Under the pieces are notes generated by a model that was given only the letters and a program-made list of their open reading frames with translations, made no database searches and was not told the DNA's origin. The translations under genes were made by a program, and so were the position numbers. A stretch of DNA of 64,000 nucleotides from an uncultured delta proteobacterium (GTDB taxonomy: Bacteria; Myxococcota; Myxococcia; Myxococcales; 40CM-4-68-19): assembly GCA_903911145.1 (NCBI GenBank), contig CAIWCD010000013.1, forward strand, positions 1 through 64,000, in the 5' to 3' direction. How positions within the stretch are numbered: the first letter of the stretch is position 1; each line of letters begins with the position of its first letter. Below, one piece after another: positions 1-64,000 of the stretch.

Positions 1-2513
1 AGTTGCTGGATTGCCTTGTTGATCTGTGCGGTCCCAACATCCTGTTCGCGGCTCGCCGCGGTGATCTCCTGCACCAACTCCGCAGTGCGCTGCACGTCTG
101 GAAGAATGCGCGCCAGCAGGCCACCAGCCTTCACTGCCACCGCAACACTCTTGGTAGAGAGGTCCGTGATCTCTCCTGCCGCCTTCTGGCTGCGCTCAGC
201 AAGTTTGCGAACCTCAGACGCCACGACCGCAAACCCCTTCCCGTGCTCTCCAGCCCGTGCCGCCTCGATGGCCGCGTTGAGCGCGAGCAGGTTCGTCTGC
301 CGCGAGATCTCACCGATGATCGAGATCTTCGAGGCGATCTGGTTCATCGCCTCCACGGTCTGGGTCACGGCCTCTCCACCTTCCTTCGCATCGGCCGCGG
401 CCTTGAGCGCGATCTTCTCCGTCTGGGTCGCGTTATCAGCGTTCTGCTTGATGTTGGCGCTCATCTGCTCAACAGAGGAGGAGACCTCCTCGATCGATGA
501 AGACTGCTCAGACGCGCCCTGGCTCACCTGCTCCGACGACGCGCTCATCTCCTGAGATCCCTGCGTGACGTTGTCGGTAGCCGAGCGCACATTTCCAACC
601 ACGTCGGCCAGATTCTTCACCATCGACGCCAGCGCCTTCATCAGTTCATCGCGCTCGGAGCGTGCGGTCACCTCAACCTGGAGGTCGCCCCCGGCGATCT
701 GCGACGCGACCTGGGTCACCTTACCCATCGCGTCGATCAGGGTATTGAGGTTGTTCTTGATGTTGTTGAAATCCCCGTTGTAGCTGTCTGAGATCTTGGT
801 CGGGATGTCACCCTTGGAGATTCGATCGACGTAGTTCGCGGCCACGTTGAGTGGGTTGATCACCGCGTCGAGTGTGTGGTTGACTCCCTCGACGATTTTG
901 CGGAAGTCACCAAAGTGTTTGCTCGCGTCGGCACGGGTGGCCAACTTGCCCTCCACTGCCGCCTTGGCGAGAAGGTTGGCATCCGAAACCAGCGCATTGA
1001 CAGCATCGACGCAGGTATTCAGGTTGTTCTTGAGTTGGTTGAAATCCCCATTGTAGCTGTCCGTGATCTTCGGCGGGATATCTCCCTTTGAGATCCGGTC
1101 GACATAGTTCGCCGCGACGTTGAGCGGATTGATCACGGCATCGAGCGTGTCATCGACGCCCTGCACGATCTTCCGGAAGTCACCCTGGTGTTTGCTCGCG
1201 TCCGCGCGGGTGGACAACTTGCCTTCCACTGCGGCCTTGGCGAGAAGGTTGGCATCCGCAACCAGCGCATTGACAGCATCGACGCAGGTATTCAGGTTGT
1301 TCTTGAGCTGGTTGAAATCCCCGTTGTAGCTGTCCGTGATCTTCGGCGGGATATCTCCCTTTGAGATCCGGTTGACATAGTTCGCCGCGACATTGAGCGG
1401 ATTGATCACGGCATCGAGCGTGTCATCGACGCCCTGCACGATCTTCCGGAAGTCACCCTGGTGCTTGCTCGCGTCGGCACGGGTGGCCAACTTGCCCTCC
1501 ACTGCTGCCTTGGAGAGCATGACCGCGTCCGCGACCAGCAGATTCACTGCATCGATGCAGGTATTGAGGTTGAGCTTGATCTCGTTGAATTCTCCGTCGT
1601 AGCTGTCGGTGATCTTCGGCGGGACATCCCCCTTCGAGATGCGATTGACGTAGTCCGCGGTCACCTTGATCGGCTTGGTGTAGGCATCCATCATGTTGTT
1701 GAAGCCGACGATGATGTCGCGGAACTCGAAATTGACGCTCTCAAGATTGCCGCGCAGGCCGAGCTTGCCCTCGTCGACCGCCGTGCCGAGACGGCGACTC
1801 TCGTCGAGCAGCGCCTTGATGATGCTGGAGATGTTGCGACTGAGCACCATCAACAGAATGGCTGCGAGAAGCAGCGCAAGTAGCGTCGACACAACTACGG
1901 TGGTGATGGCGGTGGAGGCCGAGCGTCCCGCCTCTTTTGCCTGAACCTGGGCCGTGTGAATGACTTCCGCCATGACGTCAGTCTGTGCGGCCTCTACCTC
2001 ACGGAAGCTCTTCAACGCCTCCGCGGCGGTGAGCGATGAGGCAGCATCGAGGGCATCCGTCCGCGCGTCGGGCTTCCACTGGTTCGCGGCGAGGATGTCG
2101 TTCCTGTCATTCGCCTGCGCCACGATCGCCAGGTGCTGCTTCTTCCAGTTCTCGAAGAGAGGAACGAACTTGTTCCAGAGCACCGCCTCCTGCGCGCCTT
2201 GAGGCAGCGCTACATAGGCATTCCAGGCCGCGGTCAGGCGCGGGATGGCCTTGTCCTCACGCTCCTGCCCCGCCTTCCTGGTGGCCTCTGTCCTGGCCGC
2301 GCGAACTCCTCGCTCCGCGGCGAGCATCGAGGTCTTCGCTTCGTTGATGGTTCCAAGCGCATCGACGGTTGGCAACTGGTTGGTGGAGAGATCCTCAGTG
2401 ATGAAGATGAGCTCCTTGATCGAGCGGTAGCTCATTGCGGCGACGACGAGCATCGCCAGAGAAACGACGATGAAACCAACGGCGACCTTCGCGCCGAGCT
2501 TCAGATTTCCCAT
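1..2513 (-). CDS. Methyl-accepting chemotaxis protein with tandem HAMP repeats (3' end outside window)
   Basis: This is a transmembrane chemoreceptor that would signal to a CheA/CheW array. It starts at ATG 2513 ([10 protein letters not shown]) behind a GGAGG ribosome site and runs off the left edge after about 837 codons. TM1 lies at about residues 9-28, followed by a helical periplasmic domain of about 175 residues and TM2 at about 205-228. Next come a HAMP-like segment and three nearly identical 91-residue units (each with [19 protein letters not shown], then [15 protein letters not shown]), plus a fourth partial unit. The cytoplasmic signalling hairpin follows, with the conserved tip [20 protein letters not shown]. 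The poly-HAMP arrangement is known from myxobacterial and other soil receptors. Its ligand cannot be inferred. The cheA gene lies about 610 bases upstream on the same strand. Confidence 0.93.
830..1650 (-). repeat. Three tandem ~273-bp repeats encoding poly-HAMP units
   Basis: Inside the chemoreceptor gene, three units of 273 bp follow each other in frame. Their boundaries fall near 829, 1102, 1375 and 1648 (each unit ends near an ACRTAGTTCGC-like segment on the plus strand). The two central units are almost identical at DNA level, so unequal crossing-over could change the repeat number. Confidence 0.85.
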
Positions 2514-3123
2514 GTGCTGCCTCCAGAAGATTCAACCGTCGAGTTGCCGCATGTCACGTGATGACCCTGGACGCTGCTGCCTGGCGAAGCCGTCCGCGGC
2601 CTCTGCGTGGTGAGTCGCGAACAGCTTCAAGATGCATGCCGCGCTACCGGATGCAGAGGTCTGTGGATTCAGCACTCAAATCCGTTCCAGCGGAGTTCCT
2701 GTTGATGCTCCCGCTCCGAGTACACAGGACAGTGTCCAGGAAAAGAGACCTGGGAACCCGATGACAGTGCCCTCAGACGACGCATCCGTCGTCGTCTGCT
2801 CCTGCAGGCCGGTTCCGCTCGCGGTTTGGATCTGGAGTTTCTGCAGCAGGGGAAGATGAACAAGAGCGGGTCGGATTCCGAACCGCTCGTTGCCGGAGAC
2901 GAAGGATCCGATAAACCGATCTGTCCGGAGCGCGGGACTGGTGACCGTTCTTTCAGCGCGGAATCGAAACCGCTTCAAGCTCGCGCGCTGGCTGCCATTG
3001 GGTATGAACGGTGACGGCGATGGCAAGAAATGCAGCACGCAGACGATGCTCGCGCTCAATGCCTCGTTCACCTACTGACCCTGGAGCATAGGAAATCTCA
3101 GACCGTGGGTCATCGACTCATCG
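2514..3123. other. 610-base non-coding gap between cheA and the chemoreceptor gene
   Basis: No convincing gene is seen. The longest minus-strand frame (2676-3071) has no ribosome site and no recognisable composition. The gap contains a perfect 7-bp hairpin, GACGACG (2776-2782) / CGTCGTC (2787-2793), with a 4-base loop. This may end the cheA transcript, although no T-run follows. The promoter of the receptor gene must lie in the left part of the gap. Confidence 0.5.
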
Positions 3124-5298
3124 CTAGTTGAATGTCTGAGAGTCGCGCACGGCCGCCTGCATGACGGTGGGTAGATCGATGATCAATGCCACCGAGCCGT
3201 CGCCGAGGATGGTCGCGCCGGAGAAGCCCTTCACGTCCCGATAGGCGCTGCCGAGCGTCTTGATCACGGTCTGGTGCTGGCCAATCACGTGATCGATCAC
3301 CACCCCGAATCGGTTACCGCCAGCGTGCGCAATCGCGATCTGCTCAATGGGTGGACGGTCGCCTGGAACATCAAACCAGTCGCGCAGGCGGACGTAGGGA
3401 ATCAGCTCGCCGCGCACAGACGCCAGTTGGTTGCCATTTGCCCTGGTGACGTCTTCGCGCGTGATCTCCACGCACTCCTCGACCAGCGACATCGGAAGCA
3501 CATAGGAGGCGTCGCCCACTGACACAAGCAGCCCCTCGATGATGGCCAGAGTCAGCGGCAGCTTGAGCCGCACTGTCACTCCCGCACCGGGCGCGCTCTC
3601 GAGTTCAATGGTTCCGCGAAGGGCGTCGACCGAGCGCTTGACGACATCCAGACCAACTCCGCGACCAGAAAGGTTGGAGACCTGGGCGGCGGTGGAGAAG
3701 CCAGGAAGGAAGATCAGGTTGAACAGTTCACTCTCCGCAAGGCGCGCATCGGGCTCGATCAGTCCGCGGCTCAATGCCTTGGCGCGGATCGCAGCAGCGT
3801 CGAGGCCGCGTCCGTCATCGCGGATCTCGACCACCACGCTCGGCCCCGATTGGTAGGAAGAGAGGCTGACGGTTGCGCGCGGGGTCTTGCCTGCGGCTGC
3901 GCGACCGGCCGGCGACTCGATGCCGTGGTCGCAGCTGTTGCGGATGAGATGAACCAGCGGATCCCCGAGCCGATCGATCACCGTCTTATCCAACTCGGTC
4001 TCTGCGCCCTCGGTGACCAACTCGATCTCCTTGCCCAGCTCAGAGGAGAGATCCCGAACGAGCCGCTTGAAGCGCGAGAAGGTGGTGCCGATCGGAACCA
4101 TCCGGATGTTGAGCGTGTTGTCGCGCAGCGAAGTCGAGAGCCGCTCCAGCACCTCTGCAATCGAACTGAGCTCGACGTCGTCGTGGCGAGAGGCGATCTG
4201 GTTGAGCCTCGCCTGCGCGATCACCATCTCGCCGACCAGATCGACGAGCACATCAAGCTTGTCCGCGGGCACGCGGATGCTCGACGCCTCGTCGGTGCGG
4301 CCCGGTTCGCGCCTGGCACGTGCGTCGCGCACGACCATCTGTTCCGTCGCGGCCGCAGCCACCACCTCCGGCGCGACCGCTCCCTGTGCGATCAGGACGG
4401 CGCCAAGATTCTTCTGGGCAGCGAGCGCCGCACGCAGTTGGTCGGCAGTCACCTCACCGCGATCCAGAAGGATCTCGCCCAGCTTCTTGTAACTGGCGTC
4501 ACCTTCGATGCCATCATCGTCGAGCAACTCGACGCGCAGCTCCCCGCGCCCTTCGACGAAGATGAACACATCGTGGATCGCGTCGGCTCCGCGGTTGGTG
4601 GTGAGCACGACGTCCCACGAGAGGTAGCAGGACTCCGCGTCGAACTGCTCGAGCGACGGCAACTCTTGACGATGTGCGATCACCTGGCAGGGGCCGAGCG
4701 CGCGCAACTCGGCCAGCAGCGACATCGGGTTGGTTCCGTCGCGGAGCAGATCGCGCGGCGGGACGAATCGCACGCGGAAGGTCTTCGTTCCTCCAGCAGG
4801 AGATTCGCGCTCCAATGTCTGTGCCGGCGGCGCTGAGGGGGGCGGCGAGACCGGGTCCTGCCGCGGAACCGAAGGCCCCGCAGCCACTGGCGCCGCGCTT
4901 TTCTGCGCAGGAGGTTTTGCTGCCGGTCCCAAGAAGGAAGCGAGCGCGAGAGTGATCGCCTCGCGCTCGGCCGCGACGGACGGCCCCGCGCCGTCGAGCA
5001 TGGCGCGGATGACATCCTTGGCCCGCAGGCCCAGCCCGATCAGTGCCGGTGTGATCTTCTCGGTTCCGTTGCGAACCCGGTCGAACACCGTCTCGAGCCC
5101 ATGGGTGAACGCGGCGACCTCGTCGAAGCCGAACATCGAGCCGGAGCCCTTGATGGTGTGCATCGCGCGGAAGGCGCTGCCGATCAGCTCCGCGTCGCCA
5201 GGGTTCTCTTCCAGCTCAAGCAGCGCGGCCTCGAGTTCAGCAAGACGCTCAGCAGCCTCCTCGCGAAACGAGGATTCAAAATCTTTCGTGCGGTCCAT
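3124..5298 (-). CDS. cheA: Chemotaxis histidine kinase CheA (hybrid with MshEN-like insert)
   Basis: This histidine kinase would pass phosphate to the response regulator encoded just upstream. The start at 5298 (MDRTKDFESS) is chosen because AGGAG lies 6 bases before it and the preceding gene ends at 5307. The order along 724 residues is: Hpt domain with phospho-accepting His47 (MHTIKGSGSMF); Pro/Ala-rich linker at about 125-185; a docking-like domain at about 190-270; an MshEN/GspE-N-like helical module at about 270-335 (KLGEILLDRGEVTADQLRAAL); the dimerisation helices; the ATPase with N-box HLIRNSCDHGIESP, DDGRGLD and GRGVGLDVVK; and a C-terminal CheW-like domain. An MshEN-like module in CheA is uncommon. 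In type II secretion and pilus ATPases this fold can bind cyclic-di-GMP, so a second-messenger input is possible but not shown. Confidence 0.95.
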   Translation of the reverse strand: MDRTKDFESSFREEAAERLAELEAALLELEENPGDAELIGSAFRAMHTIKGSGSMFGFDEVAAFTHGLETVFDRVRNGTEKITPALIGLGLRAKDVIRAMLDGAGPSVAAEREAITLALASFLGPAAKPPAQKSAAPVAAGPSVPRQDPVSPPPSAPPAQTLERESPAGGTKTFRVRFVPPRDLLRDGTNPMSLLAELRALGPCQVIAHRQELPSLEQFDAESCYLSWDVVLTTNRGADAIHDVFIFVEGRGELRVELLDDDGIEGDASYKKLGEILLDRGEVTADQLRAALAAQKNLGAVLIAQGAVAPEVVAAAATEQMVVRDARARREPGRTDEASSIRVPADKLDVLVDLVGEMVIAQARLNQIASRHDDVELSSIAEVLERLSTSLRDNTLNIRMVPIGTTFSRFKRLVRDLSSELGKEIELVTEGAETELDKTVIDRLGDPLVHLIRNSCDHGIESPAGRAAAGKTPRATVSLSSYQSGPSVVVEIRDDGRGLDAAAIRAKALSRGLIEPDARLAESELFNLIFLPGFSTAAQVSNLSGRGVGLDVVKRSVDALRGTIELESAPGAGVTVRLKLPLTLAIIEGLLVSVGDASYVLPMSLVEECVEITREDVTRANGNQLASVRGELIPYVRLRDWFDVPGDRPPIEQIAIAHAGGNRFGVVIDHVIGQHQTVIKTLGSAYRDVKGFSGATILGDGSVALIIDLPTVMQAAVRDSQTFN

Positions 5299-5306
5299 CG
5301 GCACTC

Positions 5307-5675
5307 CTAGCCAATCAGCTTGCGGACCACCGCGACCAGCTGGTCCGGAGTGAACGGCTTGACGACCCACCCTGTCGCTCCTGCTGCGCGGCCTTCCTGT
5401 TTCTTGTCGGCGGACGACTCGGTGGTGACCATGAGAATCGGAGTGAGCCGATGCGTGGGGTTGCTGCGCACGGCCTTGATGAGTCCAACGCCGTCGAGGT
5501 TGGGCATGTTGAGATCGGTCACGATCAGGTTGACCGGCGCGCCCGCGCCCAGCTTGGCGAGCGCGTCCTTTCCATCAACCGCCTCGACCACCTCATAGCC
5601 GGCGCCACTGAGGACGAACTTCACGACCTGCCGCACGCTCGAGGAGTCATCGGCCGCCAGAATCCGCTTAGCCAT
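5307..5675 (-). CDS. Single-domain response regulator (CheY-like)
   Basis: A 122-residue receiver domain with no output domain. It has the acidic pair D9/D10, the phospho-acceptor D54 (IVTDLNMPNLDG), the switch threonines T84/T85 (VTTES) and K106 (VVKPF). The start at 5675 (MAKRILAADD) lies inside the 3' end of the STAS gene, with an 8-base overlap, which suggests translational coupling. The stop is 8 bases before the cheA start. It is the obvious phospho-acceptor of the neighbouring CheA. The output could be a motor or a regulatory partner, since no flagellar switch gene is nearby. Confidence 0.93.
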   Translation of the reverse strand: MAKRILAADDSSSVRQVVKFVLSGAGYEVVEAVDGKDALAKLGAGAPVNLIVTDLNMPNLDGVGLIKAVRSNPTHRLTPILMVTTESSADKKQEGRAAGATGWVVKPFTPDQLVAVVRKLIG

Positions 5676-5970
5676 GTTCCGCCTCCGCCCAGACTCCACC
5701 AACACGCGCACAGCAGAGGCCTGCATCAACGGCGGCCTGTTCGAGCACGGGGCTGCGTCCGTTCGGCGCGAAGGACAGCAGGCTCCCGCGCGCGGTGGCG
5801 ACGCTCCATGCGACCTCGATCAGTTGCAGACCAGCGATGTCGACGTGCGCAACTCCGCGTCCGTCGAGCAGCACTTCGTCGCCACTCAGAAGCGCGGCCT
5901 TGAAGCGGGTCCAGAGCGTGCCCGTCTCTGCAATGGTCATCTCTTTCGGAAGCTCCAGAAGCATCGCCAT
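5668..5970 (-). CDS. STAS-domain protein
   Basis: About 100 residues resembling anti-sigma-antagonist/STAS proteins. The pattern is an N-terminal strand, then GDEVLLDGRGVAHVDIAGLQLIEVAW around the usual phosphorylation loop, and a C-terminal helix. The loop has Asp-Ile-Ala rather than the usual Ser, so phosphorylation there is doubtful. The start at 5970 (MAMLLELPKE) is preferred because AAGGA lies upstream; a TTG at 5994 would add eight residues. STAS genes are common in chemosensory clusters of deltaproteobacteria, where they are thought to act as adaptors. Here the gene sits between the MCP-like gene and the response regulator. Confidence 0.8.
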   Translation of the reverse strand: MAMLLELPKEMTIAETGTLWTRFKAALLSGDEVLLDGRGVAHVDIAGLQLIEVAWSVATARGSLLSFAPNGRSPVLEQAAVDAGLCCARVGGVWAEAEHG

Positions 5971-6003
5971 CTCCAATCCTTCGTTGCCGCGCAAGACACC
6001 TGC

Positions 6004-7761
6004 TCAAAACAGCTCGACGTTCTCTCCGAGCTCGCCGCTCAACGGCGGGGGCGCGGAAAGCTCCGCGCGCGCTCCGGCCGCTGCTCCATGCGAATGCGAA
6101 CCCGCGCTATGCACCTCGCGCTCTGACTCCATCGTGTAGCGGGCCGCAGCTGCATCCAGTCGCTTCGAGCGGTAGTGACCAGCGTTCGGCCCCACCGCCG
6201 CCTCTGCGAAATCCGCCAACCGGGAGAGCTCCTCCTCGATTTCTGCGAGTGCGTGCGTGGTCATCAAGTGTGCGGAGAGCCCAGTCCGGGTCTCGGCCGC
6301 AGCAGCGCCGAGCGCCGCACTGCCCTGCTGCAACTGATCGACCTGCTCCGCCAGCCGCTGGTGCCAGAGGGCCAGCTTGGCCGCGACCTGCTCGAAGTTG
6401 CTGGCGCTCGCGCTCGAGCCGTCTGCCGCGATGACATCGTCATCTCGCTTCAGCGTGCGAACCTCCGCAAAGACCTGCTCGAGCGCAGCGATGACCACAG
6501 CGTTGTGCTTGCGTACACCGTCGGCGCATTCCGACATCTCCCGCGACAGCGCGTTGAAGACCCGCCCACCGGCGCGCACCTGGGCGCTCTCGACCATGGC
6601 GTTGAGCGAGAGCAGCTTCAGCTGGCGGCCGATCTGCTCAATCTGGGACACGCAACCGGCCATCCCTTGCAGTGCGGTGTTCACCGTGTGGATGGCCGCG
6701 TGGAGTTCCCGCTCCGCGGCAATCTGCTCGATCAGCAACCGCGCCGCGTCGCCAGCGTCTCGTTCCACCTCGTGCACCAGCTCCGTGGCGTTGCCAGACG
6801 CCATCCGCTTCGCCTCGTCGGTAAGCTCGGCGACATCGCCGGCCAGATCGAGCAATCCATTGGAGACCTGCGTCAGGCCGCTCACCAGCCGCGTCCGCGC
6901 AACACTCAACTGGCGCGCCTCCAGACGGCAGAGCGCCGCCGCCTCAGAGAAGAAGGCGGGGCCGCTCTCGTCGAGATCACCGGCGAGACTCCCAAGCTCC
7001 TCCGCGACGTGTTCGATCATCTGCCGGGTCGAGTCGTGTGACTGCAGGCCGACCAGCACGTCACTCACTCTCGTGGAGACCCGCCCCGCGGTCGCGCACG
7101 CCTTCGTAACCAACCCGGAGGCCGACGTCGCCAGGCCCTGCAATGCTTCCACTCCTGCTCTCGTGTCTGCGACCAGCTTGGGTCCACGCGCCCCTTGCTG
7201 GCTGAGGAAAGCAAGCGCGCGCTCACGAGCGGCCGCGGCCGCCGCATGCAGGTCGGTGGCTTGATTCAACACATTGTCGAACTGGGGCTCGATCTGACCG
7301 GCGAGCACGCGCGCCTCGGTGGCCACGGTCTCCATCTGCGCGGCAGTGCAGGCGCTCTGGATCTTCGTCTGCATCGCGATCGCTCGCAGGGAGCCCGCGA
7401 CATCGACGTATCCATCGCGAAAATCATGGAGCCGCGCAAGCCGAGAGAGGAGCTTGGCCAGCCCGTCGCTTCCGTTCGTCGTCGAGCGTTGGCTCACGTC
7501 GAGGTGATGCCGGGTCCGCTCCAATTCCTGGCGGAGGAGATCGGAGGGAACTGCGTCTCCGTCATCGCTGACGAGCGCCGCGGCGCTGGATGTTTCGACC
7601 AGACCCAGCGCGCCCTGCTGGAGTGTTTGCAGCCGGTTCCCCGTATCGAGAAAGACCTGCTCCGATCCGCTCAGAAATCTTGAAAGGCGAAGGCAGACCG
7701 CAACGAGTCGAGCGCGTGTCCCCGAAGTCGGGTCCCCCAGCTGAGCAAGTCGAGCGCCCAT
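6004..7761 (-). CDS. Soluble MCP-like coiled-coil signalling protein
   Basis: A 585-residue, Ala/Glu-rich and almost wholly helical protein without a transmembrane segment. At about residues 375-410 it has a degenerate version of the chemoreceptor hairpin tip (GRQLKLLSLNAMVESAQVRA, where receptors have [18 protein letters not shown]). It probably plugs into the CheA array as a cytoplasmic receptor or scaffold. The start at 7761 has a GGAG 13 bases upstream and is only moderately supported. It is the first gene of the run leading to the STAS, response-regulator and cheA genes. Confidence 0.75.
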   Translation of the reverse strand: MGARLAQLGDPTSGTRARLVAVCLRLSRFLSGSEQVFLDTGNRLQTLQQGALGLVETSSAAALVSDDGDAVPSDLLRQELERTRHHLDVSQRSTTNGSDGLAKLLSRLARLHDFRDGYVDVAGSLRAIAMQTKIQSACTAAQMETVATEARVLAGQIEPQFDNVLNQATDLHAAAAAARERALAFLSQQGARGPKLVADTRAGVEALQGLATSASGLVTKACATAGRVSTRVSDVLVGLQSHDSTRQMIEHVAEELGSLAGDLDESGPAFFSEAAALCRLEARQLSVARTRLVSGLTQVSNGLLDLAGDVAELTDEAKRMASGNATELVHEVERDAGDAARLLIEQIAAERELHAAIHTVNTALQGMAGCVSQIEQIGRQLKLLSLNAMVESAQVRAGGRVFNALSREMSECADGVRKHNAVVIAALEQVFAEVRTLKRDDDVIAADGSSASASNFEQVAAKLALWHQRLAEQVDQLQQGSAALGAAAAETRTGLSAHLMTTHALAEIEEELSRLADFAEAAVGPNAGHYRSKRLDAAAARYTMESEREVHSAGSHSHGAAAGARAELSAPPPLSGELGENVELF

Positions 7762-8064
7762 CAGTTGGCTTCACTCCGGAGTTGGTGCACGCGGGCCGGT
7801 ACGTCGCCGGATGGCGACTCAAGAGCCTCGAGCGGCTCAATCCAACGTGGGTCTGGCGCGACGGAGAAGAAGTGCATGAGCGCTCCTCTGCGCCTTCTCT
7901 TTCCAAGAACCGCGCCAGTCGCGAAAGGGCCTGCTCGGCCCAGCACTCCCCGAAGCGCGCAAAAAACGTCCCAAAGAGTCCCGGGCGAAGGACGAACGTC
8001 CTATGAAGCGGACAGGCCTGGACCCATTTTCAAGACCGTGCTGCGGAGTTCCTGAAGCTGTCCC
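7762..8064. other. 303-base gap upstream of the chemosensory genes
   Basis: No gene is supported. The gap separates the end of the NtrC-like regulator from the MCP-like gene, both on the minus strand, so it probably holds the promoter of the chemosensory operon. I looked for a sigma-54 -24/-12 element on the minus strand and did not find one. Confidence 0.4.
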
Positions 8065-9456
8065 TTATTGGCGGGCGAGGCCGTGTTCCTTGAGAAGCGC
8101 ATAGAAGCGCGACCGCGAGAGCATCGAGATGCCGCACGCCAGGTTCACGTCAGAGCGGGTCGCGCGCAACAACTCCTCGAGATACCGCCTCGTCACCTTG
8201 TTCCGATGTTCCTCGAGGGAAGGAAGCGAAACGGCGGTCCGTGTTTCGTCTTCGGCGGGCGCTGGCGCAGCGTGGGTTTCGACGAACGACGCTTTCGCCA
8301 CTGTTGCGCGCAACGCCGTCGGGAGATGGACGGGTTGCAGCGTGTCGTGGCCCCACGCCTTCGCGACCGCTTGCTCAATCGCGTTGAGCAGCTCGCGAAC
8401 ATTTCCAGGCCAGGAATAGAGCGACAGCGCGCGAATGAACTCAGGAGAGAGCTCCTTGGTGCGAACCCCCTGGCGTTCGCAGATGCGCGCCACCGCATCG
8501 AGAGAGATCTCTCGCACGTCGTCGCCGCGCTCGTGCAGCGGCGGCAGGTGGACCGTGAGCGCGCGCAGCCTGAACAACAGGTCGGCACGGAAGGTCCCGT
8601 CGGACGCCATCTGATCGAGGTCGCGGTTGGTGGCCGCAACCAATCGGAAGTCGCTGCTCACCTCGCGATCGCTTCCCACGGGGCGAAATTTCTTCTCCTG
8701 CAGCATGCGCAGGAACGCCTTCTGGACCGCCATTGGAAGCTCGGCCACTTCATCGAGAAAGAGCGTGCCTCCGTCGGCCTGCTCGACCAACCCGACACGG
8801 CTCTCGGTCGCGCCGGTGAACGAGCCGCGGCGATGGCCGAACAGCATGCTCTCGACCAACTCCGGAGGGAGCGCCGCGCAGTCGACGACGACGAAGCTCT
8901 TGTCGCGCCGGTCGCTGTTGCTGTGGATCGCCCAGGCCGCGAGCTCCTTGCCTGTGCCGGATTCGCCTGTGACCAGCACTTTCGCGTCGCACGCGGAAGC
9001 CTCTGCAAGCCGCTCGTGGCAGGCCTTCATCGCCGGACTGCATCCGATCATCCGGCCCAGATCGAGATTGCGCGGCGCGGCCTGCTCCTGGATCGAATGG
9101 TAGGCGAGCGCGCGGTGGAGCGAGTCGGAGAACCCTTTGTATTCGTCGCTCTTGCAGAGGTAATCCCAGGCGCCGCCGCGAATCGCCTTCTCAGCGTCCG
9201 CTGCCGAGGCGCGCCCAGTCAGCACGAGCACCTCTGGACGTCCCGGCGACTCCGCGAACGAGGGGATCGAATCCAGCCCATTCCCATCGGGGAGGTTGAC
9301 GTCGAGACAGACCACGTCCGGCAGATAGTCGGCCGCGGCTGCGAGGCCGTCGCTGAGCGAGTTGAACACCAAGCCGTCGTGGCCACCCCATCGGACCTGG
9401 CGCAGCAGCACCTGGCCCACCGCGAGGTCGTCTTCGACAATCAAGACTCTTCCCAT
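8065..9456 (-). CDS. NtrC-family sigma-54-dependent response regulator
   Basis: A transcription activator of 463 residues. It has an N-terminal receiver domain (acidic residues at 9-10, phospho-acceptor D52 in CLDVNLPDGNG), an AAA+ domain with Walker A GESGTGKE, a sigma-54 contact loop GSFTGA (usual form GAFTGA), Walker B GGTLFLDEVAELP, and a Fis-type HTH at the C-terminus (NLACGISMLSRSRFYALLKEHG). The start at 9456 (MGRVLIVEDD) is fixed by GGAGG seven bases upstream. No cognate histidine kinase gene is visible except cheA further along the same strand. The Ala-to-Ser change in the GAFTGA loop is tolerated in some activators, but can reduce sigma-54 activation. Confidence 0.93.
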   Translation of the reverse strand: MGRVLIVEDDLAVGQVLLRQVRWGGHDGLVFNSLSDGLAAAADYLPDVVCLDVNLPDGNGLDSIPSFAESPGRPEVLVLTGRASAADAEKAIRGGAWDYLCKSDEYKGFSDSLHRALAYHSIQEQAAPRNLDLGRMIGCSPAMKACHERLAEASACDAKVLVTGESGTGKELAAWAIHSNSDRRDKSFVVVDCAALPPELVESMLFGHRRGSFTGATESRVGLVEQADGGTLFLDEVAELPMAVQKAFLRMLQEKKFRPVGSDREVSSDFRLVAATNRDLDQMASDGTFRADLLFRLRALTVHLPPLHERGDDVREISLDAVARICERQGVRTKELSPEFIRALSLYSWPGNVRELLNAIEQAVAKAWGHDTLQPVHLPTALRATVAKASFVETHAAPAPAEDETRTAVSLPSLEEHRNKVTRRYLEELLRATRSDVNLACGISMLSRSRFYALLKEHGLARQ

Positions 9457-9472
9457 GAGGAACCTCCGCCGC

Positions 9473-9490
9473 ATAAGACTTGAGTCTTAT
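9473..9490. promoter_or_regulatory. Perfect inverted repeat between divergent genes
   Basis: ATAAGACT-TG-AGTCTTAT is a perfect 8+8 inverted repeat. It is placed 16 bases upstream of the NtrC-like start (9456) and upstream of the divergent LRR gene. The position fits an operator, possibly autoregulatory. The bound protein is unknown. Confidence 0.5.
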
Positions 9491-9559
9491 CTCGGCGGAT
9501 TGTCAATGACTGATTTCAAACATCGGGACTCCTTGATATCGACGTGTTCTGGAGGGGCC

Positions 9560-11014
9560 GTGGCGCAACCAGTGTGGGCGAGGAAGATCGCAGCGCTGCG
9601 CAAGAAGCTCGAGGCGTTGTGCGCGCTCGCGGACGCGAACGGATTTCTCCCCCCGCTCGACGAGGAGGCCTTGCACGACAGCGAAGCGCGGCTCGGCACT
9701 TCTCTTCCAGAAGAGTTTCGTGCGTTTCTCGCGCAGCTCTCTGGCGGTGAGGAGCCGTGTGGCGCCCCCTCGATTCTGGGTCCCTTGCAGGGACTCGCGG
9801 AGCTGCCTGCAGGCGCGAATCCGGCGGCGCTGTTTCCCTGCAGTGAGCGCGAGGCGATGGAGCTCCTCGCAGCCCCAAGCAGCAGCGATGCAGTCGCGCA
9901 CAGAGCGTTCGCAGGTCCGTTCCACGGGCTTCTGCCGATCATGGATTACGGCGACGCCCAGTATGACTGCGTGGTGCTCACGGGTCCGCTGCGGGGAACC
10001 GTCTGGCACTGCGCAGAGAATGGATTCGCGCCGCTGCCCTCGAAGGCGCCAAAGGGGCGCGCGCCGCTCGACGTCCTCGCCTGGCTTGATCAGCAGCTCT
10101 CGTCTGCGCTCGAGCAGGCACCGCGGCCGATCGCGCCCGATGCGATCGAAGCGCGGTTTCTCGAACAGAAGATCCGGGCGCTGCCTGCGTCGCTCTTCGC
10201 GGCAACTGGACTGCGCCGGCTCATCTGCTCCTCGCAGAAGCTCTCGTCCGGGGTGCCCAGAGAGATCGGCAAGCTCACCGGGTTGCGCGAGCTGGTTCTC
10301 TCGGGAGACGAGCTTGAGTCGCTGCCGGATGAGATCGGCGAATTGCGAAATCTGACCCGCCTCTGCCTCGCGCCGAATCGTCTGGCCTCGCTCCCGTCGA
10401 GCATCGGGAAGCTCACCGCGCTCAGGCAGCTGCAGCTCGCAGGCAACCAGTTGACGTCTCTGCCCGAGAGCGTTGGCGAACTGGCCGCCCTCGAGGAGTT
10501 GGAGCTGCGCGACAACCAGCTCACAGAGCTGCCGCGCTCGATCGGACGGCTCGACAGACTGCGCAAGCTCGAGCTCTCGCGCAACCCATTGCGCGCGCTT
10601 CCCGAGGGGCTCACGACGACTGCGCTCGGTGCATTCGAGATCAAGGAACTGCCCGCGCTGGATGTCGCGCAGGCGCTCGACGTGCTCGCCCGCGTTCCGA
10701 CTCTGCGGACGCTCGCGCTCTACGGATCAGGCGGAGAGCCGCTCCCCGCGCTCGATCGTTTGAGACAAGTCACGACGCTGCGGCTGATTCGATATGGACT
10801 GACGGCGCTCCCGGAGGCGCTGCTCGCGCTCACGCAACTGGAGAATCTCTCCCTCGATCAGAACGCGTTGCGCTCGCTTCCTGACGCGCTCTTCGCGCTG
10901 CCGAAACTCCGCTCGGTCGTGCTCTTCATGAATCCATTCGACTCGCACAAAGTGGACCGGTTGCGCACGCGATGGCCGCAGGTGCGCATCGAATATTTCG
11001 CGGAGCCCGCGTGA
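9560..11014 (+). CDS. SMI1/KNR4-like and leucine-rich-repeat protein
   Basis: The first ~180 residues resemble the SMI1/KNR4 (SUKH) fold (ALHDSEARLGTSLPEEFRAF, then PIMDYGDAQYDCVVL). They are followed by leucine-rich repeats of about 23 residues (LPSSIGKLTALRQLQLAGN type) to the C-terminus. There is no signal peptide, so the protein should be cytoplasmic. SMI1/KNR4 domains often occur in immunity proteins of polymorphic toxin systems, and bacterial LRRs bind proteins. No toxin gene is adjacent. The start is uncertain: GTG 9560 has GGAGGGG before it, while ATG 9506 in the same frame has a weak site. The stop overlaps the next gene's start (GTGA). Confidence 0.85.
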   Translation: MAQPVWARKIAALRKKLEALCALADANGFLPPLDEEALHDSEARLGTSLPEEFRAFLAQLSGGEEPCGAPSILGPLQGLAELPAGANPAALFPCSEREAMELLAAPSSSDAVAHRAFAGPFHGLLPIMDYGDAQYDCVVLTGPLRGTVWHCAENGFAPLPSKAPKGRAPLDVLAWLDQQLSSALEQAPRPIAPDAIEARFLEQKIRALPASLFAATGLRRLICSSQKLSSGVPREIGKLTGLRELVLSGDELESLPDEIGELRNLTRLCLAPNRLASLPSSIGKLTALRQLQLAGNQLTSLPESVGELAALEELELRDNQLTELPRSIGRLDRLRKLELSRNPLRALPEGLTTTALGAFEIKELPALDVAQALDVLARVPTLRTLALYGSGGEPLPALDRLRQVTTLRLIRYGLTALPEALLALTQLENLSLDQNALRSLPDALFALPKLRSVVLFMNPFDSHKVDRLRTRWPQVRIEYFAEPA

Positions 11015-11427
11015 CGCAAGCAGAGGACCTCTCGGAGCTTGCGTTGGGCGACGACGAACTCGCGCATGTGCGTGCCGCCATTCGTCGCTGGGGCAAGCCT
11101 GCGGCGGTCGCGGAGCGATTCAACAGCGGCGACGTGGCCCGACATATCCGCGCATGGAACGCCTTCGTCGAGCGGGATTGGGCAGAATTTGATCTCTCCG
11201 AGTACCACCACGATCTCGGCTGCCGCACCTGGCTCGAGTTGCTCATCGATGCAGTCTCACCGCGGACGGCCACGCGAATCACCGGTGCGATCCGCTCGGC
11301 TGACGCGCGCTTCCTCGCTCGCATGCAGCCTCGCCGCGCGGCAGGTCTGGCTCGAGGCATATTCTGGGAGGCGAATACGCTTCATCCGGACGAAGCGGTC
11401 GTTGACCCTCCATCGGCAACCGATTGA
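11011..11427 (+). CDS. Small hypothetical protein coupled to the LRR gene
   Basis: 138 residues, Ala/Arg-rich, with no recognised family. It begins at GTG 11011, which overlaps the LRR stop (GTGA), so the two are probably translated together. The middle (ELALGDDELAHVRAAIRRWG, then NAFVERDWAEFDLSEYHHDL) looks like a real folded protein. The last ~20 residues look less so, and the gene ends exactly where the frame of the multiheme cytochrome begins after one TGA. The 3' end may have been altered by a rearrangement. Confidence 0.6.
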   Translation: MTQAEDLSELALGDDELAHVRAAIRRWGKPAAVAERFNSGDVARHIRAWNAFVERDWAEFDLSEYHHDLGCRTWLELLIDAVSPRTATRITGAIRSADARFLARMQPRRAAGLARGIFWEANTLHPDEAVVDPPSATD

Positions 11428-11505
11428 GCAAGCGCTGCGCGCGCGCCCGCATCGAGCGCGCAACTGCAGAACATCACCAGCCAGTTTCCCTCGTTCACGC
11501 CAGAC

Positions 11506-13521
11506 GTGAAGGGCATCTACGTCGCCACCGACACGGTCTCGGGAAAGTCGCTCACCATCTACGCCGGCACCTGGATCGGCAGCATGACTTCCGATGGCAC
11601 GCCTCCGAGCAACACGTGCGGGATCTGCCACACCGCCAATCCTGCGAACCCCGCGACGTCGATGTCCGCACCCGACATGTGGCAACTCACCCGGACGAGC
11701 GCGCACACGACGGCGATGCAGCACAAGCTCGACGGCACCGCGGGCAACGGCTTTCGCGAATCGTGTCTCGCGTGCCACACGGTCGGCTACGACAAGAGCG
11801 CAGCGAACAACGGATTCGACGACGTCGAGACCTCTTCGGGCTGGTCATTCCCGCAGACGCTGCAGATGGGAAACTGGGACGCGCTGGTGTCGAACAACAC
11901 GCTCGGCCCGCTGGCAGGAATCCAGTGCGAGAGCTGCCACGGACCGCAGGGACAGCCGACCGGCGGACCGCACAGCGGCATCGATCCGGCGGCGCGCAAC
12001 TCCTGGTCGTCTGAGGTCTGCGCGAGCTGCCACCAGAAGTCCGGCACCTACTCGATGATGGAGCAGTGGGCGACGCCGGGAGCCAACTACGTCGGCCACT
12101 CCAACAGCTTTGCCGCGATTGGCGAAGGCTCCTACGAACGCTTTCCTGCATCGTTCATCACCGCGACCGGTGCGGTGATTCCGCAGGGCGCGAATCTCAA
12201 GGCCTGCGCGCGTTGCCACTCTGCGCAAGGGTTCGCACGGTATGCCCGGCAGCTGAACGCGGGCGAGTCGGGATACCTGACCAGCGATGCGCTGCCGCTG
12301 AGCGGGAACAATCATCCCGCGACCGGAACCGAGCTGCGCGCGATCGGACTGGCGGCCAGCTCGGTCGAGCCGCAGACCTGCGCGGCCTGCCACGATCCGC
12401 ACGGGAATGCAGGCGCGGGTCAGCACCAGTTGCGCATCTACGATGCCGTGCCTTCGCTCGTCGACGGCCTGACCGGAATCACAGGCATGGGCACAGGCGC
12501 GATCTGCATCGCCTGCCACAACTCCGCGCGCGGCGAGCATTCGGACTTCGCGCAGATGGGCCTCGACTTCGCGACCGGTCGTCCGCTCCCGCAGCCGACG
12601 CTGGTCTCCTTTCCGAAGCCGCACAACTCGACGCAGGCGGAGATGATGTTCGGGTTCAGCGCCTACTTCATGCCGCGCTATTCGCCTTCGGCGCACCTCG
12701 CGATCGCGGACACGTGCGCGGGCTGCCACGTCAAGCTGCCGACGGCGAACCAGCGCGCGGCGCATCAGACGTCGAATCACGCGATGGCGACCGACAGCAC
12801 GCTCTGCGCGAACTGCCACGGCGCAGGTTCAGCGGCGGTCGATGGCGAGGCACTCAAGGCGGCGAACCAGCTGCAGCTCACTTCCGTGCAGCAGCTCTTC
12901 GCTTCGAAACTCCTGACGACGCTGGCGCACGCCATCCAGAACGTGCCCGTCTCCGGCGCGATGGTCGTCGCTGTGCGTCCGTACGACGCCGTCAGCAACT
13001 CCTACTCGAGCAGCCAGTCGTCCTACAGCGGCGCGGGCCTCTCGGGATGGGTCGACCTCGTGGCGACGGGCAACACGCCGACCAGCATCGGGTTCACCCG
13101 CACGCAGACAGGCACGCCGCTCATCGTGCTCAACGTTCCCAACGCCGTCACCTTCACGCCGACCGCACAGGGCGCGGCTCCGGTCACGACCACGGCGCTC
13201 GCGGTCGCGTACGAATCGATCGCGACGAACCAGACGGTGCCCAACACGCTGCCGGGTTGGCCGACCGCGAGCGCCTACCTCTATTCGGTCTGGGGCGCTC
13301 CCTCGCCCGCAACGGGAACGGACACGGGAAACTTCCCGACCGTTCCGCAGCCGCAGTGGCTCACGGGGAACATGGGCGCAGTCGCGCAGGTCCAGACGCT
13401 CATGAAGGCCGGGTGGAACATCGCGCTGCTCACGAACGACGGTTCGCTCGGTCTGCACAACCCGTCGTTCTTCAACGCGACTCTCAGCGCGACGAGCGCG
13501 ACGCTCGAGCAGCTGCCTTAG
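11506..13521 (+). CDS. Nonaheme cytochrome c family protein, apparently lacking its signal peptide
   Basis: It contains nine CxxCH heme-binding motifs (CGICH, CLACH, CESCH, CASCH, CARCH, CAACH, CIACH, CAGCH, CANCH), all in the first ~450 residues, followed by a ~220-residue domain without cysteines. Such proteins carry electrons in the periplasm or at the cell surface and need Sec export for heme attachment. The open frame extends upstream from GTG 11506 only to a TGA at 11425-11427, and this stretch has no ATG and no hydrophobic segment. The 5' end, with signal peptide and ribosome site, therefore seems missing. Either the gene is truncated by deletion, or the sequence is joined wrongly here. 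Confidence 0.8.
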   Translation: MKGIYVATDTVSGKSLTIYAGTWIGSMTSDGTPPSNTCGICHTANPANPATSMSAPDMWQLTRTSAHTTAMQHKLDGTAGNGFRESCLACHTVGYDKSAANNGFDDVETSSGWSFPQTLQMGNWDALVSNNTLGPLAGIQCESCHGPQGQPTGGPHSGIDPAARNSWSSEVCASCHQKSGTYSMMEQWATPGANYVGHSNSFAAIGEGSYERFPASFITATGAVIPQGANLKACARCHSAQGFARYARQLNAGESGYLTSDALPLSGNNHPATGTELRAIGLAASSVEPQTCAACHDPHGNAGAGQHQLRIYDAVPSLVDGLTGITGMGTGAICIACHNSARGEHSDFAQMGLDFATGRPLPQPTLVSFPKPHNSTQAEMMFGFSAYFMPRYSPSAHLAIADTCAGCHVKLPTANQRAAHQTSNHAMATDSTLCANCHGAGSAAVDGEALKAANQLQLTSVQQLFASKLLTTLAHAIQNVPVSGAMVVAVRPYDAVSNSYSSSQSSYSGAGLSGWVDLVATGNTPTSIGFTRTQTGTPLIVLNVPNAVTFTPTAQGAAPVTTTALAVAYESIATNQTVPNTLPGWPTASAYLYSVWGAPSPATGTDTGNFPTVPQPQWLTGNMGAVAQVQTLMKAGWNIALLTNDGSLGLHNPSFFNATLSATSATLEQLP

Positions 13522-13530
13522 GCTCCCAAC

Positions 13531-13563
13531 GGGGCGCACCGGAGATCTGCTCCAGAGCGCCCC
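13531..13563. terminator. Hairpin between convergent genes
   Basis: GGGGCGC (13531-13537) pairs with GCGCCCC (13557-13563), and inside it GGAG (13541-13544) pairs with CTCC (13550-13553). It lies between the stop of the cytochrome gene (13521) and the stop of the collagen-like gene (13570), so it probably stops transcription from both sides. There is no clear T-run. Confidence 0.55.
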
Positions 13564-13569
13564 GCCGCA

Positions 13570-15462
13570 TCAGTAGGCTGCGAGCGGTCCGAATGCATCG
13601 GCGACGATGAACATCCCGCCGCCGATATAGAGCAGCCGCACGAATGCGCCGGGCTGGCCCACGAGCAGCGAGGTTGTCGTCGTGTCGGAGCGATAGGTCC
13701 AGAGATCGCCGGTATCATCCGCGGCAACGAGTTGCGTCCCGCTCGCATCGGACGCGGCCGAGACCCAGACCCGCTGTGCGATTCCTCCTCCGAGCCGCTC
13801 GACCCACGTCGTGCCCACGTCGGCCGAGGTCCAGAGATCGCCCTTCGATCCTGGCGGCCCCCCTGCATACCGCTCAGACGCCGCGATGAAACGGGTCCCG
13901 GCGGTATTGGTTGCGATCGAGGTCCAGGAGTTGCCCGATTCGGGAGTTCCGGTAGTTCGATTCAACCAGGTTGTGCCTGCATTGGTCGATATCCAGATAT
14001 CCCCGGCCAGCGCGACGGCCATCAGCGTAGCGCCAGCGGCGTCCGACGCCACGGAGGTCCAGTTCTGTCCGGACGCTTCCGTTCCTGCTGTCCGGTTGCT
14101 CCAGGTTGCACCGGAATCATGGGACACCCAGAGGTCCTTCCCTGCCGCGATGAGGTTGGTGCCGGTTGAGTCTGAGGCGACCGATTGCCAGTTTTCGTTC
14201 GTCGCCGAGCTGCCCGTCGTCCGGTTGACCCACGTTGCGCCCGAGTCATGAGAGGTCCAGACATCCCTCCCCTGCGTCGCGCCAACGAGGTGGACACCAG
14301 AAGCATCGGATGCAACGGAAAACCAGGGTGCGCCCGAGGCCGATGTTCCGGTCGTCCGGTTCACCCAGGTCTGGCCGAAGTCGACTGACGTCCAGACATC
14401 CTGCACCTCCGATGCGACCAGCAGACTCGCGTCGGCATTCGATGCCACCGAGTACCAGAGCTTTCCCGTGGCAGCCGTGCCGGTCGTGCGATTCGTCCAA
14501 CTCGCTCCGGAATTGCTGGAAGTCCAAAGATCACCACCGAACACACTCGCAATCAGATGCGCACCCGAACGATCGGAGGCAATCGCCTGCCAGTTCAGTC
14601 CCGAACCCGCGGTACCGTGCGTGCGATTCACCCAGTGATTCGGGAGAACCTCAGAGCCGGACGGATATTGAATCGTGTCTGAGCCGCTCGCGACCATCCA
14701 GGTTGGACCGACACCCTCTGATGCGACATCGATCTCAGAACCCGGAGTCAGGGAAGCACCAGAAGGAAGCGTGATTGTCAGCGCTGCAATGCTCGCGGGC
14801 TCAGAGACATAACCGTGCTGCGCGGCCGCGGAGATCGAACTGTTTGTAATAGTCCACGGAATCCCGTTTCCAGTGGCACCAGTGACTCCCGTCGCGCCAG
14901 TCGCCCCAGTGGAACCAGAATTTCCGGTCGCACCGGTTGCTCCAGTTGCACCGATGTTTCCAGTCGTTCCTGTCGCTCCAGTAGAACCAGAATTTCCAGT
15001 CGCGCCAGTCGCCCCTGTGGAACCAGAATTTCCGGTCGCGCCGGTCGCTCCAGTAGCACCAGGATTTCCGGTCGCGCCGGTCGCCCCCGTGGAGCCAGAA
15101 TTTCCGGTCGCTCCTGTCGCTCCAGTCGCACCAGCATTTCCAGTCGCTCCATTCACTCCAGTAGCACCAGTGCGGCCCGTGGCGCCGGTGGCACCCGTAT
15201 TCCCTGTATCGCCAGTCGCACCGACGCTGCCAGTCGCGCCCGTTGCTCCGGGAACTCCGACTGCACCCGTGGAACCATTGTTTCCGGCATCACCCGTCGC
15301 CCCTGTAGTTCCGGCATCGCCCGTCGCTCCGGAAGCACCAGTCATCCCTGTCGCGCCGGTGGCGCCCTGCACGCCCTGCAATCCTCTCGGCCCTGTCTCA
15401 TCCGAGCAACTGAGGACCAACGAGCAGAGTGCGGATACGGCCAACCAAAGAGGGGTTCGCAT
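13570..15462 (-). CDS. Collagen-like lipoprotein with BNR/Asp-box repeats
   Basis: A surface lipoprotein of 630 residues. The signal peptide ends in lipobox LVLSC (Cys at about 19). About 58 Gly-X-Y triplets follow (mostly G-A-T and G-N/S-T), enough for a collagen-like triple-helical stalk. After residue ~230 there are six Asp-box repeats ([16 protein letters not shown] type, one every ~45 residues), typical of sialidase/sortilin beta-propellers. GGAGAG lies just before the ATG at 15462. A paralogue with the same architecture and C-terminal motif (LLY-GxGxFxV-xxAFGxLAA) lies at 54519-56759. It is likely an adhesin or matrix protein; the ligand is unknown. Confidence 0.88.
14870..15400 (-). 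repeat. 9-bp-periodic collagen-like repeat tract
   Basis: About 58 copies of a 9-bp unit encoding Gly-X-Y (plus-strand sense GTCGCTCCA/ACCAGAATT variants). Repeats of 18 to 45 bp recur within it. The tract sits within the collagen-like gene. Confidence 0.85.
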
Positions 15463-15859
15463 CGATCTCTCCAGAGCGTGCAGTGCAGACGAGTTGAGAA
15501 GCGCGCGACGCTCGCAGCGAGACCGGAACGCGTCAATGTGATTCTCGCTGCGCGTCGTCTACTGAACGCATCTCAAAACGGAGCGTTCGGGCGTCCTGTT
15601 CGTAGACTTACGAGGGTTGCTGCGCGTCGCCGCAAGAGCAACGAACGGTTCGCGGGCAGCAGTCAGTCGAAGAGCGCGCGCAGCCGCTCCAGGAGGCCCG
15701 CTCGACGAGCCGGCCGGGGCACTGACGCGGCCGCGGGCGCAGGCAGCCCGAGAATTCCTCTCACCGGCGTGGGAACAAGGAAGGTCACAGGGTCGCCTCC
15801 CCCTTTGTGCTCAACGAGTGGGTCGCACCGTGCTGCAAGTGCTCTCGACGACGCGGCCG
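15463..15859. other. 397-base gap between two lipoprotein genes
   Basis: Apart from a possible 41-residue minus-strand ORF at 15663-15788, nothing coding is seen. The right half precedes the collagen-like gene and should hold its promoter. Confidence 0.4.
15663..15788 (-). CDS. Possible small protein of 41 residues
   Basis: It starts at GTG 15788 with a strong GGGGGAGG site seven bases upstream, and ends at TGA 15663. The product begins MTFLVPTPVRGILGLP and ends in a basic-amphipathic stretch (GLLERLRALFD). It lies just downstream of the beta-propeller lipoprotein gene on the same strand, so it could be co-transcribed. No family is recognised. The support is only the ribosome site and the unbroken frame. 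Confidence 0.35.
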   Translation of the reverse strand: MTFLVPTPVRGILGLPAPAAASVPRPARRAGLLERLRALFD

Positions 15860-17854
15860 CTATTGCGCCTGAGGAACGGTGACCATCCAGACACCGTCGC
15901 CAACCGAGCGATCAAAAAAGAGCCGCGAGAAGCTCGTCGGATTGCCGACCGTCCAGACCTGCGCGCCCGGCGCAATCACGCCCGCGACCCCACCGCTCTC
16001 GGTCGACGCGCAGACATCGAGCATTCCCAGCGAACCAACCGCGCGCGAGGGTGCGAAGACCAGCTCCCGCCCAGTCCAGCGGAAGGTGAACGGCTCGACC
16101 GGCCCGCCGTAGGTATCTGGATTCGGCTCGGCCCAGGTATTCGGGATATTGAAACCAAAGTTCGATACGGGGCCATTCGGGTCCACCATTCCCGGCAGCG
16201 TGATCGGCGAGCCGACACCATTCTCTGCATAGAGCAGTACCGGACCAGGTGTCGCCGTCGCCGTATTCTGCACAATCGGCGAATTCAGCATCGCAACGCG
16301 AGTCGGCAGAACTGGCTCATATTCGACGATCTGCCCCTGGTTCGCGATCAATTGCGCCGCGCCGCCATCGAGAGGCGCGACGTGAATGCGATTATCGGAA
16401 CCATCGAGCGCGAAGTATTGATCGTCAGGGGAGAGGCTGAACGCGATCGGATATCCAAGCTGTGCGCTGATATAGTTGCTCGATGAAGCAAGCGTGATGA
16501 ATGCGGAGCCGCTTGCCGTTGATGCGACGTGGAGCTGGTTCTGCCCCTGCATGAAGAGCAGCGTTCCATCGGGCGACAGATAGAAGGTATTGGCCGCATC
16601 GCTGCCAGTTGAAATGGTGACATCGGCAACGCCGCTGCGTCGATGGATCGCCATTGAGGTCGCTTGAACATCGGTGGTGTGCGTGGTGATTCCATAGGCA
16701 GCAATGGTGCTATCAGCGCTGAATTGTGGTCCGTCGGCATAGTTCGAGGTCAGGACGGTATCGCCCGCTCCTGACGACGCGATCTGATGCAACGAATAGG
16801 TCTGATTCAATGCAGTCACATAGAAGAGCTGCGCACCATCTGGAGTCCAATAGCCGGTGCCGGCGGACGAAGCGGGAGAACCCGGCGGGAGGGAGAGCTG
16901 CGTTGCGGTCGCGGTCTGCACGAGCAACGACTCAGGCCCGCCGCCATCAACGAAACCATGGACGACTGCGGCCGTCGCCGTCACATTCGGCTGAACCACC
17001 GGCGTATCCGCGAATCCACCTGCGAGCCGCTTCGGCGCGCCTCCCGAGGCCGGAACCATCCAGACGTCGAGTCCCTGCGCCGTTCTGGTCGCGAAGAAGA
17101 GCTCGCCAGCGGCGGTCGCAAGCAGAGCGGTCGAGGAGAGCGAGCGGGCATTGCTGCCGTCAGCGGCCGCAGCCCAGAGCAGGGGCGCCGCCGTTGGCTC
17201 ATTCAACGCGAAGTAATAGAGGCCGCTCGAGTCAGGGGTAAAGTCCGCAAGCGGGAGGTTGTAACTGGTGTTGCTATAAGCGCCGTGGGAGGTCAACTCC
17301 CGCGTGGAGCCAGAGCCCCCATCGAGGGTGATTACGGCCAGCGCGCAACCAGGCACTCCTTGACCGGCGTCGACCTGCCCTCGCTCAACCAGGACGTGTG
17401 ATTCATCACCTGCCGCGCGCAGGCCCAGAGCGGGGCCCGCGCCGATCCGCACCGGAGTGACACCAGGATAGCTCGGCAGCCCGCCGGTCCCGCCGTCATA
17501 GTAGCCGCCATCCCATTCCCCTCCGTTGCTGCCTGCATCGCTTCCTGCGTCGCTGCCTGCATCGCTTCCGGCATCGCTTCCTGCGTCGCTCCCCGCGTCA
17601 TTCCCCTCCTGGATCGCAGGCTCACAGTGATGCTGCGCGGAGCAGAGATCGGTCGGCCCGCACTGCCCGCAGCTTGCGACTGTGCGCGACGTCCCGCAGA
17701 GATCCACGACCTGAAGTGAGCCGCAGAGCGCGCCCGCCTGCGCGCAGAGTTGCCCATCGGTCGGAGGAGAACAGGTCGACACAGGATCGCTGCTGCACGC
17801 GGCCACAAGCGAAGAAGCGACGACAATGAAGGCATACGAGGCGAACTTCGACAC
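15860..17854 (-). CDS. Lipoprotein with Asp-Ala-Gly-Ser linker and TolB-like beta-propeller
   Basis: 664 residues. The start GTG 17854 (VSKFASYAFIVVASS) follows GGAG by about five bases, and the signal peptide ends in lipobox LVAAC. A cysteine-rich segment follows (about 20-85, with CGQCGPTDLCS), then a linker of repeated Gly-Ser-Asp-Ala units, then a domain of about 500 residues with repeated blades (SPDDQYFALDGSDNRIHVAP, SPDGTLLFMQGQNQ) like TolB/WD40 proteins. It probably sits on the outer membrane surface. Its function is unknown. Confidence 0.75.
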   Translation of the reverse strand: MSKFASYAFIVVASSLVAACSSDPVSTCSPPTDGQLCAQAGALCGSLQVVDLCGTSRTVASCGQCGPTDLCSAQHHCEPAIQEGNDAGSDAGSDAGSDAGSDAGSDAGSNGGEWDGGYYDGGTGGLPSYPGVTPVRIGAGPALGLRAAGDESHVLVERGQVDAGQGVPGCALAVITLDGGSGSTRELTSHGAYSNTSYNLPLADFTPDSSGLYYFALNEPTAAPLLWAAAADGSNARSLSSTALLATAAGELFFATRTAQGLDVWMVPASGGAPKRLAGGFADTPVVQPNVTATAAVVHGFVDGGGPESLLVQTATATQLSLPPGSPASSAGTGYWTPDGAQLFYVTALNQTYSLHQIASSGAGDTVLTSNYADGPQFSADSTIAAYGITTHTTDVQATSMAIHRRSGVADVTISTGSDAANTFYLSPDGTLLFMQGQNQLHVASTASGSAFITLASSSNYISAQLGYPIAFSLSPDDQYFALDGSDNRIHVAPLDGGAAQLIANQGQIVEYEPVLPTRVAMLNSPIVQNTATATPGPVLLYAENGVGSPITLPGMVDPNGPVSNFGFNIPNTWAEPNPDTYGGPVEPFTFRWTGRELVFAPSRAVGSLGMLDVCASTESGGVAGVIAPGAQVWTVGNPTSFSRLFFDRSVGDGVWMVTVPQAQ
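17520..17595 (-). repeat. Short tandem repeat encoding (GSDA)n linker
   Basis: Six or so 12-bp units (plus-strand sense TCGCTTCCTGCG/TCGCTGCCTGCA) encode repeated Gly-Ser-Asp-Ala. The length is probably variable by slippage. Confidence 0.8.
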
Positions 17855-17932
17855 GACCACTCCAATCTCAAGACGCAGCACGAGCGACCGGGCGTGCATC
17901 AATGAAACAACGTGCAATCAGGACCGGCAGAG

Positions 17933-20896
17933 CTATTGAACGGTGACGCCCACCATCGTCGAACCCATATTGTTCATCGAGACCAGCGCGGCCCCGTGCT
18001 GGCCCGGCACAGCCGTTGGCGGGATGGTCAGGGTTACGGTAACGGTTCCATTCGGCGCAACCACGCTGGTATTCAGTGAAGGCTGCGTCGCGAAATCGGC
18101 GGCATCAGCGTCCTGTACCCAGACGCCAAGTGATTGGCTTGACGTCTTCGAGGACCAACCCGTGACCGTAATGTGCACCTGCGAGCCGGGTGTGCCGGTG
18201 GCCATCGTCGCGGGGCCTACCAATGAATAGTAGGTATTCGCACTGTTCCACGGCTGACACGGCGGATTGTTTGCCTGCACGGCCTGGTTGGACCAGATCA
18301 ACTGGGCAACGTAATTACCGCTGCTGTAATAGGTCCCGAGCGTGGCGCAGAGATCACCAACCTCGCCGCCCTCATAGGTCCAGGGGTTCTGCGGATCCTG
18401 AAGCTGGTATGTGCCCGTGCGCGGATCGGTCGCCGCCTCGACCAGTTCGTGCGAAATCACCACCTCGACCGACTGCTGCTGCTGAAGCACCGTCCCTCCA
18501 TAGAGCGAGGCGCAGTCCGGGATAATCGCATAGCCGACCAGGTTGCCGAAGTGATCGGTGAAGTTCGTGTGATAGCCACCGAAGGTCTGGCAGAACGTCG
18601 AAGTATCGGCCCAGTTCGCCGGCAGCACGAGCGCGTAGACATTGTTGGTGGCAAACGCAGGGAGAACGCCCGCATTCAAGAGCGACTGCAGGTATTCGGG
18701 GAAGGCATTGGCATTGGAGCCCGTGTTGATCGGCGCCGGATATGTGCTCGAGCTGACGTGGACAGACTGCGCGGTGCCATTTCCGATTCCATACTCTCCG
18801 GCGGCCGCGGGCAGATATCCACCCGTCGTGATCCAGGTGCCGTACTGGTCGAGCACGGTGGCGTTGCTGTCGTTATCAAATGTAATCGTCACCAGATTCG
18901 GACTCGCGATCACCGGTCCATTCGCCTGGTTCGGAACCGTGGGCCAACCCGCGCTGCTGGTCGAACCGATCACCACGCCCGTCGCGGGCGCGAAGAGCGG
19001 GCTCATCACCGGAATCGAACTATAGGGAAGAGCCCCGAGCAGCGGCGTCGCCGCGCTGTATCCGGGTTGCGATATCGCGGCGATCACAGCGACATATTCA
19101 CCATTCTCCTCCAATATCCCCTGCGGGATCTGCAGCGAGGTCTGCGTGCCCGGTACGGTGAAATAGCCGACTGAGTAAGGATATGAACCGCGGAACAGCT
19201 GCATGATATTGACGCCATATGACGTCGCCGTGCCCGTCTGCGGCGGGGTCCAATAGAGAGTTGGCGTCAACCCGACATTTGGCGTGCTCGCCGTCAGATT
19301 CTGCGCGTTGATTCTCAGGCTGGAGACGGCCCCGACCGACGGCGCAAGCACGGGCGCGGTGGTCCCATCGAACTCCGCCTCGGCCAGCAGCATCGTCGAG
19401 ACATCTTGCGTCGCAGAGCGACCCAGTTGGGTATAGGTGGCGACGACCGTCTCCTGCGCCTCGACGACCAGCGGCCAGCTCGACGGAAATGGATTGATCC
19501 AGCTGTATTGAACCGGGACGTCGCTCGCACTGGGACTGAGCGAGACGACCATGAGGTCTGGATCTCCGCTGAAGAATCCGCCGTTCGTTGAGCCCTGCAG
19601 CAGGGCATCGACGTAGATCAGATCGCCAGCAACCGTGGAGCCGAGCGGGCGGACCGAGGCAAACGCGCTGTTGGGATAATCGACGTTGATATGCTGCTGC
19701 GTGCCTGCGTCGGTGAACACCTGATTCACGACGTTGCCTGACGAGCCTTGAACCATGGTCAGGTTCGTCGAGACAAACGCCTCCGCGACTACGCTCGCCG
19801 CGGTGATTGATCCACTGACCGGCTGGCTCACGAGGTGCGTGACATAGAGCGCATCGCCCTTGGTTGAATCAACCAACCCGCCCTCGGGAGCCGGACTGAC
19901 CGCAGTCAAGATCGCGTGATAATCGACGCCCGCATCCAGCGTCGTCGCGCCCGCGATTGGTGTCGCATAACCGAATCCGGCGAGATCGCCATAGGTCAAA
20001 CCAGCTCCTGCCGATACGAACTCGATATCGTCGCCGGTATGCCACGCAGACATTCTGCTCGACTGAAGAACAAGTCCGGTGCCGGCAGTCGGCCGAACCA
20101 CATTGGCGCGGCCCAGTTCATCGACGCTGAAATCAAGAGGGCCGCCATTGACGCCCGCATATGCGCTGCCGCCAACGGAAACGTACAGTTCGCCGCTCGG
20201 TGCGTGAGGAATCGAAAAGCCGCCGTCCGCATTCCCGACGCCTTCGTAGAAGAATGAATTGGATATCGCCCGAATCGGAGTATTCGACAGGTCGGGGATC
20301 ACCGTGGTCGTCGCGCCGTTATTGAGGAAGTATTGGAGCGCGCGCCCGTTGATTGTATTGCCGCCGCCGCTTCCTCCTGCTGCGCCGCCGCCGCTTCCGC
20401 CCGCTACGCCGCCACCGCTTCCGCCTGCCGCGCCGCCGCCGCTTCCGCCCGCTACGCCGCCGCCGCTTCCGCCCGCTACGCCGCCGCCGCTTCCTCCCGC
20501 TACGCCGCCACCGCTTCCGCCTGCCGCGCCGCCGCCGCTTCCGCCCGCTACGCCGCCGCCGCTTCCTCCTGCTGCGCCGCCGCCGCTTCCTCCCGCGCAC
20601 CAGGCTGCGATCTGTGCCTTGCACGCGACGCTCGCCGAGGACGACTGGTTGGACTGATCGAAGTCACAGGTCTGCGCGCCAAACTGTTCACTGAGCACGG
20701 TATCGCTGCCGGTCGAGCAGATGAGAAAGGTCTTGCTCGGCTGATCGGTGCACATCGCCGACGAACATCCCGGGGCGCTGCCGCCGCAGCCCATTGCACT
20801 CAACGCGAGTCCGAGCGCGAGAGGAAGGAGCGCTGTTGAAAAGGCGGGGTGACCCGATACATCGAACGAGCTGCCGGCGTGAACACGATTGTTCAT
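17933..20896 (-). CDS. Large Gly/Ser-rich lipoprotein with a metalloprotease-like motif
   Basis: 987 residues from ATG 20896 (MNNRVHAGSSFDVS), behind an AGAGGGG site. A hydrophobic segment ends in ALSAMGC, a plausible lipobox. After a short Cys-containing region come about ten GGSGGGxA units, then a long beta-rich domain. Near residue 810 the motif SHELVEAATDP appears; it is seen in a family of secreted proteins thought to be zinc metallopeptidases, with HE as zinc/catalytic residues. The last ~90 residues resemble an Ig-like domain (PGSQVHITVTGW to GVTVQ). A secreted peptidase or adhesin is likely, but activity is not proven because the third zinc ligand is not obvious. Confidence 0.7.
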   Translation of the reverse strand: MNNRVHAGSSFDVSGHPAFSTALLPLALGLALSAMGCGGSAPGCSSAMCTDQPSKTFLICSTGSDTVLSEQFGAQTCDFDQSNQSSSASVACKAQIAAWCAGGSGGGAAGGSGGGVAGGSGGGAAGGSGGGVAGGSGGGVAGGSGGGVAGGSGGGAAGGSGGGVAGGSGGGAAGGSGGGNTINGRALQYFLNNGATTTVIPDLSNTPIRAISNSFFYEGVGNADGGFSIPHAPSGELYVSVGGSAYAGVNGGPLDFSVDELGRANVVRPTAGTGLVLQSSRMSAWHTGDDIEFVSAGAGLTYGDLAGFGYATPIAGATTLDAGVDYHAILTAVSPAPEGGLVDSTKGDALYVTHLVSQPVSGSITAASVVAEAFVSTNLTMVQGSSGNVVNQVFTDAGTQQHINVDYPNSAFASVRPLGSTVAGDLIYVDALLQGSTNGGFFSGDPDLMVVSLSPSASDVPVQYSWINPFPSSWPLVVEAQETVVATYTQLGRSATQDVSTMLLAEAEFDGTTAPVLAPSVGAVSSLRINAQNLTASTPNVGLTPTLYWTPPQTGTATSYGVNIMQLFRGSYPYSVGYFTVPGTQTSLQIPQGILEENGEYVAVIAAISQPGYSAATPLLGALPYSSIPVMSPLFAPATGVVIGSTSSAGWPTVPNQANGPVIASPNLVTITFDNDSNATVLDQYGTWITTGGYLPAAAGEYGIGNGTAQSVHVSSSTYPAPINTGSNANAFPEYLQSLLNAGVLPAFATNNVYALVLPANWADTSTFCQTFGGYHTNFTDHFGNLVGYAIIPDCASLYGGTVLQQQQSVEVVISHELVEAATDPRTGTYQLQDPQNPWTYEGGEVGDLCATLGTYYSSGNYVAQLIWSNQAVQANNPPCQPWNSANTYYSLVGPATMATGTPGSQVHITVTGWSSKTSSQSLGVWVQDADAADFATQPSLNTSVVAPNGTVTVTLTIPPTAVPGQHGAALVSMNNMGSTMVGVTVQ
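20365..20605 (-). repeat. Tandem repeat encoding Gly-Gly-Ser-Gly-Gly-Gly-Xaa-Ala
   Basis: A 24-bp unit (GGSGGGxA with Val or Ala at x) is repeated about ten times inside the Gly-rich lipoprotein gene. It yields a flexible spacer just after the lipid anchor region. Confidence 0.85.
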
Positions 20897-20995
20897 CGAC
20901 CCCTCTTGAATGCTCTGGCGCACGAGCAGCGGCGCAGCCTGTTAGCACGGTTCAGGCTGCCGCTGGTCGGAGGGGCGCGGATTCACGCCCAGGCG

Positions 20996-21553
20996 TTAAT
21001 GAGCGGGATCGAGCTTCCGGTTGTATTGGTTCGCCGCGTCGACCGCCTGCTCATAGCTGAGCACGTGATCGCCCAGGTGCAGATCGGAGTATCCGATCGC
21101 CGCGCCGCCCGCGAGCGAACTGATCAGCCCGACGCCGGCGACAATCAGCGACGAGATCATCAGCCCCTCTGCGTGCTTGTTCTGGTTGTGCAGCTGCATT
21201 TCCCGAATACCGATTGCAGTGCCCCCACCTCCTGCGAGCAGCGCCGAACCAGCGCCGAGCAGCCAACCGCCGACGGTCCCGAGATTCACCCAGCTCTCGC
21301 GCTTATCCTGAATCTGCTTCGCGACCTCAGGCTGCCCGGCGATTCGATAGAACGCCGCCTCGTCGATATCGCTGGCCCCTTGCACTGGATTCCAGAAGGC
21401 CGCGTCGTGGATGACCGGAATGGGCAACGACTTCAAATTGGCCCCTCGGTCCGTAATGACGTCGAGGCGCTCACCGGTTGAGTGGGTTCCGGCGAATGGC
21501 GCAGTCGCGCAGGCGCAGGTAGCAAGGCAGAGGACGGCGGCCAGAGATTTCAT
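20996..21553 (-). CDS. Hypothetical lipoprotein-like membrane protein
   Basis: 185 residues from ATG 21553 (MKSLAAVLCLATCACATAP) with GGGAG upstream. The N-terminus is a signal peptide with several cysteines (ATCAC, a possible lipobox). Residues ~90-160 contain two Gly/Ala/Ile-rich hydrophobic segments (GTVGGWLLGAGSALLAGGGG; LIVAGVGLISSLAGGAAIGY) with a polar stretch of about 20 residues between. No family is recognised. It is probably membrane-associated. Confidence 0.7.
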   Translation of the reverse strand: MKSLAAVLCLATCACATAPFAGTHSTGERLDVITDRGANLKSLPIPVIHDAAFWNPVQGASDIDEAAFYRIAGQPEVAKQIQDKRESWVNLGTVGGWLLGAGSALLAGGGGTAIGIREMQLHNQNKHAEGLMISSLIVAGVGLISSLAGGAAIGYSDLHLGDHVLSYEQAVDAANQYNRKLDPAH

Positions 21554-21811
21554 TGCAGCTCCCGCGAAAGCGTCCCCCAGCAACGGGGAACATCGAGCAG
21601 AGAGCAAAGCAGCAGCCGTGCCAGCCACAAAGAGCGTCGCTTCAGAGTGAAGCTGCGCGACCGGGCAGCTTTCTGGCGTCAGGGGTATGTCATTTTGCGT
21701 CACGGTCACTGCGCTCCCGGCTGGGCTGCGAGCGCAGTGACAACATGTCGCAAAGAATCGACAGGTCAAAAACTGGCGGCGGTGCCGGCGCTGGAGAGTA
21801 ATGCGCCCACT

Positions 21812-21970
21812 ATGCGAAAAATCATCCTGCTGACCATCGCCGTCGTCACCGTCTTCTCCCTCGATTTCTTCATGGCCCGTCCGCACAAGATGGCGGCCAC
21901 GCACAACGACTTGAGCCGCTCGTTTACGTTCGAGCCGGTTGACGTTGGCGGGCACTCGTCGGCCGATTAG
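21812..21970 (+). CDS. Possible small secreted or membrane-anchored protein
   Basis: 52 residues from ATG 21812 (MRKIILLTIAVVTVFSLDFF). There is a lysine/arginine start, one hydrophobic helix, and a short polar tail (NDLSRSFTFEPVDVGG). GGAGAG lies 13 bases upstream, which is longer than ideal. The stop overlaps the stop of the convergent glutathione-transferase gene by four bases. It looks like a single-pass inner-membrane or exported peptide of unknown role. Confidence 0.45.
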   Translation: MRKIILLTIAVVTVFSLDFFMARPHKMAATHNDLSRSFTFEPVDVGGHSSAD

Positions 21971-22671
21971 GGCGCCGCAATCGGTCCAGCCGCGGCCGCC
22001 CGGAGATCCGCGACGGTGCGCCCTGCCCGCGCAATGTCTGCCTCGTGGCTCTCCTCCCGATACGTCTCGGCGAGCGCGTCCTGATACCAGGCCTGCATTG
22101 CAGGCAATGCGATCAGGCGCTCGACATATCCGCGTGCCGCCGGCGCGAGCGTAAGCCCATAGGTCTGAACGCGGAACGCGACTGGGCAATAGAAGGCGTC
22201 AACAGCAGTAAATACCTGCCCGGCGAGATATGGACCGCCGAATCGCGCGAGGCCATCGAGCCAGAGCGATTCAAGCCTCGCCAGATCGGCCTGCGGCGCG
22301 CCTCCGGGCGCTTTCAACTCCACGCGCAATCCGCAATTCATCGAGCAATCCGAGCGCAGCGCACCGAACGATGAATGCATCTCCGCCGCGGCCGCACGCG
22401 CCCAGGCCCGCGCGCCCTTCTCCTGCGGCCAGACGCTCGGATGATCTTCGGCAACGGTCTCGGTGATCGCGAGCGAGTCCCAGACGGTCAGCGCGCCATC
22501 CACCAGACACGGAACCCTTCCCGATGGAGAGAAGCGCTTGAACGATGGACTCCCTCCCGGCTCAAACGGCACAAATCGTTCGGTGAAGGGGATCCCGAGC
22601 GTGCGCAGCAACACCCACGGACGCAGCGACCAGGACGAATAGTTCCGATTGCCGATATAGAGTTCGGACAT
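21967..22671 (-). CDS. Glutathione S-transferase family protein
   Basis: 234 residues with an N-terminal thioredoxin-like fold (MSELYIGNRNYSSWSLRPWVLL; Ser residues in the catalytic region) and SGRVPCLVDGALTVWDSLAI, where cis-Pro and the glutathione-binding ExI/DSL segment are expected. An all-helical C-terminal domain follows. It would conjugate glutathione or another thiol to electrophiles in the cytoplasm. GGAAG precedes the ATG at 22671. It is divergent from the lipoprotein gene at 22717, with 45 bases between the starts. Confidence 0.88.
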   Translation of the reverse strand: MSELYIGNRNYSSWSLRPWVLLRTLGIPFTERFVPFEPGGSPSFKRFSPSGRVPCLVDGALTVWDSLAITETVAEDHPSVWPQEKGARAWARAAAAEMHSSFGALRSDCSMNCGLRVELKAPGGAPQADLARLESLWLDGLARFGGPYLAGQVFTAVDAFYCPVAFRVQTYGLTLAPAARGYVERLIALPAMQAWYQDALAETYREESHEADIARAGRTVADLRAAAAGPIAAP

Positions 22672-22716
22672 GCTTCCGCGATACCACGGCAGAGGCTCCG
22701 TGATATCGATTTACCG

Positions 22717-23841
22717 ATGGCCTTCCGCGCGCTCCTCCTCACACTGGTCTGTGCTCTCGTCGCCGCTGCCTGCGGACACCAGGGAGCGCAGTACGGCGGC
22801 ACGCTCTTGATCGACCAACCGCTGCTGCTCTCCGGAAGCGACAGCAAGGTCTTCGACAACCTCGACATCACCATCCGCGCGCCAATCACCGTGAGCGGAA
22901 ACGCCACGCTCACCATCACCAATTCACGTCTGACGTGGGACCAGCAATATCACCAGCAGTATCGCCTCGCGGTGCAGGATCAATCCCGGTTCGCGCTCAA
23001 GAACGTCATCACGCAGACGCTGCGCGGCCTGTGGATCAACTGGGACTTCAAGGGCAGCGCGGATATCTCCGAGATCGGCGTCACGCGCGATGTGCTCTGG
23101 CAATCGGCGACAGACAGCGTCAACTTCGTCGCCGATCAAAGCGATATCGGGCTCACGATCTTCGGATGGAGCGACGCGTCCGGCAACCGCGTCTCCGCGA
23201 CCAATTCGAAGGTCTATTACGAGTTGATTCCCTTGCCCGGCACGTATGATTTTTCGCTCCCGAATGAAGGACCGGTGGCCTCCTGGACGGCCTCATTCCT
23301 CGGCAACGTTTCGATGACCAATTCGATCGTCACCAAGATCGATTTCGACCTGCAGAACGCGACCAACATCACCATCCGCGACTCGAACAACATCTCGATT
23401 GGATGGATCCTCAATTTCACGGGCGATGGGCTCGCCTATTCAACCGCGGGGATCCAGAATCGCCATTACGCCGATCAATCCTGGACCGTCGGCGATTCAA
23501 CGCTGCGCATCGTCAATACCAACGTCGCGTCGTTCTGGCCGATCGCCTATGGCAACTTCACCTGGAACATCTCCGACTCGACGATGGTTGATGTGCGCGC
23601 ATATGGCCAGGTACATACGACCTACAGCAACTGCTCCTTCTTCTCCATCTCCGGATATGACCAGGCGCACCTCGAGTTGAACGACTCCTCGGTGCAGAAC
23701 AACGCGCTCGCCTCGGGAACGTCGGTCATCCAGCTCAATCACGTCACGACCGATCCATCCCAATTCTTCTATACGCTGCTCGATCAGGGCTCGATCTTTC
23801 GCGATGGCGTGCAGATCCCTGCATCGACCTCGCCGCCTTAA
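22717..23841 (+). CDS. Lipoprotein with parallel beta-helix-like repeats
   Basis: 374 residues from ATG 22717 (MAFRALLLTLVCALVAAACG). The signal peptide ends in lipobox VAAAC. The rest is rich in short Asn/Thr/Ser/Ile strands (ITVSGNATLTITNS; ATNITIRDSNNISIGWIL) about 20-25 residues apart. This is the pattern of right-handed beta-helices of polysaccharide lyases or adhesins. No catalytic motif is obvious. The next gene starts about 18 bases after its stop. Confidence 0.7.
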   Translation: MAFRALLLTLVCALVAAACGHQGAQYGGTLLIDQPLLLSGSDSKVFDNLDITIRAPITVSGNATLTITNSRLTWDQQYHQQYRLAVQDQSRFALKNVITQTLRGLWINWDFKGSADISEIGVTRDVLWQSATDSVNFVADQSDIGLTIFGWSDASGNRVSATNSKVYYELIPLPGTYDFSLPNEGPVASWTASFLGNVSMTNSIVTKIDFDLQNATNITIRDSNNISIGWILNFTGDGLAYSTAGIQNRHYADQSWTVGDSTLRIVNTNVASFWPIAYGNFTWNISDSTMVDVRAYGQVHTTYSNCSFFSISGYDQAHLELNDSSVQNNALASGTSVIQLNHVTTDPSQFFYTLLDQGSIFRDGVQIPASTSPP

Positions 23842-23859
23842 GCAGCTAGGATGACCGCA

Positions 23860-24918
23860 ATGAATCCAGGCAATCCGCTGGGAAAGATCGCCGTGTTGAT
23901 ACCGGCGCACCAGCCGACCAACGATCTCCTTCCGCTCGTCCATGCGCTCACGGCCGCGGAGTTCGGCGCGATCATCATCGTCGACGACGGCAGCCGCGCT
24001 GAGTTTCGTCCGCTCTTCGCCACGCTCGCCGCGATCGGGCGCGTCACGCTGCTTCGCCACGCGGTCAATCTCGGCAAGGGGCGCGCACTGAAGACGGGCA
24101 TCAATCATTTCCTCTCCGAAATGCCAGACGCCACAGGCCTCGTCACCGCCGACGCGGATGGCCAGCACGCAGCCGACGACATCGTCCGCGTCGCTGAGGC
24201 GCTCCACCATTCACCCGATCGCCTCGTCCTCGGAGCACGCACCTTCTCGCCCGACGTGCCGCTGCGCAGCCGCGTTGGAAACGAAGCCACGCGGAAGATC
24301 TTCGGATTCGTCACGGGCCGCAAATTGATGGATACCCAGACCGGGCTGCGCGCGTTTCCGACTGCGATGCTCCCTGGGTTAATCGCGCTCGATGGCGAGC
24401 GTTATGAATACGAAATGACGGTCCTCGCGCACGTCTGTCGCGGGCCGCTCGCGCCGATCGAAGTCCCGATCCGCACCATCTACATCGAGGGAAATCGCTC
24501 ATCGCATTTCGACCCGATCCGCGATTCGATGCGCATCTACTTCGTGCTGCTGCGCTTCTATTTCTCTTCAATCATCGCAGCGGGCGTTGATATCGGCGTC
24601 TTCTCCATCGCGCAGCATTTCACCGGCAACGTCCTCGCGAGCCAGGTGATCGGCCGCCTCAGCTCGCTCGTGAACTTCGAGTTGAACAAGAGAATGGTCT
24701 TCAACAGCAAGATGTCCACGCGCCAGACGATCTGGAGATACTACCTGCTCGTCGCGGCGATCGGCTCGATCTCGTATCTGATGATTCAACTGCTCACCAC
24801 GCGGCTGCATTGGAATCTTTATGGCTCAAAGCTGTTCGTCGATACCGGCCTGTCTCTGGTGAGCTTCTCGGTGCAGCGCACGTTCGTCTTCCGCGAGCGG
24901 CGCGAGCTGACCGATTAG
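23860..24918 (+). CDS. Glycosyltransferase family 2 fused to GtrA-like membrane domain
   Basis: 352 residues. The N-terminal ~230 form a GT-A domain of the polyprenyl-phosphate sugar synthase type (AVLIPAHQPTNDL; IIVDDGS; LGKGRALKTGI; TADADGQH; GARTFSPDVPLRSRVGN; TQTGLRAFP). The C-terminal ~120 residues have four hydrophobic segments and the GtrA hallmark VNFELNKRMVF. Together these would make a polyprenyl-phosphate hexose and help flip it. ATG 23860 is preferred because AGGA is eight bases upstream; ATG 23851 is the alternative. The 3' end forms half of a hairpin shared with the convergent gene. Confidence 0.9.
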   Translation: MNPGNPLGKIAVLIPAHQPTNDLLPLVHALTAAEFGAIIIVDDGSRAEFRPLFATLAAIGRVTLLRHAVNLGKGRALKTGINHFLSEMPDATGLVTADADGQHAADDIVRVAEALHHSPDRLVLGARTFSPDVPLRSRVGNEATRKIFGFVTGRKLMDTQTGLRAFPTAMLPGLIALDGERYEYEMTVLAHVCRGPLAPIEVPIRTIYIEGNRSSHFDPIRDSMRIYFVLLRFYFSSIIAAGVDIGVFSIAQHFTGNVLASQVIGRLSSLVNFELNKRMVFNSKMSTRQTIWRYYLLVAAIGSISYLMIQLLTTRLHWNLYGSKLFVDTGLSLVSFSVQRTFVFRERRELTD

Positions 24919-24945
24919 ACCGCGTTAATGTTTCGCGGTCTTCTT
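24917..24945 (+). terminator. Hairpin overlapping the stops of two convergent genes
   Basis: AGACCGCG (24917-24924) pairs perfectly with CGCGGTCT (24934-24941) around a 9-base loop, and TCTTCCC follows on the plus strand. It fits an intrinsic terminator for the glycosyltransferase gene. Part of the stem encodes the last residues (KTA) of the gene on the other strand. Confidence 0.6.
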
Positions 24946-26925
24946 CCCGTCGACGGCCCAGGCGAGATTGTTCTTCGCCAATTGAAAATCGGGGCGCAGC
25001 GCGATCGCCTTCTGTGCCGCAGCGATCGCCTCGTCCCAATGCTGCTGCTCCGCTTCGGCCGCGGCGATGTTGTTATAGGCCTCGGCTGAACTGGCATCGA
25101 TCGCCGCCGCCTTGTTCGCGGAAACGATGCTCTCCTTGAACTGTTTCTGCTGGTATTGACGCAGCGACAGTTCAATCCAATACCGAGCGCTTTCGTTTGA
25201 ATGGTGCGCGAGCAGATCCTTCGCCGTCTGATCTTCCGCGGAGAGCTGCAGCACGCCCATGGCCACCGCGCGCGCCGACGCGTCGTCGCCGAGCGCCGTA
25301 TCGATCTGCATCAGGAGATGCTGCTGCTCGAGACGCGATGGATTCAACGAGATCGCCGTCTCCGCCTCGACTTTTGCCTCTGCCAGCTTCTGGTGCCGGA
25401 AGAGTGTGCGCGCATAGTAGTAATGCGGCTCATCGGTCCCCGGGCTGAGTGCGATCGCCTGGTGGAAGTGCTGCTCCGATTCAGCAGGACGCTGCAACTC
25501 ATCGGTGACGATCCCGAGGTTGATCTCGATGGCCGAATAGGTCGGCGCCAGTTTCAATGCGCGGGTAAAGAGATCGAACGATCCGTTGTAATCCCCGCGG
25601 CCCATCAGGCAGAGCCCATAGTTCATCAGCCCGCGGGGATTGTTCGGACTCTTCTCGACATCGTCCTGCCAGAGCGTCTCTTCCGTACGCCAGACCTGGT
25701 TGCGCGCAAACGTGCCGCCCGCATAGCCGCAGAGGAGAACGAGCAATCCAAGCACCACTCTGCGACGCATCTGCGGAGCGCGCCCGCTCTTGGCTGCGCG
25801 CTCAATCATCTCCGTCACGCGCAGACCGACGGGCCACGCGACGGCGAGCGAAAGGCCGACAAACGAGAGATACATCCGGTGATCGTTCTCGACCTCGGCG
25901 AGCGCATAGAGCGAGGTCGGCAACTGGGTCAGGATGAACCAGACGATTCCGAACGAGACCGGCCGCAGTTTTGGCTGCCGCGCGGTGATCCGAGCGGTCA
26001 CAAAGAGCCCGATCACGAAGGCAAAGCCGAGCAGCATTCGACCATTCAGCGCGTCGAACGTCGGCAGGTCGGTATCGGCATTGAGATGAATCGGTAGGAT
26101 CAACTCAGCGGCGTAGCGCAACCAGACGTAGGGCTGCGTGAATCGGTAGCCCCAGGGAGAGCGGAAACTCGAGGTGAAACTCTTCGGCGTCATTGCCGAT
26201 TGCAACCAGAGCAGCGCGCCGCAGAGAAGCAATGAGGGAAGAACCTCGAGAAGCGCACGTTGCACGCGGCGGGCGCTCGGCTCAAAGAGCACCAGATAGA
26301 AGAACAGAATGAATGGATAGACGAACGCGGGCGGCTTCGAGAGCAGCGCGAAGGCGAACGGGAGCAGATGAATCTGCCATCGCCGCCACTGCGGACGCTG
26401 CACATAGATTGCGAGAGCGGCGACCACTCCGCAGGCGCTGAAGATATCGCCGCGCTGGATAATGTAATTCACCGTCTCGGCGATCGCCGGATGCAGGCCA
26501 TACCAGGCGACGCAGGCGAGCGCGATCATGCGGTTGCGCAGCGGCGCTTCCGGGCTCGTCTTGTCGAGCAGGCCGATGAACAACCAGGCCATCAGCGCGA
26601 GTTGCGCGAGGAAGACGAGGAAGGTCGAGAGGTGAAACCAGAAGGGGATATATCCGTGACCAAACGAGTAATCGAGCGCAAGCGCTGCGGAGACAAACGG
26701 GCGATAGGAGCGATTGGCGGGCAACACGCTGAACGTCGTCGCGTCCGTAAAGAAGCGCGGCAGGTTCGATAGGTCGCGGATATAGGGGTTATTGACGATC
26801 GTATGAAAATCGTCGAAGTGAAATCCGTTCTGGAAGTGATTGGCGTACGTTCCGCTGACGGCGAGGAGAATCACCAGCAGCAGAAGCGCGGGTCGTGTCT
26901 TCAGGAGGTCGCCGAGTCGATTCAC
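24925..26925 (-). CDS. Multi-pass membrane protein with C-terminal TPRs (TMTC-like)
   Basis: 666 residues starting at GTG 26925. The N-terminal ~400 residues have about ten hydrophobic segments and the GT-C-like loop signature (FHFDDFHTIVNNPYIRDL; RSYRPFVSAALALDY; FWFHLSTFLVFLAQL). This matches the TMTC/DUF1736 family, whose eukaryotic members O-mannosylate secreted proteins using dolichyl-phosphate mannose. The C-terminal ~230 residues are TPR repeats (NYGLCLMGRGDYNGSFDLFT; AYNNIAAAEAEQQHWDEAIA). Inference: a protein O-glycosyltransferase using the lipid-linked sugar made by the convergent GT2-GtrA protein. The acidic pair FDDF is the likely catalytic loop. Confidence 0.8.
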   Translation of the reverse strand: MNRLGDLLKTRPALLLLVILLAVSGTYANHFQNGFHFDDFHTIVNNPYIRDLSNLPRFFTDATTFSVLPANRSYRPFVSAALALDYSFGHGYIPFWFHLSTFLVFLAQLALMAWLFIGLLDKTSPEAPLRNRMIALACVAWYGLHPAIAETVNYIIQRGDIFSACGVVAALAIYVQRPQWRRWQIHLLPFAFALLSKPPAFVYPFILFFYLVLFEPSARRVQRALLEVLPSLLLCGALLWLQSAMTPKSFTSSFRSPWGYRFTQPYVWLRYAAELILPIHLNADTDLPTFDALNGRMLLGFAFVIGLFVTARITARQPKLRPVSFGIVWFILTQLPTSLYALAEVENDHRMYLSFVGLSLAVAWPVGLRVTEMIERAAKSGRAPQMRRRVVLGLLVLLCGYAGGTFARNQVWRTEETLWQDDVEKSPNNPRGLMNYGLCLMGRGDYNGSFDLFTRALKLAPTYSAIEINLGIVTDELQRPAESEQHFHQAIALSPGTDEPHYYYARTLFRHQKLAEAKVEAETAISLNPSRLEQQHLLMQIDTALGDDASARAVAMGVLQLSAEDQTAKDLLAHHSNESARYWIELSLRQYQQKQFKESIVSANKAAAIDASSAEAYNNIAAAEAEQQHWDEAIAAAQKAIALRPDFQLAKNNLAWAVDGKKTAKH

Positions 26926-26979
26926 GGTGCGCTCTTCTCCGATACGCGCGCGTGCACGTCAACCCGCGAGCGGTTCGAC

Positions 26980-28641
26980 CTAGATCGATTGGACCAGCAG
27001 CTTGCCCGGATTGAGGATCCCGTGCGGATCGAGCGTGGTCTTGACCGCGCGCATCGCCGCAACGCCGAGAGCGCCAATCTCCTGAGGATAGTACGGCGCG
27101 TGATCGGTACCGACCGCGTGGTGATGGGTAATGGTCGCGCCGCACGAGACAATGGCCTCGCACGCTGCCGTCTTCGCGGCCCGCCACTGCGCGAGTTCAG
27201 CCCCTTCCTCCTGGTTGGCGAGGAAGGTGAAATAGAGCGACGCCCCTGACTCATAGAGATGGGAAACGTGGCAGAGCACCAGCGGCGGCGTGCCGCGGGC
27301 CGCGAGTGTCTTCTGCAGCGCGCCGCGCACCGCATCGTAGAGAGGATGCAGTCCCGACCAGGTCGCCGCGGTCTCCAGCGTCTCGATGAATATTCCGCGA
27401 TCCATCAATTCGTCGCGCAGATATGGGCCGTGATATCGGCCGTGCTCCCACGCGTTGCCGATGGAAGCGCCCAGGCGCAGCCCGCCGGCACTCGCGAGAA
27501 CCGCTCTGGACGCGGTCTTGCGCACTTTCACGGAACTCCCTGTCCCCTCCCAGCCGACGATCGCAAGACAGCCGCCGCGATATCCACGCAGCCCGAGATA
27601 TCCATTGAGCAGGCGCTCTTTCGCGTGGGAAAGGCCCGCGAGCGCGAGGTTGGTGCGCGATTCATCGGCGTCGGAGAGGCGGCAGACGTCTGGGGCGCAC
27701 TGCTCCTGCGCAAGGCGCTGAAAGGCCTGCGTGCCTTCGCGCCAGCTGCGGAAGAACCAGCCTTCGAAGGCGCGCTTGTGCGGACGCGAATGCAGCTGCA
27801 GCGAAACCTCGGTGATCACCCCGAGCGTTCCCTCAGAGCCAACGATCAACTCGCGCAGATCGGGACCAGCCGCGGAGGCGGGACCACGGCCGACTCGCAG
27901 CTCGCCCGCAGGAGTCGCGACGCGCACGGCGGTGACCAGATCGTCGATGCGCCCATATCCCGTCGAGGCCTGGCCCGCGCTGCGCGTGGCGACATATCCG
28001 CCGATCGAGGCGTACTCATACGACTGCGGGAAGTGCCCGAGCGTCATCCCCTGCGTCGCGAGAAGCGCCTCGGCTTCGCCACCGCGCAGACCCGGTTCGA
28101 GGATGGCGACGTGCGACTGCGCATCGAGCGAGAGCAGGCGGCGCATGCGGGAGAGGTCGAGCGCAATCACAGAGGAGAATCGGCCGCGCAACGGCTCGAC
28201 GCCGCCGACGACGCTGGTGCCGCCGCCGAAGGGGACGATGGCGACGCCGCTCTTGGCGCAGAGCGAGAGGACCGATTGGACCTCGTCGTGGCTGTTCGGA
28301 AAAACGACGGCGTCGGGCGCGGACTCGGCATCGCCCGTGCGGCGTCGCCAGATGTCCGGATAGCTCTTGCCGCCAGCGTGCACCACGCGGCACTCGCGGT
28401 CGGTGCGCACATTCCCGGCGCCCACGATGGAGGCGAACAGCGCGAGCGACTCCGGCGGCAGCGCGCTCTCCCGCAACCGCACCGCGTCGAGCGCAACCGG
28501 AAGCGTCGCGCGGCCGGACCAGCCGATCTCCTGCTTCAGAAACGCCGAGGCCGACTCGGGGAGCGGACGACGACGGGCAGGATCGCCCCACCCGCTCCAG
28601 ACCATCTCCGGACTTGTTGCGCTTGGCTCAATCGGATTCAT
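26980..28641 (-). CDS. FAD-linked oxidase, alkyldihydroxyacetonephosphate-synthase-like
   Basis: 553 residues of the AGPS type, which replaces the acyl group of acyl-DHAP with a long-chain alcohol in ether-lipid synthesis. The PCMH FAD-binding domain is clear (PNSHDEVQSVL; VPFGGGTSVVGGVEP; GYVATRSAGQASTGYGRIDD; LIVGSEGTLGVITE). The C-terminal cap has the His-rich motif HHHAVGTDHAPYYPQEIG and the closing DPHGILNPGKLL. The start ATG 28641 is only 18 bases from the divergent tetR start. The glpD-type dehydrogenase behind tetR would supply or recycle DHAP. Ether lipids are known in myxobacterial development, which fits. D-lactate-type oxidases are the alternative family. Confidence 0.87.
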   Translation of the reverse strand: MNPIEPSATSPEMVWSGWGDPARRRPLPESASAFLKQEIGWSGRATLPVALDAVRLRESALPPESLALFASIVGAGNVRTDRECRVVHAGGKSYPDIWRRRTGDAESAPDAVVFPNSHDEVQSVLSLCAKSGVAIVPFGGGTSVVGGVEPLRGRFSSVIALDLSRMRRLLSLDAQSHVAILEPGLRGGEAEALLATQGMTLGHFPQSYEYASIGGYVATRSAGQASTGYGRIDDLVTAVRVATPAGELRVGRGPASAAGPDLRELIVGSEGTLGVITEVSLQLHSRPHKRAFEGWFFRSWREGTQAFQRLAQEQCAPDVCRLSDADESRTNLALAGLSHAKERLLNGYLGLRGYRGGCLAIVGWEGTGSSVKVRKTASRAVLASAGGLRLGASIGNAWEHGRYHGPYLRDELMDRGIFIETLETAATWSGLHPLYDAVRGALQKTLAARGTPPLVLCHVSHLYESGASLYFTFLANQEEGAELAQWRAAKTAACEAIVSCGATITHHHAVGTDHAPYYPQEIGALGVAAMRAVKTTLDPHGILNPGKLLVQSI

Positions 28642-28672
28642 GATGTTACATTCTTACACATGATGAAACATC
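28642..28672. promoter_or_regulatory. Palindromic operator over the divergent start codons
   Basis: GATGTTACAT (28642-28651) and ATGAAACATC (28663-28672) are inverted copies of ten bases with one mismatch and an 11-base spacer. The element fills the 18-bp gap between the divergent starts and covers the first codons of tetR. It is probably the TetR binding site, giving autoregulation and control of the AGPS-like gene. Confidence 0.6.
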
Positions 28673-29271
28673 GCAACACCGAGAAAGAGACCCGACAGAC
28701 TCCGCAAGCATCGCAGGCACGGATCCTCGAGGCGGCGAAGGAGAGCATCCTCGCGGTGGGTGTGCGGCGCACGAAGTTCACCGATGTTGCGCGCATCGCA
28801 GGCGTGAGCCGGATGACCGTCTATCGCCATTTCCCGGACACCACGTCCCTGGTCGGCGCGCTGATGACGCACGAGTTCGGCGCGCAACTGCAGGAGGTGC
28901 TCGCGCGCGCAGCCAAGCAGCGCACGGGTCGCGCACGGCTGGTCTTCGCGGTCGTCGGGGGAGTCGAGGCCCTCGCCGAACATCCACTCTTTCGCCGCGT
29001 CCTCGATGTCGATCCCGAGTTGCTCCTGCCTTATCTCGTGCAGCGCCTCGGCTCGACGCAGAAGGAGGCGCTTTCGCTGCTGCGCCAACTCCTCAAGGAG
29101 GGCCAGGCCGATCGCTCAATCCGGCGCGGCAACGACCAACTGATCGCGCACGCCCTGCTCTTCTCCGTGCAGTCGTTCCTCGTCGGCGGCCGCGTCGCGA
29201 CGCCGGGAATCGCGCGCACGGCGCTGATCGCGGAGCTCGAGACGCTCGTTGATCGGTACCTCGCGCCGTGA
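28660..29271 (+). CDS. TetR/AcrR family transcriptional regulator
   Basis: 203 residues. The N-terminal HTH has the family pattern RILEAAKESILAVGVRRTKF, then DVARIAGVSRMTVYRHFPDT, and a helical ligand-binding domain follows. The start at 28660 or 28663 (ATGATG) is not distinguishable. Its stop overlaps the glpD start (GTGA), so regulator and dehydrogenase are coupled. By position it should control both itself and the divergent AGPS-like gene; fatty acyl or alcohol ligands would be natural but are not shown. Confidence 0.92.
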   Translation: MMKHRNTEKETRQTPQASQARILEAAKESILAVGVRRTKFTDVARIAGVSRMTVYRHFPDTTSLVGALMTHEFGAQLQEVLARAAKQRTGRARLVFAVVGGVEALAEHPLFRRVLDVDPELLLPYLVQRLGSTQKEALSLLRQLLKEGQADRSIRRGNDQLIAHALLFSVQSFLVGGRVATPGIARTALIAELETLVDRYLAP

Positions 29272-30791
29272 CGAACTCGGCGCTCAATGCGGGTCGCCGC
29301 GGCGCCGAACTCGCTGAGCTGCGCCAGGGTGCACAGCTAGACCTGCTCGTCATCGGAGGTGGCATCACCGGGGCCGGCGTCGCGCTCGACGCTGCCTCGC
29401 GTGGACTCTCGGTCGCACTGATCGAACGCCGCGATCTCGCACACGGCACCAGCCGCTGGTCCTCGAAGCTGGTGCACGGAGGTCTTCGCTACGTCGCGCA
29501 GGGACACCTCGGCATCGCCTACGAGAGCGCGTGCGAACGAGGACACCTGCTCGACTGCATCGCGCCGCACCTCGTGCATCCCTTCTCGATGCTGCTGCCG
29601 TTTGGCGCGAGCACGAGCAACTTCGATGCGGGCCGGATGTGGCTTGGAACGGAGATCGTGAACGCCTTGCGCTTCTGCGCCGGGACGCCGCCGAGCACAC
29701 TTCCTCGCCCGCACACAGTGAGCGCGACCCAGGCGCTGGCGCTGGTCCCGACACTCAATCCGGATGGACTGCGCGGCGGCGTCGTCTACTCCGACGCACG
29801 CGTGGAGGACGACGCGCGACTGGTGCTCGCAGTCGCACGCACGGCGGCCTCTCTCGGCGCGCGCATCCTCACGAACGTTGCCGCCGAGTCGATCAGCGGC
29901 GAGAGCGCCCAGCTGCGCGATGGGCAGACCGGCGAGCGATTCGCCTTGCACGCGCGGCACGTCGTCAACGCCACGGGAGTCTGGGCGACGACGCTCTCGC
30001 CCGACTTGATGCTGCGGCCCTCGAAGGGAACGCACCTCGTGCTGCGCTCTTCTTCGCTGGGAGATCCGCAGGCGGCGATGACGGTGGGCGTGCGCGGCGA
30101 GAAGCACCGCTTCGTCTTTGCGCTCCCGCAACCCGATGGCACCACCTACGTCGGACTCACCGATGATCCACTCACCGGTCCGCTGCCCGAGGTGCCGAGC
30201 GCGACCGAAGAGGAGATCGCGTTTCTCCTCGATGCGATCTCAGGTCCGCTGCGCACGCCTCTGCGCCGCGAGGACGTGATCGGAACCTTCGCGGGGCTGC
30301 GTCCACTGCTGGAGCAGAGCGGAGCACAAAGAACGCAGGATCTCTCTCGACGCCACGCCGTCGTGCGCGGCCCGGATGGCGTGCTCAATCTGGTCGGCGG
30401 CAAGCTCACGACCTATCGGAAGATGGCGCAGGACCTGGTCGATCTGATCACCGCCACTCCCTGCGAGACGACGCGCATTCCGCTCGTTGGAGCAGGCAGC
30501 CCGGCCGAACTGCGCGCGATAGACGCCCCGCCCCGACTGGTGCGCCGATACGGAACGGAGGCCGCGAAGCTGATGGAACTCGCGCGGACCGACGCCGCTC
30601 TGCTCCGCCCGTTGCACCCAGAACTGCCTGTGCTCGGCGTCGAACTTCTCTTCGGCATCACGCACGAAGGAGCGCTCTCGCTCGACGACCTCCTCGACCG
30701 CCGGCTCAGGCTGGGCCTCATCCCGCGTGATCGCGCGCTGCTCGAACCCCTCGCACGACAACTCCTCGAGCTACACGCGCTGGTTCATTGA
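29268..30791 (+). CDS. glpD: FAD-dependent glycerol-3-phosphate dehydrogenase
   Basis: 507 residues. The N-terminal Rossmann motif is IGGGITGAGVALDAASRGL, followed by the glycerol-phosphate-dehydrogenase hallmark (GTSRWSSKLVHGGLRYVAQGHLGI) and GLRPLLEQ near the substrate site. It oxidises glycerol-3-phosphate to DHAP at the membrane and passes electrons to quinone. The start GTG 29268 overlaps the tetR stop. Its pairing with an AGPS-like gene suggests supply of DHAP for ether lipids, rather than only glycerol catabolism. Confidence 0.92.
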   Translation: MTNSALNAGRRGAELAELRQGAQLDLLVIGGGITGAGVALDAASRGLSVALIERRDLAHGTSRWSSKLVHGGLRYVAQGHLGIAYESACERGHLLDCIAPHLVHPFSMLLPFGASTSNFDAGRMWLGTEIVNALRFCAGTPPSTLPRPHTVSATQALALVPTLNPDGLRGGVVYSDARVEDDARLVLAVARTAASLGARILTNVAAESISGESAQLRDGQTGERFALHARHVVNATGVWATTLSPDLMLRPSKGTHLVLRSSSLGDPQAAMTVGVRGEKHRFVFALPQPDGTTYVGLTDDPLTGPLPEVPSATEEEIAFLLDAISGPLRTPLRREDVIGTFAGLRPLLEQSGAQRTQDLSRRHAVVRGPDGVLNLVGGKLTTYRKMAQDLVDLITATPCETTRIPLVGAGSPAELRAIDAPPRLVRRYGTEAAKLMELARTDAALLRPLHPELPVLGVELLFGITHEGALSLDDLLDRRLRLGLIPRDRALLEPLARQLLELHALVH

Positions 30792-30899
30792 ACGGGCGCG
30801 CGTGCTGTCTGGGCAGGGCCGATTCAGCTAATATAGAAGGTTTTGCCTCGGCAGATCGTTGCCAGATCGATCGCCGCCCGTTCACGATGGAGTGCCCCT

Positions 30900-32246
30900 G
30901 TGACTGACCAGATGAAGCGCCTGCTGTTGCCGCTCGCAGGGATCTCCCTCGTGCTTGCAGCACTGGCGTGCAACGACAAGCTCCTCGGCATCGCCGGAAG
31001 CATCGTCGTAGCGCCCACGCACGTCGCGTTTCCGCAGGCGTCGGTCGGTTCGCTGCAGAGCGTGATCATCACGGTCGCGAACCAGGGCAGCGCCTCGCTG
31101 ACGATCGCGAACATCAAGGTCGCCAGCGATCCCAATCACGAACTCACGGTCTCCAATGTGCTCACGACCGACTGCACTGGCCTGCCTCGCACTGGAGGAA
31201 TGGTGCTCGCCCCCGCAGAGTGCGCGCGCTTCTCGGCGATCTGGACGCCGACCGCGGTGCACGCGGCCGCCGGCACGTTCGAGGTCGCCTCGTCCGATTC
31301 CCAGAATCCCGTGATCACGCTGCCCGTGAGCGGCACGGTCGAGGTCCCGGGCTGTGTACCCAACTGCAGCGCGACGGAGGCCTGCTGCGATTTGACGTGC
31401 GTCGACTCGCAGAGCAACCCACTGCACTGCGGTGGATGCAGCCCTTGCGGAGCCAACCAGCGCTGCATCCAGGGCATCTGCACGACGGACGTCGTCGACG
31501 CCGGCACCGATGCGGGAACGGACGCGGGAACCGATGCAGGCGCAGACGCCGGCCCTCTCTCCGCGACGGTCTGCCAGAGCCCGCAGGTCACCGCCGCGCT
31601 CTCCGGACTGCGCTGGGAACTTCCCTGCACGGGAGGCAATTCGACCTGCGGATGCCTCACCGGCGGACGTCAGGTCTTCACCGCAGTGCTCGATGGCGGG
31701 TCGAACACACAGTTCCTCGCGACGCTCCATTTCCGAGGAGAGGTCGAGCAGAAAACCTACGCAGGAGGGACAACCGATGGCGGCCTCTGGCAGGTCGGAG
31801 GTACCGCGCCGAACGACGGCTGGAATCTCTACGAGCTGGATATCTCGTCTCCGCCGCAGACCTATTTTCTCAACGCGGGCACCTCCGGGATCTGCCAGAC
31901 GTTCGCGATCGATCTCATCAAGACGCTGCCGATCAACTCCAGCGCGACCGTCACGCTGACGGCCGATCCGATGGATGGCGCGGAAAAGCCGAACGTGAGC
32001 GCCGATGGCGGCGTCGTGCTGGTTCCGGGAACCGCTCCTTATCCGCAGGCGTTCAATGGCCAGTTCATCGAGATGGACGTCGTCTCGCTGACGCCGCCGA
32101 TGGCGCACGACGCGGGAGTGAGTTGCGCGGTGGCGAACGGCGGCTGCGCCGTGAGCGCGACCTGCACCGATCTCGACGCGGGAGTTGTTCACTGCGCGTG
32201 TCCGCCGACGATGTCTGGAGATGGCTGCTCCTGCACGGGCGGATAG
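30900..32246 (+). CDS. Lipoprotein with CHOP-type Ig-like domain and Asp-Ala-Gly-Thr linker
   Basis: 448 residues from GTG 30900 with GGAG eight bases upstream (ATG 30912 is possible). The signal peptide ends in ALAC. The first domain (SIVVAPTHVAFPQASVGS; VTVSNVLTTDCTGL) resembles the Ig-like 'choice-of-anchor D' domains. A Cys-rich segment (CCDLTCVDSQ; CGGCSPCGANQRC) and a repeated DAGT linker follow, then a beta-rich domain and a short EGF-like Cys cluster at the C-terminus. It is surface-exposed; the function is unknown. Confidence 0.75.
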   Translation: MTDQMKRLLLPLAGISLVLAALACNDKLLGIAGSIVVAPTHVAFPQASVGSLQSVIITVANQGSASLTIANIKVASDPNHELTVSNVLTTDCTGLPRTGGMVLAPAECARFSAIWTPTAVHAAAGTFEVASSDSQNPVITLPVSGTVEVPGCVPNCSATEACCDLTCVDSQSNPLHCGGCSPCGANQRCIQGICTTDVVDAGTDAGTDAGTDAGADAGPLSATVCQSPQVTAALSGLRWELPCTGGNSTCGCLTGGRQVFTAVLDGGSNTQFLATLHFRGEVEQKTYAGGTTDGGLWQVGGTAPNDGWNLYELDISSPPQTYFLNAGTSGICQTFAIDLIKTLPINSSATVTLTADPMDGAEKPNVSADGGVVLVPGTAPYPQAFNGQFIEMDVVSLTPPMAHDAGVSCAVANGGCAVSATCTDLDAGVVHCACPPTMSGDGCSCTGG

Positions 32247-32340
32247 GAATCTGCACTCCGGCCCAGGCCTCGGTTCAGCGCTGTCGGAATTTCTACGCCA
32301 GGCAGTGGCGCATCTCCCGTGCGCCGACTATGAGTCGCGC

Positions 32341-33426
32341 ATGACCAACTCGATCTTTGCGCCATTCCAATTGGGTCCGATCACTCTGCAGAACCACATC
32401 GTGATGGCGCCGATGACGCGCTCCCGCGCTGTCGAGAACAACGCGCCGAATGCGTTGATTGCGACGTTCTATGCGCAGCGCGCGACGGCAGGACTGCTGA
32501 TTACCGAGGGCACATCCCCGTCGCCCAATGGCCTCGGCTATTCACGCATTCCCGGCCTCTTCAGCGAAGCGCAGGTCGCGGGCTGGTCCGAAGTTGCTCG
32601 CGCCGTGCACGCGGCGGGTGGGAAGATCTTCGTGCAGTTGATGCACACCGGGCGCGTCTCTCATCCGCTCAATCTCCCTGCTGGCGCTGAAGTCCTCGCG
32701 CCCTCGGCGGTCCGTCTTGATGGCACGATCTGGACCGACCAGCAGCAACTGCAGCCCTATCCGACGCCGCGCGCGATGACGACCGAGGAAGTGCAGACTG
32801 CGATTGCAGAATACGCGACGGCGGCGAAGAACGCGGTGCGGGCAGGATGCGACGGCGTCGAACTCCACGGCGCCAACGGATATCTGATTGAACAATTCAT
32901 CAATCCGCATACCAACCAGCGCACCGATCGATATGGAGGCAGCGTCGAGAACCGCATTCGCTTCGCGCTGGAGGTCGCGAAGGCCTGCGCGGACGCAATC
33001 GGATCCAATCGAGTCGGCATTCGCGTCTCGCCGTATGGTGCAGCGAGCGGAATGACACCATATCCCGAGGTCGACGCGACCTATGCGGCGCTCTCGGCGG
33101 GATTATCAAAGCTCGGCCTCATCTATATCCACGTCGTCGACCACTCGGCGATGGGCGCGCCGAACGTTCCCGACGAGGTCAAGGCGATCATCCGCAAGGG
33201 ATTCACTGGCGTCTATATCGCCGCGGGTGGTCTCGATACGCCGAAGGCGCAGGCGCTGCTCGACTCGAAGGCGGCCGATCTGGTCGCGTTCGGTCGGCCG
33301 TTCATCTCGAATCCTGACCTCGTGGCGCGCATGAAGAATGCCTGGCCGCTCACGGCGCCGGTCCCCGCGACGTTCTATACTCCGGGCGCAGCTGGATATA
33401 CCGACTATCCCGCCCACAGCGGATAG
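32341..33426 (+). CDS. NADH:flavin oxidoreductase of the Old Yellow Enzyme family
   Basis: 361 residues forming a FMN-binding TIM barrel: IVMAPMTRSRA (FMN phosphate/isoalloxazine region), GRVSHPLN, the signature HGANGYLIEQFINPHTNQRTDR with the substrate-binding His/Asn pair, and GRPFISNPDL near the C-terminus. It reduces activated C=C bonds of enones or nitro-compounds with NAD(P)H in the cytoplasm. It is closer to alkene reductases such as NemA than to 2,4-dienoyl-CoA reductases, as it lacks the FeS domain. The start ATG 32341 has a weak ribosome site. Confidence 0.92.
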   Translation: MTNSIFAPFQLGPITLQNHIVMAPMTRSRAVENNAPNALIATFYAQRATAGLLITEGTSPSPNGLGYSRIPGLFSEAQVAGWSEVARAVHAAGGKIFVQLMHTGRVSHPLNLPAGAEVLAPSAVRLDGTIWTDQQQLQPYPTPRAMTTEEVQTAIAEYATAAKNAVRAGCDGVELHGANGYLIEQFINPHTNQRTDRYGGSVENRIRFALEVAKACADAIGSNRVGIRVSPYGAASGMTPYPEVDATYAALSAGLSKLGLIYIHVVDHSAMGAPNVPDEVKAIIRKGFTGVYIAAGGLDTPKAQALLDSKAADLVAFGRPFISNPDLVARMKNAWPLTAPVPATFYTPGAAGYTDYPAHSG

Positions 33427-33440
33427 CATATCGTCGCGAT

Positions 33441-34811
33441 GTGACCACCCATCGCGACGATAAGACCGACCCGCGTTACCGACCGCCCGCGCACGACGAC
33501 ACCGATCCCGGCCAGACCGCCGTCCCGCGCGGCCGGGTGAATACACGGCCGGTCGCTCGTTTCTATCCCGCCAATCCGCGCACGCTCGAGGATACCGGCC
33601 TCACGTCGTCTCAGATTGAAGCGAGCATCCTCAAGGCGCTCTTCTTCGTCACGGAGATGCGGGGCATCGACCTCGCCCGGCACCTTCGCCTGCCCACGCA
33701 GATCATCGAGCCGATGCTCGAGCAGCTGCGCCGGTTGAAACTGATTGATATCCGCGGCGGCAGCGGCCAGGGGTTCGGCCTCTCGACCATGATCTATGCA
33801 CTCGGCACGCTCGCGCAGGAGCCGCTCAAGCAGATCTTCGATCACGATCGCTATAACGGACCAGCGCCCGTGCCCTATCACGACTGGGTCACTGCGGTGC
33901 GCGCCCAGAGCATTCGCGGCGTGCGCGTGACCCACGATATGCTCAGCGAGAGACTCGGAGGAATGCATTTCCCCGATGAGCTGATCGATGGACTCGGGCC
34001 GGCCATCAACTCCGGCCGCTCGGTCTTTCTCCACGGCCCCTCGGGCAACGGCAAGACCTCGCTCTGCCGCCGCATCGCAAACTGCTATTCCTGGGATATC
34101 TACGTTCCATATGCGGTTGATATCGATGGATATGTCGTCAAGGTCTACGACGAGATGATCCATCGGCAGGTCACTGCGCGAGAAGGCGACCCGGCCACGG
34201 ACGAGCGATGGGTCCGCTGCCGTCGCCCGCTGGTGGTGGTGGGCGGCGAGCTGACGATGGATATGCTCGATATGGCCTATTCACCCGAAATGAAATTCTA
34301 TGAGGCGCCGCTGCAGATGAAGGCCTCCAACGGCGTGCTGCTCATCGACGATCTCGGCCGCCAACGGATTACCCCGCGCGAGTTGCTTAATCGCTGGATA
34401 TTCCCGCTGGAGAACGACGTTGATTATCTCAAGCTCGACGCCGGCAAGCGGTTCGCGATCCCCTTTGACGCCTTCCTCGTGTTCTCGACCAACCTCGATC
34501 CGAAAGAGTTGGTCGACGACGCGTTCCTCCGCCGCGTCCGCTACAAGATCAAGCTCGATGCGCCGCCCGTGCAGGTCTACAAGGAGATCTTCCGCGAGCA
34601 GTGCGAGCAGCGCGGCCTCGCGTATCTCGACGCGGAGATCGATACCTTCATCCGCTTCATGAACGAGAGCGCGCGACCGCTCGCAGCCTGCCAGCCCCGC
34701 GATCTCATCGATCAGATCAACGACCACGCCTTCTATCGCGGCGAGCGCCCGGCGGTGACGGCGGAGACGCTCTCGCGCGCAGCGCAGACCTACTTCGCCC
34801 AGTTCAAATAG
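33441..34811 (+). CDS. AAA family ATPase with N-terminal winged-helix-like region
   Basis: 456 residues from GTG 33441. The ATPase core has Walker A GPSGNGKTSLCRRI, Walker B GVLLIDDLGRQ, a sensor-1-like stretch FSTNLDPKEL, and an arginine-rich segment FLRRVRYKI. The N-terminal ~130 residues have helices and a winged-helix look (RLPTQIIEPMLEQLRRLKLIDI). There is no transmembrane segment. The family is widespread in deltaproteobacteria and planctomycetes, but its substrate is not known to me. The gene starts 14 bases after the Old Yellow Enzyme stop and ends 8 bases from the convergent gene. Confidence 0.8.
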   Translation: MTTHRDDKTDPRYRPPAHDDTDPGQTAVPRGRVNTRPVARFYPANPRTLEDTGLTSSQIEASILKALFFVTEMRGIDLARHLRLPTQIIEPMLEQLRRLKLIDIRGGSGQGFGLSTMIYALGTLAQEPLKQIFDHDRYNGPAPVPYHDWVTAVRAQSIRGVRVTHDMLSERLGGMHFPDELIDGLGPAINSGRSVFLHGPSGNGKTSLCRRIANCYSWDIYVPYAVDIDGYVVKVYDEMIHRQVTAREGDPATDERWVRCRRPLVVVGGELTMDMLDMAYSPEMKFYEAPLQMKASNGVLLIDDLGRQRITPRELLNRWIFPLENDVDYLKLDAGKRFAIPFDAFLVFSTNLDPKELVDDAFLRRVRYKIKLDAPPVQVYKEIFREQCEQRGLAYLDAEIDTFIRFMNESARPLAACQPRDLIDQINDHAFYRGERPAVTAETLSRAAQTYFAQFK

Positions 34812-34819
34812 CGAGCGCG

Positions 34820-35395
34820 TCAGCGCCGGCGCGGAGGCTTGACGTCCTGCCCATAGCCGAGAGGAAAGTTTCCCGGCGCCTCCGGGTGCAGATCGAATCT
34901 CGCGTGCAGCCAGTCGAGCACGCACTGGGTCACCGCACCTTCGATCTGCAGTTCGCTCACCTCTCCGCCAATCGTGCGCACGTCGGTCTCGGGGCAGGGG
35001 CCAGTCACGAGACGAGAACTCGGCGCGCGCTCGACACGTAGCAACGCGGGACCGAGAAGGGCCAACGACGGCTCCTCCAGTTGCGCACGCTGAAGCGAAA
35101 TGAATGACGGTTCATTCTGCCCAACCACAACTGGAGGAAGGCGAGCCGCCAGCCGCTTGATCCTGCGCAGCAGCGCGGCATCGCGCGGAGTCAGTGGCGG
35201 CACGATCTCGACAGTGACCAGCGCGGGCCAGCGCATCAGCGCCTCGACGGCCGAATCGGAGATCGCATTCCCGTTTCCCAGCGAGACGGCCAGGCGCGTC
35301 TGCTCGGCGTACTTCTCAAGCGGACGCAACTGCCCGCGCGCCGCCGCGTCATGCGAGACGACGAGCAGCAACTGGGCGGCAAGCAGCGCGAGCAT
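34820..35395 (-). CDS. Small secreted hypothetical protein, last gene of the envelope set
   Basis: 191 residues from 35395 (MLALLAAQLLLVVSHDAAAR). There is an N-terminal hydrophobic signal segment, then a mixed domain with TVEIVPPLTPRDAALLRRIK and a pair of cysteines (GPCPE ... AVTQCVLDW) that could form a disulfide. No family is recognised. It lies 22 bases downstream of the FecR gene on the same strand, so it is likely in the same operon. Confidence 0.65.
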   Translation of the reverse strand: MLALLAAQLLLVVSHDAAARGQLRPLEKYAEQTRLAVSLGNGNAISDSAVEALMRWPALVTVEIVPPLTPRDAALLRRIKRLAARLPPVVVGQNEPSFISLQRAQLEEPSLALLGPALLRVERAPSSRLVTGPCPETDVRTIGGEVSELQIEGAVTQCVLDWLHARFDLHPEAPGNFPLGYGQDVKPPRRR

Positions 35396-35417
35396 ATCGA
35401 TTCAACCTATCGAGCCA

Positions 35418-36188
35418 TCACTTCGCGTCGCGCTCCTGGTTCCACTTCGACCAGTTGTCGCTCTGCTCATCAGCCGCACTGAACGAAGACGGCTCGCCCG
35501 GCACGCCTTTGGACGAGACCGCGATCTCCATCTGCGCGCCGACCAGCTTCTCCCAGGCCGCGCGCGAGACCTCGTCAGGGCCCGCCACTTCGCGCCGCTC
35601 ACTCTTGCCGCCCTTGCTCGGGTTCTTCAGATCCGCGGCATAGATCGGGATCGGCTTGGCAACCGCGACCGCGCCCGCATAGACGCGCACGAGCACGCTC
35701 TGGTCTGCATGCGCATCGACGCGGAAGGTCGTCCCGCGCACGCCCGCGACGGCATTCTCCGTCTCGATGGCAAAGCGCTGATCTCCACTGACGGCCGACG
35801 TGACCTTCGCCCAGATGTTCCCGAAGAAGAGCTTGACGCTCAGCTTGCGCGTCTGCTCACCGGGCGAGAACTGCGCCTCGGTCAGCGCGATCTTCGCGCT
35901 CGGGCCAATGCGGATCACGCTCTTGTCGTCGAGCTTCAATTCGAGTCGGGACCGCAACTCCGTCGCGATCAGGTCGCCCTGCGAAAGTTCATCGCCAACC
36001 TTCAGCGGCCCCTCGACCGCGGCGCCGACCTCGGTGCGCGATGCCTTCCCCTCAAGAAATGTCACCTGCGCGGCGTGCGGCGGCTTCTTCGCAAGCTGCA
36101 GCGTGGCCAGCGGAGAGGCGAGCACGGCCCCAGCAACCAGAGCGAGACAACCCGCGCCCAGTGCGGTCCAGATGTGATTTCGCGTCAT
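35418..36188 (-). CDS. FecR-domain envelope protein
   Basis: 256 residues. A signal or anchor helix at about residues 7-25 (IWTALGAGCLALVAGAVL) is followed by a FecR/LysM-like beta domain (VTFLEGKASRTEVG; VGDELSQGDLIATELRSRLEL; VAGVRGTTFRVDA). FecR domains bind peptidoglycan or signal through the envelope. The start overlaps the stop of the PEGA gene (ATGA, 36185-36188), so translation is coupled. There is no sigma/anti-sigma gene beside it, so a structural role in the wall is more likely than signalling. Confidence 0.85.
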   Translation of the reverse strand: MTRNHIWTALGAGCLALVAGAVLASPLATLQLAKKPPHAAQVTFLEGKASRTEVGAAVEGPLKVGDELSQGDLIATELRSRLELKLDDKSVIRIGPSAKIALTEAQFSPGEQTRKLSVKLFFGNIWAKVTSAVSGDQRFAIETENAVAGVRGTTFRVDAHADQSVLVRVYAGAVAVAKPIPIYAADLKNPSKGGKSERREVAGPDEVSRAAWEKLVGAQMEIAVSSKGVPGEPSSFSAADEQSDNWSKWNQERDAK

Positions 36189-36538
36189 GGTGCATCCCCT
36201 TGCGGAGCGCCCTGGCCCGAGGCCGAGAGAGCGATCGTGAGTGTCAGATTGTCCTGCGCCCCGACCATGATCGATCGGGTCGCGATGCTGCCGTTGCCGC
36301 GCAGCACCAGTCGATGTTCGCCCGCGGAAAGAAGGAGCCGATGGGGTCCCGCATAGTCACCCACTGCGCCGTAGGGAACTCCATCGACGGTCAACTCGGC
36401 GTCAGGCGCATCACAGTGCAGTTCAACCTTCGCGCGCCCGAGCGCAGCACCACCCGGACCAGCGCAGGCCGCAAGCGCACCAGACGCGAGCATCACCGTA
36501 CCCGGACCGTGCCAGCGCTCGCGCAGCGGGTGACGCAT
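36185..36538 (-). CDS. Small lipoprotein with one PEGA-like domain
   Basis: 117 residues. The start 36538 gives a signal peptide ending in lipobox LAAC (MLASGALAAC). A single PEGA-type unit follows (AELTVDGVPYGAVGDYAGPHRLLLSAGEHRLVL). A start at the internal Met, 36493, would give a shorter signal. It lies between the FlgT-like gene (13 bases away) and the FecR gene (overlapping). Confidence 0.75.
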   Translation of the reverse strand: MRHPLRERWHGPGTVMLASGALAACAGPGGAALGRAKVELHCDAPDAELTVDGVPYGAVGDYAGPHRLLLSAGEHRLVLRGNGSIATRSIMVGAQDNLTLTIALSASGQGAPQGDAP

Positions 36539-36550
36539 CGGCCGCGCGCT

Positions 36551-37807
36551 CTACTTTCCCAGTTCGACAGAGACGGTGTTCGCTGTGATGCCCTTCACCT
36601 TCAGCGAAAACTTGCCCAGCTTCTTCGCCTCGAGCTCCTGTCCGAAATCATCCGTCGAGCCGACCACCGTGACGTCAAACTCTGCGACACCGTCGCTGAA
36701 GCCGCGCGACTCAACGCCCTTCACGCCACGCACGAAGTTGATCAGGCCGCTCTTGAACTCGCCTGCCTGCTTGAGCGAGTCGACGTGTTTGACCGTCACA
36801 TGCACCGCAGTGCCGCCCGACACATCGCTCGACCATCGCTCGGCGATCTTCTGCGTGATCTCGGCAGCGAAGATCTTCGCCACAAGGTGGATGGCATCCT
36901 TGCCGCACGTCAGATCGTCGATCTGGCCACCCGCCTGCTTGGTCACCTCCGCGGTCGCGAGAATTTCTCCGTTGTCGGTGTTCACCGCGCGCGCGCTGAA
37001 GGTCGCCGCGCACGAACGATAGCCATCAGGCGTCCAATCGCTCTTGATCTCGCCCCGCGCAGTGGCGATCACCTGCCCGATGATGATCACCTCGGCGTGC
37101 GTGAGCGAGCCAAGCTTGCGGGCCTGGGCTGCAGTGATGCTGGTGGTGATGCCGCCAACGCTCGCCGCTTTCGTCTCCGCAATCTCCGGATCAATGAGCT
37201 GCTTGAAGCCCGCCTTACGCAGCTCATCAAGCACCACATTTTCACCGATGCGCAGATCCGCAGAGACGACCGTGCTCTCGTGCGTCATCCACGACGCGGC
37301 AGGCGCGGCCATCCCGATGTTCTGCTCAGCGATGAGCAGCATCGTGCGAGGCATGCCCTTGCGCTGCATCAAGAGGCCCATCGCCGCGAGATCCTTGTCG
37401 AGCGCGCCAATGCTCACTTCTGCGCGGATGGTGATCTGCACGACGTCGCCGTCCATCGCTTCCTTCGTGATGCTGTACTTGCGTACGTAGCCGGCAGACT
37501 GGGTCAGCACCTGATCCATCTTCGTCTGGAAATCCTGCACGTCGGTCGTGCTGGTGACCTGCGTGCCGACCGCCATCTGCACGGCCTGGCGAAGCGCGTC
37601 CTGAATCGCCTTCTCGCGCGCGGCCGCTTTGTCCCCAGCGAGCACGGAGGCCTGCCCCTGCGCCTCCTGGATCTGCGTCTGCGCAGCAGCGGTCGCGGGG
37701 GCGCTGTCAGCAGGCGCATCGGCGCGAGCGGCCGGTACCGTAAAGAGTGCGGCGAGTGAAGTGAGCGAGAGGATCGCAGCGGCGAGGGCCTGGATGTGCG
37801 TGCGCAT
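36551..37807 (-). CDS. FlgT-like envelope protein
   Basis: 418 residues from ATG 37807 with GGAG upstream, beginning with a signal peptide (ALAAAILSLTSLAALFTVPAARA). The first domain (AAREKAIQDALRQAVQMAVGT, then AGYVRKYSITKEAMDGDVV) is typical of the FlgT N-terminal/LPP20-type fold. The middle has a nucleotide-free Rossmann-like pattern (TMLLIAEQNIG; ADLRIGENVVLDELRKAG; AEVIIIGQVIA) as in FlgT-M/CsgG-like domains. In Vibrio, FlgT forms the H-ring of the sheathed polar flagellum. No flagellar gene is present here, so it may belong to another outer-membrane assembly. Confidence 0.8.
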   Translation of the reverse strand: MRTHIQALAAAILSLTSLAALFTVPAARADAPADSAPATAAAQTQIQEAQGQASVLAGDKAAAREKAIQDALRQAVQMAVGTQVTSTTDVQDFQTKMDQVLTQSAGYVRKYSITKEAMDGDVVQITIRAEVSIGALDKDLAAMGLLMQRKGMPRTMLLIAEQNIGMAAPAASWMTHESTVVSADLRIGENVVLDELRKAGFKQLIDPEIAETKAASVGGITTSITAAQARKLGSLTHAEVIIIGQVIATARGEIKSDWTPDGYRSCAATFSARAVNTDNGEILATAEVTKQAGGQIDDLTCGKDAIHLVAKIFAAEITQKIAERWSSDVSGGTAVHVTVKHVDSLKQAGEFKSGLINFVRGVKGVESRGFSDGVAEFDVTVVGSTDDFGQELEAKKLGKFSLKVKGITANTVSVELGK

Positions 37808-37843
37808 GACGGGCGTTCTCCGGTTCAAGTCGAGTGCGAAAAG

Positions 37844-38698
37844 TCAGTTGGCGCGCGGATGCAGATGCGCGCGAAGCTCAGGCGGGAGCTGATCGATCGG
37901 CAGCTCGACATCGAGCGCAACGCCGCCATCAGAGTAATAGTGTACTTTTGACACGAAGTATCCGCGCAGCGCTCCATCGACCTTCGTGCGCAGCGCAGGA
38001 TCGGCCTCGAGCATCTTGCCAACCTCCGCGTCGCCCGACGAGAGCGCCGCGAGCAGAACCTTGAGCGCGTCGAGGCGCGCGGCCCGTTCAGCCCCGATGC
38101 GCGCGACCGCGATCGACGCGGCATTGAGATCAGGTACACCTTGCCCGCGCGCCTGCACGACGATCTTCGCGCCACGCTCGACAATCGCTGGAGGCTGCTT
38201 CGCCTGCGCGGGGCTCCTGCTCTTCTCCTCAGACGCAGCAGGAAGGGACGCGGGGCCTGGCGCCGCGTCCGCAACTCCAGCCGGCGCGCTCGGCAGTTTC
38301 GCGATCAACGCCGCAGGCAGCTTGTCGAGATCGACCTCGACATCGAGCGCGACGCCGCCGTCCGAATAGTAGTGCGGCGAAACGATGCGAAAGCCGCGCA
38401 GCGTCCCCTCGACCTGCGCGCGCAGTCCATTGTCGCTCTGCAGCAGCGTGCCGAGCTTGTCGCCACTCGCGAGCGAAACACCTTTGAGCGTCTCGAGCAG
38501 ATTGCGAAACGCGTCGGCCTTCGCCGCCTTCTCCGCACCGAGCCGCGCAGCAGAGACTGAGGGCGCATTGAGATCGGGCGCGCCCTGGCCGTGCGCCTTG
38601 ATCGTCCGGTGCTGCCAATCAATCTCCCCCGTCGATTCAGCGCGCAGAAGCGACGGCGACAGACAGATCAGCGCGACCACAAAAATACGGCCAATCAT
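37844..38698 (-). CDS. LPP20-like secreted protein with an internal duplication
   Basis: 284 residues from ATG 38698 (MIGRIFVVALICLSPSLL) with GGGGAG upstream. After the signal peptide, the same unit appears twice, at about residues 33-130 and 180-275: GQGAPDLNAPSVSAARLGAE ... KADAFRNLLETL ... HYYSDGGVALDVEVDLDKLP and GQGVPDLNAASIAVARIGAE ... LDALKVLLAAL ... HYYSDGGVALDVELPIDQLP. A Pro/Ala-rich linker separates them. It resembles LPP20/FlgP-type envelope proteins. It lies 36 bases upstream of the FlgT-like gene. Confidence 0.78.
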   Translation of the reverse strand: MIGRIFVVALICLSPSLLRAESTGEIDWQHRTIKAHGQGAPDLNAPSVSAARLGAEKAAKADAFRNLLETLKGVSLASGDKLGTLLQSDNGLRAQVEGTLRGFRIVSPHYYSDGGVALDVEVDLDKLPAALIAKLPSAPAGVADAAPGPASLPAASEEKSRSPAQAKQPPAIVERGAKIVVQARGQGVPDLNAASIAVARIGAERAARLDALKVLLAALSSGDAEVGKMLEADPALRTKVDGALRGYFVSKVHYYSDGGVALDVELPIDQLPPELRAHLHPRAN

Positions 38699-38814
38699 TC
38701 GGACTCCCCTTGGCTGCACCAGTTCCCTGCCCCCCATCTACACCACGAACGCCGCGAGCGGGTCTGTGCGCTCGCTCACGTTTCGCGTCCGGCAATACCA
38801 TTGACTCACGAGCG

Positions 38815-40062
38815 CTAGAAAGCCCAGCCAATCCCGCCGACCGCCACCAACTCGAGATTGCCCTGGCGGATCAGTCCATCGACCTCCAGCCGGAACGTCA
38901 GGCCACGCCAAGGCTGTACAAGCAGTCCGCCGCCAAAGTCCGCGACGGGCTGCGTTCCGCTCGAGGAGAGCGACGATGCGGCCGCGTTCACATCCTGCAG
39001 GACCAACTGCGTCTGTTCGATCACGAGGCCCCCGCCACCACCAGCGAAGAGCGACACGGGTCCGAGAGGGAGCACGCCGAAGAGACGCGCGTCGAAGAGC
39101 AGATGTGAAGCCGATGCGCTCGCGTAGGCATTCCCGCTGCTGCCGCTCGAGCGCAGGCCGCGGACGTCGAGCTGGAGCCAGCGCACGATCGCGACGCTGA
39201 AGGAAAGGCCGTACGTCGCCTGCCATTCGCGGCTCTGCCCATCCGAGGGCATCTTCGCCCAGGCTCCGCCTAGCCCCAACAGCGTGAAGCGCCGGACCGA
39301 GGCGCGTTCGGTCGGCTGCTCATCGCTCTGGGAACGGACGTGCTGCTCTTCATCGATCGCAAGCACGTGGCTCTGCGAGCCTTGCTGGGAGCGGCTCAGC
39401 GCGATCGGAGCGGGCGGCGGACTCTCCTGCCGGCGTCGCTCTGGTTGCTCGATCACACCATCGTTGTCGGGATCGATGGTCGCCGCCTTGGGCACGACGA
39501 CGGGATTGGGCGCGCGGCGAGGAGGCTCCGCGGGTTGCTCCGGAAGAGAATCGATGGCAGGCGCGTCACGGGATGGCGCAAGTGGAGCGATCGGCGCGGC
39601 CCGCTGCGGCGGCGGACGTTCGGGCTCGATGTGCGGCAGCGGCGGCAGCGCTTCGTAGTGATGCTTCGTTGCCTTCTTCGCGGGGGGCGCCGACTCGCGC
39701 TCGACCTCGTGCTCCTCCTGCTGTGGAGCCACTTGCGGTGCGCTTTTCCGCTTCCGCTTCGAGACCCGACTCGGGGCCTCATCGCTCGATTCATCGCGGT
39801 TCGTCTCGGCGCGCTTCCTCGTCTTCGTCTGGTGCCACGGCCGCGAAGGCTCATCCGATTGCGTCTCTGCACGCTTCTTCGTCGCTGGCTTGTGCGTCGG
39901 CGTCGAAGGCTCCTCCGATGCGCCGCTCTTCGACGGCGCATCCGGAATCCAGAACGGAGTCGGCTCTTCCTGCGCAAGCAACATGCGCGGAGCCGCCACC
40001 AGCACGGAGATGAGCACGATCGCGCCTGTGAGCGACCGACGAATTCCAGGACGGGGAGTCAC
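38815..40062 (-). CDS. Outer-membrane beta-barrel protein with long disordered region
   Basis: 415 residues. A signal peptide (TGAIVLISVLVAAPRMLLAQ) is followed by about 215 residues rich in Pro, Glu, Ser, Lys and Arg. The C-terminal ~160 residues show alternating strands (FTLLGLGGAWAKM; YGLSFSVAIVRWLQLDVRGL; LELVAVGGIGWAF) ending in Phe, as in outer-membrane barrels. The start overlaps the stop of the preceding lipoprotein gene (ATGA, 40059-40062). The disordered part could span the periplasm and contact the wall. Confidence 0.75.
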   Translation of the reverse strand: MTPRPGIRRSLTGAIVLISVLVAAPRMLLAQEEPTPFWIPDAPSKSGASEEPSTPTHKPATKKRAETQSDEPSRPWHQTKTRKRAETNRDESSDEAPSRVSKRKRKSAPQVAPQQEEHEVERESAPPAKKATKHHYEALPPLPHIEPERPPPQRAAPIAPLAPSRDAPAIDSLPEQPAEPPRRAPNPVVVPKAATIDPDNDGVIEQPERRRQESPPPAPIALSRSQQGSQSHVLAIDEEQHVRSQSDEQPTERASVRRFTLLGLGGAWAKMPSDGQSREWQATYGLSFSVAIVRWLQLDVRGLRSSGSSGNAYASASASHLLFDARLFGVLPLGPVSLFAGGGGGLVIEQTQLVLQDVNAAASSLSSSGTQPVADFGGGLLVQPWRGLTFRLEVDGLIRQGNLELVAVGGIGWAF

Positions 40063-41312
40063 TGGCAGCTCTGAGTGGGCGCGTTGATGCCGATCAAATT
40101 GCAGCTCGGCAGATCGGTCACCGAGAGCGACTTGAAGCGGTCGAGAAAATCTCCGCAGAGCGTCCCCTGCTGATCGCTCGACGTTGCCGATACGACCGCG
40201 TCGAGTGCAGCGGCGAGGTCGAGCTTGTTGCCATTGTCACTCTGGGCTGCGGCGACTCCGGAGAGCGACGCGAGCAGGCCTGTGGCCACCGCAGTTGAAT
40301 CTCCACTCTGCGCGGCGTCCCAGAGCGAATAGGCGAGCACGGTGCCAAGCGGATACGGATCGTAGGGCACCACACTGTCGGGAACATCGAGCGCCTGCAG
40401 CATCGCGCTGGTGCCGCAGCGAAGCTGATCGAGCGCTCGCGCGCCTGCCGTCTGCTGCAGCGAGTGATCGAACCAGCGCGGATCCTGCGTGATGATCGCG
40501 CCGAGGAAATCGGCGATGCCCATCCGCACAGACTGCGCGACGTGAATCGCAGTCAGCGCGCCCGGGTCATCCGGTGACACAGCGGTCGCCGGATCGACTG
40601 GGGCGCCAGACCAGATGACCTGCTGGTAGGCCTGCAGGCCGACCGCGTGCGCGACCGCGCCGAGATTCAGCTGCGGAGGCAACTGCTGCTGCGCGGTGAC
40701 CGGCGGAAGAAAGAACGCGTTGAGCGGCGCGAGGAAGAGTTCGCCGTCGCCGAGCGGCGACAGTCCGTTCCCGTCACGCACATTCGTGTGGGCGAATATC
40801 GGAGACGCAGAGAGATTGGTGAAGCCGAACCCCGCCAGTTGCGCGCGCGTCTTCTCCAGCGCGGCATAGAACGAGAGCAACTCGAGTGCGTCGTAATCCT
40901 CGGGGTAGATGAGGCCGTTGGCGGTATTGAACTCGATCGTCACTGGACCGGGAATGCCGGTGAACGATTGCGCGCGCAGCGACGAAACGGTCGCGCCCTG
41001 GGCGCTCACGCGCTGCGCAGAGAGAACGACAGAACCGCCAGCCTCGACGTTGCCGGAAGTTCCCTGCAGCGTCCGCAGACTCGTGACCGTGCGCAGAGGT
41101 ACTTGCGCCAGCTTGTAGACCTGCGTGCCAGGGTCCCACGCAATCACCACCGCGGAGAACGGCGAAGCCTGATCCGGTGCACAAGCGATGAGCGGCAGCG
41201 CAATCGAAGAGAGGCAGCACAGCGCCAGCGCGAGGCGCGAACTCAAACCGCGAGGTCGGGATGGCAACATGAGATGCGATTGAGCGAGCCTCATCGCGGC
41301 GCAGGCTAACAC
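40059..41312 (-). CDS. Lipoprotein of unknown function, first gene of the envelope set
   Basis: 417 residues. GTG 41312 is preferred because AGAGGAG lies six bases upstream; the internal Met codons at 41294 and 41270 have no ribosome site. A hydrophobic segment ends in PLIAC, a good lipobox. The mature part is mixed alpha/beta without a recognised domain and contains three cysteines in its C-terminal half. The downstream barrel gene overlaps it by four bases, so it is the leader of a run of seven genes on this strand. Confidence 0.75.
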   Translation of the reverse strand: MLACAAMRLAQSHLMLPSRPRGLSSRLALALCCLSSIALPLIACAPDQASPFSAVVIAWDPGTQVYKLAQVPLRTVTSLRTLQGTSGNVEAGGSVVLSAQRVSAQGATVSSLRAQSFTGIPGPVTIEFNTANGLIYPEDYDALELLSFYAALEKTRAQLAGFGFTNLSASPIFAHTNVRDGNGLSPLGDGELFLAPLNAFFLPPVTAQQQLPPQLNLGAVAHAVGLQAYQQVIWSGAPVDPATAVSPDDPGALTAIHVAQSVRMGIADFLGAIITQDPRWFDHSLQQTAGARALDQLRCGTSAMLQALDVPDSVVPYDPYPLGTVLAYSLWDAAQSGDSTAVATGLLASLSGVAAAQSDNGNKLDLAAALDAVVSATSSDQQGTLCGDFLDRFKSLSVTDLPSCNLIGINAPTQSCQ

Positions 41313-41353
41313 TCATTCTCCTCTGTCCGCCGCTTCCTGACCGACCACGAAAC

Positions 41354-41393
41354 GACGAAGGCGGCTCCCCTCTCGAGGCGCCGCCTTCTCGTC
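41354..41393 (-). terminator. Hairpin after rplQ
   Basis: GACGAAGGCGGC (41354-41365) pairs with GCCGCCTTC and then CGTC (41380-41393), with one bulge. It lies between the rplQ stop and the start of the envelope operon. On the minus strand GTTTCGTG follows, a weak T-rich tail. It probably ends the alpha operon and isolates the envelope genes. Confidence 0.55.
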
Positions 41394-41432
41394 AATCCAG
41401 ATGCCCTCGACTACGTCGAGAGCGCCGATCGA

Positions 41433-41963
41433 CTACTTCGTCTCTGCCTCCGCGGCCTTCTTGGCCTTTGGTGCCTTGGGCGCCTTCTCGGCCTTCGGAG
41501 CCTTCTCAGCCTTCGGGGCCTTCTCGGCCTTCGGAGCTGCCTCGGCCTTCGGGGCTGCGGCCTTCGCTGCCTTGTCGTCGGCCGGCTCGGCCGCGACCTT
41601 CTCGCTCTTCTCGACCAGCTCGAGGATCGACATCGGCGCATTGTCGCCGACGCGGTTCGAGGTGTGGATCATCCGCGTGTAACCACCCGGACGGGTCTTG
41701 AAGCGCGGCGCGATGGTCTCGAAGAGCTTGGCGAGCGCCGCCTGGTCGCGAACGGTGCGGTGCACGTGGCGCCGCGCCGCGAGCGTGCCAACGCGCGCCT
41801 GCGTGATGATCTTCTCGACGACCCGGCGAGTCTCCTTCGCCTTCGGCGTCGTGGTGGTGATGCTCTCCTCGAGAATCACCGCGCGGATCAGGTTGCGCAG
41901 CAGCGCCTTGCGGTGGCTCGTGTTCCGGCTCAGCTTGCGGCCGGTGTTCATGTGACGCGACAT
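41433..41963 (-). CDS. rplQ: Ribosomal protein bL17 with C-terminal Ala/Lys/Pro tail
   Basis: 176 residues; the first ~115 are standard L17 ([55 protein letters not shown]). The last ~50 residues are repeats of K-A-E-K-A-P, which the 127-residue E. coli protein lacks. The tail is low-complexity and basic, like H1-type histone tails, and probably lies at the ribosome surface. It follows rpoA by 43 bases and is the last gene of the alpha operon. Confidence 0.97.
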
Positions 41964-42006
41964 GGGTCTCTCCTCAACAACGCGTGCTTAAAAAGTGGGG
42001 CGCGAA

Positions 42007-43047
42007 CTACTGCTTGACGGCGGCGGCGGCCGGCGGCGGAGCGGAGACAGGAGCCTTCGGCGGCCAGCTCTCGAGCTTCATGCCGAGCGAGAGGCCCATC
42101 TCCGCGAGGATTTCCTTGATCTCCTTCAGCGACTTGCGGCCGAAGTTCTTCGTCTTGAGCATGTCGGCTTCGCTCTTCTGCACCAGGTCGCCGATCGACT
42201 TGATGTTGGCGTTCTGCAGGCAGTTCGCCGAGCGGACCGAGAGCTCGAGCTCGTCGACCGAGCGGAAGAGGTTCTCGTTGAGCTTCTCCTCGCTCTTCAC
42301 GGCAATCTCGACCGGCGCGGGCTCGTGCGCTTCGTCGAAGTTGATGAAGATGCCGAGCTGCTCCTTGATGATCTTCGCCGCGTAGGCGACCGCGTCCTGC
42401 GGACCGATCGAGCCGTTGGTCCAGATCTCGAGCGAGAGGCGATCGTAGTCGGTGACCTGGCCGACGCGGGCGTTGGTGACCTGGTAGTTCACCTTACGGA
42501 CCGGGCTGAACACGGAGTCAACGGGGATCGCACCGATGGGCGCGCCCGGAACCTTGTTGCGCTCGGCAGGGACGTAGCCACGGCCGCGGCGGCAGGTCAT
42601 CTCCATGCGCACGCGCCCGCCCTCGGAGAGCGTGAAGAGGTGGTGACCCGGGTTGAGGACTTCGATGTCCTGGTCGACGATGATGTCGCCGACCGTGACT
42701 TCCTTCGGCCCCTCGACCTCGATGCGGATCGTCTTCTCCTCGAGGGTGTGCATGCGCAGCAGGCACTCCTTGAGGTTCAGGATGATGTCGGTGACGTCTT
42801 CGGCGACGTTCGGAATCGTGGTGAACTCGTGCTCGACGCCCTCGATCTTCATCGAGGTGATCGCGGCGCCCTGGAGGCTCGAGAGCAGCACGCGGCGGAG
42901 CGCGTTGCCCAGCGTCAGCCCGAAGCCACGCTCGAGCGGCTCGGCGACGAACTTGCCGTAGGTATCAGAGAGCGAATCCTGGTCGACATGAATGCCGCGG
43001 GGCTTGATCAGGTCGCGCCAGTTCTTCGTCATCAGTGCGTCTGCCAT
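42007..43047 (-). CDS. rpoA: DNA-directed RNA polymerase alpha subunit
   Basis: 346 residues; it assembles the RNA polymerase core and binds UP elements. Typical motifs are present: [47 protein letters not shown], and the C-terminal helix-hairpin domain ([40 protein letters not shown]). The C-terminus has a short Ala/Pro extension. It is transcribed with rpsD upstream and rplQ downstream. Confidence 0.98.
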
Positions 43048-43187
43048 GGTGTTGCTCCTTCAAGCCGCCGACCCTCTCCTCGAGACATTCGAGGCTCCAT
43101 TGGGAAGCGCGGACAGTTGGTGTGCTGCAAAAGCGATGAAGCCCGAGTGCGGATTGAAGTCCGCGCCTCGAGCTTCAGGACCGTCGA

Positions 43188-43814
43188 CTACTTCGAGTAC
43201 AACTCGACGATCAGCTGCTCCTGGATCGGCATCGTGATGTCGTCGCGCGACGGCGAGGCCTTGACCGTGCCCTTGAAGGCAGTCTTGTCGAGGTCGAGCC
43301 ATGCCGGGACGCCGCGGCGATCCACTGCCTCGATCGCCTCGTTGATGCGGACGATCTTCTGGCTGCGCTCCTTGACCGCGACCACATCGCCGACCTTCAC
43401 CTGGAAGGAGGGAATGTTGACCTTGCGGTCGTTGACGCGGAAGTGGCCGTGGCGAACCAACTGGCGCGCCTCTGCGCGGGTGTCGGCGAAGCCGAGGCGG
43501 AAGACGACGTTGTCGAGGCGCTGCTCGAGATACGTGAGCAGGTTCTCGCCCGTCTTGCCCTTGGCTGCGGCGCCGCGGCGATAGTAGCCACGGAACTGCG
43601 TCTCGAGCAGACCGTACAGGCGCTTGACCTTCTGCTTCTCGCGAAGCTGCACGCCGTACTCGGAGAACTTGGTGCGACCCTGGCCGTGCTGGCCAGGCGG
43701 ATACGGACGGCGCTCGATGGCGCACTTCTCCGTGTAGCAGCGGTCGCCCTTCAGATACATCTTGAGGTTTTCACGCCGGCAGATGCGGCAGGCGGAACCG
43801 GTATAGCGGGCCAT
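43188..43814 (-). CDS. rpsD: Ribosomal protein uS4
   Basis: 208 residues with the S4 RNA-binding domain ([40 protein letters not shown]). It is the Zn-binding type, with cysteines at 9, 12, 26 and 31 ([19 protein letters not shown]). It binds 16S rRNA early in 30S assembly. In many bacteria S4 also represses this operon at a leader RNA. Confidence 0.97.
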
Positions 43815-43878
43815 GGTGGCTCCTGTTGCTTATCGAAAAATCGGTAATTCGGTTATCGAAAAGATCCGACGAGAGTGA

Positions 43879-44328
43879 CTAAACGCGACGGCGCTTCGCC
43901 GGACGGCAGCCATTGTGCGGGATGGGCGTGATGTCACGGATGAGCGAGACCTTGAGGCCGGCAGCGGCCAGCGCGCGGAGCGCCGATTCGCGACCTGCGC
44001 CCGGGCCCTTGACCAGCACCGAGACGTTCTTGAGGCCGTGCTCCATCGCCTTGGCGGCGGCGTCACCGGCAGCAACCTGCGCGGCGAACGGCGTCGACTT
44101 GCGCGAACCCTTGAAGCCGCGCGCACCAGCCGACGACCAGGAGAGAACGTTCCCGGAGACGTCGGTGATGGTGATGATGGTGTTGTTGAACGTCGACTGG
44201 ATGTAGACGATTCCAGTGAGGATGTTCTTCTTGTTCTTCTTCTTCGCCTTCTTGTCCTTCGAGGCGGAGTCCGCAGCCGCGGCAGTCGCGGGAGCGGCAA
44301 CAGAGGGAAGCGTGGGCGTGTCGGCCAT
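43879..44328 (-). CDS. rpsK: Ribosomal protein uS11
   Basis: 149 residues; standard uS11 from about residue 35 ([60 protein letters not shown]). The first ~34 residues are a poorly conserved Ala/Lys extension, so the protein is some 20 residues longer than in E. coli. It sits in the 30S platform near the mRNA exit. Confidence 0.97.
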
Positions 44329-44381
44329 CGTGTTGATCCTTGCCGTTTACCGAAAATTAAAAAGAGAAGTCGAGGAGCCGC

Positions 44382-44765
44382 TTACTTCGCGGCCGGTGCG
44401 GCGGCGCGACGGACGATGCCGCGCTTCGGACCCTTGCGGGTACGCGCATTGGTGTGCGTGCGCTGGCCGCGGCAGGGGAGACCCTTGCGGTGACGCAGGC
44501 CGCGGTAGCAACCGAGGTCCATCAGGCGCTTGATGTTGAGCGAGACCTCGCGGCGGAGATCGCCTTCGATCTTGAGGCTCTTCTCGATCGCCTCGCGGAT
44601 GCGGTGCACCTCGTCGTCGACCAGGTCCTTGGTGCGCTTGGTCGGCTCCACCTTGGCCTCAGCGCAGAGATTCCGCGCCGTGGTCCGGCCGATGCCGTAG
44701 AGGTACGTGAGCGAGATCTGGATCTGCTTCTCGCGAGGAAGGTCGACACCTGAGATGCGCGCCAT
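44382..44765 (-). CDS. rpsM: Ribosomal protein uS13
   Basis: 127 residues ([40 protein letters not shown]). It contacts the P-site tRNA and the 50S bridge. It follows rpmJ by nine bases and precedes rpsK, as in the usual alpha operon. Confidence 0.97.
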
Positions 44766-44774
44766 GGATGCTCC

Positions 44775-44891
44775 TTAACCTTGCCGCTGCTTGTGACGGG
44801 GATTCGCGGCGCAGATCACGCGAACGACGCCCTTGCGGCGGATAACCTTGCACTTCACGCAAATCTTCTTCACCGATGCGCGGACCTTCAT
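44775..44891 (-). CDS. rpmJ: Ribosomal protein bL36
   Basis: 38 residues ([20 protein letters not shown]). This is the Zn-binding form, with C11, C14, C27 and H33 as ligands. It is too short for most ORF finders but is fully in place at the head of the operon. The usual upstream neighbours (infA, map, secY) are absent, so here rpmJ is the first gene. Confidence 0.96.
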
Positions 44892-44971
44892 GCGGTCCTC
44901 CAGACAGAAGAGACGAGCGAAACTTGTGGTCCCGAGCGCCCGTGAAGGCGGTTCGAGTCCGGGAAACATCC

Positions 44972-44990
44972 GCTCCGGAAACGCCGGAGC
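44972..44990 (-). promoter_or_regulatory. Leader hairpin of the alpha operon
   Basis: GCTCCGG (44972-44978) and CCGGAGC (44984-44990) form a 7-bp perfect stem with a 5-base loop inside the ~190-base leader of rpmJ. It could be the target of S4 autoregulation, though the E. coli leader is a pseudoknot of different sequence. Confidence 0.4.
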
Positions 44991-45089
44991 ACCGCTTGCT
45001 GCACAACCTGTTTCCTTCGCGCCGCACCCCAACTGCCTTCTGCTCTTGCGAGCGTCTGGCTGGGGCCACCCCGGCACGAGGGAGGCGGG

Positions 45090-45118
45090 CATTTAGCAAA
45101 GGGCGTGTGGGCTGTCAA
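45090..45118 (-). promoter_or_regulatory. Sigma-70-type promoter for the alpha ribosomal operon
   Basis: Reading the minus strand, TTGACA (45118-45113) is a perfect -35 box. It is followed by exactly 17 bases and TAAATG (45095-45090) as -10. Transcription would start near 45083, giving a leader of about 190 bases before rpmJ. Confidence 0.7.
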
Positions 45119-45153
45119 GCTCTGTCGTGGTTGACGGTGACAAATATTTACGG

Positions 45154-45251
45154 CAGGCGGCCCCGATCCATTTTTCCGTGCTCGCTGCTCGGTTCCCGCA
45201 AGGGGAACCTCCGCGGCTGTGCGCGGCAAAAATGGATCGGCCTCCCGCCTG
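45154..45251. repeat. Large nested inverted repeat (possible structured RNA or terminator)
   Basis: CCGATCCATTTTT (45163-45175) is perfectly repeated in inverse as AAAAATGGATCGG (45228-45240). The pairing continues outward through CAGGCGG, with a small bulge, to 45154/45251. Inside lies a second perfect hairpin, GGTTCCC (45191-45197) / GGGAACC (45203-45209). It may be the terminator of the gene ending at 45374, a small structured RNA, or a palindromic mobile repeat. Confidence 0.6.
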
Positions 45252-45373
45252 TCTGTGTATCTCGCTCGCGGCGTCGACACCGTGGGCGCTTGAGCAGTCC
45301 ACGCCCGGGGGGGGACCGATCAACAGCGGGTGGGGTCTCGAGCGGTGCATCGAGACAAACCGAGCCTCTCGAA

Positions 45374-45772
45374 CTAACGCCCTGCGGTGTTGTGCGACGC
45401 AACCATGATTCCGAAAGCAAGAAACGACGAGAGCAGGGCCAGCACGATGCCGACGCAGCCAGCGGCGAACTGGCCGCCATTGCCCTCCCTGATGGCGATG
45501 GCTCCGGATGCGAACGCAATGACCTCGATCACGACGATGAGAGCAAAGGCATCCGTGTTGCCTGCGACCAATAACGTAATACCGACGGCGACAATCGGCG
45601 CAACGATCGCAATTTTCGCTTCACGCGGAGCGCCGGCCGTCACCTCGTCTCTCGCGCGCGGAGCTGCGTCGCGCTCGGCCTCGCTCAGCGCGAATGAGCA
45701 AGGGGTGCAGAGGAGCGATTCGCCGCGGATGACGGAGATTGGGGCGTCGCAGCGAGTGCAGCGCTGAAGCAT
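45374..45772 (-). CDS. Small membrane protein with zinc-ribbon N-terminus
   Basis: 132 residues from ATG 45772 (MLQRCTRCDAPISVIRG). The first ~25 residues have two CxxC motifs (CTRC, CTPC), a zinc ribbon. Residues ~55-130 carry three or four hydrophobic helices (IAIVAPIVAVGITLLVAG; FALIVVIEVIAFASGAIAI; FAAGCVGIVLALLSSFLAFG). This resembles DUF4190-type membrane proteins. The function is unknown. Confidence 0.7.
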   Translation of the reverse strand: MLQRCTRCDAPISVIRGESLLCTPCSFALSEAERDAAPRARDEVTAGAPREAKIAIVAPIVAVGITLLVAGNTDAFALIVVIEVIAFASGAIAIREGNGGQFAAGCVGIVLALLSSFLAFGIMVASHNTAGR

Positions 45773-45841
45773 GGAGAAGCTCCCGGAGAACGAATGGGCG
45801 CTGCGGATATCGTCATCGAGACGCGCACACAATGACGCGCG

Positions 45842-46072
45842 TCACACCGGGCGGTTCTCGCGCTGCGCGCCCCACCAGCGGTGCAGCGAGGCGAGGGTCC
45901 AGAAGATCTCGACGACGCCGAAGGGCCAGGCGCCCTGGAGGAATCCGTAGACGGAGCTGAGGGCGCAGCCGAGAGCGAAGCCGAGGATGTACCAGTGGCT
46001 GCGCTTCTCGAGGGCGTAGCAGACGAGTGTGCCCGTGACGGAGGCAAGGCCGAAGAGCGTGAGGCGATCCAT
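45842..46072 (-). CDS. Small conserved membrane protein (76 residues)
   Basis: Two hydrophobic helices (LTLFGLASVTGTLVCYAL; WYILGFALGCALSSVYGFL) and the closing WPFGVVEIFWTLASLHRWW. I recall this pattern in short proteins of many proteobacteria; its function is unknown. It lies 69 bases upstream of the zinc-ribbon membrane protein on the same strand. Confidence 0.75.
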   Translation of the reverse strand: MDRLTLFGLASVTGTLVCYALEKRSHWYILGFALGCALSSVYGFLQGAWPFGVVEIFWTLASLHRWWGAQRENRPV

Positions 46073-46462
46073 GGGAGCGTCCTATGCCTGCTCACCGCGG
46101 CCGATGCCACGGGCTTCGCGTGAGCGATGCTTGATGGTGATTCGCGTGCAATGCGGCCGGCCGGAACAATGGCGATTCGGGCGCTCCAGTCTGCACGGCA
46201 CTGGCCTTACAAGCGCAGCACGGACAATAGCGCATACGGGAAGAAATCAGGCGCGCAGATCGTCAATCACCAGAGAGCAGCGAGGGCTCTCTGCCTATCG
46301 GGAGGAACCGCGCGTGGCCCCAACTGCGAACTGTTTGGGTTCGCCGTGCAGCCCTGTGCGGAACATCACAGAAATATTCTTGACGGGGATCCAGAGTGGC
46401 CGCAGAAATTCAACACTAGTTAACTATCCTTCGCCTCCGCGGCGCAGGCAGTGAGCCAGACG
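46073..46462. other. 390-base gap upstream of the aldo/keto reductase
   Basis: No gene is supported. It contains a perfect 8-bp hairpin, CAGAGAGC (46271-46278) / GCTCTCTG (46286-46293), with a 7-base loop, of unknown role. The divergent promoters of the small membrane protein and the reductase should lie here. Confidence 0.4.
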
Positions 46463-47317
46463 ATGAGCATTCCCAATCGCAAGGTTCGTGGCATCTCGGT
46501 CCCGTCGATTTTCTATGGAACGGCGTGGAAGGAAGATCGCACGGCGGCGTTGACGGCGCGGGCTCTGGCCGCGGGTTTCCGCGCGATCGACACGGCCAAC
46601 CAGCGCAAGCACTACGTTGAATCCTCGGTCGGTGATGCGATCTACGCGGCTCGTCAGCAGACAGGAGGACTGCGTCGCGCGGAGCTCTTCCTCCAGTCGA
46701 AGTTCACGCATCCGCGCGAGCAGGATCATCGGCTGCCCTACGAGGCCTCCGCTCCGACGACCGAGCAGGTTGCCCAGTCGTTTCAATCGACGCTCAAGCA
46801 CCTGCATACCGACTATCTCGATTCCTATCTTCTCCACTCTCCCATCTCTGGCGCCGGTCTCGCCGAGGCCGATTGGGATGCGTGGAAGGCGATCATCGCG
46901 CTGCAGAAGGCGGGGCGTGTGCGGATGATCGGCATCAGCAACGTGTCGCTCGCCCAGCTCGAACTGCTCCTCAAGAGCGGATTGGAAAAGCCGGCGTTCA
47001 TCCAGAATCGCTGCTTTGCCCGCCTCGGATGGGACCGCGATATCCGCGAGTATTGCCGCGCCAACGATATTCTCTACCAGGGGTATGGCCTGCTGACCGC
47101 CAACTCTCGCGAAATCGTGCGGCCGCAGATCTCCCGCATTCTCCTGCGCACGGGAGCGACGCCCGCGCAGTTGGTATACCGATACGCGATGCAGATCGGG
47201 ATCATCCCACTGACCGGAACCTCAGACTCGATTCATATGTCTGAGGATCTCGACTGCATGAAGATCACCCTCACCGCAGACGATTTCGCCGCGGTCGATC
47301 GGGTGGGAGCGGAATAG
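46463..47317 (+). CDS. Aldo/keto reductase
   Basis: 284 residues from ATG 46463 (GTG 46451 possible). It is an NADPH-dependent TIM-barrel reductase. The catalytic Asp is in AIDTANQRKHYVESSVG (the Tyr is shifted to KHY compared with the usual YGNE form), Lys in LQSKFTHPREQDHRLPYE and His in LDSYLLHSP. The C-terminal cofactor region is GATPAQLVYRYAMQIGIIPL. This matches a subfamily with DTANQRKHY shared by fungi and bacteria. The substrate is unknown. Confidence 0.9.
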   Translation: MSIPNRKVRGISVPSIFYGTAWKEDRTAALTARALAAGFRAIDTANQRKHYVESSVGDAIYAARQQTGGLRRAELFLQSKFTHPREQDHRLPYEASAPTTEQVAQSFQSTLKHLHTDYLDSYLLHSPISGAGLAEADWDAWKAIIALQKAGRVRMIGISNVSLAQLELLLKSGLEKPAFIQNRCFARLGWDRDIREYCRANDILYQGYGLLTANSREIVRPQISRILLRTGATPAQLVYRYAMQIGIIPLTGTSDSIHMSEDLDCMKITLTADDFAAVDRVGAE

Positions 47318-47498
47318 TACGGCCGCGTCGCCGCCGACGACGCCATTACGAGTAGCGCGGGTTATATCAACCGGGTTGGCCACGATGTCGTGGTCGCGCT
47401 TTCCCTCGAACTCATTTCTGCTTCCCTGGAGTGCGCGATTGCACTATCCAGCGATGGCCCTGCTTCAGCGTTGTTGATCCGATTCTGGAGGTACAAGC

Positions 47499-47996
47499 AT
47501 GGTTCGATTCCTCAAGCCGTTGGTCGTTGCAGGCTTGCCACTGCTGCTCGCCTTGACCGGTTGTCACAACGTCAAGCGGGACAACCCTTCCGGACTGGTG
47601 CACGAGATCCACGAACGATGGCAGTTCGATTCCGACGCCGTGCGGCGGTTCGATAAGACGATCTATGTCAACCAGCAGGCCACGGACTTGAATGCGCGAT
47701 TCAAGGAGATCTACCTCTCGCTCGATCGACGCTCCGGGAAGCCTTATGTATTCGATCGCACGGTCGCCATGTCCCTTGCCGCCGGGATGGACGAGTGGCA
47801 TCGCAAGGCAGACGAGTACGACCAGTATAGCTCTGGACTTTATTATAAGACCTACTGTCGCTTATTCGGGGCATTGGTCGCCCGCTACGTGGAAGAGCAC
47901 GGCGAGACGGAGACGGTCGCGATGCTCGACGAAATCGATGCATATGATCAGGCCTGGTGGTTGATTCACGATTACGTCCCGAACGACATGCCTTGA
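47499..47996 (+). CDS. Small lipoprotein of unknown function
   Basis: 165 residues from ATG 47499, with GGAGG placed ideally upstream. The signal peptide ends in lipobox ALTGC. The mature part is acidic and helical, rich in Tyr and Asp (DEYDQYSSGLYYKTYCRLFG; DAYDQAWWLIHDYVPND), with a single further cysteine. No family is recognised. Confidence 0.75.
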   Translation: MVRFLKPLVVAGLPLLLALTGCHNVKRDNPSGLVHEIHERWQFDSDAVRRFDKTIYVNQQATDLNARFKEIYLSLDRRSGKPYVFDRTVAMSLAAGMDEWHRKADEYDQYSSGLYYKTYCRLFGALVARYVEEHGETETVAMLDEIDAYDQAWWLIHDYVPNDMP

Positions 47997-48198
47997 TTGC
48001 CGCACCACAGCGACCGATCAGCGGCAGGCCCCGCCGTGCGTTCTACTGCATGCAGGGAGGCCTCGCGCGACGGATCGCCGCAGCGGGATTCCGGGACCGA
48101 TCTCGATCTACAAAGCGAGCGCGAAGAGGGCGTGGTCGCACGCTGCGGTGGTGCAATTTCAAATCGTCGAACGCAGTGACTTGAAGAGCGGAGTTCAT

Positions 48199-50649
48199 AT
48201 GTCGAGGGTTCCGGACGCGCCTGCGCAAGCGACGCAGCGAAAGGCTGCTGGATTGGCGCCGCTCCTGCGCGCCGTGATCTCCATCGCGACCATCCTCGGT
48301 CTCTCCATCTGCGCGATCCCCTCTGCGCACGCGGAAGAAACCAAGGGCCCCGCGCCCCGCGCCAAGCCGCTGCTCGCGGTGCTGGAGCTGACCAACAAGG
48401 TCGAGGACAACCAGGAACTCGCCAGCGCGCGCTCCTATCTGACCGATATGGTGCGCAATCGCGCCAAGGACCTCGTTCCCTGGATCGAAGTCATTACCCG
48501 CGAGAACATCGTCGCCATCCTCGAGGGGCAAGGAAAGAAGTACGAGGAGTGCTTTTCCGAGAACGAATGTGAAGTGAGCGTCGGACAGAATCTCGGCGCG
48601 GACTATGTCGCGTCGGGCACCATCTTGAAATTCGGCGGCGAGCTGCGGCTGGTCTTGAAGCTCCACGACACGCATACCAACGGACTCCTGAAAGGGCTCG
48701 AAGTCGAAGGGTCCGATCTCAAGACGCTGGCCACCAATCTCGGGCCGGCGGTCGGGCAGCTCCTGGCGCCGCTGCTTGAGTCGGACATCTCGTCTGGAAA
48801 GAAGGGAGAGCAGGCGACCACGGGAGAGCTGTTCCTCTCGGCGAGTCCGGCGCAGGCGACGTACCAGATTGATGGCGGCTCCGCGGGCACGCTCGGCAAG
48901 GGAGGCACGGCGCTCTTGACCTTGCCGTTGGGAAAGCACCGCATCACGCTGCGGCTTGCGGGATACCAGACGGCGGAGCGTGAGGTCCTGATCCAGGCGG
49001 GCGCGCCTGCGAGCATCAAGGAGACGCTGCTGGTCCCTCCCCCACCGCAGACCGCTGCGGGCCGCGCCTTCCTCACCGTCGAGAGCACGCCGCCGCAGGC
49101 AACGATTTTTCTCGACGGCAACGACACCGGGAAGGTGACGCCCGCCAACTTCAAGGATCTCGCGCCCGGGCCGCACGAGATCGTGCTCAAGCGCGCGCTC
49201 TATCTCGACCACCGGGAGAGCAAGGTGCTCGCCGACGAGGAGCCCGCGGCGGTGCTCATCGATCTCACGCCAGACTTCGGCGATCTCGTCGTCGAGAGCA
49301 CACCGCGCGGTGCCGCGATCACCCTCGATGGCGAGCTGCGCGAGGAGCGAACGCCTGCCCGTTTCGAGAAGCTGCCCAGCGGCGCGCACCGGGTTGAGCT
49401 GTCGCTGCCTCGCTACGAGAGCGCGCGCAAGACGATGGTGATCGAGCCGGGCACCAGCCCTGCGTGGAAGGCGGAGCTTGCGGCCACCTTCGCCTCGGTC
49501 GAGTTCAGCTCCGAGCCATCCGGCGCAACCATCTTCGTCGACGACGTCGAACTCGGCCAGACGCCGCTCGCGCGCGAACTCGATCGCGGCACGCACAAGG
49601 TCCGCATGAAGAAGAGACTGCACGCCGAGCAGAGCGCGGCGCTGGTGGTCGAGGGAGGAAAGCCGCAGCGAGTGGCGCTCACGCTCTCTGCCCGATTCGG
49701 CGCGCTCCACGTGGTGGCGCTCGCGGGCGGTGCGCCCATCGAGGATGCCGAGGTGCTGGTGCAGGGAGAGAGCCGGGGCAAGGCCCCGCTGACGGTGAAC
49801 GAAATCCCCGAGGGAGTGGTGGCGCTCGAGGTGCGCGCGCCGTTCCACGCTCCGTTCATCTCGCAGGTGAAGATCGCCCGCGGTGCTCCTGTCGAGGTGC
49901 ACGCCGAACTCAAGGCCGAGTACGGATTCGTGCAGGCGCGCGCGGACCAGCCCGCCACTGTCGAGGTCGATGGCCGGGCGCAAGGTCCCGCGGACGGCAG
50001 CAGCATCAAAGTCGCGGTGGGCACGCGCCACATCTCGGTGCACCCCGAGCAGCCCGGTCGATACCAGACCTTCGAGCGCGAGGTGGTGGTGGCGCCGCTG
50101 GCCACGGAGAAGCTCGAGGCGAAGCTCGTCGCGCGGATGGGGAAGCTCGTGGTGCAGTCCACGCCAGCGGGCGCGACGGTGTTCATCGATGGACAGGAGC
50201 AGGGGCAGACGCCGAAGCGGCTCGACCTGTTCTCCGGCCCTGTGCAGCTCGTGCTGAAGAAGGATCGATATCTCGACTGGAGCGGCCCAGCGCAGGTGCG
50301 CGAGGGGCAGACCGAGAGTGTCACCGCGGAGATGAAGAGCGTAGATCTCGCGCAGTACGAGAGCGCGCGGCGCGTGCGGCGATCGATTTACTGGGGAGCT
50401 GGTGCGGTGGGCGTGCTGGTGCTCTCGGGCGTGGTGGAGGGGCTCGCGCACAAGTATTCGTCGGATGAATCCTCCGCGCTGTCCCGGTACGCCGCGGCCT
50501 CCGAACCCGCGGCCATCGCGGCTGCGCGCGGGGATGCGACGTCGGCCGCCTCGAGCGCGCGCGCCGCACAGTATGCAGCCCTGAGCATCGCGGTGGCGGC
50601 GATCATCCCAATCGGCTTCGCGGTCTGGAACCTGGTAGGTGCGCAATGA
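48199..50649 (+). CDS. CsgG-like/PEGA-repeat envelope protein
   Basis: 816 residues from ATG 48199 (MSRVPDAPAQ) with CGGAG upstream. After a signal segment (ISIATILGLSICAIPSAHA) comes a CsgG/TolB-like domain of about 150 residues (LLAVLELTNKVEDNQELASA; GQNLGADYVASGTILKFGGE). At least six PEGA-like units of ~80 residues follow (VESTPPQATIFLDGNDTGKV; SSEPSGATIFVDDVELGQTP; QSTPAGATVFIDGQEQGQTP). Near the C-terminus are two hydrophobic segments (YWGAGAVGVLVLSGVV; LSIAVAAIIPIGFAVWNLV). Its stop overlaps the next gene (ATGA), so it works with the Cys-rich DUF1566 protein. Confidence 0.82.
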   Translation: MSRVPDAPAQATQRKAAGLAPLLRAVISIATILGLSICAIPSAHAEETKGPAPRAKPLLAVLELTNKVEDNQELASARSYLTDMVRNRAKDLVPWIEVITRENIVAILEGQGKKYEECFSENECEVSVGQNLGADYVASGTILKFGGELRLVLKLHDTHTNGLLKGLEVEGSDLKTLATNLGPAVGQLLAPLLESDISSGKKGEQATTGELFLSASPAQATYQIDGGSAGTLGKGGTALLTLPLGKHRITLRLAGYQTAEREVLIQAGAPASIKETLLVPPPPQTAAGRAFLTVESTPPQATIFLDGNDTGKVTPANFKDLAPGPHEIVLKRALYLDHRESKVLADEEPAAVLIDLTPDFGDLVVESTPRGAAITLDGELREERTPARFEKLPSGAHRVELSLPRYESARKTMVIEPGTSPAWKAELAATFASVEFSSEPSGATIFVDDVELGQTPLARELDRGTHKVRMKKRLHAEQSAALVVEGGKPQRVALTLSARFGALHVVALAGGAPIEDAEVLVQGESRGKAPLTVNEIPEGVVALEVRAPFHAPFISQVKIARGAPVEVHAELKAEYGFVQARADQPATVEVDGRAQGPADGSSIKVAVGTRHISVHPEQPGRYQTFEREVVVAPLATEKLEAKLVARMGKLVVQSTPAGATVFIDGQEQGQTPKRLDLFSGPVQLVLKKDRYLDWSGPAQVREGQTESVTAEMKSVDLAQYESARRVRRSIYWGAGAVGVLVLSGVVEGLAHKYSSDESSALSRYAAASEPAAIAAARGDATSAASSARAAQYAALSIAVAAIIPIGFAVWNLVGAQ

Positions 50650-52076
50650 TCCGCTCGAGCAGCAAACCATCCGGCCTCGCCACTCTCCTCGCCTGCACGT
50701 TCGCCGCCTCCTGCGTCGATACTTCCGATCCGCTCTTCACGAACGTCTGGGATTCGCAGGGCAGCGGAACGCTGCAGGTGCAGTTCAACATCTCGGGGGG
50801 GCCCAGTCTGATCGCGATCTCCTGGTACGCCGCGGGAGTCTATCCATTGCCCGCGACCTGGCGGCTCCTCGAGGGGCCGTGCGGTGCAGCGCCGAGCGCG
50901 TTCACCAAGGTCGCCGAAGGGGCGTGGGACTATCATGGCGAAGCCTCTGAATCGAACGTCACCGCTGGAATATGCCGCGGCTATCGCCTCCTCGGGATCT
51001 CAGCAACTGGAACCCTCACGGCGCCCTCTGCGGAAAAGACGTTCACTCCCGAGTGCAGGCCGGGCGAGCATGTCTGCGGCGGCGCCTGCGTGACCGACCC
51101 GAATACCGACTCGCACCACTGCGGCGCAGCCTGCCTCGACTGCGCGACGACCGTTGGGACAGGGGCCTTCTGCCAGGCGGGCACCTGCCAGTGCCCAAGC
51201 AATCAGACGGCCTGCGGCGGCGCCTGCGTGAGCACGAGCAACGACGCAACCCACTGCGGAGCGAGCTGCGCCAACTGCGCCACCACAGTCGGCGTGGGCG
51301 CGTTTTGCAATTCTGGCACCTGCGAATGCCCGGGCGCCTATCTGGTCTGCGGAGGGACGTGCGCCAACACAGTAAGCGATCCGAGCCACTGCGGCTCCTC
51401 CTGCGCGAACTGCGCCACCACTGTTGGCGCCGGTGCAATCTGCAATGCCGGCGTCTGCGGATGCGCGGGCACAGCGACGGTCGTCTGCGGAGGGATCTGC
51501 GCCGACCCATCGTCGGACGCGAACCATTGCGGCGCCTCGTGCGCAAACTGCGCGAGCACAGTGGGAACGGGCGCCATCTGCCACGCCGGAGTCTGCGGCT
51601 GCGCACCGGGAACGCAGCTGCAGAGCGGAACCTGCATCACCACCGACTGGGCCGAGTGGCCGCTGCCCCCGGAGCCGCCGGCCTCGTCCTATCAAGTGGG
51701 CACGGGGAGCGCTGTGGGAGTGGTGTTCGACACCGTGACCGGCCTCGTCTGGCAGCAGACCGTCCCGAGCGGGGGATACACGCAGAGCGCGGCGGCGAAC
51801 TACTGCGCAACCCTGAGCCTCGACCCGAGCTGGATTCCAGTCGGCGGCTGGCGGCTGCCTTCGTACGTCGAGCTCTACTCGATCGTCGACCATACCCAGG
51901 CGCAACCATCCATCGACGCCACCGCGTTCCCCGGAGCGCCGTCCTCCGAATTCTGGACCTCCTCGCCCGTCGCGTATCCCCCTTCGTCGGGGGATGGGTG
52001 GCTCGTCGACTTCATTAACGGCTATTCCATCTACACAGAGACCACACTCAACTTCTCGGTTCGCTGCGTCCATTAA
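50646..52076 (+). CDS. Cys-rich repeat lipoprotein with DUF1566 (Lcl_C) domain
   Basis: 476 residues, translationally coupled to the PEGA gene. The signal peptide ends in AASC. After a ~110-residue domain there are four repeats of about 47 residues with the pattern CGGxC...HCGxxCxxCATTVGxGAxCxxGxCxC, rich in disulfide-forming cysteines. The C-terminal ~130 residues are a DUF1566/Lcl_C domain (VTGLVWQQTV; GGWRLPSYVELYSIVDH; EFWTSSPVAYPPSSGDGWLV; SVRCVH). Lcl_C is named after the C-terminal domain of a Legionella collagen-like adhesin. A surface adhesin or glycan-binding role is likely. Confidence 0.85.
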   Translation: MIRSSSKPSGLATLLACTFAASCVDTSDPLFTNVWDSQGSGTLQVQFNISGGPSLIAISWYAAGVYPLPATWRLLEGPCGAAPSAFTKVAEGAWDYHGEASESNVTAGICRGYRLLGISATGTLTAPSAEKTFTPECRPGEHVCGGACVTDPNTDSHHCGAACLDCATTVGTGAFCQAGTCQCPSNQTACGGACVSTSNDATHCGASCANCATTVGVGAFCNSGTCECPGAYLVCGGTCANTVSDPSHCGSSCANCATTVGAGAICNAGVCGCAGTATVVCGGICADPSSDANHCGASCANCASTVGTGAICHAGVCGCAPGTQLQSGTCITTDWAEWPLPPEPPASSYQVGTGSAVGVVFDTVTGLVWQQTVPSGGYTQSAAANYCATLSLDPSWIPVGGWRLPSYVELYSIVDHTQAQPSIDATAFPGAPSSEFWTSSPVAYPPSSGDGWLVDFINGYSIYTETTLNFSVRCVH

Positions 52077-52148
52077 TGGCATTGACTTCCCTCGCAGCAC
52101 GCTCGAGCAGGGCCGAGGAAGTGTCAGGTTGAGAGCAAGGAGTCAGGC

Positions 52149-52616
52149 ATGGAGCGGATGAAGTCGTGGTTGTTCAGCGGAGCGGCAACGGGCGGGCTGC
52201 TGCTGGTCCTCGTCGCCGGAGCGGCGCACGCGTTTGCGCCCCCGGGTCGATATACGATCAGCGCGAATACCGTGGTTGATACCAAGACCACGCTGACCTG
52301 GCAGCGGACAGTGGACGCGCATTCCTATACCTACGCCGGTGCGCAGACGTATTGCGCCGGACTGGCGCTGGGCGGCGTCGCGGCAGGCGGCTGGCGCTTA
52401 CCGAATGTGCGGGAACTGATGTCGATCGTCGACGTCGGGTCCGCAAACCCTGCAATCGACACCGCGGCATTCCCCAACACGCCCTCCTACTATTTCTGGA
52501 CCGCGAATATCGACGTCCGGGACACCACGCAGGGCTTGTCCGTCGAGTTCCAGGATGGGCAGACCTCGGTCATGACCCTGACCGACACGACCGTGCGCGT
52601 GCGCTGCGTCCATTAG
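52149..52616 (+). CDS. Secreted DUF1566 (Lcl_C) domain protein
   Basis: 155 residues. A signal peptide (SWLFSGAATGGLLLVLVAGAAHA) is followed by a single DUF1566 domain with the same landmarks as the preceding gene (TTLTWQRTVD; GGWRLPNVRELMSIVDVGSA; YYFWTANIDVRD; VRVRCVH). It starts 73 bases after that gene and is probably its partner or a recent derivative. Confidence 0.85.
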   Translation: MERMKSWLFSGAATGGLLLVLVAGAAHAFAPPGRYTISANTVVDTKTTLTWQRTVDAHSYTYAGAQTYCAGLALGGVAAGGWRLPNVRELMSIVDVGSANPAIDTAAFPNTPSYYFWTANIDVRDTTQGLSVEFQDGQTSVMTLTDTTVRVRCVH

Positions 52617-52845
52617 CGACGACGCGGCTTGGGCCGTGAACACCGGAGCACCTCACCTTTCACGCGATTGCGCGTGCTGGGTGTCGGCCTGATTTTTCCT
52701 CCGTGAAGCCATCCACCGGAAGGCTGATCATCATCGGGCGCAGCGCGGATAGAGGGCGGCGAGCCGTCTCCATATCGTGACCAAGTAGACACGGTTTGAG
52801 ATGCCCCGCGCAGCGCCCTTCGCACCCCCACGATGGAGTCCGCTG

Positions 52846-54108
52846 ATGAACCCGAACCGCTCCTCCCCCTCCTGTAACGTTTCCACCATGGCCAGGCATG
52901 CCGTCGCGATCGCCATCGCCGTCGGCAGCGTCGGCTGCGGGCCCGGCTCAGAGGCCGCACCCGATGCTGCGTCCACCGACAGCAACGGCGCCGATCTCTT
53001 CATCGGTCACAGCACCTGGGACAAGGACTCCGACGGCGTGAACACCACGCTGCGCGTCTGCTGGAAGTCGGTCGACCACGAGAACGCCGACTACGCGATG
53101 CTCCGCAATGTGGTGCGCAACGCCGTCGCCGCGACCTGGGAGCGAGAGAGCAACGTGCGCTTTACTGAGTGGGGCCCCTGCCCTTCATGGCCCGCGTCGC
53201 GCGAGATCCAGATCTCCATCGACGATTCTCAGCCGCACACCGGGCTCAAGATCTTTGGCAGCGTGCCCGTCACCTTCAACTTTGATTTCGCGAACTGGAG
53301 CCCATCCTGCGCGAATCCCGCGTTCAAGGCGTCCTGCGTGCACGATATCGCCGTGCACGAGTTCGGCCACGCCATCGGGTTTAATCATGAGCAGGCGCGC
53401 ACCGACACGCCGGCGAGCTGCACCAACCACGATACCTTCGACTGGGCGGTTGGAATCCTTGGCGGCACGTATTACGGCTCGTGGGATCACGACTCGGTCA
53501 TGAACTACTGCAACCCGATCTGGAACAACGATGGCCGCCTGAGCTTCTACGACGTCGGCGGCGTGCAGTGGACGTATGGGCCGCGGACCGCCCCCAACGC
53601 CTGCCAGCGCGCAAGCGATCTCTATGGAATCGCCGCGAACGTGACCTGGGGATTCGCGCCCGCCGACGTGCGTACCTGGTGGGCAGACAACCACTGCAGT
53701 ACAGCCCCCATTTCGACCAACACCTGCCAGCGCGCGAGCGATACGTACGGAATCTCGCCGAACACGATGTCGTTCGCGCCGACGGACGTGCAGGCCTGGT
53801 GGAAGGCGAACGCGTGCACGACGCGCCCGGTTGGCCCCACCGCTTGCGAGCGGGCCAGCGACCTCTACGGGATTCGCGGAGGCATCGACTGGGGATTCGC
53901 GCCCACCGACGTGCGCACCTGGTGGACGGCCAACGGCTGCAACAAGCAGCCGACCGCGGCGAACAGCTGCCAGATGGTCAGCGATCTCTACGGAACCTAC
54001 GGCGGTAACACCTGGGGATTCGCACCGGCCGACGTGCGCGCCTGGTGGACGGCGAACAGCTGCAACACGCGGCCCGTCGGGTTCAGCCAGCGCACGGTCG
54101 CGCGATAG
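52846..54108 (+). CDS. Astacin-like zinc metalloprotease with four C-terminal repeats
   Basis: 420 residues from ATG 52846 with GGAG upstream. The signal ends in GSVGC, a likely lipobox. The catalytic domain has the zinc site HEFGHAIGFNHEQAR (HExxHxxGFxHE), the Met-turn SVMNY and several Cys pairs. This is the astacin/metzincin pattern, lacking the final Arg-Asp-Arg of typical astacins. Four repeats of ~39 residues close the protein (consensus CQxxSDLYG...FAPxDVxxWWxxNxC), with two Cys and a Trp pair each. They may bind glycans or peptidoglycan. A secreted peptidase for prey or matrix is plausible. Confidence 0.85.
   Translation: MNPNRSSPSCNVSTMARHAVAIAIAVGSVGCGPGSEAAPDAASTDSNGADLFIGHSTWDKDSDGVNTTLRVCWKSVDHENADYAMLRNVVRNAVAATWERESNVRFTEWGPCPSWPASREIQISIDDSQPHTGLKIFGSVPVTFNFDFANWSPSCANPAFKASCVHDIAVHEFGHAIGFNHEQARTDTPASCTNHDTFDWAVGILGGTYYGSWDHDSVMNYCNPIWNNDGRLSFYDVGGVQWTYGPRTAPNACQRASDLYGIAANVTWGFAPADVRTWWADNHCSTAPISTNTCQRASDTYGISPNTMSFAPTDVQAWWKANACTTRPVGPTACERASDLYGIRGGIDWGFAPTDVRTWWTANGCNKQPTAANSCQMVSDLYGTYGGNTWGFAPADVRAWWTANSCNTRPVGFSQRTVAR
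53590..54075 (+). repeat. Four tandem ~120-bp repeats in the astacin-like gene
   Basis: Four in-frame units encode CQRASDLYG...FAPADVRTWW...C modules (starting near 53601, 53724, 53847 and 53967). The second differs most (SPNTMSFAPTDVQ). Identity at DNA level suggests recent duplication. Confidence 0.75.
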
Positions 54109-54518
54109 CGAACAGCGATTCAGTGTTTCGCTTTTCGCCTGCGCCGCTTGGCCACGGGCGCAGGCGATATCAACGTAATACGGTTAATATGAATACCGCT
54201 GAAGATGAACAAGGGTCAGCAGCCGGGAAGAACTCAGTCACGCGCACGCCACGCGCAACGCGGCGGATTGAGTTCTCCGTCGTTCACGCCCGGGCGTAGC
54301 CGCCGCAGTCGCTGGCGCATGCAATCTTCGCCGCCAGAAACGTTCCGGGACGGCGCAGGCCGTACTTCGTGCCTCCGATGAGCTTGTCTACCGAGGCCGA
54401 TTAAGTCCAACCCGACCCGAATGCGTGAGGTGCGGCCGAAATCAGATTGACGCGGCGGATCGAGAATGAAAGTCAGTGCGCAGCGACAAGCGCTTTGCTG
54501 CGCCCCCGGGAGATTCCT
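54109..54518. other. 410-base gap between the astacin-like and collagen-like genes
   Basis: A perfect 11-bp hairpin, TCGCCTGCGCC (54135-54145) / GGCGCAGGCGA (54157-54167), lies 26 bases after the protease stop and is its likely terminator, though no T-run follows. The AT-rich stretch at 54165-54215 may be promoter DNA. A 36-codon frame at 54189 has no ribosome site and is not called. Confidence 0.5.
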
Positions 54519-56759
<2,241 letters not shown>

Positions 56760-56836
56760 AGCGGCGACAGGTCGTTCAAGAGGAGAACCTGAGTCTGACC
56801 GCTCAGGCTTCGTCCGCTCGGCTCTTTCCGAACGGG

Positions 56837-57084
56837 TTATCCCGGTGCTGGATCGCCAACAGGTCGACCCAGGACGGGGATGAATCGTTCCGACAGCTTC
56901 AGCAGCAATTCGGCACCTCGCGCGGGATTCTTCTCCAGCGTCGCGGACGGTGCAGCTTCGAGCTTCGGTGCCAGCTTCTCGAGTACGGGCAGGTACACCT
57001 CGCTGGTCTCAGCCGTGAGCTTGTTCGGCGTCCTTTTTGCCTGCCGCCTCGACGCTCTCCTGTTCTCGATCCTCCTCGTGGCAT
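56837..57084 (-). pseudogene. Frameshifted phage-type small protein
   Basis: The start at 57084 (MPRGGSRTGERRGGRQK, with AAGGA upstream) and the continuation in the neighbouring frame (TPNKLTAETSEVYLP to AELLLKLSERFIPVLGR) together match a common phage/prophage small protein. Such proteins usually read GGxRxGAGRKKGTPNKLT at this point. The two parts are in different frames, joined at a run of five As (plus strand TTTTT at about 57034-57038). Either one base was lost, or a -1 programmed frameshift at the A-run joins them. I call it a disrupted gene, with recoding as the alternative. Confidence 0.55.
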
Positions 57085-57096
57085 GGCTATTCCTTC

Positions 57097-57474
57097 TTAC
57101 TTCAGTGGGTGATTGGCGCGGCACCCTCGAGCGAGGAAGGCGTCGAGGTCGACACGCCTCACGCGCAGGAGCGAGCCCGCGCGCGTCGCCGGAAGCTCAC
57201 CGCGCTCGATGAGCTTGTACGCAGAAGCAGAGCAACTGCCGAGCAGGTGCGCCACGTCAGCAGCCGACAAAACGATCGGGCGCGAATCGGAAACGGCCTT
57301 GAGATGCGCCGGACTGAGGTGCTGTCGGGCTTGTCGGGCTGGCGGCGGGAACGCCACCCGAGCTGCCATGCCTTGCACAACGGAGTCGACGACCGGCTTT
57401 GCTACTCCCTTGATACCAGCGCCGGGAGACACTGCTCGACCCGATTTCCTTGCCTCCGAAGAGGCATCAGACAT
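57097..57474 (-). CDS. Excisionase-type MerR/HTH protein
   Basis: 125 residues if started at ATG 57474 (MSDASSEARKSG); 57369 (MAARVAFPPP) is an alternative. The C-terminal ~60 residues form a HTH_17-type DNA-binding domain (LSAADVAHLLGSCSASAYKL, then GSLLRVRRVDLDAFL), as in excisionases of integrative elements. It starts immediately after the tRNA 3' remnant, which is where xis/int genes of tRNA-inserted elements usually lie. Confidence 0.65.
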   Translation of the reverse strand: MSDASSEARKSGRAVSPGAGIKGVAKPVVDSVVQGMAARVAFPPPARQARQHLSPAHLKAVSDSRPIVLSAADVAHLLGSCSASAYKLIERGELPATRAGSLLRVRRVDLDAFLARGCRANHPLK

Positions 57475-57804
57475 CGGGGAGTTGATATGGCGGGCGATAG
57501 TGGATTCGAACCACTGGCCTTCGGCTTCGGAGTTGGGGATCGGGGCCGTACCGAATCGTCCCTCAACGTCCCGAATCGTGTCTCTGCGCACGGTTACAAC
57601 GAGGGGTTCCAACAGCCGGGGACGCTCCGGGATGCAGAAATACGCTCAGTCTGCCCCACGGCTGCCCCACGACCGGCACCGCCCACTGTTCCCATTACAG
57701 GTATCCGCGGCCGCTCCACAGAAGCGATTCCCTCACCGCTTAGGACAGAAGGGACAAAAGGGACGAAAGCCCCGGACCAACGGCTTCGATCCATTCAAAC
57801 GCCT
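57475..57804. other. 330-base gap containing the tRNA remnant
   Basis: Between the two excisionase-type genes. Apart from the 45-bp tRNA-Arg 3'-half at 57488-57532, nothing is recognised. It is probably an attachment-site junction. Confidence 0.5.
57488..57532 (-). other. 3'-half of a tRNA-Arg(CCG), probable att site remnant
   Basis: Read on the minus strand from 57532 to 57488: anticodon loop CTCCGAA, anticodon stem GCCGA, variable AGGCC, T-stem AGTGG, T-loop TTCGAAT, T-stem CCACT, acceptor ATCGCCC, then G and CCA. The 5' half (GGGCGAT...TCGGC) is absent upstream, so this is a fragment, not a functional tRNA. Integrative elements that recombine in tRNA 3' ends leave such copies. Confidence 0.75.
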
Positions 57805-57981
57805 GTGCTCCCGGAGTTGCTCACGCCCGCCCAAGTGGCGGAGCACTTCGGCGTCTGCCGCGCAACGATCTACAGCCTCACCACGGCCGGGCAGCTCGCC
57901 CACGTTCGCGTGGGCTCGTTAATCCGTATCCCCCGCGTCGCCATGACGGCCTACCTCTCCCGTCGCCGAGGAACCCAATGA
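57805..57981 (+). CDS. Excisionase-type HTH protein
   Basis: About 58 residues; the domain is LLTPAQVAEHFGVCRATIYS, then GQLAHVRVGSLIRIPRVAMT, a HTH_17/excisionase pattern. The start is uncertain: GTG 57805 is the last in-frame start before the domain, with no good ribosome site. It may control excision or gene expression of the element to its right. Confidence 0.65.
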   Translation: MLPELLTPAQVAEHFGVCRATIYSLTTAGQLAHVRVGSLIRIPRVAMTAYLSRRRGTQ

Positions 57982-58018
57982 TCCCGAATGATGAAAGCCA
58001 ACCGAAGTGGAGCGCCCA

Positions 58019-58453
58019 ATGAAGACACCACCCCGAGTTAAACGCCACGAGGCCCCGGAATCCTCTCCCGGGGCACCTGCAAGCAGGTGCGCGGCGACGA
58101 CGCTCGATGGCACCCATTGCGCGGCTCACCCGATGCGTGGAACTGACCTTTGCGCGCTACACGATCCGGCGACGGGGCAAGCAGCGAGGATAGCGGGCGG
58201 ACGCGCACGGACGGCAGGGCTGCGGTTCCTGTCGGAAGAGCAGGCCCGCGAGATCAAGATTTCAGATCCGAAGGCAATCCCCGACACGCTCCAACAGCTC
58301 GCGCGGTGGGCCGCGACGGGTCAGCTCGATGTGCGGATCATGAACGCCGTCACGATCGCCGCTGGCGCAGCGACGCGGGTGGCCGACACGATCGATCTAG
58401 CGAACAGGATCGAGACGCTCGAGGCTGCGCTGCAACACGGAGGATCGCGATGA
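58019..58453 (+). CDS. Phage/ICE-type small protein with Cys-His motif
   Basis: 144 residues from ATG 58019 with GGAG upstream. The motif at about residues 24-50 (RCAATTLDGTHCAAHPMRG, then LCALHDP) recurs in proteins of mobile elements (usual form CxxxTxxGxxC...GxxxCxxHxP) and probably binds zinc. The C-terminal part is helical (KAIPDTLQQLARWAATGQLD). Its stop overlaps the next start (ATGA). The function is unknown. Confidence 0.65.
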   Translation: MKTPPRVKRHEAPESSPGAPASRCAATTLDGTHCAAHPMRGTDLCALHDPATGQAARIAGGRARTAGLRFLSEEQAREIKISDPKAIPDTLQQLARWAATGQLDVRIMNAVTIAAGAATRVADTIDLANRIETLEAALQHGGSR

Positions 58454-59166
58454 AGCGCGATCGTCGACTCGATGCCATCTACGACTGCCTTGGACCGCGC
58501 GAACTGGCTCGCGCTGCCACGGACGCGGACCGCCAGCTGCTCGAATCGATCGTCGCTGGCGGCAACGACAACGACCCAAGCGCCAGGCCCATCAGCAGGC
58601 GTGCGTCTTCATTCACTCGCGAGCAGCATGACCAGTACCTCGCGTTGTTGCGGCAGGTGACCCGCGCGCGGGTCCAGGCTGCGACGATTACTCCCGCTCT
58701 GCCTGTGCTCGCTGCCTGGTCAAACACGGCCACGCTCGGTGCGCGCGGGTGGCGGCTACTGCAGCGGATCGCGGACGGGATGCTCCCCATCCTCGACAGT
58801 GCTCGCGCCGCAGTCACTGAGGTGGAGCAGAGCAGCCTTGAGGAGCCCTCCGTCGGAGCGCAGCTCACGGAGATAGGTTTCGACCCGACGACGATGGTGG
58901 CGGGTATCGACGACTTCATGGAGACGATGAAGTTGATTCAATCCGAGGCGGCTCGCGCGTTGGAGAGCCTCACGGAGACCGATCGGGAAGCAACCGAGCA
59001 GGCGATCACCTTGGCATCTCGTGTTGGAGCGACCGTGGATGCAGCGCAGACGGCGCTGGGGGGCTCGATCGAAGTTCTGCCTGAGCCTCTGCGCTCGCTA
59101 CTCGCGGCGGGCCGCAAGGTATCCGGCGGAGAAGCGAGCCTCGAGTCGACCTTCGGTGAACAGTGA
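58450..59166 (+). CDS. Helical hypothetical protein of a mobile element
   Basis: 238 residues, starting at ATG 58450 in a four-base overlap with the previous stop. It is all helical, with Arg/Asp-rich N-terminus (MKRDRRLDAIYDCLGPREL) and a coiled-coil-like middle (EVEQSSLEEPSVGAQLTEIG; TETDREATEQAITLASRVGA). No family is recognised. It is probably co-translated with its neighbour. Confidence 0.6.
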   Translation: MKRDRRLDAIYDCLGPRELARAATDADRQLLESIVAGGNDNDPSARPISRRASSFTREQHDQYLALLRQVTRARVQAATITPALPVLAAWSNTATLGARGWRLLQRIADGMLPILDSARAAVTEVEQSSLEEPSVGAQLTEIGFDPTTMVAGIDDFMETMKLIQSEAARALESLTETDREATEQAITLASRVGATVDAAQTALGGSIEVLPEPLRSLLAAGRKVSGGEASLESTFGEQ

Positions 59167-59215
59167 GGGCCGCCGTTTGTTCCACGATGTTGAAGGAAGG
59201 CCAACGAACTGGCCG

Positions 59216-60601
59216 TCAATGGACACACCGCACGTACAGAGCGACTTGAGGAGCCTCGGATCTTGCATCGCCGTCATGGAAGCTCACGCCCCAATAGGCG
59301 TCCGAACTCCAGAACTCCTGCCGTTGGAAGACGTCCGCGGCGCTCGATTCGCCAGACGGCTCGACAAAGACCGCGGATGGCGCATTTTGCGCGGCATCCT
59401 TTAGTTCGTCTCTCGTGGGAAGACGCCACGAAGAAAACCACCCGCCGAAGCCGCCGAGTTTCAGCTTCTTGCAATACGTGCCTGCGTCCGCCCAGTTGTA
59501 TTTTCGATCGGTGCGAACTTGGCAAGAGGAGCAATCGATTTGCCCGCCTTCAAGTGCCTTCCTCGGTGCTGCTTCCCGCTGCCAAATCAAGCCGGTCCGA
59601 TTGTCTTTGACCGTCGCGCCGATTCCGCGAGCCGTGTCTGGTTCGGGCACGTACCGGCCCTCCGCACGGAGGGTTCCCCCGCTCGACGGCAGCGCACGAG
59701 CCTCGCCGGAGTCGTTCGCTTGTTCGCTTGCTCCACTCGGTTGCGTTCGCTCAGCCTGGCCGGAGATAACCTCCGGCACATACCGGGTCGTCCCTACAGG
59801 CGTGTCGGGCCTGACTGGGCGCTGCTCTTGCTCGACGCTATCCGTCGAGAGCACGACGTGCTTTTGCGCGACCTCGCCCTCCTCGCGCTTCACATCGACC
59901 GCCTGCGACGCATTACCCTTACCCTTCTTCTTTGACTTTGATTTTTCGGGCAAGAACCTCACCGAATACTCAGTATGCCAGTCGTTTGTCCAGTGAGGTT
60001 CGGTGAGGATCCATTCTTCTGGAATCCTATTATTGGTCCCGCCGCGTCTTTCCAGTCTGCACTCGGCATAGTGTTCCGAGTATCGATCGGTGTCGCAGCT
60101 AATATACGTTCCGCGAGGCTGCCTTATGGACTTAGCCTTACATTCCAAGAACTCTCCGCCCGGTTGCGAATCAAGATCAGGAGGGGTAGTTCCGCGCTCC
60201 TGAATGCAAGACGCCGTTTCGGGAGGAGGCGTTCGTTCGCCCCAGTCCTCGCAAGCTGCTGACGGTGGAAATGCGGTGACAAGAAAATCGGTGAACTCCT
60301 CTTTCCAGCAGCCTCGCGCCATCATCAGCCCACGGAGCGCACCGCGACGCTGTAGCGCGTCGTGACGTCGACTACGATCATCGGCCCCAAACGCCACAGC
60401 CACGCGGGCGGCTTGGAACTCCATGCAGTACTTGTCGTGGATCTCACATATCGCTCCAGACTCGCGACAGATGTATGCGTTTTTAACTGAATCAAATCCG
60501 CATTCGACTTCAATCTCCGTTGCGATTGCCGCCGAGCCCAAGCACAGCCAAAGACACCCAAGAATCATTAATACAAAGGAGAGGTGACGCTGATTAGCCA
60601 T
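59216..60601 (-). CDS. Secreted DUF1566 (Lcl_C) protein, mobile-element cargo
   Basis: 461 residues from ATG 60601 (MANQRHLSFVLMILGCLWLC), with AGGGA upstream and a signal peptide. The N-terminal ~230 residues are Cys-rich and unrecognised (ECGFDSVKNAYICRESGAIC). A Lys/Ser-rich linker follows (PEKSKSKKKGKGNASQAV). The C-terminal ~130 residues are a DUF1566 domain (NRTGLIWQREAA; WFSSWRLPTRDELKDAAQNA; EFWSSDAYWG; LYVRCVH). The Sel1 gene ends 22 bases upstream, so they form an operon. Third DUF1566 gene of the window. Confidence 0.78.
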   Translation of the reverse strand: MANQRHLSFVLMILGCLWLCLGSAAIATEIEVECGFDSVKNAYICRESGAICEIHDKYCMEFQAARVAVAFGADDRSRRHDALQRRGALRGLMMARGCWKEEFTDFLVTAFPPSAACEDWGERTPPPETASCIQERGTTPPDLDSQPGGEFLECKAKSIRQPRGTYISCDTDRYSEHYAECRLERRGGTNNRIPEEWILTEPHWTNDWHTEYSVRFLPEKSKSKKKGKGNASQAVDVKREEGEVAQKHVVLSTDSVEQEQRPVRPDTPVGTTRYVPEVISGQAERTQPSGASEQANDSGEARALPSSGGTLRAEGRYVPEPDTARGIGATVKDNRTGLIWQREAAPRKALEGGQIDCSSCQVRTDRKYNWADAGTYCKKLKLGGFGGWFSSWRLPTRDELKDAAQNAPSAVFVEPSGESSAADVFQRQEFWSSDAYWGVSFHDGDARSEAPQVALYVRCVH

Positions 60602-60623
60602 TGCGTCCCTATGCACCGCAGGG

Positions 60624-62375
60624 TCAAAGTCCATTTAGGTTCTCGCACGCCATCCGCTCGCCTAGTTTGCAGGCCTTCACGTAAAGGTCGCGCGCGCGTA
60701 TCAAATCCTTCGGCGCACCTTGCCCGAGCACATAGAGCCGCCCGAGATTGTTGCACGCAATGGCATACTTCTCGTCGCAGCCCCGGACGTAGAATCCAAC
60801 CGCGCGTGCAGCGTCTTTTGCCACACCATTACCATTCTCGTAGGCAACGCCAGCTTCGAAACACCCCTTGGGAGCACCCTCGTTGCAGCCTTTCGCAGAA
60901 AACGCGGCCGCTTGCGCGAGATTCTTCTCGCCGCCCTGCCCGACCGCATACATCGCGGCCAAGTCCGTGCATGCTGAGCCTTCGCGCAACTCGCACGCTT
61001 TCTCGACCAAGGCCCTCGCACGAGCCCCATTTATCTCGAGCCCCCCTTGGCCAAACAGATACCCGACAGCGAGATTCCGACAGCCGCCCGCCCGCCCGCC
61101 ATCGCAGCTCTTCGCAAACAGCGGCATTGCGCGGGCTTGGTCGCGCTTAATCCCCGTCCCGTTATAGTAAAGTCGCCCGAGTTCGTTGCATCCGCGAGCA
61201 TCCCCGGCAGTGCAGGCTCGATCAAAGATTTCGAGCGCACGCGCAAGCTTGGCGGCTCCGCCTTCTTCCTTGTACTTCACTCCGGACTCGACACACGCGG
61301 CTTGATCCCCAGATCCGCAAAGGTCTTCCGCTGCCGCCAGCGGGGCACCTCCGTCGATAACCGCAGGTGCGCTTACCGGCGACGGCGACGGTGCCGAAAG
61401 ACCACAAGCAGAACGGACGAGGGCGAATGCTTCGCTCGCGCCCTCCAGTTTGAACCGAACCGTCTCAGAGCCCGAATAGAGAGGCAGTTCGATCACCAAC
61501 GTTGAGCTGGCGTTCTGTGCAAGGTGGTCCATCCACGACTCGGCTTGGCGATGAGGAATGACCGCCGTTTTGGCGTCAGGTGTTACGTCGAGGAGCACAG
61601 ATTCTGCCTTGTCTTGTCCGAACCGGTAGCGCGCCTGCAACGTGTCGCGGTAGGTGCGCCGCAGTATCCAATCGCCAAAAAGAAGCATGCCGAGTTGCTT
61701 CTCCCGGCAGCGCGCCATCAGCGTCGGCCGCGCCGCTCCAAACGTTGCAGTTGACTCGTTCTCAGCGGGAAGCATCACCGCGACGACTTCGACGTCGGTC
61801 ATCGCGTCCTTCAGAATGAGCTTCGACCACTTCCCGGCGACGATTTTCGCAGCTTCCTCCTCGACCGACGCACGCATTTTCGTCAGCGCCGCGTCCTCCG
61901 GTGTCCCCGCGGTCGCATCTGCGGCATCCAAGACAGCTTGCGCAGCGCGATAGTCGTTGTTCGTCACCAACTCGGCGGCTTTGCTCAGAGCCGCCGTCGT
62001 CGCCCATCCGGTTAAAACGCGCCAACCGTCCGCTTCCTTGAGCAACATCAGCGTTTCCTCCTCGGAGGATTGTTGCCCCGCGATGGTCGTGCCCGTCAGC
62101 GCGAGCGTAACCCGTGCGTGCTCTCCGTCCTGTTGAACGCTCTCGACCGACACCGCAGTGTTTTTGAGAAGCGCGGACAAGATGCCCGACAGGGAACTCT
62201 CCGCCCTGAAGGCGTCGAAGGAACGCGCCGATCGGTCCTTCGTGCTCGCCAGCGCGTAGGCGGCAGCCGCGTCGCCGTGCAGGCGCGCGTTCTCGTAAGC
62301 CAATGCCGTCTTCTTGGGACCACCGCAAGCGATAGCAAACATCGCCATCACGGCGAGCCACCTGATTGGTCGCAT
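60624..62375 (-). CDS. Sel1-repeat lipoprotein (Hcp-like)
   Basis: 583 residues from ATG 62375 (MRPIRWLAVMAMFAIACGG), with GGGGGA upstream and lipobox AIAC. The first ~330 residues are a mixed domain, with ALTLALTGTT-like strands and a GKWSKLILKDA helix. The C-terminal part has six to seven Sel1 repeats of 36 residues, each with two Cys eight residues apart (CNELGRLYYNGTGIKRDQAR; CRNLAVGYLFGQGGLEINGA). This is the Helicobacter cysteine-rich (Hcp) pattern of disulfide-clamped helix pairs that bind protein or glycan. Co-transcribed with the DUF1566 gene. Confidence 0.85.
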   Translation of the reverse strand: MRPIRWLAVMAMFAIACGGPKKTALAYENARLHGDAAAAYALASTKDRSARSFDAFRAESSLSGILSALLKNTAVSVESVQQDGEHARVTLALTGTTIAGQQSSEEETLMLLKEADGWRVLTGWATTAALSKAAELVTNNDYRAAQAVLDAADATAGTPEDAALTKMRASVEEEAAKIVAGKWSKLILKDAMTDVEVVAVMLPAENESTATFGAARPTLMARCREKQLGMLLFGDWILRRTYRDTLQARYRFGQDKAESVLLDVTPDAKTAVIPHRQAESWMDHLAQNASSTLVIELPLYSGSETVRFKLEGASEAFALVRSACGLSAPSPSPVSAPAVIDGGAPLAAAEDLCGSGDQAACVESGVKYKEEGGAAKLARALEIFDRACTAGDARGCNELGRLYYNGTGIKRDQARAMPLFAKSCDGGRAGGCRNLAVGYLFGQGGLEINGARARALVEKACELREGSACTDLAAMYAVGQGGEKNLAQAAAFSAKGCNEGAPKGCFEAGVAYENGNGVAKDAARAVGFYVRGCDEKYAIACNNLGRLYVLGQGAPKDLIRARDLYVKACKLGERMACENLNGL

Positions 62376-62451
62376 GTTGGTTCCCCCGAAGCACAGGGTG
62401 CTCCGCAAACAGAGCAGCCACGGTAGCGCGAGGTCCTAGCCTCGAGCAACC

Positions 62452-62676
62452 GTGTCCGTCGCAAGCGATCCCCTCCATCGACAGTTCGCCGCCAATGTTC
62501 AGCGGTTGATGCTCGAACGAGGGTTGTCGGTGAACAAGCTCGCCGACTTCAGCGGGATTGGTCGTGGACGCCTCTCTGACATCCTCGCAGGGAAAGGCTC
62601 TCCGACGTTGCGCACGGTCGGGAGAGTCGCGGATGCCCTCGGCGTGACGGCGGCCGAGTTGGTTGTTTCGAAATAG
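62452..62676 (+). CDS. XRE-family HTH regulator
   Basis: 74 residues from GTG 62452: a compact Cro/CI-type HTH (LMLERGLSVNKLADFSGIGR; LSDILAGKGSPTLRTVGRVA). It is divergent from the Sel1 gene, with 76 bases between the starts, so it may control both itself and the cargo pair. It lies just upstream of the recombinase gene. Confidence 0.85.
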   Translation: MSVASDPLHRQFAANVQRLMLERGLSVNKLADFSGIGRGRLSDILAGKGSPTLRTVGRVADALGVTAAELVVSK

Positions 62677-62718
62677 CCGCCTTCGTCTGGCCGTTCGAGG
62701 ACAGTGAAGGCAGAACTC

Positions 62719-62746
62719 GCGTTCCCGCGGGGTCCCATGGGAACGC
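62719..62746. promoter_or_regulatory. Inverted repeat between XRE and recombinase genes
   Basis: GCGTTCCC (62719-62726) and GGGAACGC (62739-62746) are perfect inverted copies separated by 12 bases. It could be the XRE terminator, its operator or a recombinase site. Confidence 0.4.
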
Positions 62747-62774
62747 AAATCGCCGTCTCCGACAGCGTCGCCGC

Positions 62775-62813
62775 TTGACCGCGAGGGCGACAATGTTTAC
62801 AGTGGCAACACTG
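62775..62813 (+). promoter_or_regulatory. Promoter with overlapping operator for the recombinase
   Basis: TTGACC (62775-62780), 17 bases, then TACAGT (62798-62803) give a reasonable sigma-70 promoter. The palindrome CAGTG-GCAA-CACTG (62800-62813) overlaps the -10 box, so a repressor bound there would block it. The recombinase start is 17 bases further on. Confidence 0.5.
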
Positions 62814-62829
62814 AACAACGGGAGCGCCG

Positions 62830-63504
62830 ATGACCCGCACGATCGCCTACCTGAGAGTGAGCACCGACAAGCAGGCCGACCGCGGCGTCAGCCTGGAAGC
62901 CCAGCGCGCGAAGGTGGCAGCGTATGCCGAGCTGTACGATCTCGAGCTGTGCGAGGTGATTATTGACGCTGGCGAGAGCGCCAAGTCGCTCGACCGGCCC
63001 GGGCTGCAGCGGGCGCTCGCGATGCTCAAGAAGGGCGAGGCGGAGGCGCTCCTCGTGGTGAAGCTGGACCGCCTCACGCGCAGCGTGCGCGACCTGGGCG
63101 ACCTCGTGGAGCGTTGCTTCTCCCCCGGCAAGGCTGCGCTTCTCTCGGTGGGCGAGCAGATCGACACGCGCAGCGCCGGGGGGCGGCTCGTGCTGAACGT
63201 GCTCGCGAGCGTTTCGCAGTGGGAGCGCGAGGCGATCGGGGAGCGGACGGCGACCGCGATGCAGCATAAGGCTGCTTGCAGTGAGTACACCGGCGGCGCT
63301 GCTCCCTATGGCTATCGCCTCGCCCCCGATGGGGAGCACGTCGAGGAGGTGGCCGAGGAGCAAGCCGTGCTCGCCGCCGCTCGAGAGCTGCGCGCCTCCG
63401 GGCTCTCTCTCCGCGCCGTTGCCGTCGAGCTTGCACGCCTCGGGCATAACGGCCGCACCGGGCGCGCGTTCGGTCCCAAGCAAGTACGCGCGATGGCGGG
63501 CTAG
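62830..63504 (+). CDS. Serine recombinase (resolvase family)
   Basis: 224 residues from ATG 62830 with GGGAG upstream. The catalytic serine lies in IAYLRVSTDKQ (Ser11). The family landmarks DRPGLQRALAMLKKGEAEAL, KLDRLTRSVRDLGDL and SVSQWEREAIGERT follow. The C-terminal ~70 residues are a short recombinase/HTH domain (PYGYRLAPDGEHVEE; LSLRAVAVELARLGH). Small for a large serine integrase, and longer than classical Tn3 resolvase. It could resolve or mobilise the element. Confidence 0.9.
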   Translation: MTRTIAYLRVSTDKQADRGVSLEAQRAKVAAYAELYDLELCEVIIDAGESAKSLDRPGLQRALAMLKKGEAEALLVVKLDRLTRSVRDLGDLVERCFSPGKAALLSVGEQIDTRSAGGRLVLNVLASVSQWEREAIGERTATAMQHKAACSEYTGGAAPYGYRLAPDGEHVEEVAEEQAVLAAARELRASGLSLRAVAVELARLGHNGRTGRAFGPKQVRAMAG

Positions 63505-63852
63505 GTGGCCACTCGCAGGAAGAGCGGAGCCGGGCTGCCCGTCGATCTGCCCCGCGTCCGGCGCGCGCTGGCCGAGTTAAATCGAATCGCACGCGAACAC
63601 CCGGAAGCATTCAACCGAGATAGAGCGGGCTGGGAAGGTGTGCTCGCCGAGGATGAAGAAATGGCGGATAGCAAAGTCGTAGCGTTCCGGTTCCCTCCAG
63701 CGTTGCAGGACCGAATAGACGGGTACGCAGAGCGGCTCTCCACGCGGGCTGGCGTCGAGGTGACGCGGGCACAGGTCGTCAAGAAGCTCCTCGCGCTGGG
63801 CCTCGACGCCGCAGAGGCGGAGGAGACGGCGACGAGGAAACAAAAGAGGTAG
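63505..63852 (+). CDS. Ribbon-helix-helix-like small protein
   Basis: 115 residues from GTG 63505, directly after the recombinase stop (no gap). Residues ~55-100 (KVVAFRFPPALQDRIDGYAE, then VTRAQVVKKLLALGLD) show the strand-helix-helix pattern of Arc/MetJ-type DNA-binding proteins. It probably regulates the recombinase or acts in DNA partition or processing. No partner toxin is seen before the window edge. Confidence 0.65.
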   Translation: MATRRKSGAGLPVDLPRVRRALAELNRIAREHPEAFNRDRAGWEGVLAEDEEMADSKVVAFRFPPALQDRIDGYAERLSTRAGVEVTRAQVVKKLLALGLDAAEAEETATRKQKR

Positions 63853-64000
63853 GCTCAAGAGAAGAGCGCGGCACCTGCTCGTAACAGGCCCGCGCTCGTG
63901 ATCGATACAGGCTGGAGGCCGAGACGGATGGCGAGCAGGATACCGCGCAAGCCGACAGCTACGCGAGCCCCCGCCCGGGTACGCGCCAATCGCGGCAACC

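Follow-up and report, generated by a model that had tools for sequence, protein, structure and literature searches.

The window analysed here, a stretch of 64,000 nucleotides from the genome of an uncultured delta proteobacterium (Myxococcota), contains seven open reading frames (ORFs) between positions 34820 and 41312, all on the minus strand, which are lettered A to G from the upstream end; every feature located below lies on this strand. From A to G, the intergenic gaps are -4, 77, 15, 12, -4 and 22 bases. The ORF list therefore agrees with the original prediction in the number, strand and coordinates of the genes and in the short gaps (77, 15, 12 and 22 bases) between those that do not overlap. 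Of the two ATGA overlaps that had been described, the one between E and F (36185-36188) stands, and the one between A and B (40059-40062) reads GTGA, because the start codon of B is GTG. Upstream of A lie rplQ-rpoA-rpsD, recognised from their translated sequences; the window copy of the operon has been relocated beside rplQ. Scans for promoters and terminators found nothing. Where the relatives among the matches to the operon proteins carry names, they are myxobacterial.

The first gene, A (40059..41312), encodes a metallopeptidase-like protein with a degenerate active site, and its lipobox (LIAC, by eye) is in line with the lipoprotein expected at this position. Its family profile matches M36-type metalloproteinases weakly (0.022), and most family members have the motifs HEYxH and DEGxAD. 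The HEXXH zinc site by which an M36-like enzyme would be recognised is absent from A: HAVGL stands in place of HEYxH (approximately 40635..40649), the downstream DEGxAD reads MGIAD, and three operon-linked relatives carry HALGH. Because these motifs are replaced, the operon copies of A are read as catalytically dead lipoproteins. Homologues of A are found in 109 of 195 genomes of the phylum, mostly away from the operon core. Gene B (38815..40062) encodes a signal peptide, a low-complexity region of about 215 residues rich in P/E/K/R/S/Q and a short C-terminal barrel-like domain, much as predicted (a barrel with a disordered region of that length), and is present in close relatives only.

FlgP and FlgT are familiar as accessories of the flagellar motor, and form rings around some bacterial flagella. 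Gene C (37844..38698, with an ORF extendable to 38737) encodes two tandem LPP20/FlgP-like (SHS2) domains, the first at approximately 38327..38608 and the second, 51-52% identical to it, at approximately 37874..38167. The window protein scores about 14.7-14.9 bits against Pfam LPP20, below the cut-off of 25.9 bits, and 23 of 33 aligned members of its family match this model. The family profile matches FlgP, a basal-disk/H-ring protein, of Campylobacter jejuni (9hmf; E 2e-15) and of Vibrio (8z5n; E 2.6e-9), and the profile alignment runs without gaps across the hairpin-forming region of FlgP. The duplicated LPP20-like protein of the original prediction is thus upheld, and by these profiles C is a homologue of the ring protein FlgP. 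The periplasmic scaffold of Campylobacter is deposited as 9HMF (PMC12222027). The structure model of C (pLDDT 79) also finds FlgP 9hmf as its best match in a fold search, with a probability of 1.00, an E value of 0.016 and a high rmsd of 9.1 A. Where it aligns to the FlgP hairpin, the model is largely helical; the second repeat is also shorter at this point by a few residues. Whereas FlgP is lipidated, the window C is a tandem duplicate in which no lipobox can be seen by eye. Most of its relatives, here called canonical C, have one LPP20 domain and, in contrast to FlgP, a second, C-terminal domain found in Treponema pallidum Tp0624 (5jir), with which canonical C aligns at 3.9e-6. Tp0624 has an additional OmpA-like domain, and the C-terminal domain that it shares with canonical C is missing from the window protein.

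Gene D (36551..37807, with an ORF extendable to 37828) encodes a FlgT_N domain, a middle domain like those of CsgG, PelC and GNA1162, and a C-terminal domain. The match to Pfam FlgT_N (2.5e-12, 47.6 bits) lies above the cut-off of 28.8 bits, and the sequence models FlgT_M and FlgT_C do not match. The family profile of D matches FlgP and FlgT and, weakly, FlgO and CsgG. Using the AlphaFold2 model of D (pLDDT 86.9), the fold search returned the Vibrio LPHT ring (8z5n, E 9.7e-11) and Vibrio FlgT (3w1e, E 5.3e-10), the latter aligned end to end over 417-418 columns, followed by CsgG, FlgP of 9hmf, PelC (dodecameric) and GNA1162. At about 0.3, the TM-scores of these alignments over the full length are low, which is taken to reflect domains that are oriented differently. 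As the fold match spans query and target fully, the predicted structure has the three-domain architecture of FlgT. The FlgT-like protein claimed for this position is supported by both the domain match and the fold, and D is, judging from its model, a FlgT homologue in which none of the three FlgT-like regions is missing. In the AlphaFold2 model, residues 83-103 (37499..37561) form a two-strand hairpin, placed after the SHS2 helix and before the second SHS2 strand. A hairpin insert at this place in SHS2 correlates with ring formation in the FlgP/FlgT-type family (PMC12222027), so that D is predicted to bear the beta-hairpin insert typical of members that form rings. For C, the ungapped alignment with FlgP covers the corresponding segment, which is helical in its model; support for the hairpin thus comes from D. 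A joint alignment of C, D and their natural fusions, in which the C domains seemingly fell on FlgT_N, was kept out of the structure prediction. The fold of the middle region is common to the outer-membrane lipoproteins CsgG, GNA1162 and PelC; D differs from these in having no lipobox and in its additional FlgP-like and C-terminal domains. D also matches the model of Leptospira LipL46 along its length, with a score (3.9e-19) far below the curated cut-off.

Gene E (36185..36538) encodes a lipoprotein (lipobox LAAC, by eye) that belongs to a PEGA family: 11 of 15 family members match PEGA and the window protein itself does not, so the predicted PEGA lipoprotein is recovered via its family. Gene F (35418..36188) encodes a secreted protein with the predicted FecR domain (1.6e-16), which also matches Leptospira LipL45 (5.8e-17, far below the curated cut-off). 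Gene G (34820..35395) encodes a small secreted protein of no known family. Two nearby genomes have relatives of it, and one of the two has an opposite-strand gene between F and G. A comparison of G with the downstream gene of Myxococcaceae, which looks alike by eye, lent no support to the resemblance. Taken together, the profile searches that had been proposed for the operon proteins matched FecR and FlgT_N directly and LPP20 and PEGA through family members.

The conserved part of the operon emerges when loci of relatives are compared (tblastn, gene calls, profile searches). The core is composed of C, D and F, usually with E, in the order C-D-(E)-F, and extends from Myxococcota into Desulfobacterota-type genomes. 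The order C-D-F was found in 60 of 81 non-redundant loci, 54 with separate genes and six in which a C-D fusion is followed by F, so that six relatives have C and D as one protein. The other 21 loci are without one or more members, some of them through contig ends. In every examined locus that holds all three, C, D and F are on one strand. Because this order recurs, always on one strand, the operon is a real unit and not a chance grouping. Genes A, B and G adjoin the core in close relatives only and are lineage-specific; the expectation that the same genes stay together in other genomes therefore holds for C-D-(E)-F and not for the set of seven. Several loci of Myxococcus and Corallococcus have C but neither D nor F, and C can therefore persist apart from the full set.

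Fuller clusters were identified in several records. Loci of Desulfobacterales, Syntrophaceae and Deltaproteobacteria, labelled Desulfobacterota-type here from record titles and not from a tree, have, in this order, C, a TPR/SLH lipoprotein, D, GNA1162, CsgG, PEGA and F. In a Myxococcales record, SURF_8, C and D are followed by GNA1162-like, CsgG-like and PEGA-like genes and by F; these identities come from Pfam for one locus (L104) and from resemblance for the others. CsgG and GNA1162 are not part of the window operon. In 27 of 52 informative loci, that of Syntrophaceae among them, the operon is followed on its own strand by a gene for threonyl-tRNA synthetase, suggesting that the locus has long been inherited vertically. 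Regarding the upstream side, 44 of 97 loci (some entered twice, as named and unnamed records) have a PilZ gene within 2 kb on the same strand, including most Myxococcaceae, and several further loci have an MshEN gene; both are c-di-GMP-binding domain types. Pyxidicoccus fallax DSM 14698 and Corallococcus sicarius, for example, have PilZ-C-D-F. The window has neither domain type just upstream of the operon, and the closest protein to MshEN in its genome shows only 35% identity, over part of its length. The upstream neighbour in M. xanthus may be the PilZ gene MXAN_3585; of the 24 PilZ deletion mutants described in PMC8316039, those with reported defects of motility or development do not include it.

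The original prediction assumed that there was no flagellum, and this premise fails because the organism carries a full flagellar cluster on another contig (C14), recognised by FlgI, FliM and a gene-by-gene reading. No homologue of C, D or F was found in the flagellar region read on that contig, no flagellar genes were noted around the operon, and at the loci read no linkage of the operon to flagellar genes was seen. In this, and in occurring mostly in genomes that lack FlgI, D differs from Vibrio FlgT, and by both observations it does not count as part of a flagellar system. Flagellar genes that need these proteins had been named as a finding that would count against the idea; flagellar genes are present in the genome, and nothing indicates that the flagellum needs these proteins. 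Among 195 Myxococcota genomes, with D counted from full or near-full matches and FlgI taken as the flagellar marker, D occurs together with FlgI in 34 and without it in 60, FlgI occurs without D in 15, and both are absent from 86. Since 60 of the 94 D-positive genomes lack FlgI and the organism's own flagellar region is without C, D or F homologues, the operon appears not to depend on the flagellum. Across the phylum, D and FlgI are nonetheless positively associated (odds ratio 3.2, p 0.0009, uncorrected for phylogeny), so that D may have a flagellar role in some lineages. Within the window's family, FlgI and FliM are confined to the window's genus; D-positive genomes of the same family outside it lack both, and their D is still 57-69% identical.

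These observations bear on the proposal that ring-forming parts have been reused for an envelope assembly. The homology of C and D, the conserved C-D-(E)-F order and the mostly FlgI-less genomes argue for it, and make it credible that ring parts were reused away from the flagellum or arose apart from it; the organism is flagellated, and the unit is not seven genes, which corrects the form in which the proposal was made. We consider that there is about an even chance that the C-D-E-F core builds a flagellum-independent, outer-membrane-associated periplasmic scaffold in the form of a ring or disk. That a ring forms is an inference, drawn from homology and from the hairpin predicted in the monomer model of D. 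D would oligomerise as a ring via its SHS2 hairpin, and C would pack with it, as the natural C-D fusions suggest, widening the ring into a disk. E, and in this lineage also A, would tether the scaffold to a membrane, and F, together with the SLH protein in Desulfobacterota-type versions, would join it to the wall. The PilZ and MshEN genes that directly precede the core in many relatives suggest that the scaffold may be built or used under c-di-GMP control, and the CsgG and GNA1162 genes of the fuller clusters point to a ring around an export pore or to a reinforced patch of outer membrane.

The same envelope proteins could also act without any ring, C, D, E and F steadying outer membrane and wall as a dispersed network of lipoproteins and periplasmic proteins. 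We regard this as possible and rather unlikely. A PEGA lipoprotein, a FecR protein and, in fuller clusters, an SLH/TPR partner would suit such a tether; Tp0624, with which canonical C aligns, has been proposed to stabilise the envelope (PMC5104382), and a FlgP-linked lipoprotein of Helicobacter maintains the barrier function of the outer membrane (PMC11756786). However, D matches solved ring proteins over its full length, with the predicted hairpin insert, and the C-D fusion suggests a stoichiometric assembly. Alternatively, the scaffold could form a collar, in the periplasm, for an outer-membrane pore of the CsgG or PelC type that exports protein or polysaccharide under c-di-GMP control. The likeness of the middle region of D to CsgG, PelC and GNA1162, the CsgG and GNA1162 genes within the Desulfobacterota-type clusters and SURF_8, and the PilZ/MshEN neighbours all favour a collar, but the window operon has neither a CsgG gene nor a substrate gene, the CsgG-family matches in its genome are on other contigs (two of the three listed), and the loci read showed no gene noted as encoding a curli-like substrate; we think it improbable. 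Very improbable is a flagellar accessory, equivalent to the H-ring or basal disk, that would be used in this genus and relictual elsewhere: the flagellar cluster of the organism has no C/D homologues of its own and D and FlgI are associated across the phylum, but operon and flagellar cluster are on different contigs, D occurs mostly in genomes without FlgI and persists in the same family where FlgI and FliM are absent, and another genus (g15) contains three genomes with FlgI and no D. An unrelated gene cluster ranks low, given the conserved order and the fusions.

Returning to the scaffold, it could also be viewed as an old, c-di-GMP-linked envelope machine of Myxococcota and Desulfobacterota, in which FlgP-, FlgT- and FlgO/CsgG-type parts cooperated without a flagellum, and on which polar flagella drew for their accessory rings; we offer this as a speculative and unlikely scenario. 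No published description of the operon was found in the open-licence literature, and it is apparently an unstudied myxobacterial envelope assembly, tied by its upstream neighbours to c-di-GMP signalling. That FlgP- and FlgT-like proteins are kept together in a widespread, flagellum-independent operon, beside a PEGA lipoprotein and a FecR protein, suggests a broader role of ring parts in the envelope, and offers a concrete starting point for asking how the flagellar accessory rings arose.

Genes C and D, which encode the FlgP/LPP20-like and FlgT-like proteins of the operon, are fused into a single continuous open reading frame of 529-542 residues in the relatives' loci L031, L032, L034, L035, L036 and L037. 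The Myxococcus/Corallococcus loci L086, L089, L091, L098 and L116 retain C together with the gene for a PilZ (c-di-GMP-binding) domain protein, and L086 also has a PEGA-like gene; neither D nor the FecR-domain gene F was found at these loci. Between F and the threonyl-tRNA synthetase gene thrS, an AI-2E family transporter gene and a family of uncharacterised secreted proteins (cluster cl16) are recurrent (L040, L041 and L045).

The metallopeptidase-like lipoprotein family of gene A is widespread in Myxococcota. The HEXXH site has been lost in the operon-linked copies (40059-41312 in the window; L031, L035 and L038). An ATPase-like gene on the plus strand (33441-34811) converges on the operon; its product weakly matched both AAA families and the model of the anti-phage ATPase IteA, the latter with an E-value of 5e-6, far under the model cut-off. 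Gene G, encoding a small secreted protein, is just loosely bound to the operon, because in a same-genus relative (L030, 3830-4447) an opposite-strand gene stands between F and G.
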